Below the pieces are notes generated by a model. The model did no database searches. It was not told the origin of the DNA and saw only the letters and a program-made list of their open reading frames with translations. From positions 62,001 through 126,000 of the forward strand of contig SEHB01000004.1 in the NCBI GenBank assembly GCA_004143945.1: a stretch of DNA of 64,000 nt, in the 5' to 3' direction. This stretch comes from Lysobacteraceae bacterium (GTDB lineage: Bacteria > Pseudomonadota > Gammaproteobacteria > Xanthomonadales > Rhodanobacteraceae). Every line of letters starts with the position of its first letter. Position 1 is the first letter of the stretch. Positions 1-64,000 of the stretch are shown here, one piece after another. Made by a program: the position numbers and the translations under genes.

Positions 1-353
1 GGCATTCGCCGCGCACGCGCCGACGCGAGTGCCGCGAATACCGAGGGGTTGGGCAGGTGAAGATGCAGCAACTGTGGGCGAAAGGCCCGGATGAGGCGAG
101 CGAGGGCGAACGGGAAGCCCGGACTCAGCGGCGTGTACAGCGGCGCGGCGATGCAGCCGACGCGGTGCACGTCGACGCCCGCGATGCGTTCGCGCGAACT
201 GCGCCAGGTGCCTGCGCGCTGGTGCACGAGCACGGCGACGTCGTGTCCTCGCGCGACGCTCGTTTCGGCGAGGTCCTGCATCGATCGCTCGATGCCGCCG
301 CGTTCGGGCGCGTAGTACTTGCCGATGTGCAGGATCCGCATCGCGGCGGTCAT
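1..353 (-). CDS. Glycosyltransferase family 4-like protein, N-terminal part (truncated by window edge)
   Basis: Reverse complement from ATG at 353 reads MTAAMRILHIGKYYAPERGGIERSMQDLAETSVARGHDVAVLVHQ..., a typical GT4 N-terminal (HIGKYY.P..GGIE). The frame stays open to the window edge. Confidence 0.85.
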   Translation of the reverse strand, partial: MTAAMRILHIGKYYAPERGGIERSMQDLAETSVARGHDVAVLVHQRAGTWRSSRERIAGVDVHRVGCIAAPLYTPLSPGFPFALARLIRAFRPQLLHLHLPNPSVFAALASARARRM

Positions 354-402
354 GCGGACGGTGGGCGCGTGCGTCGGGCCCGCATCAGGCCGGCCACGCG
401 CT

Positions 403-783
403 TCAATCCTGCTCGTCGTCGGGGTCGGCGTCGCCGGTGCGGCCGCCGAGCCGCCCGATCTCCTGCTCGAGGATCGCGAGCTTCTGCGTGAGCCGACGGA
501 TCTTGCGCTCCTGCTTGGAACGGTCGACGTCGAGCTTGAGCAGGCGGATCAGCACGAGCGAGAGGCCGATGATGATCGGCAGCACCGGCGCGTAGCCGAT
601 GCCGGTCGCGCGACCGAGCCAGACCACGGTGCCCGGGAATACGCCGAGCACGAACGTCGCAGCGGCGACGCCGAACCACCACACCGCGTAGGGGCCGTGC
701 AGGTGGTCGCGACGGACGAGGAACAGGATCGCGCCCGCGAGCGCGACGCCGAGGATCGCCGATGTGATCTGACCGGTCAGCAT
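403..783 (-). CDS. DUF2304-like small membrane protein
   Basis: MLTGQITSAILGVALAGAILFLVRRDHLHGPYAVWWFGVAAATF...LLKLDVDRSKQERKIRRLTQKLAILE: TM helices plus C-terminal coiled coil; next to a GT2 gene. Confidence 0.75.
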   Translation of the reverse strand: MLTGQITSAILGVALAGAILFLVRRDHLHGPYAVWWFGVAAATFVLGVFPGTVVWLGRATGIGYAPVLPIIIGLSLVLIRLLKLDVDRSKQERKIRRLTQKLAILEQEIGRLGGRTGDADPDDEQD

Positions 784-1511
784 GCGCGCGTGCTCCGGCG
801 CATGCGGCGACCCGCATCGATCTGCGCGATGCACAGCACCGTCGTGTGCAGCATGTAGCGCGCGACCACCGGCCACGAGGCGAACACGCGCGAATGGCCC
901 GCGCGCCGCGGCAGCATCGGCACCGGCGTCTCCTCGATGCGCAGGCCGTTCTTCGACAGCAGCATCAGCACGCCGACGTCCTGGTAGTCGAGCAGGCTCG
1001 CCTCCGGCCCGGCGAGGATTTCGCAGGCGCGCGCATCGTAGAGGCGCAGGCCCGAGGTGAAATCCGTGAGGCGGAGTCCGGTGAGTCCACGCAGGTAACG
1101 CCAGGCAAGGCGCTTGGCGCGGCTGAGGCGACCGATGCAGGTACCGATCACCACGTTCGCATCGTTGCGTGCCTGCGCCTCGAACAGCGCGGGCAGGGAC
1201 TCGGGCAGGTGCTGGCCGTCCGCATCGAGGGTCAGCACGCCCGCGTGCCCGTTTCGGCGCGCGTAGCGCACCCCGGCCTGGCTCGCACCCCAGGCGCCCA
1301 GGCCGAGCGGCAGCCGCAACACGTTCGCACCGGCAGCGCGCGCCTGCTCCGAAGTCGCGTCCGTGCTCGCGTCGTCGACCACGAGCACCTCGCAGCCGAG
1401 CGCCGCGCGCACGCCGGTGACGATCGCGCCGACCGTGGCCGCCTCGTCGCGCGCGGGAATGACCGCCAGGCAATCGGCGGGACGCAACCGTCGGGATGCG
1501 GGATCGTGCAA
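777..1511 (-). CDS. Glycosyltransferase family 2 (dolichyl-phosphate mannosyltransferase-like)
   Basis: LAVIPARDEAATVGAIV...EVLVVDDASTDAT...TLDADGQHLPE: GT2 motifs. Overlaps the DUF2304-like gene by 7 bp. Confidence 0.9.
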   Translation of the reverse strand: MHDPASRRLRPADCLAVIPARDEAATVGAIVTGVRAALGCEVLVVDDASTDATSEQARAAGANVLRLPLGLGAWGASQAGVRYARRNGHAGVLTLDADGQHLPESLPALFEAQARNDANVVIGTCIGRLSRAKRLAWRYLRGLTGLRLTDFTSGLRLYDARACEILAGPEASLLDYQDVGVLMLLSKNGLRIEETPVPMLPRRAGHSRVFASWPVVARYMLHTTVLCIAQIDAGRRMRRSTRAC

Positions 1512-1787
1512 GATAAGGAGTGCCGGCGGAGGGAGGCGCGATTCTCGGGGGCAGGCCGGGCAAGGTCAACGGGAACGCGGCGCAAGCCGCCGCTTCCCGG
1601 GCCGGTTTCCGGCCCGGAGCGCCACTCCGGAACTTTTTCCGGCCAGCGTGTCCGGTTCTGCCACGCGGCTGCGTCTTGAAGCTGCGTGGGCTAGGGGCAA
1701 TGAGCCGCTAGCCGGGTACCGGGAGCCGCGAGTGCGGATTCCGTCTCGAAACTGGCCAAGGCTGGCCAAGCCCACGTTCGACCCGTG

Positions 1788-1816
1788 TTGACATGGTGTT
1801 TACACTTCACTATCGT
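1788..1816 (+). promoter_or_regulatory. Sigma70-like promoter for the 1909 gene
   Basis: TTGACA (1788-1793), 17-nt spacer, TATCGT (1811-1816), about 90 nt upstream of the ATG. Confidence 0.6.
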
Positions 1817-1908
1817 CCGCCGGGATCGGGCTTGGTTAACCAGTTGTTGCATTTCAACCAAGGGGACTGGGGATCCACCCCGCCCGAGACACTCTGGGAG
1901 ATATCTCA

Positions 1909-2670
1909 ATGAACACCAAGATGAAAGTGCTGTCGCTGGCCCTGATCGGTGCGTTCGGCTACGTGGGTTCGGCTGCGGCGGGTACCTGCCCGGCGGGTCC
2001 GACGGTTCCGGATGGTGGTGCGTGGTCGAGCGAAACGATCCTGCCGCCGGCCACCTCGGCGGTCGAAATCGTCGCGGGCGGCCTTGACGGCTCCGCGTGC
2101 AAGATGACGTCGTCCCTCGGCCCGAGCGTGACTGCGTCGGCGCTGGTTCGCGATGATACGCCGGTCGCCGAGCCGCGTTACCGTTTCCAGTTCATGGTCG
2201 ACAACACGAACCTGACCAACTTCAGCGCGACCGACAATGTCGTCGTGTTCCAGGCTCCTGCCGCGACCACGGCCAATGCGGTGACGCGCGTGCTGCGCGT
2301 CTCGCTCGTTGCCGGCCCGGCTGGCGCGAAGCGCGTCCGCTTCATCGCGACCTGCAACACTGGCCCGACCTTCCTCTGCTCGCAGACGTTCGCGACGGAC
2401 CTGGCCCCGGGCGTCAACACGATTGAAGGCGATCTGGTCGTCGGCGCCGCTGGCAGCCTCCGCGCGTGGGTGAATGCACCGGCAGGGACGACCGAACCCG
2501 GCACCGTCGACGTCACCATTGCGACCGGTGACACGAGCGCGTGGGGCGGTGTCGAGGCGGCTCAGCTTGGTCTGACCGCGCCGAGCGCGGCGTACAAGAA
2601 CAATCACGCAACGCAGGCTGTCGGCTTCGATCGTTTCGATTCGCGTCGCCAGACGTACATCGGCAGCTGA
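1909..2670 (+). CDS. Hypothetical secreted protein
   Basis: Signal peptide MNTKMKVLSLALIGAFGYVGSAAA; SD-like GGGAGAT upstream; beta-rich mature region; own promoter. No family recognised. Confidence 0.85.
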   Translation: MNTKMKVLSLALIGAFGYVGSAAAGTCPAGPTVPDGGAWSSETILPPATSAVEIVAGGLDGSACKMTSSLGPSVTASALVRDDTPVAEPRYRFQFMVDNTNLTNFSATDNVVVFQAPAATTANAVTRVLRVSLVAGPAGAKRVRFIATCNTGPTFLCSQTFATDLAPGVNTIEGDLVVGAAGSLRAWVNAPAGTTEPGTVDVTIATGDTSAWGGVEAAQLGLTAPSAAYKNNHATQAVGFDRFDSRRQTYIGS

Positions 2671-2717
2671 TCCAGCCATAAGAACCACGATCCTTTCCAA
2701 TCATTGGAGTGATAACG

Positions 2718-3221
2718 ATGAAGCGTAATCTGCTACTGACGACCCTTGGTGGCGTCGTGCTGGCCGGGCTGTTCAGCGCCTCGGCTTCCGCCCAGACGTG
2801 TGCGGCCCCGGCTTCGTGGACCCCGGACACCACCGGTGACCCGATCCTCTCGGGCAGCACCTGCGGCAACGAAACCGGCATCGCCGCGGCCTGTCAGGAT
2901 GCGTTCGGCGCCCCGTCGGCTGCGTTCGTGGCCCAGATCAACGTCGCTGCGGAAGGCACGTTCTCGAACATCGACTTCACGGGTGGTGCGGGCTACACGA
3001 TCGCCGCGTACCTCGTGCCGTCGGCCAACGGTTGCGGCAACTTCGCGTGCACGACGACGGGTGACGAGACCACCGACATGCTGCATGCAGACATCGGCCC
3101 GGGTTCGTACTACCTGATCATCACCGGCGCCGATTTCGACGCGCAGGGCGCATGCGGTACGTTCTCGGCGGCTGCCAACGGTTCGTTGCCGGTCACGCTC
3201 CAGGATTTCTCGATCATCTGA
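2718..3221 (+). CDS. Hypothetical secreted six-cysteine protein, paralog of the gene at 5006-5518
   Basis: Signal peptide MKRNLLLTTLGGVVLAGLFSASASAQ followed by TCAAP...; TTGGAG upstream of ATG 2718; strongly similar to the minus-strand ORF at 5006-5518. Confidence 0.9.
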   Translation: MKRNLLLTTLGGVVLAGLFSASASAQTCAAPASWTPDTTGDPILSGSTCGNETGIAAACQDAFGAPSAAFVAQINVAAEGTFSNIDFTGGAGYTIAAYLVPSANGCGNFACTTTGDETTDMLHADIGPGSYYLIITGADFDAQGACGTFSAAANGSLPVTLQDFSII

Positions 3222-3244
3222 ATTTTTTCGATCGTCTGAAGTCA

Positions 3245-3277
3245 AACCCGCCTGCGCCCGCAGGCGGGTTTTTTTTT
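3245..3277 (+). terminator. Rho-independent terminator
   Basis: AACCCGCCTGC-gccc-GCAGGCGGGTT followed by a run of T. Confidence 0.9.
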
Positions 3278-3288
3278 GAGGTCACATC

Positions 3289-4665
3289 ATGCTTTCGATT
3301 CTGGGACTGGCGGCGTCGCTCGCCGCAGCTTCTGCCGCTCCGAAATCGCATCTCGTCATCTCGCAATGCGACGGTGGTGAGCGTAGCCAGTTCGAAGTAT
3401 TCGAGTGTCCGGTCAAACTGCACAACACCGGCAACAAGCCGATCGTGGTGTCGAAGGGCGAGGCGCAATTCGAATCGGACAGCATCGACAACGGGATCGT
3501 GGTAAAGCCCGGCAGCACCGCATACCTCAATACGCGAGTGCGCGTGCTGGACGAGTTCGGATACACCTTGCATCGCTTCCGGTTCAGCACGGATGAGCCG
3601 GGACAAGAGATGCGGGGTTCCAACGTCAAGGTGTTCGTCGTGCCGACGCTCGACCAGCACAAGCCTGTGCTGGATTTCGGCGTTGTCCCGCTGGACAAGC
3701 CGTTGCCCACGAGGGAGCTGGAGCTGAGCAGTCGCGACAGCGCGGACTTCAAGATTCTCGGCGTGATGTCGAAGCCTGACTACCTCGACGTTTCGATTTC
3801 AGGCGATGGCCGGACGATCAAGGCGCGCGTGCTGCCGACCGCTCCCTGGGGCGTGCTCGAGCGCGAGAAGATCAAGCTTTCGATCAATGCTCCGCGGCAG
3901 AAGGAAGCTTGGGTCACCGTAGACGCAAACTTCCTCGGCGATGTGGTGCCGGATGCGAATCCATACTCCTTCGGCCTCATGAGAACCGGCACCAGGAATG
4001 AATTCCTGGTGCGGCTAAGCAGTCGTGGCGGCAAGTCGTTCCGCGTCGGCAAGCTCGAACTCGACGGCATCGAGGGCACGGTCTCTGCGGAGCCTTGCGT
4101 GCCTGCCGTGCAGGGTTGCTCACTGCTTCGCATCGTCGTATCGGATGCCCAGCCGACCGGCCGCGTGTTCGGTCGTGTCATCGTCGAACTTCCCGATTCG
4201 GCTCGCAAGCTCCCCGTTCAACTCGTCGGCATGCTGCTGCCACCGGACTATCCGGTGCACGACATGAACAAGGAGATGGAAAGTTCCAATGCCGCCGAAG
4301 GCGGGGCGACTCCGGTGGCCCCGGCGCAGCCGGCGGTACGCGTCGGCGACGCCCTGCGTGCGGCCGTGACGCAGGAGCCTGCGATGCCCCCGGGCAAGGG
4401 ACCGCTGCTTCGATGGTCGGTTGCGAACGAGAAGCCGATCTACGGTTACATGATCTATCGGGCCGACCGCGAGGAAGGACCGTACGTGCGAATCAATGAG
4501 TCGATCATCAGGACCGAAGGCGCGGCAAGCGGCGCGGTCGGCAAATACGCGTGGCGCGACGACTCGGCCACGGCGGGCAAGACCTACTGGTATTCGATCG
4601 GGACGATCCGAAATGATGGTTCGCGCGAAGACCTCACGACGAAGCAGAAGGTCGTCGCGAAGTAA
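3289..4665 (+). CDS. Secreted protein with DUF1573/Ig-like region and C-terminal FnIII-like region
   Basis: MLSILGLAASLAAASAA signal; repeated 'F.VPTLDQHKPVLDFGVVPLDKP' and 'NTGNKPIVV' beta-sandwich features; C-terminal LLRWSVANEKPIYGYMIYRADREEGPYVRIN...YWYSI resembles FnIII. Confidence 0.75.
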   Translation: MLSILGLAASLAAASAAPKSHLVISQCDGGERSQFEVFECPVKLHNTGNKPIVVSKGEAQFESDSIDNGIVVKPGSTAYLNTRVRVLDEFGYTLHRFRFSTDEPGQEMRGSNVKVFVVPTLDQHKPVLDFGVVPLDKPLPTRELELSSRDSADFKILGVMSKPDYLDVSISGDGRTIKARVLPTAPWGVLEREKIKLSINAPRQKEAWVTVDANFLGDVVPDANPYSFGLMRTGTRNEFLVRLSSRGGKSFRVGKLELDGIEGTVSAEPCVPAVQGCSLLRIVVSDAQPTGRVFGRVIVELPDSARKLPVQLVGMLLPPDYPVHDMNKEMESSNAAEGGATPVAPAQPAVRVGDALRAAVTQEPAMPPGKGPLLRWSVANEKPIYGYMIYRADREEGPYVRINESIIRTEGAASGAVGKYAWRDDSATAGKTYWYSIGTIRNDGSREDLTTKQKVVAK

Positions 4666-5005
4666 TATTTGTACGACGATCGATCCAACACTGCACGAGA
4701 GAGGCGATCAGCGGCCCCAGCGCGGGGCCGCTCCTGCATACCGCATGACTTTGCGAGCGAAGCAGTGTCGGGCTCCTCGGCGCGGTCGTCCGCTTTGGCT
4801 CTCGACTCTGCGCAGGACTGTTAGCCGTCTTCGATTCAGGGTGACGGCACGCAGCAGGACCAGTCGAGCACCTGGCGCAAGTGACTCGTCGGCGCTCCGA
4901 CGCCCGCGATCACGGATAGACCGCCCGACGTGGACGCGCAGCGCGCGCCGAGGGCAGGCGGCGCCTCAAGCATCGAGCAGAACGCGCGCCGCAAGATTCA
5001 TGCGA

Positions 5006-5518
5006 TCAGTCGATCGAGAACGCCTGCAGGGCAACAGGAAGATTGCCGTTCGTCACCAGCGTAAAGTCTCCGCATGCACCGGCTGCATCGAAGTCGGCAC
5101 CGGTGACAATCAAGTAGTAGTCACCCGCCGGCATGTCGGTATGCAACAGATTCGTTGTTGCATCTCCCGTTGTGGTGCACGGAAAGTTGCCACACCCGTT
5201 GGCGACCGGGATGAGGTACATCGCAAGCGTATAGCCCGGGCCGGCGGTCGCGTCGATCGCCGTGAACATTGCGTCATCGGCGACCGTAATTCCTGCGACG
5301 AATGCTGCCCCGGGAGCGCCGAACGCATCCTGGCACACCGCGATGATGCCCGCCTCGTGACCACACGTCGTGCCGGTCAATGGGAAGCCGCCTTCACTCT
5401 CTGACCACGGATGCCAGGCATAAGGAGCTGCGCAGGTCTGTGCCTGCCCGGGCTCGCTTGCACCAGTCACAAGCAGAAGACTGAACGCACCGATGAATCG
5501 CTTCAGAAGTGGCGACAC
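5006..5518 (-). CDS. Hypothetical secreted six-cysteine protein, paralog of the gene at 2718-3221
   Basis: GTG start at 5518 with AGGAG 8 nt upstream; signal-like LLKRFIGAFSLLLVTGASEPGQAQ then TCAAP...; shares CQDAFGAP.AAFVA, NGCGNF.CTTTGD.TT..LH.D, YYLI.TGADFDA.GACG with its paralog. Confidence 0.85.
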   Translation of the reverse strand: MSPLLKRFIGAFSLLLVTGASEPGQAQTCAAPYAWHPWSESEGGFPLTGTTCGHEAGIIAVCQDAFGAPGAAFVAGITVADDAMFTAIDATAGPGYTLAMYLIPVANGCGNFPCTTTGDATTNLLHTDMPAGDYYLIVTGADFDAAGACGDFTLVTNGNLPVALQAFSID

Positions 5519-5626
5519 GGCAGAACTCCTAGGGTCTCGGAGACCAAGGCAGCCTAGCAGCATTCATCCCATGTAGCACTCAGTGCGGCCGAGCCGGTCC
5601 ACGGGGGCGAAATTTGCTCTGGGTGA

Positions 5627-6361
5627 TCAATGCGACAAGGCGATGAAGCCAACCCCGCTTTCCGCCTCCGAGCGGCGTAGCTCAAGCATGCTTTCATGGT
5701 CGTACCAGTCACCCAATACGATCCGCTCAGCTGGTTTCCCTGCTGCCTCCAGCGCATGGCGCGCTGGACGATGCGTATGCCCGTGGACGAGCTTTCGCAC
5801 CGAGGCGAGCGCGAACGCCGACGCGACCGCATCGGCATTCACATCGGTGATCGCCAACTCCACGGACTGGGTGTATCGCTGGCTCTCCGCGCGCGCCTGC
5901 GCCGCGAACGCTTGCCGCTCCGTGACGGGCCGCGCGAGGAACGCGCGTTGCCACGCCGCGGTGTGCGATTTCGCGCGGAATGTCTGGTACGGCGCGTCGT
6001 CGGTGCAGAGCGTGTCGCCGTGCATCAGCAGCACGCGTTCGCCTTCGATCTCGACCACGCTCGGGTCGGGCAGCAGGGTCATGCGTGCGCGGCGGGCGTA
6101 GGCGTCGCCGAGCAGGAAGTCGCGGTTGCCGTGGATGTAGAAGCACGGCACGCCGTGACCGTGCAGTTCCGCGAGCGCCGCCGCGACGATGTCGCCGGTG
6201 GGATCCGGTGCGTCGTCACCGATCCAGGCTTCGAACAGGTCGCCGAGGATGTACAGCGCGTCCGCTCTTGCGGCTTCGTTGCGCAGGAAGGCGACGAACA
6301 GCTGCGTGATGTGCGGACGGCTCGCGTCGAGGTGCAGGTCGGAAATGAACAGCGTCGTCAT
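5627..6361 (-). CDS. lpxH: UDP-2,3-diacylglucosamine diphosphatase
   Basis: MTTLFISDLHLDASRPHITQLF...YILGDLFEAWIGDD...FYIHGNRDFLLG...VHGHTHRPARH: LpxH metallophosphoesterase motifs. Confidence 0.95.
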   Translation of the reverse strand: MTTLFISDLHLDASRPHITQLFVAFLRNEAARADALYILGDLFEAWIGDDAPDPTGDIVAAALAELHGHGVPCFYIHGNRDFLLGDAYARRARMTLLPDPSVVEIEGERVLLMHGDTLCTDDAPYQTFRAKSHTAAWQRAFLARPVTERQAFAAQARAESQRYTQSVELAITDVNADAVASAFALASVRKLVHGHTHRPARHALEAAGKPAERIVLGDWYDHESMLELRRSEAESGVGFIALSH

Positions 6362-6440
6362 GCCGTCGCGTGGCCTCGAACGGGCGATGGCCCGGTGACC
6401 GCCGACCCGGACGCGCCGGGGCGGCGGGATCCATGCCGGA

Positions 6441-7067
6441 TCAGGGCAGCACGCTCGCCTTCTCGATCACGACCGGCGTGAGCGGCACGTCGCTGCGGAA
6501 CTGGTTCTTCGGACCGGTCGGGACCGCCTTGATCTTGTCGATGACGTCGAGGCCGGCGACAACCTTGCCGAACACGCAGTAGCCCGGCTGCGCGTCGCCC
6601 GCGTAGTCGAGCTGCGGGTTGTCGACGACATTGACGAAGAACTGCGCGGTGGCCGAATTCGGGTCGGCGGTGCGTGCGAGCGCGACCGAACCGCGCACAT
6701 TGCTGAGCCCGTTCTTCGCCTCGTTGACGATCGCGGCGCGGGTCGGCTTCTGCTGCAGCTCCTTGGTGAAGCCACCACCCTGCACCATGAAGTTGTCGAT
6801 CACGCGATGGAAGACCGTGCCGTCGTAGAAGCCGCTGTTGACGTAGGCGAGGAAGTTCGCGGTCGACTTCGGCGCCTTGTCGGCCGCGAGCTCGATCGTG
6901 ATGTCGCCCATGCTCGTCTTCAGGAGGACCTTCGGCGCGGCAGCAGGCGCGACGACGGCCGCGGGCTCGGCAGCCTTCGCGGGCTTCGGGGCGGCCGGCG
7001 CAGTGGCCTGGGCAAGGGCGAACGCGGGCGTCAGCAGGACGGCGGCGAGCAGCAGGCGGTCGAACAT
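6441..7067 (-). CDS. Periplasmic cyclophilin-type peptidyl-prolyl cis-trans isomerase
   Basis: MFDRLLLAAVLLTPAFALAQ signal; TSMGDITIELAADKAPKSTANFLAYV..GFYDGTVFHRVIDNFMVQGGG. Confidence 0.93.
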   Translation of the reverse strand: MFDRLLLAAVLLTPAFALAQATAPAAPKPAKAAEPAAVVAPAAAPKVLLKTSMGDITIELAADKAPKSTANFLAYVNSGFYDGTVFHRVIDNFMVQGGGFTKELQQKPTRAAIVNEAKNGLSNVRGSVALARTADPNSATAQFFVNVVDNPQLDYAGDAQPGYCVFGKVVAGLDVIDKIKAVPTGPKNQFRSDVPLTPVVIEKASVLP

Positions 7068-7137
7068 CGGGGTCTCCGGCGGGGCAGGGGGAAAGCGTGA
7101 ATGATAGGGGCTCGGCGTCCCCGCGCAACCGGGCGCG

Positions 7138-8664
7138 TCAGCCCCGCGTGATCGCGGGTTCAGCCGCACGCACCTGCAGCTTGAGGTCGAGCAGCTTGAT
7201 GTAGTCGCGTTCCTGCTCGAGATCGGCACGCGTCAGCATGTGCTGGTCGAGCCAGTGCTGCGGCAGATCGAGCCGCAACTGCTTGTCGCCGGCGTCGAGC
7301 GCGAGCGGCGGCAAGGGTTCGGTCGAACGCGCCCGCTCGAGCAGCGCCGCGAGGCGCAGCAACGCGGTGAGCTTGCGCGCGGGCCCACGCAGGCGTTCGG
7401 GCAGCGCATCGATCGTCGCGCGGTCGGGCTTGCGTCGGTGCGAGCGGATGATCGCGGCGAGCGCCTGCTGCGCCTGTCGACCGAAACCGGCGAGATCCGA
7501 GTTCGCGACGATGTAGGCGCCATGCACATGGTGCAGGCTGTGCGCGATCGCGAGGCCGATCTCGTGGATGTCGGCGGCCCATCCGAGCATGTCGCGCTCG
7601 GTCGCGCCGAGTTGCCAGGCGTCCGATACCTGGTCGAACAACGCGAGCGCAGCGTGGCGCACGCGCGAGGCCTGTGCGCGGTCCACCGCATAGCGCGTCG
7701 CGAGCGCGGCGATGCTGCCCGCGCGTGGATCGCCGTGCATCGCGGGACCGACGAGATCGTACAGCAGGCCCTCGCGCATGCCAGTCTCGCATACGCCCAT
7801 GTGCGCCAGCGCGAAGGTCGAGAACACCGCTTCGAGGATCGCGACGCCGCCCGCGATGATCGGGACGCGGTCCTCGCCGAGGCCGGCGAGGCGCAGCTCG
7901 TCGATGTGACCGGCGGCGAGGATCGCGTCGCGCAGGCGATGCAGCGACTGCACGCTGATGCCCTGGTCGCTCCAGCCGTTCGCCTGCACGATCGCGCCGA
8001 TCGCCTTTGCCGTTCCCGACGAGCCGAACGCATCGCCCCAGCCTTGCACCCGATAGTCGGCCGCGAACTGCTGCATCTCGATCGCGATCTCGGTCTGCGC
8101 ATCGCGCCAGCGCGCGGCCGTGTAGCGACCGTCGCCGAAAAAGCGCAGCGTGGTGGCGACGCAGCCGGCCTGCAGGCTCTCGGTGCGCAACGCCTCGAAG
8201 CCCTGGCCGATGATGAACTCGGTGCTGCCGCCGCCGATATCGACGACCAGCCGCCGCGCGCCCGATTCCGCGAGGTCGTGCGCGACGCCGAGGTAGATCA
8301 GTCGCGCTTCCTCGCGGCCGCTGACCACCTCGATCGGATGGCCGAGCGCCGTTTCGGCCAGCAGCAGGAAGGCCTGCGGGTGCGCGAGCTGGCGCACCGC
8401 ATTGGTCGCGACCGCGTACACGCGCTCGGATGGAATCGAGCGCAGGCGCTGGCCGAAGCGCGCGAGGCACGCGAGGGCATGCTGGCGGCGTTCGGGATCG
8501 AGCGAGCCGTCCGCGCGCAGGCCCGCCGCCATGCGCACGCTGTCGCGCAGGCGGTCGATCTGGCGCAGCCCGCCGTGCTCGTAGCGCGCCACGATCAGGT
8601 GGAAACTGTTGGAGCCGATGTCGACCGCTGCGATCAGGTCGCCGTCGCGGATGCTCGTGGCCAT
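7138..8664 (-). CDS. ppx: Exopolyphosphatase / Ppx-GppA family
   Basis: LIAAVDIGSNSFHLIVARYEHG...LVVDIGGGSTEFIIGQG; adjacent to ppk. Confidence 0.95.
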   Translation of the reverse strand: MATSIRDGDLIAAVDIGSNSFHLIVARYEHGGLRQIDRLRDSVRMAAGLRADGSLDPERRQHALACLARFGQRLRSIPSERVYAVATNAVRQLAHPQAFLLLAETALGHPIEVVSGREEARLIYLGVAHDLAESGARRLVVDIGGGSTEFIIGQGFEALRTESLQAGCVATTLRFFGDGRYTAARWRDAQTEIAIEMQQFAADYRVQGWGDAFGSSGTAKAIGAIVQANGWSDQGISVQSLHRLRDAILAAGHIDELRLAGLGEDRVPIIAGGVAILEAVFSTFALAHMGVCETGMREGLLYDLVGPAMHGDPRAGSIAALATRYAVDRAQASRVRHAALALFDQVSDAWQLGATERDMLGWAADIHEIGLAIAHSLHHVHGAYIVANSDLAGFGRQAQQALAAIIRSHRRKPDRATIDALPERLRGPARKLTALLRLAALLERARSTEPLPPLALDAGDKQLRLDLPQHWLDQHMLTRADLEQERDYIKLLDLKLQVRAAEPAITRG

Positions 8665-8754
8665 GATCCCCTGGTCACCCCGTGCGTGTGCGGCGGCAGG
8701 ATTGTCGCACGCCCGTGCGCCGACCCGGGCCGGAATGGCGGGCCGCGCGCAGCG

Positions 8755-10833
8755 TCACGACGCGTACTTCGCGAGCAGCGCGCGCTGCGCCGAGTACGGC
8801 TCGGCGTCGCCGGCCTCGACGCGCGCGTAACTGCCGTCCGATTGCAGCAGCCAGGCCTGCGTGTTGTCGGCGAGATAGTTCGCGAGCGATTCGTCGAAAA
8901 CGCGCTCGGCCAGTTGCGGATCGCGGATCGGGAAGCAGGTCTCGATCCGGCGCAGCAGGTTGCGTTCCATCCAGTCGGCACTCGAGCAATAGATCTCGGG
9001 CGCATCGTCGTTCTGGAACCAGTACACGCGGCTGTGCTCGAGGAAACGTCCGACGATCGAGCGCACGCGGATGTTGTCGGAAACGCCGGCGATCCCGGGT
9101 CGCAGCGAGCAGGCGCCGCGCACGATCAGGTCGACCTGCACGCCGGCCTGCGAGGCACGGTAGAGCACGCGCACGACCGTCGCCTCGTTGAGCGCGTTCA
9201 TCTTCGCGATGATGCGCGCGGGCCGGCCTTCGCGCGCATGCGCGATCTCGCGTTCGATCTTGGCCATGAGGCCCGCGTGCAGCGTGAACGGTGAATGCAG
9301 CAGGCATTTGAGGTTGATGATCGGGCCAAGCCCGGACAGCTGCAGGAACAGCAGGTGCGCGTCCTCGCCGATGTCCGGATTCGCGGTCATGAGCCCGAAA
9401 TCGGTGTACAGACGCGAGGTCACCTGGTGGTAGTTGCCGGTCGACAGGTGCGCGTACCGGCGCAGGGTGCCGCCTTCCCTGCGCACGATCAGCAGCATCT
9501 TCGCGTGCGTCTTGTAGCCGACCACGCCGTACACGACCTGCACGCCGACCTCCTGCAGCCGGTTCGCCAGCCGCAGGTTCGCTTCCTCGTCGAAGCGCGC
9601 GCGCAGCTCGATCACGACGGTGACGTCCTTGCCGGCGCGCGCCGCCTCGATCAGATGGTCGACCAGTGGGGAGTCGCTGCCGACGCGGTACAGCGTCTGC
9701 TTGATCGCGAGCACGTCGGGGTCGACGCTGGCCTCGCGCACGAGTTCGATCACCGCGCCGAACGATTCGAACGGGTGGTGCAGCAGGATGTCGCGTTCGC
9801 GGATCGCCGCGAACAGGCTGCGCTCGTCCGAAACCGCTGGCAGCACGCGCGGCGAGAACGGCGGGAACTTGAGGTCGGGGCGATCGACCTGGTCGTAGAT
9901 CGCGTTGATGCGGTTGACGTTGACCGGGCCTTCGCAGCGATACACCTCCGACTCGCTGAGCTCGAAGTTCTGCATCAGCATGTCCGCGATCGCCTTCGGG
10001 CAGTTGTCGGCGACTTCGAGCCGCACCGCCCGCGCATAGCCGCGGCCCTTGAGCTCGTCGCGCAGCGCGAGCGCGATGTTCTCCACTTCGTCCTCGTCGA
10101 CGAACAGTTCGCTGTTGCGCGTCACGCGGAACTGGTACGAGCCCTTGACCTGCATGCCGGGGAACAGTTCATCCATGAACTCGTGCAGGACGCTCGACAG
10201 GAACACGAAGTCGTAAGGCGCCCCGGCGACTTCGGACGGCATCCGGATGATCCGCGGCAGCGAGCGCGGCGCGCGCACCAGGGCCATGTGGCCTTCGCGC
10301 CCGAATGCATCGCGACCCTGCAGCACGACCGCGAGCGTCAGGCTCTTGTTGAGGATGCGCGGGAACGGATGGGCAGGATCGAGGCCGAGCGGCGACAGCA
10401 CCGGCAGGATCTCGTTGCGGAAATAGCCCTGCAGCCAGCGTCGCTGCTTCACCGACCACGCATCACGCCGCGAGAAGCGGATGCCTTCGCGTTCGAGGTC
10501 GGGCTGCAACTGGTCGTTCCAGGCGTCGTACTGCGCCTTCACCAGCGTCAGCGCGCGTTCGCGGATGCGCGCAAGTGCTTCCGCCGGCGACATCGCGTCC
10601 GCTCCGACGATCGGTTCGGCCAGGTTCGCCTGCTCGCGCAGCGCGGCCACGCGCACTTCGAAGAATTCATCGAGGTTGGTGCAGGCGATGCAGAGGTAGC
10701 GCATGCGCTCGAGCAGGGGCACGCGCACGTCCTGTGCCTGCGCGAGCACGCGGAAATTGAACTCGAGCTGCGCGAGTTCCCGGTTGAGGTAGAGCGCGGG
10801 ATCGTGGAGGTCCTGCGGCAAGTCGCGATTCAT
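8755..10833 (-). CDS. ppk1: Polyphosphate kinase 1
   Basis: LYLNRELAQLEFNFRVLAQA...DILLHHPFESF...IKQTLYRVGSDSP...RRYAHLSTGNYH: PPK1 motifs. Confidence 0.97.
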   Translation of the reverse strand: MNRDLPQDLHDPALYLNRELAQLEFNFRVLAQAQDVRVPLLERMRYLCIACTNLDEFFEVRVAALREQANLAEPIVGADAMSPAEALARIRERALTLVKAQYDAWNDQLQPDLEREGIRFSRRDAWSVKQRRWLQGYFRNEILPVLSPLGLDPAHPFPRILNKSLTLAVVLQGRDAFGREGHMALVRAPRSLPRIIRMPSEVAGAPYDFVFLSSVLHEFMDELFPGMQVKGSYQFRVTRNSELFVDEDEVENIALALRDELKGRGYARAVRLEVADNCPKAIADMLMQNFELSESEVYRCEGPVNVNRINAIYDQVDRPDLKFPPFSPRVLPAVSDERSLFAAIRERDILLHHPFESFGAVIELVREASVDPDVLAIKQTLYRVGSDSPLVDHLIEAARAGKDVTVVIELRARFDEEANLRLANRLQEVGVQVVYGVVGYKTHAKMLLIVRREGGTLRRYAHLSTGNYHQVTSRLYTDFGLMTANPDIGEDAHLLFLQLSGLGPIINLKCLLHSPFTLHAGLMAKIEREIAHAREGRPARIIAKMNALNEATVVRVLYRASQAGVQVDLIVRGACSLRPGIAGVSDNIRVRSIVGRFLEHSRVYWFQNDDAPEIYCSSADWMERNLLRRIETCFPIRDPQLAERVFDESLANYLADNTQAWLLQSDGSYARVEAGDAEPYSAQRALLAKYAS

Positions 10834-10897
10834 GCGTGGATCCGGGGTCGGTTCGGTTGCGTCCGCTGCCCGTCGTGCCGGGCGTTGCGCGGTCCCA

Positions 10898-11845
10898 TCA
10901 TCGCGCGAGCAGCGCCCTCTGCGCCATGCGTTCGGGCAGGGTCAGCGGAATGAAGCCCGCACGGCGCACGCGGGCCTGCGCCTCGTCCGAGAGCGCGTAG
11001 TCGATGAAAGCTTGGGCGAGCGCAGCGGGCCGCCCGTCCGCATTGCGGTTGACGTAGACATGCAGGCCGCGCGAGAGCGGGTAACGGCCGGACGAAATCG
11101 CCGCTTCATCGGGTCGCAGCGCCGGCGCCTCCTCGTCGGCTGCGATCGCGAGCACGCGCACGAGGCCGTTCGCATAGGCAGCGCCCGAGTAGCCGATCGC
11201 TTCCGGATTGCCGGCAACCGAGGCGACCACCGCGCCGTTGCCGGGCCACGCGATGACGGCAGGCTGGTAGGTTCCGCCGCACAACGCGAGCTCGCGAAAC
11301 AGCGCGTGGGTGCCCGATCCGGTGTCGCGGCCGATCGCGAGGATCGGCACGGAACGGCCGGAATCCGTGGACGCCGGTGCAGTGTCGCTCCAGTGGCGCA
11401 GGGACGACGCGGCGCCGCACCGACGCTCGACTGAATAGATCGCGTCGAGTTCGGCCAGTGTCATCCGCGTGCGCGGATTGTCCGGATGCACGAACACCGC
11501 GATCGCGTCATGCGCGACCAGCAGGTCGAGCGGCGGAGTGCGGCCCCGGCGCCCGAACGCGCTGCGCTCGGCTGCATCCATCTCGCGGCTCATCGGGCCG
11601 ATGTCGGCCGCGCCCTCGAGCAAGGCCACGGGCGCGCTGGCCGAGCCGCTGGCCTGCACCTGCACGCGCACGCCGGGGTTCCGGGCCTGGAACTCGATCG
11701 ACCAAGTCGCGACCAGCGTGCTCGCGGTGTCCGAGCCGACGCTCGTCAGCGTGCCGGCCAGCGGCGGCTCGAGCGCGAACGCCCGGCCCGCCATGCAGGC
11801 GCAGGCGAGGCCGAGCAGCCAGCGCAGCGCGGATGCGCGCGTCAT
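10898..11845 (-). CDS. PstS-like phosphate-binding periplasmic protein
   Basis: Signal peptide then GTLTSVGSDTASTLVATWSIEFQARNPGVRVQVQASGSASAPVALLEGAADIGPMSR...IGRDTGSGTHALF. ATG overlaps the phoR stop (ATGA). Confidence 0.85.
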   Translation of the reverse strand: MTRASALRWLLGLACACMAGRAFALEPPLAGTLTSVGSDTASTLVATWSIEFQARNPGVRVQVQASGSASAPVALLEGAADIGPMSREMDAAERSAFGRRGRTPPLDLLVAHDAIAVFVHPDNPRTRMTLAELDAIYSVERRCGAASSLRHWSDTAPASTDSGRSVPILAIGRDTGSGTHALFRELALCGGTYQPAVIAWPGNGAVVASVAGNPEAIGYSGAAYANGLVRVLAIAADEEAPALRPDEAAISSGRYPLSRGLHVYVNRNADGRPAALAQAFIDYALSDEAQARVRRAGFIPLTLPERMAQRALLAR

Positions 11846-13176
11846 CGGCCGAAATCGCTGGACGGCGCGAGCAGGCGGCTCGCACCGAACACGCAACTGA
11901 ACGTGCTGCCCACGCCCGGCGCGCTCGTGATCTCGAGCCGCGCGTCATGCAACTGCAGCACGTGCTTGACGATCGACAGGCCGAGGCCGGTGCCGCCGGT
12001 CTCGCGCGAGCGGCTGGTCGAGACGCGATAGAAGCGTTCGGTCAGGCGCGGCAGGTGCTGCGCGGAAATGCCGGCGCCAGTGTCGACGACGCTGAGGCGC
12101 GCGTCGCTTTCGCTGCTTTCCCAGCGAATCGTGATACGCCCGCCCGCGGGCGTGTAGCGCACCGCGTTGCTGACGAGGTTCGAGAACGCGCTGTGCAGGT
12201 CCCTGGCCGAACCCTCGAGGTCGTGCGTTCCCTCGTACTGCGCGACGATCTCGTGCGCGCCCTGGCTCAAGGCTTCCGCCTCGCGCCGCAGTGCGTCGAG
12301 CATCGGCCGCATCGCGACGCGCTCATGCGGAAGCTCCATGCCCGATTCCAGTCGCGACAGCGTGAGCAGGTCCTCGACGATCTGGGTCATGCGGCGTGAC
12401 TGGCCGCGCAGCTCATGCAGGATCGGCTCGTACTCCTGGAATTGCTCGGGCTCGATCATGTCGAGGTACCCGTGCACGACCGTCAGCGGCGTGCGCAACT
12501 CGTGCGACACGTTCGCGACGAAGTCGCGGCGCACCTGCTCGAGCCGGACCAGCGGGCTCACGTCGCGCACGACGAGAAGGCTGCGCTCGCCCGCATATCC
12601 GATCAGGCGGGCGGAGAGCCTGACGCTCGCGTCGACCGGCGAGGGCAGGTCGGCCAAGGGCTCGGGCGCCGGGTCACGCAGCCATTCGGCGAAGCGCGGC
12701 GCGCGCACGAGGTTGGTCAGGTGCGCGCCGAGGTCCTGCGGGTAGCGCAGGCCGAGCAAACGTGCGGTCGCCGCATTAAACCACTGGATCTTCCGGTCGG
12801 CGTCGAGCGCGACGACGGCATCCGGCAGGGCCGCAGCCGCATCGCGGAACGCGCGCAGCAGGCGCAGCATCCGGCGCTTCTGCTCGCGCGCGGCGCCCTC
12901 GCGCGCCGCGATCATCGACTGCACTTCGTCGAGGAGCGTCCCGGCGCCGCTCGGCTGCAGGCGCGCGCGCGCCGCCAACGCGCGCGCGAGGCGATCGATG
13001 CGCAGCAGCAGGTAACCCAGCGCCACGAGCGAGGCTGCGAACAGGCAGGCGAACCACGCACCGCTGAGCGCGCCGAGCGCGAGCGCGCCGGCGCCGAGCA
13101 CTGCCAGCCGGGTCGCGCCCGCACGCCGGGCGCGGTTTAGTCGCGAAGGCATGGCGCGCGCGCTTTCGGCGAGCAT
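11842..13176 (-). CDS. phoR: Phosphate regulon sensor histidine kinase (start could be 13152)
   Basis: Two N-terminal TM helices, PAS-like region, VSHELRTPLTVVHGYLD H-box, GTGLGLSIVKH; adjacent to phoB. Confidence 0.93.
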   Translation of the reverse strand: MLAESARAMPSRLNRARRAGATRLAVLGAGALALGALSGAWFACLFAASLVALGYLLLRIDRLARALAARARLQPSGAGTLLDEVQSMIAAREGAAREQKRRMLRLLRAFRDAAAALPDAVVALDADRKIQWFNAATARLLGLRYPQDLGAHLTNLVRAPRFAEWLRDPAPEPLADLPSPVDASVRLSARLIGYAGERSLLVVRDVSPLVRLEQVRRDFVANVSHELRTPLTVVHGYLDMIEPEQFQEYEPILHELRGQSRRMTQIVEDLLTLSRLESGMELPHERVAMRPMLDALRREAEALSQGAHEIVAQYEGTHDLEGSARDLHSAFSNLVSNAVRYTPAGGRITIRWESSESDARLSVVDTGAGISAQHLPRLTERFYRVSTSRSRETGGTGLGLSIVKHVLQLHDARLEITSAPGVGSTFSCVFGASRLLAPSSDFGR

Positions 13177-13212
13177 GTGGAGACGCGGGTGCGCACCTGA
13201 ACCATCGCGTGC

Positions 13213-13902
13213 TCAGACACTGACCGAGAACCGGTAGCCCGCGCTGCGCACCGTCTGCACCAGCACGTCCTTGCCGAACGGCTCGAGCGTCTTGCGCAGG
13301 CGGCGGATGTGCACGTCGACGGTGCGTTCCTCTACATAGACGCCGCCGCCCCAGACGTGGTCGAGCAACTGGCTGCGCGAGTAGACGCGTTCGGCATGCG
13401 TCATGAAGAAGTGCAGCAGCCGATACTCGGTCGGGCCGATCTGCACCGGCTGGTCGCCGCAGAACACGCGATGCGCGGCGCTGTCGATGCGCAACCCGCC
13501 GATCTCGACGACGCCTTCGCCATCTTCGCCGTGGGTGCGCCGCATCACCGCGCGGATTCGCGCGAGCAGCTCGCGCGTCGAGAACGGCTTCACCACGTAG
13601 TCGTCGACGCCGGCGTCGAGTCCGCTGACGCGGTCGGTTTCCTCGCCGCGCGCGGTCAGCATGATGATCGGCACTTCGCGCGTGAGCTCGTCCTTGCGCA
13701 GGCGCCGGGCGAGGTCGATGCCGCTCATGCCGGGCAGCATCCAGTCGAGCAGGATCAGGTCGGGCACGCGTTCGCCGATCGCACTCTGGGCCGCGCGCGC
13801 GTCGACCGCGTGCATCGCCTCCATGCCGGCCTTGCGTAACGCGAACGCGACCATGTCGCGGATCGCGGGTTCGTCTTCGACGATGAGGATGTGCTTCTGC
13901 AT
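13213..13902 (-). CDS. phoB: Phosphate regulon response regulator
   Basis: MQKHILIVEDEPAIRDMVAFALRKAGM...LILLDWMLPGMSGIDLARRL; winged-helix C-terminus. Confidence 0.95.
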   Translation of the reverse strand: MQKHILIVEDEPAIRDMVAFALRKAGMEAMHAVDARAAQSAIGERVPDLILLDWMLPGMSGIDLARRLRKDELTREVPIIMLTARGEETDRVSGLDAGVDDYVVKPFSTRELLARIRAVMRRTHGEDGEGVVEIGGLRIDSAAHRVFCGDQPVQIGPTEYRLLHFFMTHAERVYSRSQLLDHVWGGGVYVEERTVDVHIRRLRKTLEPFGKDVLVQTVRSAGYRFSVSV

Positions 13903-13959
13903 GCGGTGCACCTGGCGCCGACGGGCGCTGCGCGACGCCTGCCATTGGACCGGTGCAAT

Positions 13960-13977
13960 GTTACGCCGCGGTGACAG
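13960..13977 (-). promoter_or_regulatory. Pho-box-like site (proximal)
   Basis: Minus strand CTGTCAC-CGCG-GCGTAAC: 7-4-7 layout; first half matches the Pho box half-site, second half weaker; about 58 bp upstream of phoB. Confidence 0.5.
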
Positions 13978-14066
13978 GCGCCGGGACGCCCGAATTCCGC
14001 AACAATCGGCCGGCGGGCCCGTTGCGCGCCCGCTGTGGGCGGACCGCGGGGCCGCGCTGCGGCGGC

Positions 14067-14084
14067 ATGTCCGGATTGTGACAG
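14067..14084 (-). promoter_or_regulatory. Pho-box-like site (distal)
   Basis: Minus strand CTGTCAC-AATC-CGGACAT: 7-4-7 layout with good match to CTGTCAT-N4-CTGTCAC. Confidence 0.55.
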
Positions 14085-14090
14085 TACGAC

Positions 14091-15803
14091 TCAGCGCACG
14101 CGACAGCAGCCGAACGCGGGTGCGAGCGAGTCGGGCGCGGCCGGGTCCGAGCGCTTGCGAAGCTCGAGCACCGCGGGCGTCAGCTGGGTGATGCGCGCGT
14201 CGATGCGACTGCGCTGGTAGTACGTCAGGTCGGGCTGCTTGACCAGCGCCTTGAGCTGGTTCAGCGCATCCTCGGCGTGGCCGCCGAGCCAGGCCGCCTC
14301 CGCGTAGGCCTCGGCGGCTCGCACCTTGTCGCCGGCGAGGTCGCTGGCCCGGCCGAAGCTGCGTTGCAGGTCCGGGTCGCCGGGACGACGCTCGAGCAGC
14401 GGACGCAGCAGCTCGAGCGCGCGGCGCGCGCTCGCGGCGTCGCCATGGCCGAGCAGCGACTGCGCATGCCCGAGCGTCACCGCGCGGTTGCCCGGGAAAT
14501 CGTCCTGCAGGCGATCGAATACCGCGCGCGCGCCGACTCGGTCGCCGGCCTGGTCCTTCGCGGTCGCGAGCGCGAGTCGCAGCACCGATGAATCCGGATC
14601 GCGCTGCACCAGCGCATCGAACTCACGGATCGCGGCACCCGGATCACCCGCGCGCACCAGCGCGAGCGCGAACCCGTAGCGATTGGCGAGCGTGTCGAAC
14701 GTGCGGTCGTCGCGCAGATTGTCGGCGTAGTACGCGCGAATCGTCGCGGGCGACGTCGCCATCTGCACGCGCACGCGTTCGCGGATGAGCTCGAAATAGG
14801 GTTCGCCCTGGGTGTGCGTGACGCATGCGTTGACTGCGACGGGCGGCAGCGTGCCGGCCTCGTCCGCTGCGCTCGCGACCGTGGCGGTCGCAGTGTCGCT
14901 CGCACGCTGCGCGGCCGCGGCATCGATCGCCTGCGCGGCTGTGGGCGTCGAAGGCCGCAGCTGCAGGTCGAGCGGCCCGACGGGCGCGGGCGCAGGCCGC
15001 GCGGCGAGGCGCGGCGCCTCGGGGCAACCCAGTTGCGCCGCGCGTGCGCGCGCCTCGGCGATGCGGCGCGTGTCGAGCGGATGCGAGCGCAGGAATTCCG
15101 GCACGTCGATGCCGTTCACCCGCATCACCTTCTGCAATGCGGAGAACGCGCCCGCCATCGCGCCCGGATCGTAGCCCGCGCGCGCGAGCGTCTGGATTCC
15201 GATGCGGTCGGCTTCCGCTTCCTCGCTGCGCGTGAAATCGATCTGGCGCTGCTGCATCAGCGAGGTGCCGGTGATCATCGCCGCGGCCGCCGCGTCGTCG
15301 GTGCGCCCTGAAGCGGCGATCATGACGCCGAGCATGCCGAGCATGATCGGAATGGACATCTTCTTCTGGTCTTCGAATGCGCGCAGGATATGCTGCTGCT
15401 GCACGTGCGCGATTTCGTGCGCGACCACGCCGGCGAGTTCCTGCTCGCTGCGCATTGCGGTCAGCAGTCCCGCGTTGATCCCGATCAGCCCGCCCGGCGC
15501 CGCGAATGCGTTGATGCCCGGATCACGCAGCGCCACGAACGTGAACACCGAGTCGTCGCGGCCGCTGCTCGCGACGAGGCGATAGCCGAGCGAATTGACG
15601 TAGTCGGCGACCAGCGGATCCTCGAGCACGAGGTCGTACGCACGCAGTTGTTGCAGCAGGCCGAGGCCGTACTCGCGCAATTCCTGCGGCGACATGATCG
15701 CGGCGGCCGAACTGCCGATGTCGGGCAGCCGCACGTCCGCACCGGCCGCGAACGTGGTCGCGCATGCGAGGGAAAGGATGGACAGGCCGCGCAGGAAATG
15801 CAT
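14091..15803 (-). CDS. M48 family metalloprotease with TPR region (BepA-like)
   Basis: LAGVVAHEIAHVQQQHILRAFE (HExxH), signal peptide, C-terminal TPR-like repeats. Confidence 0.9.
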   Translation of the reverse strand: MHFLRGLSILSLACATTFAAGADVRLPDIGSSAAAIMSPQELREYGLGLLQQLRAYDLVLEDPLVADYVNSLGYRLVASSGRDDSVFTFVALRDPGINAFAAPGGLIGINAGLLTAMRSEQELAGVVAHEIAHVQQQHILRAFEDQKKMSIPIMLGMLGVMIAASGRTDDAAAAAMITGTSLMQQRQIDFTRSEEAEADRIGIQTLARAGYDPGAMAGAFSALQKVMRVNGIDVPEFLRSHPLDTRRIAEARARAAQLGCPEAPRLAARPAPAPVGPLDLQLRPSTPTAAQAIDAAAAQRASDTATATVASAADEAGTLPPVAVNACVTHTQGEPYFELIRERVRVQMATSPATIRAYYADNLRDDRTFDTLANRYGFALALVRAGDPGAAIREFDALVQRDPDSSVLRLALATAKDQAGDRVGARAVFDRLQDDFPGNRAVTLGHAQSLLGHGDAASARRALELLRPLLERRPGDPDLQRSFGRASDLAGDKVRAAEAYAEAAWLGGHAEDALNQLKALVKQPDLTYYQRSRIDARITQLTPAVLELRKRSDPAAPDSLAPAFGCCRVR

Positions 15804-15978
15804 GTCGTGCGAACTACCGGAGGCGCTCCAGATCAGGAGACCACGATAGCGCGCGCATGGTTCCGTCGCCAGCGCCCGTGGCAGCGCGGCGGCCCTCAGC
15901 GGCGGTTCATCGCAGCCGCTTGCATGGCGGCTCCGCGGGCCTCATCTTCCGGGCATGTTCCCGCGCACCGAGGCCCCG

Positions 15979-16242
15979 ATGAGCCGCGTCGAGATGTACA
16001 CCACCGCGTTCTGCCCGTACTGCGTCATGGCCAAGCAGTTCCTGCAGCGCAAGGGACTCGACTTCGAGGAAGTCCGCGTCGACACCGACCCCGTCCGCCG
16101 CGACGAGATGCTCGCGCGCAGCGATGGCAGACGCACCGTGCCGCAGATCTTCATCGAGGGCCAGCACGTCGGCGGGTTCGACGACCTCGTCGCGGCGGAC
16201 CGTTCGGGCCGGCTGCAGGAACTGCTCGGGAGTGGCGCATGA
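15979..16242 (+). CDS. grxC: Glutaredoxin 3
   Basis: MSRVEMYTTAFCPYCVMAKQFLQRKGLDFEEVRVD...RRTVPQIFIEGQHVGGFDDL: CPYC active site. Confidence 0.95.
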   Translation: MSRVEMYTTAFCPYCVMAKQFLQRKGLDFEEVRVDTDPVRRDEMLARSDGRRTVPQIFIEGQHVGGFDDLVAADRSGRLQELLGSGA

Positions 16243-16607
16243 GCGAACGCGTGCAGGCGTTCGCGGAGTTCCGCCGACGCATGAACGAGCGCATCCTCGG
16301 CCAAGACAACCAGGTCGTGCGCCGCTTCTTCGCCCTCGACACGCAGACCTACAAGGCCGGCGCGCTCGACGTGAAGACCAAGGAGATGCTCGGCCTGGTC
16401 GCCTCGCTGGTCCTGCGCTGCGATGACTGCATCAGCTACCACGTCGCGCAGTGCGTGGAGGCGGGGCTCGACGACGACGAGTTCTTCGAAGTGTTCAGCG
16501 TCGGGCTCGTGGTCGGCGGCTCGATCGTGATCCCGCACCTGCGCCGAGCGGTCGATTTCCTCGACGGCTTGCGCGCGGATGGCCGGGGCGTCGATGCGCC
16601 GGCCTGA
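16239..16607 (+). CDS. Carboxymuconolactone decarboxylase / AhpD-like protein
   Basis: KEMLGLVASLVLRCDDCISYHVAQCVEAG contains E-x11-CxxC-x3-H; ATGA overlap with grxC. Confidence 0.92.
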   Translation: MSERVQAFAEFRRRMNERILGQDNQVVRRFFALDTQTYKAGALDVKTKEMLGLVASLVLRCDDCISYHVAQCVEAGLDDDEFFEVFSVGLVVGGSIVIPHLRRAVDFLDGLRADGRGVDAPA

Positions 16608-16717
16608 GTCGGGCGGCCGGTCTTCGAGCGCGTCGAAGTCGTCGAGTGCGTTGAAATCGAGGAAGCGGGACGCCGGCCCTGGCCCGGATCGCACTGCGTC
16701 AGGTGGGCCAGGCGCCC

Positions 16718-17815
16718 TCAGTCGCGCACGCGCACCAGCGTGACCGGCGCGCCGTCGTCGCCGCGCCCGCCGAGGCGGTCGAAACCGATCCGGTTGAAGT
16801 CGGCCGCGGGGGCGCCATCGACCGACAGCGAACAGAGGTCGGGGAGACCACCGGTGACCGGTACGCGGCAATCCAGGCGCGCGTCGTTCGCGACGTCGTC
16901 GAGGTGGAAGCCGGTCGCGCGCGGCGCACCGGATCCGAACACGAAGGTGCGCGGTGGACCGTCGTCCGGCACGAGCACCCAGGTCCCGCTCCAGGTCGAC
17001 CCTCCCGCGTCGTTGGCGAATCGCGCGCGCGACAGCAGCATCGGCCGCAGTTGCACATCGCGGCCGTCTTCGACCCTGACGAGCCACGCGCGAGCCTGCA
17101 CCGGCGACAGGAATTCGATCTCGAGCCGCGGCCCGGGCAGGGCCTGGGGCTGGCTTCCGGTCGCCGCCAGCAGCGGCTCGCCACCGGCCAGCTGCACGAG
17201 TCCGACGCGTGCGACGCGCCCGGACAAGTGCGCGCTGCCGAAATACCAGGTCGGCATGCCGATGTCGGTGAATCCGTAAAGCGCCACCGCGAGCTCGCCG
17301 TCCTGCCATTCGAGGCTGGCGCCGGTCGCACGCACCGCCTCGCCGGTCCCCGCGTCGGCGGTCGACCACCAGAATCCGTTTTCGGGCACCTGCGCGGAAG
17401 TCGCCGGGGCAGTGTCGAACAGCCGGAACGCAGCCAGTTCGGCGGATGCGCCCGCGCTGCGGAACACGCGCGCACGGATCACGCGATTGGGCGGCAGCGG
17501 CAGCCCACTCGCGCGCGGATCGACGCGCAGCGTGAACGGAACCCTGTGCGTCTGGTCGCAGCCGGCGGTCGGGCTGCGCAGCTCGATGCTGAAGTCGGCA
17601 TCCTCGAGCCATGCGCGGCCGATCGTGGGCGTGCAGTTGGGCGGCGCCTCGCCATGGATCGCGAGGCGCACGATGTCGCGCCCCGAGGCGAAGGGCAACT
17701 GTTCGACCGTGACCGTGAGGTCGGGCACCCCGCCTTCGGCGGCCCCGGCGGCCGAGGTCACGGCCAGGGCCAGCAGGCAGCCGATTCGGACCAAGTGCGC
17801 GCGCAACGCAGGCAT
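16718..17815 (-). CDS. Hypothetical secreted protein
   Basis: MPALRAHLVRIGCLLALAVTSAAGAAEGGVPDL signal peptide, then a 365-aa beta-rich sequence; no family recognised. Confidence 0.8.
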   Translation of the reverse strand: MPALRAHLVRIGCLLALAVTSAAGAAEGGVPDLTVTVEQLPFASGRDIVRLAIHGEAPPNCTPTIGRAWLEDADFSIELRSPTAGCDQTHRVPFTLRVDPRASGLPLPPNRVIRARVFRSAGASAELAAFRLFDTAPATSAQVPENGFWWSTADAGTGEAVRATGASLEWQDGELAVALYGFTDIGMPTWYFGSAHLSGRVARVGLVQLAGGEPLLAATGSQPQALPGPRLEIEFLSPVQARAWLVRVEDGRDVQLRPMLLSRARFANDAGGSTWSGTWVLVPDDGPPRTFVFGSGAPRATGFHLDDVANDARLDCRVPVTGGLPDLCSLSVDGAPAADFNRIGFDRLGGRGDDGAPVTLVRVRD

Positions 17816-18089
17816 TCTTGTGCGATGCGGGATCATTCGCCGATAATGCTCGACTGCGCGAAGCCGGGCAAGCCATGCGGCGGGCGTCCGTCGCGCGCGC
17901 GAGGCCTCCGGTCGAGTTTCCGCAACACGGCGTCCGCTTCCCGCGTAGTCCGGTGCGCAGCAGGAACCCCGGCGACGCGCCTTCCTGCGCGTTCCGACAT
18001 GCGTCCAGGCGACGACCGCAGGTCGTCGGTCCGACCCCGGCGCACCAGACGCGCACGTTTCAGCACTGTCCAGCTCGGAGTGTTTCTCG

Positions 18090-19097
18090 ATGAACAAGAC
18101 CATCGCGGTGATCCGCGGCGACGGCATCGGCCCGGAAATCATGGATGCCACGTTGCGCGTGCTCGAAGCGCTGCGCCTGGGGCTGCAGTACGACTTCGTC
18201 GAGGCCGGCCTCGCCGCGCACGAGCGCACCGGCGAGCTCCTGCCGCAGTCGACGCTCGATGCCATCGCGCGCCACCGGATCGCGCTGAAGAGCCCGCTGA
18301 CCACGCCGGTCGGGGAGGGCTTCAGTTCGATCAACGTGCAGCTGCGCCGCCACTTCGACCTGTACGCGAACGTGCGCCCGGCGATTTCGTTCCCGAACAC
18401 GCGCTCGCGGTTCCCCGAGAACGTCGACCTGATCACCGTGCGCGAGAACACCGAAGGCGCCTACGCCGGCGAAGGCCAGCAGGTGTCCGAGGACGGCGCG
18501 ACGGCGACGCTGGTGCAGAAGATCACGCGCAAGGGCTCCGAGCGCATCGTGCGCTACGCGTTCGACCTCGCGCGCCGCACCGGCCGGCGCAAGGTCACCG
18601 TCGTGCACAAGGCGAACATCCTGAAATCGACCTCGGGGTTGTTCCTGAAAGTCGCGCGCGAAGTCGCGGCGCTCTACCCCGAGATCGAATGCAACGAACT
18701 CATCGTCGACAACTGCTGCATGCAGCTCGTGATGCGGCCCGAGCAGTTCGACGTGATCTGCACCACCAACCTGTTCGGCGACATCATCTCCGATCTCTGC
18801 GCGGGGCTCGTCGGCGGACTCGGCCTCGCGCCGGGCGCGAACATCGGCGCCGATGCCGCGATCTTCGAAGCCGTGCACGGCTCGGCGCCTGACATCGCGG
18901 GCAAGGGCATCGCGAACCCGTGCGCGCTGTTGCTGGGCGCGGCGCAGATGCTCGACCACATCGGGCACACCGACGAGGCGCAGCGCCTGCGCGCCGCGAT
19001 TCGTGCAACGCTCGAGGCGCGCGACCGCGTCACGCCGGATCTCGGCGGCGACGGCCGCACCGAGTCGTTCGCGGACGCGATCATCTCGCGCATCTGA
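18090..19097 (+). CDS. NAD-dependent isocitrate dehydrogenase (isocitrate/isopropylmalate dehydrogenase family)
   Basis: IAVIRGDGIGPEIMDATLRVLEAL...VDLITVRENTEGAYAGE...TTNLFGDIISDLCAGLVGGLGLAPGANIG. Confidence 0.93.
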   Translation: MNKTIAVIRGDGIGPEIMDATLRVLEALRLGLQYDFVEAGLAAHERTGELLPQSTLDAIARHRIALKSPLTTPVGEGFSSINVQLRRHFDLYANVRPAISFPNTRSRFPENVDLITVRENTEGAYAGEGQQVSEDGATATLVQKITRKGSERIVRYAFDLARRTGRRKVTVVHKANILKSTSGLFLKVAREVAALYPEIECNELIVDNCCMQLVMRPEQFDVICTTNLFGDIISDLCAGLVGGLGLAPGANIGADAAIFEAVHGSAPDIAGKGIANPCALLLGAAQMLDHIGHTDEAQRLRAAIRATLEARDRVTPDLGGDGRTESFADAIISRI

Positions 19098-19121
19098 ATC
19101 GGTTGCTGGGCGTCGCGCGCG

Positions 19122-19946
19122 TCAGCCGTGCGAACGCGCGGCCGCGATGTGGTCGAGCACGCGCAGGCGCCCTCGACCCGGGCGGTAGCCGCGCGCGAGC
19201 GCGGCGTGGACGAAGTCGATCGCGTCCTCGACCGCGGCTTCGAGCGCCGCGCCGCGCGCGATTCCCGCTGCGATCGCCGCGGCCAGCGAGCAACCCGTTC
19301 CGTGGCTTTCACCGGCGATGCGCCGCTGGCGGAACCAGCGTTCGATGCGCGGCGCGAGCAGCAGGTCGACGACCTGGTTGCCGCGCAGATGCCCACCCTT
19401 GAGCAGCACCGCGCGCGCGCCGCCGTCGAGCAGCGCGCGTGCGGCAGCGTGCATCTCGCGCACGCTGCCGATCCCGCGGCCGAGCAGGCGCTCGGCTTCG
19501 GGGATGTTCGGCGTCACGAGGTCCGCGCGCGTGAACAGGTGGCGGCGCAGCGCGTCCGCGAGATCTCCGCTTGCGAGCCGCGCGCCCGTGGTCGCGACGA
19601 GCACCGGATCCAGCACCACGGGCAACCGCGGATGCAGGCGCAACAGGCGTGCGACCTCGCGCGCGATCGCGGGCGTCGCGATCATGCCGAGCTTCGCGGC
19701 GCCGATGCGGAAGTCACTGAGCACGGCCTCGAGTTGTGCGCGCAGCATCGCGAGCGGAACCGTATGGATCGCGTGCACGCCGCGCGTGTCCTGCGCAGTG
19801 AGCGCAGTGATCGCCGTGGTGCCGTGCACGCCGAATGCGGCGAACGTGCGCAGGTCGGCCTGGATGCCCGCGCCACCCCCGGAGTCGGAGCCCGCGATCG
19901 TCAACGCAATCGGAGGGCGGGCGGGTTTGTGGTGTTTTTGCGACAT
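19122..19946 (-). CDS. thiD: Hydroxymethylpyrimidine/phosphomethylpyrimidine kinase
   Basis: [39 protein letters not shown]...[17 protein letters not shown]. Confidence 0.95.
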
Positions 19947-20088
19947 GGTCGGACTGCGGCTCTCGTCACGAGAACGGGCTGAAGCTTCGGTTTTTCAACG
20001 GATATGCGTGCGCGGCAGCTTGACATCTGTTGCGTTTTCGCCAACGATTCGCAGCGGAATTACACCACAACCATCGCAAGCAGGGGCG

Positions 20089-21282
20089 ATGCAGAGGGCA
20101 ACAGCGAGCACAGGGAGATGGATGGGAGCGCTGGGCGCAGGGCTGGCGCTCCCATTTTTTTCGACATTCGCGCAGGCCGGTGCGCTCGACGGCAGGGCCG
20201 TGGCCGCCCTCGCGAACGTGCCCTCGGTCAGCAGCGCGTCCGCCGCCGTGCCTTCGCGCTGGCGCGAATATGCACTGGCGAGCATCACCCCGCGATTCTC
20301 GTGGTCGACGCCCAAGTCTGCCGCACATGCGCCGTCGGTGCTCGACAGCTACGCCGATCCGCGCGCCGCGATGTTCGAATTCCGCTCCAGCGGCACGTCA
20401 TCGCCGATCGGCGTGTCCTTCATGGTGGATGACGTCAACGACACGCCCGGCGTGCCGTCGCGCCCATCCTCGCAACTCGTCGACCTGCCGAATCCGGGCC
20501 TGCAGCGCACCGTGGTCGCGCCGAGCCTCACCGCCAACTGGGGCGGCCAGGGCAACGTGCGGCTGACCGGCGTGCTCGCCTACCAGCGATTCGCGAGCCT
20601 CGGCCTCGGCATGGCCGAAGCGCCCGCGACGCCGCTGCCGGTGTGGCTCAGCGACACCTCGTACGGCGTCGGCGCGCGCGTGGACGTCGCGAACAGGATC
20701 GGCGAGCGCCTCGGGTGGCAGCTCGGCTACCAGTCGCGCGTCGCGATGGGCGCGTTCTCGCATTACCGCGGCGTGTTCGCGGACGCCGGCGATTTCGACA
20801 TCCCCGCAAGCGCGAGCGTCGGGCTGAGCTATTCGCTGACGCCCGCATTGGCACTGGACGCGGGCATCGAGCGCATCGACTACAGCACGATCACGCCGTT
20901 CACGAGCTCCAACCTGCCGACGCGCTTCCTCGCGCTGCTCGGCGACAGCGCGAGCCCCGTGTTCGCGTGGCGCGACCTCGACGTGTACAGCCTCGGCTGG
21001 ACCCTGCGAGACGACGCGTTCGGCAACCTGCAGATGCGCTACACGACGCGCCAGCAACCCGAGCCGACCTCGCGCCTCCTGGCCGATGCGCTCGCACCGG
21101 TCACCGCCGACCATCTCGTGTCGATGGGCTGGTCGCGTGCATTCGGCAGCGACCGCAACCTGTCGATGACCGCAAGCTACGCGACCTCGCCGTATTACCT
21201 GCTGATGCCGACCTACGTCCCGCGCAGCGACGCCACCGCAGGACGCTTCGAGTTCGAGGCGCTGTGGTCGACGAGGTTCTGA
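20089..21282 (+). CDS. Putative outer-membrane beta-barrel protein
   Basis: Signal peptide, alternating aromatic/hydrophobic strands, C-terminal ...[12 protein letters not shown] ending in Phe as in Omp85-recognised barrels. Confidence 0.75.
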
Positions 21283-21286
21283 GAAG

Positions 21287-21374
21287 CAGGGAATGGGGAA
21301 TGGGGTAGGGAATGGGCAAGGCCCATCGTTCCCACCCTCGCTTCATGCGCTTCCATCCCCGATTCCCCATTCGC
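21287..21374. repeat. Intergenic inverted repeat of GGGAATG units
   Basis: gcaGGGAATGGGGAATGGGGtaGGGAATGGG ... ATCCCCGATTCCCCATTC between convergent genes; similar element at 48142-48257. Confidence 0.8.
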
Positions 21375-21379
21375 TGCCG

Positions 21380-22780
21380 TCAAAGCACCTCCGACGCATA
21401 GTCCGCGAGCCGCGAGCGCTCGCCGCGGCGCAGGGTGATGTGCGCGCTGTGCTGCCAGTCCTTGAAGCGGTCGACGGCGTAGGTGAGGCCTGAGGTCGTT
21501 TCGGTCAGGTAGGGCGTGTCGATCTGCTCGACGTTGCCGAGGCAGACTATCTTGCTGCCGGGGCCCGCGCGCGTGATCAGCGTCTTCATCTGCTTGGGCG
21601 TGAGGTTCTGCGCCTCGTCGATGATCACGTAGCGGCTCAGGAACGTGCGTCCGCGCATGAAGTTCATCGATCGGATCTTGATGCGCGAGGCGAGCAGATC
21701 GTTGGTCGCCGCGCGGCCCCAGGCGCCGCCTTCCTGCGGATTGGTCAGCACTTCGAGGTTGTCGGTCAGCGCGCCCATCCACGGCGTCATCTTTTCTTCC
21801 TCGGTGCCAGGCAGGAAGCCGATGTCCTCGCCCACCGAGACGGTCGCGCGCGTCATGATGATTTCGCGGTAGCGCTGCTGGTCCATCACCTGCGCGAGGC
21901 CCGCTGCGAGCGCGAGCAGCGTCTTGCCGGTGCCCGCGGTGCCGAGCAGGGTCACGAAATCGATCTCGGGGTCCATCAGGGCGTTCAGCGCGAAGTTCTG
22001 CTCGCGATTGCGCGCCTGGATGCCCCAGACCGAATGCGATGCACCGCTGCGGTAATCGTCGACGATCTGAAGGACCGCTTTCGCGCCGTCGAGTTGCAGC
22101 ACCCGCAACTCGACTTCGTCTTCGCCCGGCAGGTAGAGGTTCTGGTTCGGATGCCAGTCCTCGTCCTTGCGCCGCTTGACCTCGTAGTAGGTGCGCCCGC
22201 GCTCGGACCAGGAGCGCAACTCGCCGTGGCGCTCCCAGAAGTTCGGGGGCAGTTCCGCCAGTCCGTTGTAGAGCAGGCTGAAGTCGTCGAGTGCGCGGTC
22301 GTTCTCGTAGTCCTCGGCCGTGATGCCGAAGATCTTCGCCTTGATCCTGAGGTTGATGTCCTTGGTGACGAGCACCACCGCTTCGCGCGGGCGTGACTCG
22401 CGCAGCATCACCACCGACGCGAGGATCAGGTTGTCGGGCAGCGTGCGCACCGAGCGCTTGTCGGCCACGACGTGCGCGGTGGTCTGGAAATAGAGTCGCC
22501 CGGCCTTCGCGCGGCGATCGAGCTGCAGGCCCTGCGGCAGGCGCAGCTCGATGCCCTTCTCGATCGGATGGCCGTTGCCGGCCAGCATCAGTTCGTTGAG
22601 GAAGCGGCTGACCTGGCGCGCGTTGCGCGAGGTTTCGGACGTGCCCTTCTTGGCGGCGTCGAGTTCCTCGAGCACGGTCATCGGGATGAACACGTCGTGT
22701 TCCTCGAAACGGAACAGCGCGGTCGGATCGTGCATCAGCACGTTGGTGTCGAGTACGTAGATGCGCCTGCCTCGGGTCAT
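21380..22780 (-). CDS. phoH: PhoH family protein with PIN domain
   Basis: MTRGRRIYVLDTNVLMHDP (PIN) plus LGTAGTGKTLLALAAGLAQVM (PhoH ATPase). Confidence 0.93.
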   Translation of the reverse strand: MTRGRRIYVLDTNVLMHDPTALFRFEEHDVFIPMTVLEELDAAKKGTSETSRNARQVSRFLNELMLAGNGHPIEKGIELRLPQGLQLDRRAKAGRLYFQTTAHVVADKRSVRTLPDNLILASVVMLRESRPREAVVLVTKDINLRIKAKIFGITAEDYENDRALDDFSLLYNGLAELPPNFWERHGELRSWSERGRTYYEVKRRKDEDWHPNQNLYLPGEDEVELRVLQLDGAKAVLQIVDDYRSGASHSVWGIQARNREQNFALNALMDPEIDFVTLLGTAGTGKTLLALAAGLAQVMDQQRYREIIMTRATVSVGEDIGFLPGTEEEKMTPWMGALTDNLEVLTNPQEGGAWGRAATNDLLASRIKIRSMNFMRGRTFLSRYVIIDEAQNLTPKQMKTLITRAGPGSKIVCLGNVEQIDTPYLTETTSGLTYAVDRFKDWQHSAHITLRRGERSRLADYASEVL

Positions 22781-22871
22781 GCGGGGCTCTCTCGTAGGGG
22801 AAGGGATGGGGACGCGCAGCGGCACGGATCCACGCACGGCCGGCGGCGCGCGGCGGCGGTCAGGGTGGCGT

Positions 22872-23333
22872 TCACCGCTGCGACAGCCGCTCCAGCACGG
22901 AGGCCACGTGGCCGGGCACCCTGACGCCGCGCCACTCGGCGAAGAGGATGCCGTCCGGATCGATCAGGAACGTGCTGCGAATCACGCCGATGTGGCGGCG
23001 GCCATACAGTACCTTCTCGCCGAGCACGCCGAACGCGTTGCACCAGGTTTCGTCGGTGTCCGCGACGAGCGCGAATGGCAGCGCGTGCTTTTCCCGGAAC
23101 CGCGCATGCGAGGCGACGCCGTCGCGGGACACGCCGACGACCTCGCAACGGCGCTTGCGGAACTGCGGGTACGCGTCGCGGAAACCCTGCGCTTCGCTCG
23201 TGCACCCCGCGGTCGCGTCCTTCGGGTAGAAGTAGAGGACCACCGATTGCCCGCGCAGGTCCGCCAGCGCGAGCGTGCCGCCGTCGTGAAGGACGCCTTC
23301 GAGGTTCGGGACCTTGTCGCCGATCGCGGGCAT
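22872..23333 (-). CDS. bcp: Thioredoxin-dependent peroxiredoxin
   Basis: MPAIGDKVPNLEGVLHDGGTLALADLRGQSVVLYFYPKDATAGCTSEAQGFRD. Confidence 0.94.
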   Translation of the reverse strand: MPAIGDKVPNLEGVLHDGGTLALADLRGQSVVLYFYPKDATAGCTSEAQGFRDAYPQFRKRRCEVVGVSRDGVASHARFREKHALPFALVADTDETWCNAFGVLGEKVLYGRRHIGVIRSTFLIDPDGILFAEWRGVRVPGHVASVLERLSQR

Positions 23334-23929
23334 CAGAATTTCATCGGGTCCATGATCGCGTCGAGGTTGAGGCCGTCGCAGAACTCCAGGAAATCGTCGC
23401 GCAGCGCAGCGATGTGCGTCGTCGTCGGAATGCCGATGGTGATCTGCGCCGAGAACATGTCGGCCCCGGTCTGCATCGCGCGATAGCGCGACGAGTGCAA
23501 CTGCTCGATCGTGATGTTCTGGTGCGCGAAGAAGTCGGCGAGCTGGAACAGCACGCCCGGCTTGTCGGCGGCGATCACCTCGACCACGTACGGGATCAGG
23601 TTCGACTGCTGCTGGCGCGCGCCGGTGCGGAAATGCGCGAGGCGCATGTCGCCATCGCGGTCGAGCCGTGCGAGCGCGTTCTCGAGCTTGGCGATCGCGT
23701 CCCACGCGCCTTGCGCGAGCGCGAGCACCGTGAGCTCGTTGCCGAGCGTCGCGACGCGTGCTTCGGCGAGGTTGCAACCGCAGTCGGAAATGCGACGGCT
23801 GATCGCGAGCAGCGGTGACTGCGTGGGCGAGCCGAACGCGCTGATCAGCAGGTAGTTCTCGTTCGACGAAGGGCGGGTGGCGGCCGGATCGCCGGTGACC
23901 TGCTTTCCTGCCTGTTTCACGGTTGCCAC
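23333..23929 (-). CDS. gcvR: ACT-domain glycine cleavage regulator-like protein (GTG start inferred)
   Basis: NENYLLISAFGSPTQSPLLAISRRISDCGCNLAEARVATLGNELTVL; next to bcp and divergent from dapA. Confidence 0.85.
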   Translation of the reverse strand: MATVKQAGKQVTGDPAATRPSSNENYLLISAFGSPTQSPLLAISRRISDCGCNLAEARVATLGNELTVLALAQGAWDAIAKLENALARLDRDGDMRLAHFRTGARQQQSNLIPYVVEVIAADKPGVLFQLADFFAHQNITIEQLHSSRYRAMQTGADMFSAQITIGIPTTTHIAALRDDFLEFCDGLNLDAIMDPMKF

Positions 23930-24091
23930 GTTCTCGCCGAAGTGGGCACCGTCGCGGTGCGATCGCGGCCCAGAATACTTGCGCGCCCGGGGGGTAGCAA
24001 GCCGATCCCGAACGTGCCCGCGCCGGCGTGGACGACGCGCGAGCCCGGGCAGTACCATCGCTGGTTCCGCACCCGACGCCGAAGCTTCGCC

Positions 24092-24973
24092 GTGGACCTT
24101 TCAGGCAGCATCTGCGCGCTCGCCACGCCGTTCGACGCGCACGGCGACGCGCTCGACCTCGACGCGTTCGCGCGCCTCGTCGACCACCAGGTCGCCAACG
24201 GCACGCGTGCGCTCGTCGTCGCGGGCTCGACCGGCGAAGCGGCCGCGCTCGACGAAGCCGAATACGTCACACTGCTCGAAGCGGCGGTCGGGCGCGCGCG
24301 CGGTCGCGTGCCGCTGCTGGCCGGCAGCGGGCTGTCATCGACGCGGCGCACGATCGCGCAGACACGGCGTGCGGCCGCCGCCGGCATCGATGTCGCGCTC
24401 GTCGTCGCGCCCGCATACGTGCGCCCGACGCAGGAAGGCCTCTACCGGCACTACTGCGAAGTCGCCGACCACGGCGGCCTGCCGGTGGTGCTTTACAACG
24501 TGCCTTCGCGCACCGCCTGCGACCTGCTGCCCGAAACGGTCGCGCGACTTCGCGGGCACGGCAACATCATCGGCATCAAGGAAGCGGTGGCCGAACCCGC
24601 GCGCATGCAGGCGCTGCTCGAATTGCGCGACGCGGGTTTCCGCGTGCATTCGGGCGACGACGCGACCGCGATGCGCGCGATGCTCGCCGGCGCGGATGGC
24701 GTGATCTCGGTCGCCGCGAACGTCGCACCCGCGTTGTTCGCCGCGATGTGCGAGGCGGCGCGCGCGCGCGATACAGAAGCCGCTGGCGCGGTCGATCGCC
24801 GCTTGCAACCGCTGTATGCGCTGCTCGGCATCGAGCCGAATCCGATCCCCGTGAAATGGTGCCTGTCGCTGCTCGGATTCGGCGCGGCCGGACTCAGGCT
24901 GCCCCTGCTCGAGCTGTCCGCGTCGCACCGAGCCGAATGCGCGACGGTGCTGGCGGGGCTCGGCCTCGGCTGA
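24092..24973 (+). CDS. dapA: 4-hydroxy-tetrahydrodipicolinate synthase (GTG start inferred)
   Basis: DLSGSICALATPFDAHGDALDLDAFARLVDHQVANGTRALVVAGSTGEAAALDEAEY...VVLYNVPSRTACDL. Confidence 0.95.
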   Translation: MDLSGSICALATPFDAHGDALDLDAFARLVDHQVANGTRALVVAGSTGEAAALDEAEYVTLLEAAVGRARGRVPLLAGSGLSSTRRTIAQTRRAAAAGIDVALVVAPAYVRPTQEGLYRHYCEVADHGGLPVVLYNVPSRTACDLLPETVARLRGHGNIIGIKEAVAEPARMQALLELRDAGFRVHSGDDATAMRAMLAGADGVISVAANVAPALFAAMCEAARARDTEAAGAVDRRLQPLYALLGIEPNPIPVKWCLSLLGFGAAGLRLPLLELSASHRAECATVLAGLGLG

Positions 24974-25053
24974 ACACGATGCCCGACCGCCGTGGATGGC
25001 GGTTCACGGCGGCCTGCTAGACTAGCCACCCCTTCCTCCAGCCCGATGACAGG

Positions 25054-25716
25054 ATGAACTTCGTGAGAAGGACCACTGCCGCGTTGCCGGTCATGTTGCT
25101 CGCCGCCGCGCTGCTGGGCGGCTGCGGATTCTTCAGTCGTCACCTCGATCGCCAGGACGACACCTACAGACAGTCGGCGCAGTCGCGTCCGCTCGAAGTG
25201 CCACCCGATCTCGACAGCCCGGCCAGCAACGCCGCATTGACGATTCCGGACGCACGCCCGGCCGCGGCAACGTCGTCACCCGTGGCTGATGCGGGCACGC
25301 CGCCCGGGATCTCCGCGGCGCCGGCGCCTGGGGCCGCGCCGCCGGCCGCGGCGGCTGCGCCCGGCGTGGTGCCGACCGGCGACGGACTGCTGGTATCGGA
25401 CTCGCTGGAAAGTACATATCGCCGCGTCGGACTCGCACTCGAGCGATCGGGCGCCGCGCGGGTGCTCGGCAGCGATGCCGCGGCGCATTCCTACGAGGTC
25501 GAAACGACCGGCCAGACGACGATCAAGCCCGGCTGGTTCAAGCGTGCGGTCATGTTGGGGCGCGCCGGCAACAAGGTCACCTCGCAGGTGCGCCTCGGCG
25601 TGACCGTCGAAGAGAGCGCGCAAGGCAGCCGCGTCAGGGTCGGTGGCGGCGGCGACGAGGCATCGCGCGAGGCGGCGCAGGCGCTGCTGCAGGTCCTGCG
25701 CGAACGACTTTCCTGA
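25054..25716 (+). CDS. BamC/NlpB-like lipoprotein
   Basis: Lipobox LLGGC; RPLEVPPDLDSP; located after dapA as bamC is in E. coli. Confidence 0.75.
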   Translation: MNFVRRTTAALPVMLLAAALLGGCGFFSRHLDRQDDTYRQSAQSRPLEVPPDLDSPASNAALTIPDARPAAATSSPVADAGTPPGISAAPAPGAAPPAAAAAPGVVPTGDGLLVSDSLESTYRRVGLALERSGAARVLGSDAAAHSYEVETTGQTTIKPGWFKRAVMLGRAGNKVTSQVRLGVTVEESAQGSRVRVGGGGDEASREAAQALLQVLRERLS

Positions 25717-25768
25717 TGACACGCGGGCCGCGCGATCGCGCGGCCCGCTGCGCGGCACGCGCGCGCGG

Positions 25769-26092
25769 TCAGCGTTCCAGCAGCGGAAGCTTGCCGGGTT
25801 TGCCGTCCCATTCCTTCGCGTCGGGCGGTGCGTCGATGCGTTCGGTCAGCACCGGCCAGACCTTCGACAGTTCCGCGTTGAGCGCAAGGAAGGATTCCTG
25901 CCCGGCCGGCACGTCGTCTTCGGGGAAGATCGCGACCGCGGGGCACTCAGGCTCGCACAGCGTGCAGTCGATGCATTCCTCCGGATCGATCACGAGGAAG
26001 TTCGGACCTGCATGGAAGCAATCGACCGGGCAGACTTCGACGCAATCGGTGTACTTGCACTTGATGCAATTCTCGGTGACGACGAAGGTCAT
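25769..26092 (-). CDS. fdxA: Ferredoxin, 7Fe/8Fe type
   Basis: [55 protein letters not shown]. Confidence 0.95.
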
Positions 26093-26111
26093 GCGCGTAC
26101 TCGGGTCGGAA

Positions 26112-26187
26112 TGGCGCTCCCTACGAGGTTCGAACTCGTGTTCCCGCCTTGAGAGGGCGGTGTCCTGGACCACTAGACGAAGGGAGC
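26112..26187 (-). tRNA. tRNA-Glu (anticodon CTC), CCA encoded
   Basis: GCTCCCTTCGTCTAGTGGTCCAGGACACCGCCCTCTCAAGGCGGGAACACGAGTTCGAACCTCGTAGGGAGCGCCA folds as a cloverleaf; anticodon loop CTCTCAA; T-loop TTCGAAC. Confidence 0.95.
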
Positions 26188-26266
26188 GCGGGTATCGGAA
26201 CTGCCCGGTCGCGTAGTATAACGAATATGTAACGCGGGGCAAATTTCCGAGGAGCTGCAGCGGCGG

Positions 26267-27649
26267 ATGAATCCGGAACCAATTGTACAGGAAGTGCCGG
26301 GCAACGGCGGCTTCCACGTGATCCCGCGCGCGCAACACGCGATCTCCCGCAAGAGCATCTCCTCCGGCGCGCTGCGCGTGCTGTATCGATTGCACGAGGC
26401 GGGTTTCCGCGCCTGCCTCGTCGGCGGCGCGGTGCGCGACCTGCTGCTCGGCGGCAGCCCCAAGGACTTCGACATCGCGACCAATGCGACGCCGGAGGAA
26501 GTGCGCGCGCTGTTCCGCAACTGCCGACTGATCGGCCGCAGGTTCCGGCTCGCGCACGTGGTGTTCGGGCGCGAGATCGTCGAGGTCGCCACCTTCCGCG
26601 GCAGCGCCGACGACGGCAGCGGTGACCGCCACCTCGTCGATGGCCGGCTGGTGCGCGACAACGTCTATGGATCGATCGAGGAAGACGCGATCCGGCGCGA
26701 CTTCACGGTCAACGCCTTGTACTACGACATCGCCGACTTCAGCGTGCTCGACGCGGTCGGCGGCATGCGCGACCTCGAGCAGCGCGTGTTGCGACTGATC
26801 GGGGATCCGGATCAGCGCTATCGCGAGGACCCGGTGCGCATGCTGCGCGCCGCTCGCCTCGCCGCGAAGCTCGGCTTCATGATCGCCCCCGACACCGCCG
26901 CGCCGTTCGCGACGCTCGGGCCGCTGCTGTCGGATGCACCGCCCGCGCGACTGTTCGACGAATCGTTGAAGCTGTTCCTCGGTGGATACGGCCTCGCGAG
27001 TTTCCGCGCGCTCGAGCACTACGGCCTGCTCCACCACGTGTTTCCGGCGACGGCCGCCGCACTCGCGGATGGCGCCGCGGATTTCCGCCGTCTCGCGGAG
27101 AACACCCTGGCGAACACCGACGCGCGCGTGCGCGAGGACAAGCCGGTGACGCCGGCGTTCCTGTTCGCGGCGCTGCTGTGGGAGCCGGTGCGCCGCCTCG
27201 CTCAGTCCGCGATCGACGGCGGCACCGAGGCCTCGCTCGCCTGGCAGAACGCGGCTGCGCACGTGCTGCACGAACAAGCGCAGCGCGTCGCGATACCGCG
27301 CCGCTTCGCGCTCGTGATCGAGGAAATCTGGGCGATGCAGCCGCGCTTCCACCAGCGCACGCGCAAGCGTGCGTTCCGCCTGCTCGAACACCCGCGCTTC
27401 CGTGCGGCCTACGACTTCCTCGTGCTGCGCGCAGGGGAGTCTGACGAACTCGCCGAACTCGCGCGCTGGTGGACCGATGCGCAGGCGCTCGGTCACGACG
27501 AACTCGCCGAACGGCTCGCGGCGCTACCGGCGCCGACCGCGGACGACGCGCCGCCGGCGCCGAAGCGCAAGCGCGCACGGCGTCGCCGCGGCAAGCGCCG
27601 TGGAGCGGGACAGGACGCGCCGTCACAGGCGGGCGAGGCGTCCGATTGA
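26267..27649 (+). CDS. pcnB: Poly(A) polymerase I
   Basis: [34 protein letters not shown]...[13 protein letters not shown]; Arg/Lys-rich C-terminal tail. Confidence 0.95.
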
Positions 27650-28146
27650 CGGGCAACGATTCGCTGCTCGCGTATGTCGGCCTCGGCGGCAATCTCGGTG
27701 ACGCCCGCAGGCGCATCCTCGAGGCGTTCGGCGCGCTTGCGCGGATTCCCCGCACACGCCTGCTGCGCCGATCGCGCCTGTACCGCACGCGTCCCTGGGG
27801 CCTCGCCGGGCAGCCTGATTTCGTCAACGCGGCGGCCGAACTCGACACGCGGCTCGGGCCACGCGAACTGCTCGACGCGCTGCTGACGATCGAGCGTGCG
27901 AATGGGCGCGTGCGCGACGCCGATCGCTGGGGTCCGCGCACGCTCGACCTCGACCTGCTCGCCTGCGGCGACCTGCGCATCGACGCGCCCGGATTGACCC
28001 TGCCGCACCCACGCATCGGCGAGCGCGCGTTCGTGCTGCTGCCACTGGCCGAACTCGCGCCGCACTTGCATCTCGGCGACGCGGGCAGCGTGCGCGAGCA
28101 ATTGGCGCACGTGGACACCGGGGGTTGCACGCTGCTGGAGGAGTGA
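27646..28146 (+). CDS. folK: HPPK, 2-amino-4-hydroxy-6-hydroxymethyldihydropteridine diphosphokinase (TTG start overlapping pcnB stop)
   Basis: [22 protein letters not shown]...[16 protein letters not shown]....[18 protein letters not shown]. Confidence 0.93.
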
Positions 28147-28222
28147 TCGCGCCGCTCCGGCGCGCTTGAGCCCGGTCGCATGCAAGGGGAATAATGGCCG
28201 CCTCGCCGAGCCGGACCGATCG

Positions 28223-29035
28223 ATGTACGCGAATGCCCCGACCGCCCCGGTGACCGTCCCCACGCTGCATGCACTCAAGCGCGACGCGCGACGCATCGTC
28301 GCCGTGACCGCCTACGACGCGAGCATGGCGGAGTCGGTCGACGAGGCCGGCGTCGACCTCGTGCTGGTCGGAGACTCGCTCGGCATGGTGGTGCAGGGAC
28401 ACGCGAGCACGCTGCCGGTCACCGTCGATGCGATCGTCTACCACAGCGCCTGCGTCGCGCGCGGGCTGCGGCGCGCGTTGCTCGTCGCCGATCTTCCATT
28501 CATGGCGTTCCGCGATCCGGCCACCGCGCTCGTGAATGCGGGCCGGCTGCTCGCCGAAGGCGGCGCCGCGATGGTCAAGCTCGAAGGCGCGGACTGGGTC
28601 TGCGACGTGATCGCGACGCTCAAGCGGCATGAAGTGCCGGTGTGCGCGCACATCGGGCTGACGCCACAGTCGGTACATCGCATCGGCGGCTATCGCGTGC
28701 AGGGCCGGGACGACGCGACTGCGCGGCGCCTGCGCGCGGACGCGCGCGCGGTGCAGGACGCCGGCGCCGACCTGCTCGTGCTCGAATGCGTGCCGGCCGC
28801 ACTCGCCGCGGAGATCACGCGCGACCTCGCGATCCCGACGATCGGCATCGGCGCGGGCGTGGACTGCGACGGACAGGTGCTCGTGATCCAGGACCTGCTC
28901 GGAATGGGCAGCGGCAAGCGGCCGCGATTCACGCGCGACTTCCTCGCCGGCACGAATTCCATCGCCGGCGCGGTAGCCGAGTACGCACGCGCGGTGCGCG
29001 CGCGCGAATTCCCCGGTCCGGAGCACAGCTACTGA
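28223..29035 (+). CDS. panB: 3-methyl-2-oxobutanoate hydroxymethyltransferase
   Basis: [36 protein letters not shown]...[10 protein letters not shown]. Confidence 0.96.
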
Positions 29036-29883
29036 TGATCACGCTGCGCACGGCCGACGAGCTGCGGGCGCATGTGGCGGGCCTCGTGCGCGAGGGCCGC
29101 CGCATCGGCTTCGTTCCGACCATGGGCAACCTGCACGCAGGCCATCATTCGCTGATCGGGATCGCGCGCGCGCGCAGCGACGCGGTGATCGCGAGCGTGT
29201 TCGTGAACCCGACCCAGTTCGGGCCGAACGAGGATTTCGCGCGCTACCCGCGCACGCCCGACGCCGATGCCGAAGGCCTCGCGGCGCATGGCTGCGACGT
29301 GCTGTTCCTGCCGCCGGTGGAAGCCCTGTATCCGAACGGCGCGCGCGCGAGCGTCAGGGTCGTGGTACCTGAACTTCCCGACCAGCTCGAAGGCGCGATC
29401 CGGCCCGGGCATTTCGACGGCGTCGCGACCGTCGTTGCGAAACTCTTCAATCTCGTGCAGCCCCGGCTCGCGGTGTTCGGGCGCAAGGACTACCAGCAGC
29501 TGCTCGTGATCCGGCGCATGGTCGCGGACATGGGCTATCCGATCGAGATCATGGGCGCCCCGATCGTGCGCGACCCGGACGGACTCGCGATGAGCTCGCG
29601 CAACCAGTATCTCGATGCGGGCGAGCGGCAGCGCGCGCTCGCGATCCACGCGACCCTGCAGTGGATGCGCGAACAGGCGCTCGCGGGCCTGGATGCCGAG
29701 ACTGTCGAGGCCGGCGCGCGCGCCCGCCTCGAAGCGGCGGGACTGGTGCCCGACTACGCGGTGTTGCGCCGTTCGGACGACCTCGGACCAGCCGAGGGCA
29801 CGCCCGTTCGGAACCTCGTTGCGCTGGCGGCGGCGCGGGCCGGCACCACGCGCCTGATCGACAACCTCGCGCTGGCCGATTGA
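29035..29883 (+). CDS. panC: Pantothenate synthetase
   Basis: GFVPTMGNLHAGHHSLI...SVFVNPTQFGPNEDF.RYPRT...VFGRKDYQQL...AMSSRNQYL. Confidence 0.97.
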   Translation: MITLRTADELRAHVAGLVREGRRIGFVPTMGNLHAGHHSLIGIARARSDAVIASVFVNPTQFGPNEDFARYPRTPDADAEGLAAHGCDVLFLPPVEALYPNGARASVRVVVPELPDQLEGAIRPGHFDGVATVVAKLFNLVQPRLAVFGRKDYQQLLVIRRMVADMGYPIEIMGAPIVRDPDGLAMSSRNQYLDAGERQRALAIHATLQWMREQALAGLDAETVEAGARARLEAAGLVPDYAVLRRSDDLGPAEGTPVRNLVALAAARAGTTRLIDNLALAD

Positions 29884-29926
29884 CGCCGGTGCGCATCAGG
29901 CGGGATTCAACCGGCGTAGCTTTTTT
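29884..29926 (+). terminator. Possible panC terminator
   Basis: CGCCGGT...ACCGGCG followed by tagcTTTTTT; long loop. Confidence 0.45.
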
Positions 29927-29950
29927 GTTCCGGGCTGTGGTATTCTCCCA

Positions 29951-30069
29951 ACTGTCTGGTGGATTTGCGCAACGCATGTTGCGTGTCCCGAGGACAGCAG
30001 GGCGCATTGAAGGTAATCGTCACTCCGATTGAAACCCTCGCCGCGGCAATCGCGCGAGGGTTTTTTTTT
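29951..30069 (+). ncRNA. Candidate small RNA between panC and panD
   Basis: Extended -10 TGG-TATTCT (29938-29946); CTGTC...GACAG enclosing CGCAAC-gcat-GTTGCG; AATCG-tcactc-CGATT; AACCCTCGC...GCGAGGGTT followed by a T run. Confidence 0.6.
30033..30069 (+). terminator. Rho-independent terminator
   Basis: AACCCTCGC-cgcggcaatcgc-GCGAGGGTTTTTTTTT upstream of panD. Confidence 0.9.
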
Positions 30070-30185
30070 GCACCGACGCCGGGATTACGGCGCGTGCCAC
30101 GCGCCATGCTGCGCGTGCACAAGCATTGATATACTGTCGCCACCAACGCGTGTTGCGCACGCGCAACAGATCCGGGACGACCACG

Positions 30186-30566
30186 ATGCACCTCAACATG
30201 CTGAAGGCGAAGATCCATCGCGCCAGCGTGACCCATGCCGAGCTCCACTACGAGGGCTCCTGCGCGATCGACGGCACCCTGCTGGACGCGTCCGGCATCC
30301 GCGAGTACGAGCAGATCCACATCTACAACGTCAACAACGGCGAGCGCTTTTCGACCTATGCGATCCGGGCCGACGAGGGCTCGGGCGTGATCTCGATCAA
30401 CGGCGCCGCCGCGCATCGCGCGCAGCCCGGCGACATCATCATCATCTGTGCCTACGGCGGCTACAGCGAGGCGGAGGCCGAGCTGCACAAGCCGATGCTC
30501 GTCTACGTCGACCGCGCCAACGCGATCAGCCATACCAACCGCTCGATTCCGAAGCAGGCCGCCTGA
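30186..30566 (+). CDS. panD: Aspartate 1-decarboxylase
   Basis: [36 protein letters not shown] processing site. Confidence 0.97.
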
Positions 30567-30606
30567 CCTCGCGCGACCGACGCGCGTTCGATCGTCCCGC
30601 CGCGAC

Positions 30607-31683
30607 TCAGCCTGCGACGCCCGCGCCGTGGTCGCCGCGCGCATGCCGCGCGAGTGCCCACGCCACGTGTTCGCGCACGAGCGCGCTCGGGTCGTCCGCG
30701 CGCGAGCGCAACGCTGCGATGACGGCGTGCGTCGATGGCGCATTGCCGAGCGCGACCGCGAGATTGCGCGACCATCCTTCGTAGCCCGCGCGACGGATCG
30801 CCATGCCTTCGGTGCGGGCGAGGAACCCGGCCTCGTCCCAAGCGAACAGTTCAACGAGCGAGGCCGCATCGAGGCCATGGCGCGGCACGAAATCCGCTTC
30901 CGGCGTCGGTTGCGCGAACTTGTTCCAGGGACACACGAGCTGGCAGTCGTCGCAACCGAACACGCGGTTGCCGATCGCCTGCCGCAGCGGTTCGGGTATC
31001 GGCCCGCGTGATTCGATCGTCAGGTACGAGATGCAGCGGCGCGCGTCGAGGCGATAGGGCGCGATGATCGCCTGCGTCGGACAGACCTCGATGCAGCGCG
31101 TGCAGGTGCCGCAATGCGCGCTGGCCGGCGCATCGACAGGCAACGGCAGATCCGTGTAGATGTCGCCGAGGAAGAACCATGAACCCGCGTCGCGATCGAG
31201 CAGCAGCGTGTGCTTGCCGATCCAGCCGAGGCCCGCATCGCGCGCGAGCGCCTTTTCGAGCACGGGCGCGGAGTCGGTGAACACGCGATGGCCGAACGGG
31301 CCGACCTCGGCCGCGATGCGGTCGACGAGCTTCTGCAGTCGCGCACGCAGCAGCTTGTGGTAGTCGCGTCCGAGCGCGTAGCGCGAGATGTAGGCGCGCT
31401 CGCCATCTCCGAGCACCTCCCAGGCATCCGCGGCGCCGGCCGGGAAATAGTCCATGCGCGCGGAAATCACGCGCACGGTGCCTGCATGAAGGTCCGCGGG
31501 GCGGCTGCGACGCGTGCCGTGGCGCGCCATGTAGTCCATGTCGCCGTGGAAGCCGCGATCGAGCCATTCGAGCAGGTGCGACTCGTCCTCGCCGAGCTCG
31601 ATGCCGGCGAAGCCGATGCCGCGAAAGCCGAGTTCGGCTCCCCAGCGGCGGATGTCGGTGGCGAGGGTCGCGTAGTCGATCAT
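30607..31683 (-). CDS. queG: Epoxyqueuosine reductase
   Basis: GDMDYMARHGTRRSRPADL...CGTCTRCIEVCPTQAI...CDDCQLVCPWNKFA. Confidence 0.96.
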   Translation of the reverse strand: MIDYATLATDIRRWGAELGFRGIGFAGIELGEDESHLLEWLDRGFHGDMDYMARHGTRRSRPADLHAGTVRVISARMDYFPAGAADAWEVLGDGERAYISRYALGRDYHKLLRARLQKLVDRIAAEVGPFGHRVFTDSAPVLEKALARDAGLGWIGKHTLLLDRDAGSWFFLGDIYTDLPLPVDAPASAHCGTCTRCIEVCPTQAIIAPYRLDARRCISYLTIESRGPIPEPLRQAIGNRVFGCDDCQLVCPWNKFAQPTPEADFVPRHGLDAASLVELFAWDEAGFLARTEGMAIRRAGYEGWSRNLAVALGNAPSTHAVIAALRSRADDPSALVREHVAWALARHARGDHGAGVAG

Positions 31684-31762
31684 GAACGGGTCCGGGCCGC
31701 GCGCAGCATAGCCTGCGCAGCACGCGCGGTCCGCCATCGCCGCGCGCGCTTAGAATGGCGCG

Positions 31763-33250
31763 ATGCCGCTCCCGCTCGAAAACGCCCTGCACACCACCGC
31801 GCAAGTGCGTGCGATCGATCGTGCCGCTATCGAGCGCTGCGGCATCGCGGGCATCGAACTGATGCGGCGCGCGGCCGAGGCTGCTTACGCCTCGCTGCGA
31901 CGTCGCTGGCCGCAGGCGCGCCGCATCCTGCTGCTCGTGGGCCGGGGCAACAACGGCGGCGATGCACTGCTGCTCGGCGTACTCGCGCTGCGCGATGGTC
32001 TCGGGGTCGAGGCGCTCGCGCTGCCGGGCGAGCCGCGGGGCGACGCAGCGAGTGCACGTGCGCGCTTCATGGCCGCAGGTGGAACGCTGCGCGAGTCCGA
32101 TGGGGCAGGCGCGTTGCCTGCGGCCGATGTCGTCGTCGACGGGCTGTTCGGCACCGGGCTCGCGCGGCCGCTCGAGGGCACCGCGGCCGCGCTCGTGCAG
32201 CACCTGCTCGACGCGCGCAGGCCGACGCTCGCGCTCGACCTTCCATCCGGCCTCGATGCCGACAGCGGAGTGGCGCATGCGGTCGCCGTGCGCGCCGATG
32301 CGACGGTCTGCTTCGTCGCCTGGAAGCGCGGCCTGTTCACCGCCGACGCCGCCGATGCCTGCGGCGCGCGCGAACTCGCCGATCTCGGGATCCCGCCGCA
32401 GGCGCGCGAAGGCATCGAGCCGGATTCGATCCTGCTGGACCGTTCGATCGACGACTGGTTGCCGCCGCGGCGGTGCAATTCGAACAAGGGCCGCTACGGC
32501 CATGTACTCGTGGCTGGCGGCGACCTCGGCATGGGTGGAGCGCCGCGCCTTGCGGCAGAAGCGGCGCTGCGGTGCGGTGCCGGCCTCGCGAGCGTCGCGA
32601 CGCGTGCGTCGCACGTGGCTGCGCTGCTCGCGGGCCGCCCCGAACTGATGGCGAGGGCGGTCGAATCCGCCGAGGATCTCGCGCCCCTGCTCGATCGTGC
32701 GAGCGTGATCGCGATCGGCCCGGGCCTCGGCCAGGGCGAATGGGGGCAGGCGATGCTGTCGGCGCTGCTCGCCGCGGGTCGCCCCTGCGTGCTCGACGCG
32801 GACGCGCTGAACCTCATCGCGCGGGCGCCACGCCGCTTGCCGGACGATGCGATCCTCACCCCGCATCCAGGCGAAGCCGCGCGCCTGCTCGACTCGGACA
32901 TCGGCAGCGTGCAGCGCGATCGCCATGGTGCCGTGCGCGAACTCGCACGGCGCTGGCAGTCCACATGCGTGCTCAAGGGCTCCGGCACGCTGGTGGCCGA
33001 TCCGGCGGGACGCGTGGCGACCTGTCCCTGGGGCAATCCCGGCATGGCCTCGGCAGGCATGGGCGACGTATTGACCGGCGTGATCGCCGCCTTGCGTGCG
33101 CAGGGTCTCGATGCCTGGCGTGCCGCCTGCCTCGGTGTCGCGTGGCACGCACGCGCGGGCGACATCGCCGCCGGGGAGCGCCCGCGCGGCCTGCTCGCTT
33201 CCGACCTGTTCGTTCCGCTGCGTCGACTCGCCAATGGAGCCTCGCGATGA
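31763..33250 (+). CDS. nnr: Bifunctional NAD(P)H-hydrate epimerase / ADP-dependent NAD(P)H-hydrate dehydratase
   Basis: RRILLLVGRGNNGGDALLLG... and C-terminal GPGLGQGEWG...LTPHPGEAARLL...GMGDVLTGVIAAL. Confidence 0.94.
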   Translation: MPLPLENALHTTAQVRAIDRAAIERCGIAGIELMRRAAEAAYASLRRRWPQARRILLLVGRGNNGGDALLLGVLALRDGLGVEALALPGEPRGDAASARARFMAAGGTLRESDGAGALPAADVVVDGLFGTGLARPLEGTAAALVQHLLDARRPTLALDLPSGLDADSGVAHAVAVRADATVCFVAWKRGLFTADAADACGARELADLGIPPQAREGIEPDSILLDRSIDDWLPPRRCNSNKGRYGHVLVAGGDLGMGGAPRLAAEAALRCGAGLASVATRASHVAALLAGRPELMARAVESAEDLAPLLDRASVIAIGPGLGQGEWGQAMLSALLAAGRPCVLDADALNLIARAPRRLPDDAILTPHPGEAARLLDSDIGSVQRDRHGAVRELARRWQSTCVLKGSGTLVADPAGRVATCPWGNPGMASAGMGDVLTGVIAALRAQGLDAWRAACLGVAWHARAGDIAAGERPRGLLASDLFVPLRRLANGASR

Positions 33251-33741
33251 AGGACAGCGCCCGGTTGCCGAGCCTCGACGAGGGCGCGCTCGTCGACCTT
33301 GCGCGTGCGCTCGCGCCCGCGCTGGCCGCCGGCGGCGTGGTGTACCTGCGCGGCGACCTCGGTGCGGGCAAGACCACGTTCGCGCGCGCGCTGCTGCAGG
33401 CCCTCGGCGTCGGCGAACGCGTGAAGAGCCCGACCTACAGCCTGATCGAGTCGTACCGCACCGGCGACCTCGACATCCACCACCTCGACCTGTACCGGAT
33501 CGCGGACCCGGGCGAACTCGAATGGCTCGGCCTCGACGCGCTCTGGCGGCCGGGCTCGCTCGTGCTCGTGGAATGGCCGCAGCGCGGTGGCGATCGGCTG
33601 CCTGCGGCGGACCTCGTGCTCTCGCTCGCGCACGCCGGCATCCGCCGCGACCTCGTGGCCGAATCGGGCGGCAGCGCGCGCGGACACGACCTCGTCACTC
33701 TTCTTGCGCAGGGGCTGTTAGCGCCTCCTGTGAAAAGATGA
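33247..33741 (+). CDS. tsaE: tRNA threonylcarbamoyladenosine biosynthesis ATPase
   Basis: VVYLRGDLGAGKTTFARALLQALGVGERVKSPTYSLIESY. Confidence 0.96.
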   Translation: MKDSARLPSLDEGALVDLARALAPALAAGGVVYLRGDLGAGKTTFARALLQALGVGERVKSPTYSLIESYRTGDLDIHHLDLYRIADPGELEWLGLDALWRPGSLVLVEWPQRGGDRLPAADLVLSLAHAGIRRDLVAESGGSARGHDLVTLLAQGLLAPPVKR

Positions 33742-33844
33742 ACGGCCGTTCATGAAGTGGTGCAGAAGGAAGGTTCTGCACTCTGCGGATTCATAAAGGA
33801 AAAGTTCTTGCGCCGCGCGCCCGTTTCGAGTTGAATACGGGCGC

Positions 33845-35176
33845 ATGCGGGGAACAATGCTCCAGCGCTGGCCGATGATCTGGGCTGCAGCCCTGCTGCT
33901 GGCAGGCGCAGCGACGGCTGCTGAAATCAAGGGCCTGCGCATCTCGGCCGGACCCGAATACACACGCGCGGTGCTCGACCTCGACGGCGCGGTCGACTAC
34001 AAGCTGTTCGAACTCGATGGTCCCGATCGCGTCGTGCTCGACCTGCGAGACAGCGGACTCGCGGCCGGATTCGAGGCGCCCGGAGCGTCGGGGCTGCTCA
34101 AGGGCCTGCGTGCGGGCCGACAGGGCAAGTCGGATGCGCGCGTCGTGTTCGACCTCGCGCAAGCCGCGCGGCCGAAGAGCTTCCTGCTGCCTCCGTCCGA
34201 TTCGGCCGGGTACCGTCTCGTGCTCGATCTCTATCCCGCGTCGACGGGAGCAAGCGCGAAGCCGACCAAGACCGCCGAAGCGGTCCGGGCGGGCAAGCCG
34301 CGCAACATCGTGATCGCGATCGATGCCGGCCATGGCGGCAAGGATCCGGGCTCGATCGGCGCGAGCGGCACCTACGAGAAGGCGATCACGCTCGCGGTTG
34401 CGCGCGAGCTCAAGAAGGTCATCGACAAGCGACCCGGCATGAGCGCGGTGCTGGTGCGCGACGGCGACTACTACATCCCGCATGCGCAACGCTTCGGCAA
34501 GGCGCGCGACGCGAAGGCCGACCTGTTCGTGTCGATCCACGCCGACGCATTCACGAATGCGGATGCGCGCGGATCATCGGTCTGGGTGATGTCGCCGCGC
34601 GGCGCGACAAGCGAGGCCGCGCGCTGGCTCGCCGACCGCGAGAACCGTTCCGACCTCGTCGGCGGCGTCAGCCTCGACGACAAGGACGACATGCTCGCGC
34701 AGGTGCTGCTCGACCTCTCGCAGGGCGCGACGATGTCCGCGAGCAACGCCGTCGCCGAAGAGGTGCTGCGCTCGCTGCGCAAGCTCGGCCCGACGCATCG
34801 CAATTACGTCGAGCGTGCGAATTTCGTCGTGCTGCGCTCGCCCGACGTGCCCTCTATCCTGGTCGAGACCGCATTCATCACGAATCCGGCCGAGGAAGCG
34901 CGCCTCAAGGACCAGGCGCACCGGAGCAAGCTGGCGGCCGCGATCCTCGACGGCATCGACGGACACTTCCGCAACATGCCGCCGCCGGGGACGCTGTTCG
35001 CGCTCGAGGCCGAACGCAAGCGCAGCACCGCATCGCGCTACGTCGTCAACCGCGGCGACACGCTCAGCGCGATCGCCGACACGCACGGCGTGTCGACCTC
35101 GGCGCTGCGCGCGGCCAACTCGCTCGCCGACGAACGCGTGCGTGCCGGCGACGTGCTGCAGATTCCCTCCGGCTGA
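33845..35176 (+). CDS. amiC: N-acetylmuramoyl-L-alanine amidase with AMIN and LysM domains
   Basis: AMIN-like N-terminus; IVIAIDAGHGGKDPGSIGASGTYEK...; C-terminal YVVNRGDTLSAIADTHGVSTSALRAANSL LysM. Confidence 0.93.
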   Translation: MRGTMLQRWPMIWAAALLLAGAATAAEIKGLRISAGPEYTRAVLDLDGAVDYKLFELDGPDRVVLDLRDSGLAAGFEAPGASGLLKGLRAGRQGKSDARVVFDLAQAARPKSFLLPPSDSAGYRLVLDLYPASTGASAKPTKTAEAVRAGKPRNIVIAIDAGHGGKDPGSIGASGTYEKAITLAVARELKKVIDKRPGMSAVLVRDGDYYIPHAQRFGKARDAKADLFVSIHADAFTNADARGSSVWVMSPRGATSEAARWLADRENRSDLVGGVSLDDKDDMLAQVLLDLSQGATMSASNAVAEEVLRSLRKLGPTHRNYVERANFVVLRSPDVPSILVETAFITNPAEEARLKDQAHRSKLAAAILDGIDGHFRNMPPPGTLFALEAERKRSTASRYVVNRGDTLSAIADTHGVSTSALRAANSLADERVRAGDVLQIPSG

Positions 35177-35246
35177 CCGCGCGTCGCCTGGTTCGGTCGA
35201 AAGGCCTGACCACGATGCATGCGAAGCACCAGCGCAACAGCCTGGA

Positions 35247-35324
35247 ACACGGAGCACACCGAGTAGAAGGCACAAGGGCATCGAAGGACATGCTCTTCCT
35301 CCGTGTTCTCGGTGTGCTCCGTGT
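35247..35324. repeat. Perfect 17-bp inverted repeat, intergenic
   Basis: ACACGGAGCACACCGAG (35247-35263) and CTCGGTGTGCTCCGTGT (35308-35324). Confidence 0.9.
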
Positions 35325-35437
35325 CGCAAGCTTCATGCTTCTGCTGCGTCCGTCGACCCGAGCGATCCACATCGGTCGCGGTGCGGCCGCGCGCCCAGCC
35401 CTTTACTCTTGCCGCGCGACTGTTCACGCTTGCGCGG

Positions 35438-37237
35438 ATGTCGCGCATCCGCAGCCTGCCTCCCGAGCTCGTCAACCAGATCGCCGCCGGCGAGGTCATC
35501 GAGCGCCCGGCATCGGTCGTCAAGGAACTGGTCGAGAACTGCCTCGATGCGGGCGCGCGGCGCATCGAGATCGAGATCGAGCAGGGCGGCACGCGGCTGA
35601 TCCGCGTGCGCGACGACGGCAGCGGGATCGAAGCCGACCAATTGCCGCTCGCGGTGTCCGCGCACGCGACCAGCAAGATCGCGAGTTTCGACGACCTTGA
35701 GCGGGTCGCGACGCTGGGCTTTCGCGGCGAGGCGCTGCCGTCGATCGCGTCCGTTTCGCGCTTCGCGCTGACTTCACGCCGGCACGACGCGGATGCGGCC
35801 TGGCGCATCGAGGTCGATGGCGGCAAGCCGCGCGCCGCGGTGCCCGCGCAGCACCCGGCCGGCACCTGCGTCGACGTGCGCGACCTGTTCTACAACCTGC
35901 CGGCGCGACGCAAGTTCCTGCGCGCCGAACGCACCGAGTTCACGCACATCGACGAACTCGTGAAGTCGATCGCGCTCGCGCGCACCGGCATCGAGTTCCG
36001 TCTCGTCCACAACGGCAAGCCGGTGCGCATGCTCAAGCCGGTCGCACACGGCGACGATCACGCGCGGCGCGTCGCCGACGTGCTCGGCGAGGAATTCCCG
36101 GCCAACAGCCTGCGCGTCGAGCACGTCGCTGCCGGGCTGCGCCTCTCGGGCTGGGTCGGCCTGCCGACCGCATCGCGCGCGCAGTCGGACCAGCAGTATT
36201 TCCACGTCAACGGCCGGCTCGTGCGCGATCGCCTCGTCGCGCATGCGGTGAGGCAGGCCTACGCCGACGTGCTGTTCCACGGGCGGCATCCTGCGTTCGT
36301 GCTGTTCCTCGAACTCGATCCCGTGCTCGTCGACGTCAACGTGCACCCGGCCAAGCACGAAGTGCGCTTCCGTGAAGGCCGCCTCGTGCACGACTTCCTC
36401 TACCGCACGCTCAACGATGCGCTCGCGGGTGCGCGCGCGGGCGCGGCGTCGACCGGGACGGCTGCTCCGGTCTCGAACGAGCCCGCGCGCGCGCTCCCGC
36501 CTGCGCCGTGGGCGATCCAGCGCCAGGCCGGGCTCGGGCTCGGCGTCGGCGTCGGCGACGCGATGGGCAGCTACGCCGCGCTGTTCGGCGCGGGCGCGCC
36601 ACCCGCCGCGACACGCACCGATGCATCCGCACTGCCCGCCGATGCAGGCGAAGTGCCGCCGCTCGGTTTCGCGCTCGCGCAGTTGCACGGGATCTACGTG
36701 CTGGCCGAAAACGCGCACGGGCTCGTGCTCGTCGACATGCACGCGGCGCACGAGCGCATCACCTACGAAAAGCTCAAGGCCGCGCAGGCCGGCGAGGGCA
36801 TCCGTTCGCAGCTGCTTCTGGTGCCGCTGGCGATCGCGGTCAGCGAGCGCGAGGCGCAGGCGGTCGAGGAACAGGCGGGCGGCTTCGCCGCGCTCGGCTT
36901 CGAGATCGCGCGCAGCGGCCCGCAGGGCGTGCTCGTGCGGCGCATCCCGGCCGTGCTCGACGGCGCCGACGTGGTCGGACTGGTGCGCGACGTGATCGCC
37001 GACCTCGCGGTGCACGGGCAGACGCGACGCATCGAGGAAAGCACCAACGAGCTCCTCGCGACGATGGCCTGCCACGGTTCGGTGCGCGCGAATCGCCGCC
37101 TCGGGACGGCCGAAATGAACGCGCTGCTGCGCGAAATGGAGGCGACCGAGCGCTCGGGCCAGTGCAACCACGGTCGGCCGACCTGGGTGCAACTCGCGAT
37201 CGCCGACCTCGACCGCATGTTCCTGCGCGGGCGCTGA
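35438..37237 (+). CDS. mutL: DNA mismatch repair protein MutL
   Basis: [51 protein letters not shown]. Confidence 0.97.
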
Positions 37238-37348
37238 GGCGGTTCGCGGGCGCACCACGCTGTTGACAATCGCGGGCTGAACTTCGACGCTCGCCTGCTT
37301 GTCCGAATCCGGCCCGCGTCGGCCACGACCTCGAAGGGAACCCGATCC

Positions 37349-38278
37349 ATGTTGATGCTCAAAGCTGCCGCGCTGGCCGTTGCCAGCCTTGCCGGAGTAC
37401 AGGTCATGTCCGCCGGCGTGGATACCGACAAGGCGCCCGTCGCCGATGCGGCCTACGTCAAGGAAATCGAGGGCTGGCGCGCCGCGCGCATCGAACGACT
37501 GAAGGCGCCGGACGGCTGGACCAGCCTGGTCGGCCTCCACTGGCTCGAGGATGGCACCCAGTCGATCGGCAGCGGCAAGGACAACGATGTCGTGCTCGCG
37601 GTCGGACCCGCGAAGCTCGGCACGCTGACGCTCAAGCGCGGCAAGGCGCGCATCGAACTCGAGCCCGCCGCCGGCGCGACCATCGACGGCAAGGCGGTGC
37701 GCTCCGCGCAGCTGCGCGACGATGCGGGCGGCAAGCCGACCACGGTCGCCTTCGGCAGCGCGAACTTCCACCTGATCGAGCGCGGCGGGCGCTTCGCCCT
37801 GCGCGTGAAGGACAGCGAGGCGCCGACGCGCAAGCAGTTCACGGGCATCGACATGTATCCGATCGATGCCTCGTGGCGCGTGCAGGCGAAGTGGACGCCG
37901 TCGAAGGCGCCGCGCACGCTCGACGTGCCGAACGTGCTCGGCAAGGTCGACAAGATGAAGGTTCCGGGGGTGGCGACGTTCACGCGAGACGGCAAGACCT
38001 ACACGCTGCTGCCGGTGCTCGAAACCGACGATGCGAAGGAACTGTTCTTCATCTTCGCCGACCGCACGAGCGCGAAGGAGACCTACGGTGGCGGGCGCTT
38101 CCTCTACGCCAAGATGCCGGCCGGGGACGGCGACGTCGTGATCGATTTCAACAAGGCCTACAACCCGCCTTGCACGTTCACGCCGCACGCGACCTGCCCG
38201 CTGGCTCCGCCGGAAAACCGCCTCGACCTCGCGGTCACGGCGGGCGAGAAGCGTTACGCGGGCGCGGTCGGCCACTGA
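37349..38278 (+). CDS. DUF1684 domain-containing protein
   Basis: DGWTSLVGLHWLEDGTQSIGSGKDNDVVL...TYGGGRFLYAKMP..GDVVIDFNKAYNPPCTFTPHATCPLAPPENRL. Confidence 0.88.
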   Translation: MLMLKAAALAVASLAGVQVMSAGVDTDKAPVADAAYVKEIEGWRAARIERLKAPDGWTSLVGLHWLEDGTQSIGSGKDNDVVLAVGPAKLGTLTLKRGKARIELEPAAGATIDGKAVRSAQLRDDAGGKPTTVAFGSANFHLIERGGRFALRVKDSEAPTRKQFTGIDMYPIDASWRVQAKWTPSKAPRTLDVPNVLGKVDKMKVPGVATFTRDGKTYTLLPVLETDDAKELFFIFADRTSAKETYGGGRFLYAKMPAGDGDVVIDFNKAYNPPCTFTPHATCPLAPPENRLDLAVTAGEKRYAGAVGH

Positions 38279-38376
38279 ACCGGCCACTGGAGCGCGTCCA
38301 ATCCCGCATCGCGGCGGGGTTCAGGCGCCGAGCGGATGATGGGGCCGCCCGCGTCCAGCCGGCGCGGGCGCCTCGT

Positions 38377-38405
38377 TTGGGGCCCGGTACGGCCTCGGTT
38401 ACACT
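38377..38405 (+). promoter_or_regulatory. Possible promoter for the FKBP gene
   Basis: TTGGGG, 17 nt, TACACT; weak -35. Confidence 0.35.
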
Positions 38406-38469
38406 CCCGCCTTTCGGCCCGGCCGCCTGCGGGTCGTCGCGTCAACGAATTCCACTCGGAGATCCACAC

Positions 38470-39120
38470 ATGAAGTTTGCCGGTTCAATTGCCCTCGCGG
38501 CGCTGCTCGCAGCCGGATCCGCGTTCGCGCAGGACACCACGTCCGACAAGGGCAAGCTGTCCTATGCGCTCGGGTTCCAGGTCGGTGCGCGCCTCGCGGA
38601 CCAGAAGAACGACGTCGACGTCGCGACCTTCACGCGTGCGTTGCAGGACGCAGCCGCCGGCAAGCAGCCGACGGTGCCGCAGGCGCAGATGGCCGCGGCG
38701 ATGCAGAAGTACGAGCAGAAGATGAAGGCCGAGGCCGACAAGGCACTCGGCGACAACAAGCGCGAGGCGGATGCGTTCATGGCGTCCAACCGCGCCAAGA
38801 AGGGCATCGTCGCACTGCCGAGCGGCGTGCAGTATCGTGTCGTCGAGGAAGGCACGGGCCGTGCGATCACGCCGGCGAACGAAGTGACGTTCCACGTGCG
38901 CCTGTCGCTGACCAATGGTCGCGAGATCCGCAGTTCCTTCATCGGCGAGCCGGTCAAGGCCAAGGTGTCCGACCTGCCGGGCGTGTTCGGCACGCAGCTG
39001 CTTCCGGACGTGTTCCCGCGCATGAAGGGTGGCGACCACTGGATGATCTACCTGCCGCCGGAACAGCAGTCGGGCAACCAGGTGTTCGTCTGGGAAATCA
39101 AGATCCTCGACGTCAAGTAA
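38470..39120 (+). CDS. FKBP-type peptidyl-prolyl cis-trans isomerase (FkpA/Mip-like)
   Basis: Signal peptide; DKGKLSYALGFQVGARL N-domain; GVQYRVVEEGTG... FKBP region. Confidence 0.92.
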   Translation: MKFAGSIALAALLAAGSAFAQDTTSDKGKLSYALGFQVGARLADQKNDVDVATFTRALQDAAAGKQPTVPQAQMAAAMQKYEQKMKAEADKALGDNKREADAFMASNRAKKGIVALPSGVQYRVVEEGTGRAITPANEVTFHVRLSLTNGREIRSSFIGEPVKAKVSDLPGVFGTQLLPDVFPRMKGGDHWMIYLPPEQQSGNQVFVWEIKILDVK

Positions 39121-39168
39121 GCCATTCCGGAGCGATCCGGTCGCGCGGCTCGCCGCGCATGATCGCGA

Positions 39169-39197
39169 AACCTGCGCGGCGCCACGCCGCGCAGGTT
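39169..39197. other. Perfect 13-bp stem hairpin downstream of the FKBP gene
   Basis: AACCTGCGCGGCG-cca-CGCCGCGCAGGTT; no U tract. Confidence 0.8.
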
Positions 39198-39237
39198 CGC
39201 GTGTCCTTCCTGGCGAGCGGTGCCTCGCGCCGCTTGC

Positions 39238-39438
39238 ATGAGCCAGCCTGTTTCGATGTCCAGCCCCCACGCCCCGATCACGAGCCCGTGCATCGGCATC
39301 TGCCACCTGGATGCCGACGGCTACTGCGAGGGCTGCCTGCGCAGCGGCGACGAGATCGCACGCTGGGTCTCGATGGGCGAGGACGCGCGCCGGCGATTGA
39401 TCGACGAGGTCCTGCCGCTGCGAGAGGCGCGGCGGTGA
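39238..39438 (+). CDS. DUF1289 domain-containing protein
   Basis: SPCIGICHLDADGYCEGCLRSGDEIARWVSM. Confidence 0.9.
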   Translation: MSQPVSMSSPHAPITSPCIGICHLDADGYCEGCLRSGDEIARWVSMGEDARRRLIDEVLPLREARR

Positions 39439-40052
39439 GCGCCGGCGAGGCGATCGCGCGCCACCTGCGCCGCGCCGTACGGCGACTCGATGATCCGCCG
39501 GTTCCGCTGCTCGCTGATTCAGGCCTGCGCGTCCACGCCGTGCCTGCGCGCGCGCTCGCGCGTCCAGCCGCGGTGCTGGTGCCGTTCGTGCCGCGAGGGG
39601 ATCGCCTGTCGGTGCTGTTCACGCGGCGCAATCCGCACCTGCGCAACCACGCGGGACAGGTCAGTTTTCCGGGCGGCGGCATCGATCCGGGCGACGTCGA
39701 TGCGGTCGCGGCCGCACTGCGCGAAACACGCGAAGAGACCGGCATCGACGAAACCCAGGTCGATCCGTTCGGCTACCTCGACAGCCTCGACACCGTGTCC
39801 GGCTACCGCGTCACGCCAGTGACGGGCTTCGTGCGCAGCGACTATGCGTTGCGGCTGCACCAGGACGAAGTCGAGGAAGTCTTCGAGGTGCCGCTCGACT
39901 ACATCCTCGAACCCGCGACGCTGCGCCGCGAGGGATTCCCCTGGGCCGGCAGCGAGCGCGACATCTTCGCGTTCGACTGGGAAGGCCGGCGCATCTGGGG
40001 CGCCACGGCGGCCATCCTCAAGAACCTGATCGACCGGATGCAGGCCCGATGA
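39435..40052 (+). CDS. NUDIX hydrolase, CoA pyrophosphatase-like (GTG start)
   Basis: LRNHAGQVSFPGGGIDPGDVDAVAAALRETREETGI Nudix box. Confidence 0.93.
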   Translation: MSAGEAIARHLRRAVRRLDDPPVPLLADSGLRVHAVPARALARPAAVLVPFVPRGDRLSVLFTRRNPHLRNHAGQVSFPGGGIDPGDVDAVAAALRETREETGIDETQVDPFGYLDSLDTVSGYRVTPVTGFVRSDYALRLHQDEVEEVFEVPLDYILEPATLRREGFPWAGSERDIFAFDWEGRRIWGATAAILKNLIDRMQAR

Positions 40053-40903
40053 ACGCAGAGGCGACCCTCGTCACATCCGACCGGTTGCAGGCGCTGCTGG
40101 CGCGCGGCGGCGTGCTCGTCGTCGACTGTCGCTGCGATCTCGCCGACGCAGAAGGCGGGGCGCGCGCCCATCGCGCAGGCCATGTCCCCGGCGCGGTGCA
40201 TGCCGACCTCGAGCACGATCTGTCCGACCTCTCGAAAGCCGGACTCGGGCGCCATCCGCTGCCCGACGCGCACGCGTTCTCGCGGGTACTTCAACGCTGG
40301 GGCTGGACGCCGGAACTGGATGTCGTCGCGTACGACGCCGCGGGCGGCGCACTCGCGGCGGCGCGGCTGTGGTGGATGATGCGGCTCGTCGGCCACGTGC
40401 GCGTCGCGGTCCTCGACGGCGGTTTCCAGGCCTGGCACGACGGTGGGCGGCCGCTCGAAGCCGGGGACGTGCGACGTACGGCGTCGCCGGTCGAAGTGCG
40501 CTTCGATGCGGCCCGCGTCGTCGGCTACGAAGAACTCCAGCAGCGACTCCGCGACCGCAGCGCGCTGCTCGTGGACGCGCGCGCCTCTGCGCGCTTCCGC
40601 GGTGAAGTGGAACCGCTCGATCGGGTCGCGGGGCACGTGCCGGGCGCGGTCAATCGTCCGTTCCAGGACAATCTTGCGGCGGACGGCACGTTCCATTCGC
40701 GCGACGCGCTGCGCGAGTCCTTCGGCGAACTGCTCGCGGGGCGCGATCCGCGCGAGGTCGTGCACATGTGCGGCTCCGGCGTCACCGCCTGCCACAACCT
40801 GCTCGCGATGGAACACGCGGGCCTGCGAGGCTCGCGCATGTTCGCGCCGTCATGGAGCGGGTGGGTAGACGATCGCACGCGACCGGTCGCCCTCGGTCCC
40901 TGA
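40049..40903 (+). CDS. sseA: Sulfurtransferase (rhodanese, SseA-like)
   Basis: Two rhodanese domains; VVHMCGSGVTACHNLLAM. Confidence 0.92.
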   Translation: MNAEATLVTSDRLQALLARGGVLVVDCRCDLADAEGGARAHRAGHVPGAVHADLEHDLSDLSKAGLGRHPLPDAHAFSRVLQRWGWTPELDVVAYDAAGGALAAARLWWMMRLVGHVRVAVLDGGFQAWHDGGRPLEAGDVRRTASPVEVRFDAARVVGYEELQQRLRDRSALLVDARASARFRGEVEPLDRVAGHVPGAVNRPFQDNLAADGTFHSRDALRESFGELLAGRDPREVVHMCGSGVTACHNLLAMEHAGLRGSRMFAPSWSGWVDDRTRPVALGP

Positions 40904-40971
40904 AGAGCGCCCTGTTCGCACGCTGGACGCGCGCAGCGCGGCCGGCAGGCGGCTCGCGCGACGGCCGGGAA

Positions 40972-41742
40972 TCAGCCCTTCGACTTCAACCGCGCGACCA
41001 GCGCATGCAACGTGGCCTGCGTTTCCTGCCGGAACCACCCGTCGACGAACTCTTCGACACGGAAGCTCGCGGGATCGGCGAAGATCGCGGCGAGGTCGGC
41101 GCGCGCGATGCGACGCGTCTCGCTCATCGCGTGCGGCGGCAGCGCGAGCAGGCCCGCCAGCCAGTCCCGTGCGCGCGGCACCACCGCTTCGATCGCGGCG
41201 AGTTCATCGACGAATCCGATCGCGTGCGCGTGTTCCGATTCGAGCATCTGCCCCGCGACCATGAGCCTTTCGGCGCGCCACGGACCGAGCAGGCGACGCA
41301 GCGCGGCCTGGATGCAGTCGGGCACGGTCAGCCCGACCTGCACCTCGTTGAGCCCGATCCGGAACGGCTTCTGCGGATCGGGGCTGCGTGCCATCACGCG
41401 GTAGTCGCACATGATCGAGAGCACCGCGCCGCCGGCCGGGCTGTGGCCGGTGATCGCGGCGGCGATCGGGATCGGCGAGCGCGCGAGCTCGGCGCAGAGC
41501 GCGAAGAAATCCGTCCAGAACGCGCGCATGCCGGCGCGGTCGAGCTGCAGCAGGGCGGGCACGTCGAGGCCTGCCGAGAACATGCCGGGGGAGCCCGCCA
41601 GCAGCAGGGCGCGCGCGCCCTCGCGCTGCGCGGTCGCGATCGCCTCGCGCAGTCGCGCGACCAGCGCGGGGTCGAGCGCGTGCACGGGCGGGCGCGCGAG
41701 GCGCAGTTCGTGGATCGATTCGTCGCGGATCACGTCGAGCAT
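40972..41742 (-). CDS. Enoyl-CoA hydratase/isomerase family protein
   Basis: MLDVIRDESIHELRLARPPVHALD...AAITGHSPAGGAVLSIMCDYRVMA. Confidence 0.92.
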   Translation of the reverse strand: MLDVIRDESIHELRLARPPVHALDPALVARLREAIATAQREGARALLLAGSPGMFSAGLDVPALLQLDRAGMRAFWTDFFALCAELARSPIPIAAAITGHSPAGGAVLSIMCDYRVMARSPDPQKPFRIGLNEVQVGLTVPDCIQAALRRLLGPWRAERLMVAGQMLESEHAHAIGFVDELAAIEAVVPRARDWLAGLLALPPHAMSETRRIARADLAAIFADPASFRVEEFVDGWFRQETQATLHALVARLKSKG

Positions 41743-41791
41743 CTGGATCAGGGTCCCGGTTGGCGTGCGAAGGGAAACGCGCGTCGCGCGA

Positions 41792-43213
41792 CTATTCGTC
41801 CGACGGCGTCCAGGCGTAGCGCACGACGTAATCGAGCGTCGCCTCGCGACCGGCCGGCACCGCGACGCTGAACTCGAGCAGGTCCGGCGACTGCTTCGCG
41901 GGCGGCTGGTTCGAGGACGCGAGCGTCCATGCGCGCCAGCGGTTCGGATGTTCGCGCACCGTGACGCTGCGCGCGGAATCTCCCGAATTGGAGAGCGTGA
42001 TGCGGAACCCCTCGCGCATTTCGCGCGCCGCCTTGTCGACGTCGAATGAGGTGCGCTCGCGCGTCGCCGAAAGTTCGAATGCGAGTCCGAGCGTGACGTC
42101 GACCTTGCGCCCCTTGGCGGTGTCGCCGAGGCGGCTTTCGCCGAGCAGTTCGGAGCGGCCGTCGCGATCGCGCACGAGCACCCGCAGCATGCCGGCCGGG
42201 AGGTTGTCGGCCGCGGTGAAGCCGAGTTGCGACTGCACCGGCCCGCTTGACGGCGGCGAATGATCGGGCGCGAGCATCGGCTTGGGCGGGAACCACGCGC
42301 CGCCGCTCTCGAACAGCCAGCGGCGTTCGCAGTCGAGCTCGCGCGCCGCATGCAGCGGCACCTGCGTGACGCTCGCGTCGGGCAGGTCCAGGCGTCCGTC
42401 GATCGAGTAGCTGCGGTAGTCGCCGAGCGAGGTCTGTTCGGGCAGGGATTCGGGCGCGGGCGCCGCGGCGGTTTTCATCGCCATCATGCGCGGGCCGCGG
42501 TCGTAGCCCGCGAAGTTCGGCGCGCCCGCGACGAGCTTGAGCGCGGCGCCTTCGTAGCTGCGACCGCTGCGGTTCGCGATGCTCGCGCGCGCTTCGAGGC
42601 GCATGCGGCAGGCATCGCCGGGTTGCAGCACCGCCGAGTAGGCCGCGCGCCAGCCGAGGCCGGACGTCGGATAGGTCAGCGCCGCATCCGCTGCACCGCC
42701 CTTGCCGTCGAGCGCGAGGTGCAGCGAACTGCCGGGCAGGCCCGCGCCGGCCGGAAACTCGACGCGCGCGTAATCGCGCACGTAGGCGATGCGCCCGTCG
42801 CTGCCGCGCACGCCGAGTCCGCCCGCGTCGATCGAGACGAGTTCGCCATCGGCGATGCTGCGGCCATCGGCCGCGAGCACCTGCACGCGCGTGCCGCGCT
42901 GCGCCGACAGCAGGTTGTCGCCCGCGGTCATCACGCGCTGGCCGAGCACGCGCGCCGATCCGCCGAGGTCGACCGCGACCGCTTCGGCGTCGAGCAGGCT
43001 CGGCAGGCCGCTGATGATCGCGGTCTGCGGGCCGCCTTCGAGCTGCAGCGCGCGGCGTTCGTGCACGACCGCATGGCCGTCCGCGACCGGGTGGTTGCCG
43101 CTGTCGAACAGCGCGTCGCTGTCGCTGCGATAGATCGTCAGCGCGGGATCGGCGGCGACCGCGGTGGCGGGCGTGGCCACGGTGATCGCGAGGGTGAGCA
43201 GGTTGCGCAGCAT
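41792..43213 (-). CDS. DUF4139 domain-containing secreted protein
   Basis: Signal peptide MLRNLLTLAITVATPATAVAA; LTYPTSGLGWRAAYSAVL; C-terminal REHPNRWRAWTLASSNQPP...LDYVVRYAW. Confidence 0.85.
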   Translation of the reverse strand: MLRNLLTLAITVATPATAVAADPALTIYRSDSDALFDSGNHPVADGHAVVHERRALQLEGGPQTAIISGLPSLLDAEAVAVDLGGSARVLGQRVMTAGDNLLSAQRGTRVQVLAADGRSIADGELVSIDAGGLGVRGSDGRIAYVRDYARVEFPAGAGLPGSSLHLALDGKGGAADAALTYPTSGLGWRAAYSAVLQPGDACRMRLEARASIANRSGRSYEGAALKLVAGAPNFAGYDRGPRMMAMKTAAAPAPESLPEQTSLGDYRSYSIDGRLDLPDASVTQVPLHAARELDCERRWLFESGGAWFPPKPMLAPDHSPPSSGPVQSQLGFTAADNLPAGMLRVLVRDRDGRSELLGESRLGDTAKGRKVDVTLGLAFELSATRERTSFDVDKAAREMREGFRITLSNSGDSARSVTVREHPNRWRAWTLASSNQPPAKQSPDLLEFSVAVPAGREATLDYVVRYAWTPSDE

Positions 43214-43273
43214 GGTCGCACTCCGGTCGCGGGAAACGGATGCGGCTATGATAGCCGCTCACCGGAGAACGCC

Positions 43274-43726
43274 ATGCACCGCACCGCGTTTCGATTCGCC
43301 TGCATCCTCGCCGCGTCCCTGTACGCGACGGGGGCCGCCCACGCGCAGGGCAGGATCGGCGTCTTCGATGCCTGGATCCGTGCCGCACCCCCCGGTGCGA
43401 CGATGCTCGCGGGCTACGCGACGCTGAAGAACACCGGCGATGCACCGATCAGCATCCTGACCGTGCAGAGCGATGCGTTCCGCATGACCTCCCTGCACGA
43501 GACCGTGGTCGAGGACGGTGTCGCGCGCATGCGCGAGATGCATCGGCTGCAGATCCCTGCCGGGGGCGAAGTGCAGCTCGCGCCAGGCGGCAAGCACCTG
43601 ATGTTCATGCAGCCGCGCGGTGAAACCGCGGTCGGCGAGCGCGTCGCGGTCACGTTCCTGATGGCCGACGGAGCGCGCGTGCAGACCTACTTCGACGTGG
43701 TCTCCGCCGATTCCGCGCCGGACTGA
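43274..43726 (+). CDS. Copper chaperone PCu(A)C family
   Basis: AWIRAAPPGATMLAGYATLKNTGDAPISILTVQSDAFRMTSLHETVVEDGVARMREMHRLQIPAGGEVQLAPGGKHLMFM: H-x10-M-type motif. Confidence 0.93.
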   Translation: MHRTAFRFACILAASLYATGAAHAQGRIGVFDAWIRAAPPGATMLAGYATLKNTGDAPISILTVQSDAFRMTSLHETVVEDGVARMREMHRLQIPAGGEVQLAPGGKHLMFMQPRGETAVGERVAVTFLMADGARVQTYFDVVSADSAPD

Positions 43727-44177
43727 CACGCGAGCCGGATCGCATCCGGCAGCGGCACCGGGGTGCCGGCGGCGGGATCGATCCAGACCATCACGACTTC
43801 GCCGTCGGCGTGCACGCATGCGGCGTCGCCTTCCGCGACGATTCGGTGCGCGATCGTGACCGAGGTCGTGCCCACGCGCGTCGCTTCGAGTTCGACCGTG
43901 ATGCGCGCGGGCCATGCGAGCTGGCGCCGATAGTTGACGTGGGCGGCCGCCACCACCGGCATCGCGGATTCGTCGAACCACTGGCCACCGATGCCCGCGA
44001 GCCATTCGAGGCGCGCTTCCTGCGCATAGACGAGGAACGCGGCGTTGTTGACGTGGTTGAACGCATCGAGGTCGCCCCAGCGCACGGGCACGCGCACGCG
44101 AGCGAGCAGCCGCGGTGCCGACGCGACGCTCGATGTGGGCGCGCCACGCTTCGAAGCCGAGCGCTTGCGCGGCGTGC

Positions 44178-44181
<4 letters not shown>
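43687..44181 (-). CDS. Acyl-CoA thioesterase (4HBT family)
   Basis: [34 protein letters not shown] hot-dog fold motif. Confidence 0.92.
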
Positions 44182-47048
<2,867 letters not shown>

Positions 47049-47355
47049 GCCGCGAGATGTTGGGGAAAGGCGGGACTATAACAATGGCGGTCGCGCGGGA
47101 TGCGACGATGCACGATTCAGGTGATCGTGGGCCCGAGGTCGATGCTTCTTCGCTGGTCCCGAGGCCCGGAGGCCGAAGGCCGCCATCCGTTCGCCTTGGG
47201 CGCAGGCAGAAGGCCGGAGCCGAAGGGTCCGCCGTGCCGGACGCTGGCCGCGCGCACGCCTCGCCTTCGCGGCCTGCGGCCGGTGCGCTCGGCGCGAACG
47301 GACAAGGCGGGATCATGGAGGTTCGTCGGTTCCCCGCTGCAGCCGGAACAAGGAC

Positions 47356-47384
47356 TTGCGATCGGAAACGCCCCCCGCTAGACT
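47356..47384 (+). promoter_or_regulatory. Promoter for rplU-rpmA
   Basis: TTGCGA, 17-nt spacer, TAGACT. Confidence 0.6.
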
Positions 47385-47451
47385 ACGCGGCTCGCTCCCG
47401 GCCCCGGCCGGTCGCGAAGGCTGATTCCAGAATAACTACAGAGGCATGGCC

Positions 47452-47814
47452 ATGTACGCAGTCATCGTCACCGGCGGTCGCCAGTACCGCGTGGCGCAGG
47501 GCGAAACCCTGCGCATCGAAAAGCTCGTCGCCGATGTCGGCGCCGAGGTCAAGCTGGACCAGGTCCTGATGGTCGGCGAAGGCGACGGCGTGACCGTCGG
47601 CGCGCCGCTCGTCGCAGGCGCGCTGGTCACCGCCAAGGTCGTGTCGCACGGCCGCGGCGAGAAGATCCGCATCGTCAAGTTCCGCCGCCGCAAGCACCAC
47701 CGCAAGGAAATGGGGCACCGGCAGCATTACACCGAGATCGAGATCGTCGGCATCACCGGCGCATCCGAGAAGAAGCGCTCGGCCAAGGCCGAAGCGAAGG
47801 CCGAGCAGGAGTAA
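47452..47814 (+). CDS. rplU: 50S ribosomal protein L21
   Basis: [44 protein letters not shown]. Confidence 0.98.
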
Positions 47815-47820
47815 TTCGTC

Positions 47821-48078
47821 ATGGCACACAAGAAGGCAGGCGGTTCCACCCGCAACGGTCGCGACTCCAATCCGAAGTACCTCGGCGTGAAGATCTACGG
47901 CGGCCAGGCCGTCGAGGCCGGCAACATCATCGTGCGCCAGCGCGGCACGCGCTTCCATCCGGGCAATGGCGTCGGCCTCGGCCGCGACCACACGCTGTAC
48001 GCGCTGGTCGACGGCACGGTCGAGTTCAAGGTCAAGGGCGCCGAGGCGCGCAAGACGGTCAACGTCGTCCCGGCCTGA
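47821..48078 (+). CDS. rpmA: 50S ribosomal protein L27
   Basis: [48 protein letters not shown]. Confidence 0.98.
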
Positions 48079-49314
<1,236 letters not shown>

Positions 49315-49337
49315 GCCGCGGCACGTTCGCGCGGGCA

Positions 49338-49362
49338 ACAAAAAAGCCGGCTTGCGCCGGCT
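49338..49362 (-). terminator. Rho-independent terminator for rpsT (convergent with obgE)
   Basis: Minus strand AGCCGGC-gcaa-GCCGGCTTTTTT. Confidence 0.85.
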
Positions 49363-49400
49363 CGGACTTTCGGCAGCCATCCATGGCCGCGCCGTTCAGT

Positions 49401-49664
49401 TCACGCCAGCGCCTTGATGTGCGCGCTCAGGCGACTCTTGTGGCGCGAGGCCTTGTTCTTGTGGATCAGGCCGCGCGAGGCGTAACGGTCCATCACCGGC
49501 TCGGCGATCTTGTACGCGGCTTCGGCGCGCGCCTTGTCCTTCGCTTCGATCGCCTTCACGACGTTCTTGATCGCGGTGCGAACCATCGAACGCGCGCTCG
49601 CGTTGCGCTGGCGGTGCTGCTCGGACTGGCGCGCACGCTTCTTCGCGGACTTGATGTTGGCCAA
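49401..49664 (-). CDS. rpsT: 30S ribosomal protein S20
   Basis: [43 protein letters not shown]. Confidence 0.98.
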
Positions 49665-49825
49665 GGGAAAACTCCACTGATCGGGGTTGGAAAAAGACCG
49701 GGAATTATGCCGTTGGAGCCGAGTCGAGTCAATTCGGCTGGCGCGAGGACCCTGCGCCGCCGCTGGCGGCTCCGCGGCGTGCCCGGAACCCGTGTCCCTT
49801 GTCCCCCATCCCGGCTCAAGAGCCC

Positions 49826-51433
49826 ATGACCCGCCCGAGCCTGCTGCGCTCGATGCTGAACTTCAGCGGCGGGACCTTCGTGTCGCGCATGCTCGGGCTG
49901 GTGCGCGAGATCGTGATCGCGACCGTGTTCGGCGCGAACGCGGCGACCGACGCGTTCTGGGTCGCGTTCCGTATCCCGAACTTCCTGCGCCGGCTGTTCG
50001 CCGAGGGCTCGTTCTCGGTCGCGTTCGTGCCGGTGTTCACCGAGGTCAAGGAAACCCGCAGCCACGCGGAGCTCAAGGAACTGGTCGCGCGCACCGCGGG
50101 CACGCTCGGCGGCGTGCTGCTGGTGGTCACCGCGGCCGGCGTGCTCGGCGCGGAATGGCTCGCGCGCGCGTTCGCGCCCGGCTCGATCGACGAGCCCGCG
50201 AAGTTCGCGCTGACCACCGACCTCCTGCGCATCACGTTCCCGTTCCTGCTGTTCGTGTCGCTGACCGCGCTCGCGGCCGGCGTGCTGAACAGCTTCCACA
50301 AGTTCCTGTTGCCCGCGCTGACGCCGGTGATCCTCAATCTCTGCATGATCGCGGCCGCGCTGTGGGCGGCGCCGCATTTCGACGTGCCGATCATGGCACT
50401 CGGCTGGGCGATCCTGCTGGCGGGACTGCTGCAGCTGATGGTGCAATTGCCGGTGCTGCAGCGACTCGACCTGCTCGCGCTGCCGCGCTGGGGCTGGCGC
50501 CACGCCGGCGTGCGGCGCGTGCTCAAGCTCATGGTCCCGACCCTGTTCGGTTCCTCGGTCGCGCAGGTGAACCTGCTGCTCGACACGCTGATCGCCTCGT
50601 TCCTGATCACGGGTTCGCAGACCTGGCTGACCCAGAGCGATCGCCTGCTCGAATTCCCGCTCGGGATCTTCGGCGTGGCGCTCGGCACCGTGATCCTGCC
50701 TTCGCTCGCGCGCCACCACGTGGCGACCGACCGCGAAGCGTTCTCGCGCGCGCTCGACTGGGGGCTGCGCACGACGCTGCTGATCGCGGTGCCCGCGATG
50801 CTCGCGCTGGTGCTGCTGGCCGAGCCGATCCTCGCGACGCTGCTGCAGCACGGCCGCTTCACCGCACACGACGTGCAGATGGCCTCGATGTCGCTCGCCG
50901 CGCTCGCGGCAGGACTGCCCGCGTTCGCGCTGGTCAAGGTGCTCGCACCCGCGTTCTATGCGCGGCAGGACACGATCACGCCGGTGCGCGCGGGGATCGC
51001 CGCGATGATCGCGAGCATGGCGATGAACGTCGTCTTCGTCGGCGTGCTGCTCTGGATCTGGCACGCACCGGGCGATCTCGACGAGGGCTGGATGGCGGCG
51101 CTCGCGCGGGTGCCCGGCCTGCACGTCGGGCTCGCGTTCGCGAGCGCGCTCGCGAGCTACCTCAACGTCGCACTGCTCTGGCGCGCGCTGCGCCGCGAGG
51201 GCGTGCACCAGCGCCAGCCCGGATGGGGGCGGCACCTCGCGCGGCTCGTGCTCGCCTGCACGGTGATGGTCGCGGTGCTCGCAGCGGGCCTCTGGCATTG
51301 GCCGGACTGGAGCGCGGCGAGTCCCGCGACACGCATCTGGCGGCTCGCGGCCCTCGTAGCGGCGGGCGGCGGCAGCTATGTCGCGATGCTGTTGATCGCG
51401 GGATTCCGCCTGCGCGACCTGCGCGCACACTGA
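49826..51433 (+). CDS. murJ: Lipid II flippase
   Basis: [71 protein letters not shown]. Confidence 0.97.
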
Positions 51434-51493
51434 CGGCGCCACGCACCGCCCGCGTGGCGCGCATGCTGCGATGCAGCGGCTATACTCGGGCGC

Positions 51494-52492
51494 ATGAGCC
51501 TGCTTTTCCGGGATGCCGCGGGGCCGAGCCTGGCCCCGGGCGGCAGCGTGCTGTGCGTGGGAGCGTTCGACGGCGTGCACGTCGGCCACCGCGCGCTGCT
51601 CGCGCGCGTCCACGAGCAGGCCCGCGCGCGCGGCTTGCTGCCGCTCGCGATCAGCTTCGAACCGATTCCGCGCGAGTTCTTCGCGCGCGGCGAAACGGTG
51701 CCGCGACTGACGTCCGCGCGCGAGAAGATCCGCCTGCTGTTCGAGGCCGGCATCGAGCGCGTGCTCTCGCTGCGCTTCGATGCCGCGCTGGCGGCGATGC
51801 CGGCCGAACGCTTCATCGAGGACGTGCTGGTCTCGAGGGCCAGCGCGCGCGGCATCCTCGTCGGCTCCGATTTCCGCTTCGGCCACGCGCGCCGCGGCGA
51901 CGTCGCGATGCTGCGCGCATACGCCGATCGCAGTGGTTTCACGCTCGACGTGATGCCGGACATCGACCTCGGCGACGGACGCGTCAGCAGCAGTGCGATC
52001 CGCGAGCGCCTTGCGCAAGGCGACTTCGATGCGGCCGCGCGCATGCTCGGGCGCCGGTTCTCGATCGGTGGTCGCGTCGTGCGTGGCCGGCAACTGGGTC
52101 GCGAACTCGGCTACCCGACCGCGAACATCCGGCTCGGTGCGCGCACGTCTCCGATCGCGGGCATCTTCGCGGTGCGCGTGCGGGGCGAGGGCATCGGAGC
52201 CACGGGATCCGGCCTGCGCGCGCCTACGCAGGCCGACGCCTGGCCCGGTGTCGCGAGCCTCGGCGTGCGCCCGACGATCGATGGCGGCGGTGAACCGCTG
52301 CTCGAGGTGCACCTGTTCGACTTCGACGGCGATCTCTACGGGCGCCGGCTCGAGGTCGATTTCGTGCGCAAGCTGCGCGAGGAACTGAAGTTCGACGACC
52401 TCGATGCGATGGTGCGCCAGATCGACCGCGATGCGGACGAGGCGCGCGCGATCCTCGGTTCGCTTCGCTCCCCGGCGCGTCGCGCGGTCTAG
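51494..52492 (+). CDS. ribF: Bifunctional riboflavin kinase/FAD synthetase
   Basis: VLCVGAFDGVHVGHRALL...GRQLGRELGYPTANIRL. Confidence 0.96.
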   Translation: MSLLFRDAAGPSLAPGGSVLCVGAFDGVHVGHRALLARVHEQARARGLLPLAISFEPIPREFFARGETVPRLTSAREKIRLLFEAGIERVLSLRFDAALAAMPAERFIEDVLVSRASARGILVGSDFRFGHARRGDVAMLRAYADRSGFTLDVMPDIDLGDGRVSSSAIRERLAQGDFDAAARMLGRRFSIGGRVVRGRQLGRELGYPTANIRLGARTSPIAGIFAVRVRGEGIGATGSGLRAPTQADAWPGVASLGVRPTIDGGGEPLLEVHLFDFDGDLYGRRLEVDFVRKLREELKFDDLDAMVRQIDRDADEARAILGSLRSPARRAV

Positions 52493-52493
52493 C

Positions 52494-52528
52494 CTCTCCC
52501 GAATCCCATCCCGAACCCCGACTTCCCC
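52494..52528 (+). repeat. Degenerate half of the GGGAATG-type repeat upstream of ileS
   Basis: TCTCCCGAATCCCATCCCGAACCCCGACTTCCCC immediately before the ileS ATG (minus strand reads GGGAAGTCGGGGTTCGGGATGGGATTCGGGA). Confidence 0.55.
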
Positions 52529-55450
52529 ATGTCCAACGACTACAAAGACACGATCAACCTGCCGAAGACCGACTTCGCGATGAAGGCGGATCTTGCACGG
52601 CGCGAGCCTGCGATGCTGGCCGAATGGGAAGCAGCCCGGCGCTACGCGGCGATCCAGCGCCACACCGCGGGGCGCGAGCGCGCCTCGATCCTGCACGACG
52701 GCCCGCCCTACGCGAATGGCGCGATCCACATCGGGCATGCGGTCAACAAGGTGCTGAAGGACATCGTCGTGAAGTCGCGGCTGCTGGCCGGCCTGCGTTC
52801 GCCCTACGTGCCGGGCTGGGACTGCCACGGATTGCCGATCGAGATCGCGGTCGAGAAGGAAGTCGGCAAGGTCGGCCAGAAGGTCGATGCTGCGACGTTT
52901 CGCGCGAAGTGCCGAGAGTACGCGGCCAGGCAGATCGACCTGCAGCGCGCGGACTTCAAGCGGCTCGGCGTGCTCGGCGACTGGGACAACCCGTACCGCA
53001 CGATGGATTTCCGCTACGAGGCCGACATGATCCGCGCGCTCGCGCGGATCCATGCGAACGGGCACGTCACGCGCGGCTTCAAGCCCGTGCACTGGTGCTT
53101 CGACTGCGGTTCGGCGCTCGCAGAGGCCGAGATCGAATACGCGGACAAGGTCTCGCCTGCGATCGACGTCGCCTACGACGCGCTCGACCCGAAGGCGCTG
53201 GCCGCGAGGTTCGGCGCGTCGATCGGCGACGACGACCTCGTCGCGGTGCCGATCTGGACGACGACGCCGTGGACCCTGCCCGCGAGCCTCGCGGTCACGC
53301 TCGGACCGGAACTCGACTACGTACTCGTCGAAGGGCCGGCGCGCGGCGGTCGCCGCCTGCTGCTGGTGCTGGCCGAGCCACTCGCCGCGACCGCGCTCGC
53401 GCGCTACGGCATCGAGCGTGTCGACGTGCTCGGCCACGCGCGCGGCTCCGAACTCGTAGACGCCGCTTCGGTCGGCGGTGCCCGCCCTTCACCCGCGGGC
53501 GCATGCCGGTTGCGCCATCCGTTCTACGACCGCGAAGTTCCGCTGATCCTCGGAGACCACGTCTCGGCCGAGGACGGTACGGGTGCGGTGCATACCGCGC
53601 CCGGCCACGGCGTCGAGGACTTCGCGGTCGGCCAGCTCTATGGACTGGTGGAACGCCATTCCGCGACCGAACTCAATCCGGTCGGTGGCAACGGCGTCTA
53701 CCTGCCCGGCACGCCGCTGTTCGAAGGGCAGTTCATCTGGAAGGCGAACGACACGATCGTCGCGCTGCTGGCCGAGCGCGGCGCCTTGCTCGCATCGTCG
53801 AAGATCAGCCACAGCTATCCGCACTGCTGGCGCCACAAGAGCCCGGTCGCGTTCCGGACCACGCCGCAGTGGTTCATCGGCATGGAAATCCAGGGCCTGC
53901 GCGCAGCCGCGCTGAACTCCGTGCGGCGCGACGTCGACTGGTACCCGGCCTGGGGCGAGGAGCGCATCGCGGGCATGGTGTCCGGACGACCGGACTGGTG
54001 CATCTCGCGCCAGCGCACCTGGGGCGTGCCGATCGCGCTGTTCGTCGACCGGGTGACCCAGTTGCCGCATCCTCGCAGCGTCGAACTCATGGAGCAGGTC
54101 GCCGCGCGCGTCGAGCAGCTTGGCGTCGATGCGTGGTACGCGCTCGATCCCGCCGAACTCCTCGGCGAGGAAGCCGCGCGTTACGAGAAGGTCACCGACA
54201 TCCTCGACGTCTGGTTCGATTCCGGGGTCACGCATTTCTGCGTGCTCGACCAGCGCGCCGAACTCGCGCGGCGTCCCGGCGACGAGGTGATGTACCTCGA
54301 AGGGTCCGACCAGCACCGTGGCTGGTTCCAGTCCTCGCTGCTGACGTCGACCGCGATGCACGGGCGCGCGCCGTACGACGCGGTGCTCACGCACGGCTTC
54401 ACGGTCGACGCGCAGGGCCGCAAGATGTCGAAGTCGCTCGGCAACGTGGTGGCGCCGCAGAAGGTCGTCGACACGCTCGGCGCGGACGTGTTGCGCCTGT
54501 GGGTCGCATCGACCGACTACCGCAACGAGATCGCGGTGTCCGACGAGATCCTCAAGCGCGTCGCCGATTCGTATCGACGCATCCGCAATACTGCGCGCTT
54601 CCTGCTCGGCAACCTCGACGGATTCGACCCCGAGACGCAGTTGCTGCCGGTCGCCGAATGCCTGCTGCTCGACCAGTGGGCGCTGCAGCAGGCGCACGAC
54701 GTGCAGCAGGCGGTGGTCGCAGCGTATGCGCGCAACGACTTCCCCGAAGTGGTCGCGCGCGTGCAGAACTTCTGCACCAACGAGATGGGCGCGCTCTACC
54801 TCGACATCACGAAGGACCGCCTCTACACGATGCAGGCCGACAGCCGCGGCCGCCGCAGCGCGCAGAGCGCGATGTACCGCATCGTCGAGGCGCTGGTGCG
54901 CTGGATCGCGCCGGTACTGAGCTTCACCGCCGAGGAAATCTGGCCGCTGGTCCCGGGTCGGCGCGGCGAATCGGTGCTGTTCGAGACCTGGTACGACGGC
55001 CTCGCCGCGGCGCAGGGTGCGCCCGCGCAGCGCCAGTGGTGGGCCGACCTGCTCGCGATCCGCGGCGGCGCCGCGCGCCTGCTCGAGGGCATGCGCGCGT
55101 CCGGCGCGATCGGTGCGTCGCTGCAGGCCGAAGTGGTCGTGCATGCGGACGCGGCGACGCGTGCGCGCTACGCCGAAGTCGCCGACGAGCTGCGCTTCTT
55201 CTTCATCACGTCGGCGCTGCAGTTCGCCGACCTCGCGGTGCTGCCCGACCCGGAAGGTCGCACCGACGTGCAGGGCGTCGATCTCGACGGCGCGGCGATC
55301 TGGATCGCGGCCACGCCGAGCAATGCCGCGAAATGCATCCGCTGCTGGCACTACCGCCACGACGTCGGCAGCCATGCGCACCACCCCGACATCTGCGGGC
55401 GCTGCGTAGAGAATGTGGACGGAGCGGGCGAGGAACGCCGATGGTTCTGA
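52529..55450 (+). CDS. ileS: Isoleucyl-tRNA synthetase
   Basis: [29 protein letters not shown] (HIGH) and KMSKSLGN; C-terminal Zn motif [20 protein letters not shown]. Confidence 0.98.
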
Positions 55451-55941
55451 CACGCACGCGCCCCGGGGCGCTTCCCTGGCTGCTGCTGTCCGCGCTGGTC
55501 ATCGTGCTCGACCAGTGGGCCAAGCACCTCGCGCTGACGGCGCTGGATCCGTACGCGCCGCACGTGGTGATACCGGGACTGCTCAACTGGACGCTCGCGT
55601 TCAATCCGGGCGCCGCCTTCAGCTTCCTCGCCGACGCCGACGGCTGGCAGCGCTGGTTCTTCACGGTGCTCGCGATCGGCGTGAGCCTCGTGCTCGCGGT
55701 CTGGCTGTCGCGCACGCCGCGCGGCGACTGGCGCAATGCGGCGCCACTCGCACTCGTGATCGGTGGCGCGATCGGCAACCTCGTCGACCGATTGCGCCAC
55801 GGCCACGTGGTCGACTTCGTGCAGGTGTACTGGCGCGAGTGGGTGTTTCCCGCGTTCAACGTCGCCGATTCCGCGATCACGGTCGGCGCCGCGATGCTGA
55901 TCCTGTTCAGCCTCTGGCCCGCGCGCGAGAACAAGGCGTAG
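55441..55941 (+). CDS. lspA: Lipoprotein signal peptidase
   Basis: [10 protein letters not shown]...NPGAAFSFL...[19 protein letters not shown]...FNVADSAI. Confidence 0.97.
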
Positions 55942-56083
55942 GCTGGACGACCGCAGGCCGGCCGGCGCTTTTCGTACAGCAGCACGCAGGCCCGGGACCG
56001 CCGGCCGCGCTGCGCGCGTCGACCTTGCGCGTGTCCCGCGTCGTTCGCATGGCCGCCCCTGCGACGCTGCTAGAATGCACCCG

Positions 56084-57031
56084 ATGGATGTCCTGCTCGC
56101 CAATCCGCGTGGTTTCTGCGCCGGCGTCGACCGCGCGATCGAGATCGTCGAACGCGCGCTCGAGACGTTCGGCGCGCCGATCTACGTACGCCACGAAGTC
56201 GTGCACAACCGCTTCGTGGTGGACAAGTTGCGCGCGCAGGGAGCGGTGTTCGTCGACGAGTTGCACGAAGTGCCCGACGGCGCGACCGTGATCTTCAGTG
56301 CACACGGCGTCTCGCAAGCCGTGCGCGCGGAAGCCGCCGAGCGCGGACTGCGCGTGTTCGATGCGACGTGTCCGCTGGTGACCAAGGTGCACATGGAAGT
56401 CGCGCGGCACGGCAAGGCCGGACGCGACGTGGTGCTGATCGGCCACGCCGGGCACCCGGAAGTCGAGGGCACGATGGGGCAGTGGGGGAGGTCCAACGAG
56501 GGCACGATCCATCTCGTCGAGACGCCCGCATGCGTGGACCGGATCACGCCGCGCGACCCGGCCCACATCGCGTTCGCGACCCAGACCACGCTCTCGATCG
56601 ACGATACGCGGGCGGTGATCGAGGCGCTGCAGCGCCGCTTCCCCGCGATCCAGGGGCCGCGCCACGACGACATCTGCTATGCGACGCAGAACCGCCAGGA
56701 CGCGGTTCGCAAACTCGGCCAGCAATGCGACCTCGTGCTCGTGGTCGGCTCGCCCAACAGTTCGAACTCCAATCGCCTGCGCGAGCTCGCCGAGAAGCAG
56801 GGCGTGCCGGCGCATCTGATCGACGGGGCCGACGACATCCGGCCGGAATGGCTCGCAGGTCGCACCCGCATCGGCGTGACCGCGGGCGCGTCGGCGCCCG
56901 AGAGCCTCGTGCGTGACGTCGTCGCGGCGCTGCGCGACCGGGGATCGGGCAGCGTGCGCGAACTCGATGGCGAGCCCGAGAACGTGACCTTCGCGCTGCC
57001 GAAGGAGTTGCGCCTGCGCGTGGTGGCCTGA
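56084..57031 (+). CDS. ispH: 4-hydroxy-3-methylbut-2-enyl diphosphate reductase
   Basis: [27 protein letters not shown]...[12 protein letters not shown]...[13 protein letters not shown]. Confidence 0.98.
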
Positions 57032-57180
57032 GCGCGGCCCACCGCCACCGCTCCTCGCCCGGCCGAGCCGCGTGTGCCGAGCCGCTCGTCCGGCAATTCC
57101 TACCATGTGCCCGTGGCCGCTTGTAGGCCCCGCCGGCCCCGCGTAGGTTACGGTCACCTAGGTGTTTTCCGGGGAAACCA

Positions 57181-57819
57181 ATGGCCCATCCGACTGCCCG
57201 GAGCGCGCGCGCAGGGCGACGCCCCAGTTCGGGTTTCACGCTGTTCGAGCTCGTCATCACGATCGCGATCGTCGCGATCCTCGTCGGCGTCGCTCTGCCG
57301 AACTACCGTGAATTCTCGATCGGGATGACGGTCAGCGACAACGCGAACGACCTCCAGGGTGCGTTGAACCTCGCGCGTTCCGAAGCGATCAAGCGCGGCC
57401 GACCGGTGGCGCTGATCGCGAATGGCGGCGACTGGAGCAACGGCTGGCAGGTCGTCGCCGGTGAACTGCAGGCCGACGGCACGATCGCCGATCCGGTGTC
57501 GCCCGGGACGACCCAGGCCGAATGCGAAGCCTACGTCGATCTCGACGGCGAAACCCCGCTGTGCCCCCGACTGGTCGGGCCGATTCCCGACACCTACACG
57601 ATCGTGGGCCGCGCCACCGGCGGCACCGCGCCGGACGACGAAGTCCTGTTCAATCCGACCGGAACGCTCGGCCGCGGCGCGACCATGTTCGATTTCAACG
57701 TCTGTCGCCCGGTGGAACGCGCGGAGGCGACCAAGTCGCGCCGCATCCACGTCGAGCCGTCGGGAACGGTCAGCAGCCGCCGCGACGTGACCGGATCGCC
57801 CGCCGGAACCTGCGCCTGA
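57181..57819 (+). CDS. fimT: GspH/FimT family pseudopilin
   Basis: SSG/FTLFELVITIAIVAILVGVALPNYREF prepilin motif. Confidence 0.92.
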   Translation: MAHPTARSARAGRRPSSGFTLFELVITIAIVAILVGVALPNYREFSIGMTVSDNANDLQGALNLARSEAIKRGRPVALIANGGDWSNGWQVVAGELQADGTIADPVSPGTTQAECEAYVDLDGETPLCPRLVGPIPDTYTIVGRATGGTAPDDEVLFNPTGTLGRGATMFDFNVCRPVERAEATKSRRIHVEPSGTVSSRRDVTGSPAGTCA

Positions 57820-58355
57820 TGGAGACCTGCATGCGCCCGCCGTTCAGCCGCCGACCGCGCGGCTTCACCCTGCTCGAAGTCCTGATCGCACTGCTGATCT
57901 TCAGCCTCGGCCTGCTCGGCCTCGCGGGACTGATGGTCGTGTCGGTGAAAACCAACCAGAGCGCCTACCTGCGCACGCAGGCTTCCTTCCTCGCGCAATC
58001 GATGGCCGACCGCATGCGCGCGAACATCGCGGTGATCGACGAGTACGAAGGCGACTACGACATGGACACGGCGGGCAATGCCACGTGCGAGACCACGGCC
58101 TGCGACCCGACCGCCCTTGCAGCCAATGACCGTGCGGTGTGGAGCACGCAGCTGGTCACCCAGATGCCGCGGAACGCGACCGCGTCGATCCAGTGCGATG
58201 GGGCGTCGCTGGGTGCGCCGCAGACTGCGGGCGCGGCGACCTACGACGGGTTGTGCATGTTCATCATCGAATGGAACGAGACGCGACTCGAGTCGTCGAA
58301 TGATCCCGCGGAGCTCGTCGAAGAGCAGCGATTCGCATGGGCATTCCAGCCATGA
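57819..58355 (+). CDS. pilV: Type IV pilus minor pilin PilV
   Basis: RPRG/FTLLEVLIALLIFSLGLLGLAGLMVVSVKTNQSAYLRTQA. Confidence 0.93.
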   Translation: METCMRPPFSRRPRGFTLLEVLIALLIFSLGLLGLAGLMVVSVKTNQSAYLRTQASFLAQSMADRMRANIAVIDEYEGDYDMDTAGNATCETTACDPTALAANDRAVWSTQLVTQMPRNATASIQCDGASLGAPQTAGAATYDGLCMFIIEWNETRLESSNDPAELVEEQRFAWAFQP

Positions 58356-59707
58356 GGGCGAACCAGATGAGCGTTGGGCGAATCCTTCCAGCGACCCCGT
58401 CGATGCCGGCGCGCGGTTACTCCCTGCTCGAGATCATGGTCGCGCTCGCGCTGGGCCTGCTGCTGAGCGTCGGGATCCTGAGCCTGTTCGGCACCACGAG
58501 TGCGACCAACAAGCTGCAGAACGGGCTTGCGCGATTGCAGGAAAGCGGGCGTTTTGCGGTCACGCGGATGGAAAGTGACCTGCGCATGGCGGGCGGTCAA
58601 TACTGCAGCAATTTCGGCGGGAACATGACACCGGGCGGTTCGATTCCCTTGATCGGGCTGCGCGCTCCGGCCGTGTTCGCCGAGAGCCTCGGTTTCCCCG
58701 ACGACATCAGCAGCATCGACCAGACGTCGGGACTGGCCAGTCCGGCCTTGGCCACGACCAGTTATGTGCTCAGCCCGCGTTACTTCCTGCAGGGATACTC
58801 CTGCGATACCGCAGGCGACTGCGGCAGCGGCTTGCCGTCGTTCCTGCCTGCGCAGGGACTGACGGCCGGCGCGCGGCTGCCGGCCAGCGACGTGCTGATC
58901 GTGCGCTACCAGCGCGGAAGCGGTTGGGCGGTGCCCGGCAACAATACCTGCGCGAGCGGCGGTACGCTTTCGTTTGCGCCGCAAGCCGGTGACGATCCCT
59001 ACGACCCGGCCGATCCGCAAAGAAGCTTCCTTCCCGGCGAGAACGCGCTCGTTTCGGACTGCCAGAACACCAGCATCGTGCCGGTCGCGGCGGCCGCGGG
59101 CAACACGCTCACGATCGGCAACGCGCTCACGGGCTCGATGCAACCCGTCTGCACCAATTCGGGCGCGCGCGACATGCGGGTGTTCAATTTCTCCAAGGAT
59201 TTCGTGACGGTCACCTATTCGGTGGAACTGCGCGAAGACGAAAACCCCGATGCGCGACCCAACAGCGGAGAGCCGAGACGCCTGGTGCCGGCCTTGATCC
59301 GGCGCGAGAACGGTGCCGCGCCGCAGGAGCTCGTGCGCGGCGTGGATCAGCTGAAATTCCGCTACGCCCTGCTGGATTCGTCGGGGAATACCCGCTACCT
59401 GACCGCTGACGAGGTGGACGCGGGCACCGTTCCGTGCCCGTTGATGCCGGAAGGAGCGACCGCGGCCGCCGGTAGCGCGACCGAGCCCGGCTGCCTCTGG
59501 CGCGCCGTGCGCGCGATCGAGGCGCATCTGCTGGTCAATACCGGTGACGAGGTCATGACCCTGGACGACGCGAGCCTCGAATACCAGTTCATGGGCGAAG
59601 TCCATACGCCGACGCAAACGACTCCGCTCGATTCGGGCCTGCTCGCCGGCAAGACGCTGCGGCGCGAGTTCATCGCGTTCGGATCGACGCGCAACTTCAA
59701 CTTCTGA
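58352..59707 (+). CDS. pilW: Type IV pilus minor pilin PilW
   Basis: MPARG/YSLLEIMVALALGLLLSVGILSLFGTTSATNKLQNGLARLQESGRFAVTRMESDLRMAG. Confidence 0.93.
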   Translation: MRANQMSVGRILPATPSMPARGYSLLEIMVALALGLLLSVGILSLFGTTSATNKLQNGLARLQESGRFAVTRMESDLRMAGGQYCSNFGGNMTPGGSIPLIGLRAPAVFAESLGFPDDISSIDQTSGLASPALATTSYVLSPRYFLQGYSCDTAGDCGSGLPSFLPAQGLTAGARLPASDVLIVRYQRGSGWAVPGNNTCASGGTLSFAPQAGDDPYDPADPQRSFLPGENALVSDCQNTSIVPVAAAAGNTLTIGNALTGSMQPVCTNSGARDMRVFNFSKDFVTVTYSVELREDENPDARPNSGEPRRLVPALIRRENGAAPQELVRGVDQLKFRYALLDSSGNTRYLTADEVDAGTVPCPLMPEGATAAAGSATEPGCLWRAVRAIEAHLLVNTGDEVMTLDDASLEYQFMGEVHTPTQTTPLDSGLLAGKTLRREFIAFGSTRNFNF

Positions 59708-59716
59708 GTAGACGAC

Positions 59717-60400
59717 ATGAACCGACACCTGTTCGCCCTCGCCCGGGCCCGGCACCAGAATGGCGCGGTGCTGTTCGTCGCGCTCGTGTTCCTGATCCTC
59801 GTGACCCTGCTTGCGCTGACCGCGACCAGCACGTCGATCCTGCAGGAAAAGATGACCGGCGGCATGCGCAATCGCCAGCTGGGGCTGATGGGCGCGGAAA
59901 GCGCACTGCGTGGTGGCGAGGCTTACTTCAGCACCGCGACGTTCAACGGCATCAATCCGCTGCCGGCTTGCGGCGCGGCCTCGCAGATGACGTTGTGCGC
60001 GGCCAATGCGACTTCGAGCTGCAACTGCGCACAGCGGCCCGTGAACGGAAGGCTCGTCGCCCCGATCCAGGAGTTCCGCACCAAGCGCGGCTGGGCGGCC
60101 ACGCCGATCGGCGCGCCGCAGTACGGGCGCAGCCTGACCGGTTTCTCGGGTGACGAAGAGACCGCGTCGCTCGCGAGCGAGCCCGTCTACGTGATCGAGG
60201 ATCTCGGCGCCGACGTGCCCCCCGGGGCAGGGCAGCAGAAGGGCATCATCGATCCCGAACAGCAGAACAGCGCATGGTTCTATCGCGTGACCTCGCGCAG
60301 CCAGGGCGGCAGCGGCGCGGTCGTGCGCGTGGCCGAGAGCGTGTACTCGCCCGGCCTCAACCTCGCCAATGCAGGCGCCAACACCGGAGGCACGCCATGA
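59717..60400 (+). CDS. pilX: Type IV pilus assembly protein PilX
   Basis: RHQNGAVLFVALVFLILVTLLALTATSTSILQEKMTGGMRNRQLGLMGAESALRGGEAY. Confidence 0.93.
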   Translation: MNRHLFALARARHQNGAVLFVALVFLILVTLLALTATSTSILQEKMTGGMRNRQLGLMGAESALRGGEAYFSTATFNGINPLPACGAASQMTLCAANATSSCNCAQRPVNGRLVAPIQEFRTKRGWAATPIGAPQYGRSLTGFSGDEETASLASEPVYVIEDLGADVPPGAGQQKGIIDPEQQNSAWFYRVTSRSQGGSGAVVRVAESVYSPGLNLANAGANTGGTP

Positions 60401-63400
60401 GCCGCAGCACGGGAATGCAAGCGTACAAGGCCGGTGGATGGCGCCGGTTCGCGACACATGCCGCGATCGGCTGCGCGATGTCGCTCGCCGGCGGTGGCCA
60501 GGCGATCGCAACGCCCGCGAACGGCACGGTCGACCTCCTGACCACGCCGCCCGAATTGACCACGGGCGTAGCGCCGAACGTCGTGTTGACGTTCGACGAT
60601 TCGGGCTCGATGGGCCGCAACTACATGCCCGACTCGCGCCCGTACAGCGGTGCCGGCTGGGGTGCGACCGACCAGCAGAACACCACCGGCGACGCGAGCT
60701 ATCCCTCGGGCGGCCGACCGTTCCTCTGCGCCGGCATCATCGATCCGCGCGTGACCGATCCGGCGGATCCGCGTTCGTGGGCGATGAACGGCGTCTACTA
60801 CAACCCGAATGCGACCTACGACCCGCCGTTGCAGGTCGATGGCGTGACCGAGTTCCCTGACGCACCCTTCGCGGCCGCATGGGACAACGGCATCATCCGC
60901 AACCGCCCGGACGCCCCGGCCGCGAGCACGACGCGCAATCTCGGCACCGGTACGCGCTTCTGCGGCCAGACCGGAGCCGGTTACTACCGTTACCGGAGCA
61001 CTGCGCCCCTGCTGACCCTGGACGCGCAGGGCGACATCGCGAACACCGCGGCCCTGTGGAACACCAACAACTGGGAATGGGTCGCGCTGCCCGTCGCCGA
61101 GCGCCAGAACTTCGCCAACTGGTACTCGTACTACCACACGCGCTACATGGCCGCTGTGACCTCGGTGTCGCGCGCCTATGCGAAATTCGATCGCAACCTG
61201 CGCGCGGCCTGGCAGAACATCAATAATCGCCAGCTGACGACCACCACGCCGATCTATGCATTCGAGGACAACGCGGCGGTCTACAACACGCGCACCGAGT
61301 TCTATCGATGGCTGTTCTCGACGCCGGTCGGCGGCAATACGCCGAACCAGGCGGCCGCGGACCGCGTCGGTCGCATGTTCCAGCGCGCAGGCGGCGCGGT
61401 CGACCGCAACCCGTACTGGGACCGCACGCTCAATCGCGAGTTGAGTTGCCGCAAGAACTTCCACATCCAGATGACCGACGGCCTCTGGAACAACGGAGTC
61501 GTGACCACCGCGACCAATGACACGACCCCCGCGACGCGCACGCTGCCGGACGGTCGGACCTACTCGACGGCCGACGAGGAGAGCGCCGTCATGTGGAACC
61601 AGGTCAGTCCCGCGCAGCGCAGCATGGCGGACATCGCGTTCCATTACTGGGCGACCGACCTGCGGCCCGATTTCCAGGCAGACGGGCTGACGCGCCTCAA
61701 GGTGCGGCCTTACATCACCGATCGCTCGACCGACCTGTTCGGCGTGCCGGTCGGCACCGACGACCCTGCCGACCCGGACGACAATCCGGTGCTCGACAAC
61801 AAGGAGATCTACTGGAATCCGGCGAACGACCCGGCGACCTGGCCACATCTCGTGCAGTTCATGATCGGGTTCGGCGTGTCCGGCTCGATCCCGAAGACCG
61901 ACGCGAACCTGCGCCGCCTGCGGCTGGGCGACATCGCCTGGCCATCGTTCTCGGGCGCGGCGCCCTACAACGACACGATCGAGAAGATCGACGACATGTG
62001 GCATGCCGCGCTGAACAGCCGCGGCAAGTTCTTCGCCGCGAGTAATCCGGGCGACCTGATCCGCGCGCTGCAGGAAATCATCGCGAGCGTGATCGCGCAG
62101 AGCACGAGTTCGACGCCCGCTTCGCTGTCGCTGCCGCTGCTCACGTTCGGCAACAGTGGTTATGCAGCCGGTTACGACAGCAGCGACTGGGCGGGCAAGC
62201 TGATCCGCGAGGAAGTCGATCCCGCGACGGGCCAGGCAGGGCTTGATGCAAGCTGGGATGCAGGGTGCATGTTGACCGGTGGCACCTTCGACGAAGCGAC
62301 GCGCGTCTGCTCCGCGCCGCCGGGCGCGCCGTGGGCGTCGGGACACGCCCCGGACGCGCGTGACCCGGCCACGCGCCTGATCGTCACCTCCAAGCTCGAC
62401 GCCGGCACGCCGGTCGGCATGCCGTTCCGCTGGTCCGAGATCAACGCCGTGGACGACCTCAGGGACGGGCTCAATCAGAATCCGCTGGCGACCGACCGCT
62501 GCGATGCAGACAGCGTCATCCCGGCGGAAGTGGCCGCGTGCGATGCGTTCGGCGAGCGGCGGATGAACTACGTGCGCGGCGTGCGCACGAACGAGTCGAC
62601 CGCGTCACCGCGCTTCCGCACCCGCAGTTCCGTGCTCGGGGCGGTCATCAACGCGCGTCCGCTGTACACCTCGTCGCCGCGTGGCGGCTACTACGACACG
62701 TTCCCCTGCGACGCGACGAATGTCGACGACCGCAGCGCCTGCTCTCCCGAGACCAAGGCATTCCTCGAGGACGACGTCAACGGCTACGCCGCGTACCAGT
62801 TCGAGCATCGCGAGCGCACGCCCTACGTCTACGTGGGCTCGAACGACGGCATGCTGCATGCGTTCGACGCCAGCTCGGGCGAGGAGGCCTGGGCCTACGT
62901 GCCGTCGACGTTGATCAAGAATCGCCGCCTTGCGCGCTCGACCAGCGACACGGCCGGGCTCGTGACCGGCGTGGATTCGGCGCCGCGCGAGGCGGACGTA
63001 TTCATCAACGGCCAGTGGCGCACGATCCTGGTCGGCTCGCTGCGCCTCGGTGGGCGCGGGCTCTATGCGATGGACATCACCCATCCACCCGCGGCAAGCG
63101 CGACCGAAAGCGACATCGCGCAACGCGTGATGTGGGAGTTCGACAGCGGCAATACGCTGAGCACGGCTGCCGATGCGCCGTGCGCGCAGAATTCGCGCAC
63201 CTGTGCGTCGCTCGGGTACACCTACGATTCCATCAACGTCGCGCGCATCCACTACGAGAATCGCTGGGTGGCGCTCGTCTCGAGCGGGTATTTCCCGGAG
63301 CAGGAACAGGATGCGGCGAAGGCGTCCGATGCGCACGAACCTGCGGCACGGCGGACGTCCCTGCTCGTCATCGACGTCGAGACCGGGCGGCTGATCCGCG

Positions 63401-64000
63401 AGATCCGTACTTCGATCGCGCCGCAGCCGGTGCCGAGCGGATTCCGCACGTACGGCCTGTCCACGGCCGTCGTCTACGACCTCGCGGGCGACCAGATCGA
63501 CGACCTCGCGTACGCCGGTGACCTCGCGGGCAACCTCTGGCGCTTCGACCTCAGCAGCCCGAATCCGGCGCTGTGGAGCGTCGATCTGATGTTCACGAGC
63601 TACGGCGCGGGCGGAGCGACCAATGTCGGTGACCAGCCGATCGTGTTCAACCCCACTGCACTGCGCGATCCGATCACGCGCCAGCCGATCCTCGTGTTCG
63701 GCACCGGCAAGTACCTCGGGCGCGACGATCGCACCAGCGCGATCCCGCAGCAGGCGTTCTACGGCATTCGTGACTATGGAACCGACGCGGCTGCCTACCC
63801 GATCCGCGTGAACCAGCTCGTCACGCAGAACCTGGTCCAGGGTGCGGCCGATGCCGAAGGCAATGCGGTGCGCACGATCAGCGGCTGGACGGCCCCGACC
63901 GGTGCGCTGCCGACCGGGACCCCGCCGATGAACCTCGGCAGCGTGAGTGGCGGCAATCCGGTCATCATCAAGCAGCCCGCTCATGGTTGGCGCATGCCGC
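60397..64000 (+). CDS. pilY1: Type IV pilus tip-associated protein PilY1 (truncated at window edge)
   Basis: Open frame to the edge; [13 protein letters not shown] near the N-terminus; C-terminal [27 protein letters not shown] and [19 protein letters not shown]ilY1 beta-propeller signatures; follows pilX. Confidence 0.95.
   Translation, partial: [1201 protein letters not shown]

Follow-up and report, generated by a model that had tools for sequence, protein, structure and literature searches.

Related systems

Pre-peptidase C-terminal (PPC) domains (PF04151; among them the collagen-binding domains 1nqj, 5sv5 and 3jqw of collagenases) are common accessory binding domains. The secreted proteins P1 and P2 described here resemble them in a predicted beta-sandwich with a G.YY.IV...G strand near its end, and most relatives of the larger protein encoded beside P1, big458, contain an Ig region of the DUF1573/HYDIN-VesB type (PF07610, PF22544). 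The T9SS-associated FN3-like domain of Bacteroidota ('LPVELLSF...W.TASE') is homologous, from strand B to strand G, to the end of big458 and to a stand-alone FN3 protein of the same genomes. Pili use donor-strand complementation, in which one subunit supplies the strand that the incomplete Ig fold of another lacks (PMC5954841). A literature search returned no paper on the C-terminal tail of P1, nor on DUF1573 together with PPC.

The locus and its layout

The window, i.e., the whole stretch of 64,000 nucleotides that was analysed, had been annotated as carrying two secreted look-alikes on opposite strands, and both open reading frames lie where they had been placed, among the following features.

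1788..1816, forward strand: sigma-70-like promoter TTGACA-17-TATCGT upstream of sec253 (consensus scan, 10/12 matches)
1909..2670, forward strand: sec253, secreted 253-aa beta-sandwich protein, first gene of the cassette
2626..2667, forward strand: near-invariant C-terminal stretch of sec253, FDRFDSRRQTYIGS (FD.FDSRR.TFIG; alignment)
2718..3221, forward strand: P1, 167 aa, signal peptide, six-cysteine PPC-like domain and C-terminal tail
3186..3218, forward strand: C-terminal tail of P1, residues 157-167, LPVTLQDFSII; candidate for the strand A donated to FN3
3244..3271, forward strand: intrinsic terminator, 12-bp stem and 9 T, between P1 and big458
3289..4665, forward strand: big458, signal peptide, putative DUF1573/HYDIN-type Ig region and C-terminal FN3-like domain
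4399..4662, forward strand: FN3-like domain of big458, from GPLLRW, without a recognisable strand A (FN3 model match from position 20)
5006..5518, reverse strand: P2, inverted P1 paralog, 170 aa; lpxH, in the same orientation, now lies immediately 5' of it
5009..5041, reverse strand: P2 tail LPVALQAFSID; nothing else in the genome fits the coded tail pattern, with [DEG]-stop at its end, exactly

The promoter-like site ahead of sec253 is by itself not evidence of function. A hairpin with a T-run lies 3' of P1 in all 23 cassettes, and in several of them, the window included, big458 starts some 10-25 bases past the T-run, which in the window leaves too little space for a promoter; given this proximity, big458 is likely to be expressed at a low level by read-through.

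A conserved cassette of secreted proteins

P1 had been taken for a small stand-alone family, a description that comparison with relatives does not support, as their P1 genes belong to a conserved cassette of several genes. In Dokdonella and related bacteria the order is sec253, P1, the conserved terminator and big458, with a glycosyltransferase gene on one side and lpxH-ppiB-ppx-ppk on the other, and three genera (g1, g2 and g4) keep sec253-P1-big458 in this place, bounded by the glycosyltransferase gene and by lpxH/ppiB. With P1 alone as query, the first scan of genome contigs gave no relatives; these were recovered afterwards with a profile made from a closer alignment. A search by profile for spread and copy number, which had been suggested as a check, then placed P1 in 24 of 399 genomes of the order and six of 98 genera (best candidates per genome scored), with extra copies in several. 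The match in one of the genomes examined, G294, is marginal and disappears with a larger profile. In an even draw of 399 genomes of the phylum, again scoring the best candidates per genome, P1 occurs only in the window's own family.

The protein sec253 is always encoded directly upstream of P1, and is present in 23/23 genomes whose P1 bears the tail; the 25 other genomes searched, G363 included, lack it. Its most conserved 12-column window lies in its C-terminal stretch (mean entropy 0.29, 22 sequences), and this stretch FD.FDSRR.TFIG is far more conserved than the remainder of the protein in 22 genomes, possibly constituting a second linear motif. The AF2 model of sec253 is of low confidence (pLDDT 48) and gives weak galectin/ConA-like matches, and a fold name was dropped because the model is too poor. 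Domain fusions of sec253 with P1 are found in five genomes (G024:C32, G014:C9, G260:C34, G351:C2, G252:C77), a direct hint that the two proteins act together. Fused sec253-like and P1-like reading frames lie at L114 1612-3210 (+), L115 2268-3425 (+) and 3806-4990 (+), L116 2055-3209 (-) and L117 1876-3132 (-), and those fusions carry neither of the two conserved C-terminal tails, that of sec253 or that of P1.

It is highly probable that P1, sec253 and big458 work together. Even if no strand is donated between them, the cassette would still be an undescribed, clade-specific secreted module.

The P1/P2 pair and its copies

P1 and P2 are true secreted paralogs. They share most of their mature sequence, as initially proposed: with P1 as the tblastn query they match at E=1.1e-55 and 63% identity over residues 19-166, and their identity in the family alignment is 58%. 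The predicted secretion signal is also borne out, as both proteins have a signal peptide of Sec type that ends right before TCAAP (called by eye); in P1 it ends in ASAQTC and there is no lipobox. The start codon of P2 is GTG at 5518, with an alternative ATG upstream at 5563.

In the tree, P2 is the sister of P1 (support 91/84) and has the longer branch. Extra copies of P1 occur repeatedly 3' of big458, on the same strand, in G280, G333, G012, G290 and G327; the inversion is limited to the window among the genomes read. Likewise, the claim that the pair is inverted around a larger gene is correct here, where that gene is big458, and not in relatives; the proposed comparison of synteny confirms the cassette order and not the inverted extra copy. 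The copies of D. fugitiva, G290 and G327 cluster by lineage, which means that either duplication recurred or the copies were homogenised. A mobile or phage origin of the region was rejected, plasmid and phage matches both being absent.

The window's genome contains a third relative of P1 at C28:91216-91668, with a frameshifted fourth adjoining it. At C28:90.2-91.3 kb (L004 6174-7274, reverse strand) the tandem P1-like copy is broken by frameshifts and adjoins the intact paralog L004 7181-7972, whose C-terminus is DLVFANGFD, without the LPV tail; on one side of both copies is an lptD-like gene, and on the other an intact gene resembling those of the histone deacetylase family. In D. fugitiva A3 one extra P1 copy has an in-frame TAA (L061 5299-5838, reverse strand), whereas its counterpart in the second D. 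fugitiva strain (L060 5802-6335) is uninterrupted.

Cysteines and fold

The initial annotation had counted six conserved cysteines and read them as a disulfide pattern, and P1 and P2 do have exactly six each, at equivalent positions, consistent with that reading. Conservation extends to most relatives but is not complete: Cys1 (37/37), Cys2 (35/37), Cys4 (37/37) and Cys6 (36/37) are nearly always present, whereas Cys3 and Cys5 are found in only 30/37 members each and are mostly lost together. Six members lack both (L016, L017, L062, L071, L077, L065), and the last of these also lacks Cys2 and Cys6 and keeps Cys1 and Cys4. From this co-loss, the pairs in P1 numbering would be C28-C106, C49-C146 and C59-C111, the last being the best supported and the other two resting largely on one sequence.

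Searched alone, P1 matches nothing in Pfam, NCBIfam or PDB sequences, and a Pfam search with P2 does not return PPC (PF04151). Weak Pfam matches to Flagellin_D3, Fimbrial_K88 and Adhesin_Dr were taken as chance. Of the 37 family members, 11 match PF04151, with a best E of 3.9e-5 that is under the curated cut-off; this cut-off is 25.9 bits, a tested member scores 24.3, and no tested member passes. The profile of the 37-member family matches the collagenase PPC domain 5sv5 (E 0.0012), and an hhalign comparison with a pair of true PPC domains from the window's genome gives E 3.5e-5 with a probability of 72%. Those two domains, which score above the PF04151 cut-off, lie in an 846-aa reading frame at C19:229694-230227, about 104 kb past the window.

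AF2 predicts P1 to be a beta-sandwich with moderate confidence (mean pLDDT 69, core mostly 70-90), and from this moderate model Foldseek returns as its top two PDB matches 1nqj and 5sv5, which are PPC/collagen-binding domains of collagenases (E 8e-3, target TM of 0.55 at most). The resemblance to PPC that had been suggested therefore probably stands at the level of the fold, and the check by AlphaFold and profiles that had been recommended for it gives PPC-type folds as the best matches of a remote family that in no tested member reaches the curated cut-off. Since no tested member exceeds that cut-off, the P1 family is called PPC-like, a probable remote relative and not a confirmed member. P1 and P2 are single-domain proteins and, as previously noted, no peptidase is attached.

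The C-terminal tail

The initial annotation had described the C-terminal half with G.YYLIITGADFDAQGACGTF and had missed that the tail after it is the most conserved feature of the family. The motif LPV.LQ.FS[IV][DE] forms the last 11 residues of the P1 family and is its most conserved 11-column window (entropy 0.99 vs 2.15, 37 members), with a pairwise identity of 0.64 vs 0.30 for the mature core. AF2 places no strand after residue 153, residues 161-167 have a pLDDT below 50, and that of the tail is 38. A segment that is the most conserved and yet predicted to be unstructured looks as a linear motif that binds a partner would.

Throughout the window's genome, the coded tail pattern has no match outside P1 and P2 (P1 ends in I and misses the pattern by this last residue). 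On this basis, the idea that such C-terminal tails serve sorting across the genome was discarded.

The tail resembles strand A, LPVELLSFTA, of the Bacteroidota FN3-like domain: it is the best 10-mer for FN3 positions 1-10 in 35 of 37 proteins, with a median fit of 12.4 bits vs a 99.9% quantile of 4.9 for the null. With hhalign, P1 157-166 aligns to positions 1-10 of the FN3 template at E 0.0032 but with a probability of 9.9%, the tail having only 10-11 residues; sec253, used as a control against the same template, gives E 0.48. A DUF1573/FN3 gene lies within 3 kb of 36 of 55 tail-bearing P1-like proteins vs 0 of 26 tail-less ones (Fisher 3e-9, with kinship ignored and the carriers belonging to five genera). 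The other 19 of the 55 are without a neighbouring FN3, and the tail-less forms may represent one subfamily.

The FN3-like acceptor candidates

Among 19 relatives of big458, DUF1573 (PF07610) is matched by 12 (best 1.1e-10; the window's own big458 has no match) and HYDIN-like Ig by 11; one weak PapD-like match aside, Pfam names only Ig of the DUF1573/HYDIN type. For the C-terminal domain, a Bacteroidota FN3 model was built from 12 domains, and 24 plasmid records were found with a bait, a generic consensus that was used for retrieval only and is not part of the model. This model matches 33/33 FN3 sequences of the P1 clade (best E 1.4e-10; window member E 2e-4), and all 33 matches start at model position 11 at the earliest, mostly at 16-22. 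When 48 genomes were searched in full, the FN3 matches likewise began at position 11 or later, with the exception of a long multi-FN3 reading frame matching from position 5, which was set aside as unrelated. At the level of sequence, then, the candidate acceptor domain is missing one strand. With hhalign, big458 covers positions 20-89 of the FN3 template (E 7.5e-6); with P1 on positions 1-10, the two proteins tile one domain. Proteins with LPVELLSF and FN3 in one chain were sought in the cassette genomes and none was found. The conserved P.G.GPLL ahead of strand B in big458 could form a short strand of its own.

A separate stand-alone FN3 gene is present in 23/23 genomes with a tail-bearing P1, and its product is often a lipoprotein (LAAC, LSAC or LAGC, by eye). 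From the likely cleavage site, the mature protein begins 6-16 residues ahead of the strand-B Trp, too few for a strand A, which in the Bacteroidota FN3 begins 17-23 residues ahead of that Trp. The FN3 domain occurs in 23/23 genomes with the tail-bearing P1 vs 1/25 of those without it; the exception, G363, is a Dokdonella that has no cassette and keeps the FN3 lipoprotein, P1 and sec253 being absent. In the window's genome the stand-alone FN3 lipoprotein (C25:472300; L101 4518-5591, forward strand) has a conserved neighbourhood, with genes that look like those of ABC-type polysaccharide export and glycosyltransferases.

A second, diverged type of P1 also adjoins DUF1573/FN3 genes. At these loci (G031 and G373) DUF1573 and FN3 are separate, and the order is P1-like, then DUF1573, then FN3, as three genes. 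On L113 of G031 (1944-6469, forward strand) the trio of P1-like, DUF1573 and FN3-only genes occurs twice in tandem, and in the FN3-only proteins the domain begins almost right after the signal peptide.

A model of strand donation and its alternatives

These observations suggest that the P1 tail donates strand A to an FN3 acceptor, as in donor-strand complementation, a proposal to which we assign a probability of about 0.5. To judge from the terminator, sec253 and P1 would be abundant and big458 scarce through read-through. After export, the tail of P1 would slot in as the missing strand A of the FN3 of big458 or, alternatively, of that of the stand-alone lipoprotein found in every cassette genome, and P1 would thereby be anchored or assembled without a covalent bond; P2, with the same tail, would be a second client. 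It is about an even bet that the best explanation of the whole is a cell-envelope cassette of which P1 and P2 are secreted PPC-like subunits. A broader reading, that the tails of secreted clients complete FN3 domains lacking strand A, both in a DUF1573 partner and in a lipoprotein that acts as receptor, so that the tail would be a non-covalent, split-FN3 sorting tail of a surface-display or assembly system, is tentative and falls somewhat short of even odds. What the sequence displays is a probable PPC-like fold, the gene order, the fusions, the invariant tail, the terminator and an FN3 likeness that starts past strand A; from these we infer binding, anchoring and stoichiometry.

Another way of looking at the tail is to consider it a sorting or export signal for a secretion machine such as type II secretion, its FN3 likeness being coincidental or ancestral. 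A strictly C-terminal, short and invariant segment would suit such a signal, sec253 has an invariant C-terminal stretch as well, and some tail-bearing paralogs are distant from FN3 genes. Nevertheless, the stretch of sec253 is a different motif, the lack of pattern matches outside P1 and P2 means that the tail is not a general sorting signal in the window's genome, and the fit to strand A lies far above the null while the partner domains are without exactly that strand; this explanation is unlikely. It is also conceivable that the tail acts among P1 molecules, forming polymers, or folds back as the last strand of the PPC sandwich. Self-complementing C-terminal strands have been discussed for Bacteroidota fimbriae (PMC5954841), and a fold-back could go unseen in a model of moderate confidence. 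Both variants appear quite unlikely, because in the AF2 model the core forms strands of its own as far as residue 153, followed by a tail of very low pLDDT, the tail-less P1-like domains (the C28 copy and the sec253-P1 fusions) keep the whole PPC-like region, and the strand-A-less FN3 partners are left unexplained.

The most ordinary account is a local duplication of functionally unrelated secreted PPC-like proteins, involved for instance in adhesion or polymer binding, with neighbours that are there by chance or through shared regulation. The frequent use of PPC domains for accessory binding fits this account, as does the local multiplication of copies, which is expected of surface proteins; it is made distinctly improbable by the synteny across genera, the sec253-P1 fusions, the terminator present in every cassette and the recurrence of the set of P1, DUF1573 and FN3 at other loci.

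If the strand-donation model is true, secreted proteins would be attached non-covalently by a short, defined tail to an acceptor domain that can be separated from the rest, in a manner that does not belong to the classical pilus systems, and this tail and acceptor would be useful as an orthogonal tag. It would also provide a function for part of the unannotated DUF1573/PPC-like envelope proteins, and a domain that is one chain in Bacteroidota may have become split over two genes.

Comparison with known systems

The top Foldseek and profile matches of the P1 family are PPC domains (PF04151), from which P1 differs in several ways: it is free of any peptidase, its cysteines probably form three disulfides, it ends in a conserved tail and it scores below the cut-off. 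Compared with DUF1573/HYDIN-type proteins, big458 adds an FN3-like domain that lacks strand A and has a PPC-like protein as its operon partner. In the Bacteroidota FN3-like domain all strands belong to one chain, whereas here strand A is apparently carried by P1.

Fimbriae (chaperone-usher pili and Mfa1/FimA type V pili) share with this locus an incomplete Ig-like fold with a separate strand that could complete it, and subunit genes followed by that of a partner that is, or here would be, scarcer. Here, however, the strand would come from the C-terminus of a PPC-like protein and enter an FN3 that belongs to another protein; no gene of the size of an usher is present in the cassette, and P1, having no lipobox, is not a lipoprotein precursor as in the type V pilus. 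With no usher, no lipoprotein subunit and other folds, the cassette does not belong among the pilus systems, and it is by analogy that the donor-strand complementation of pili would be its nearest known mechanism.
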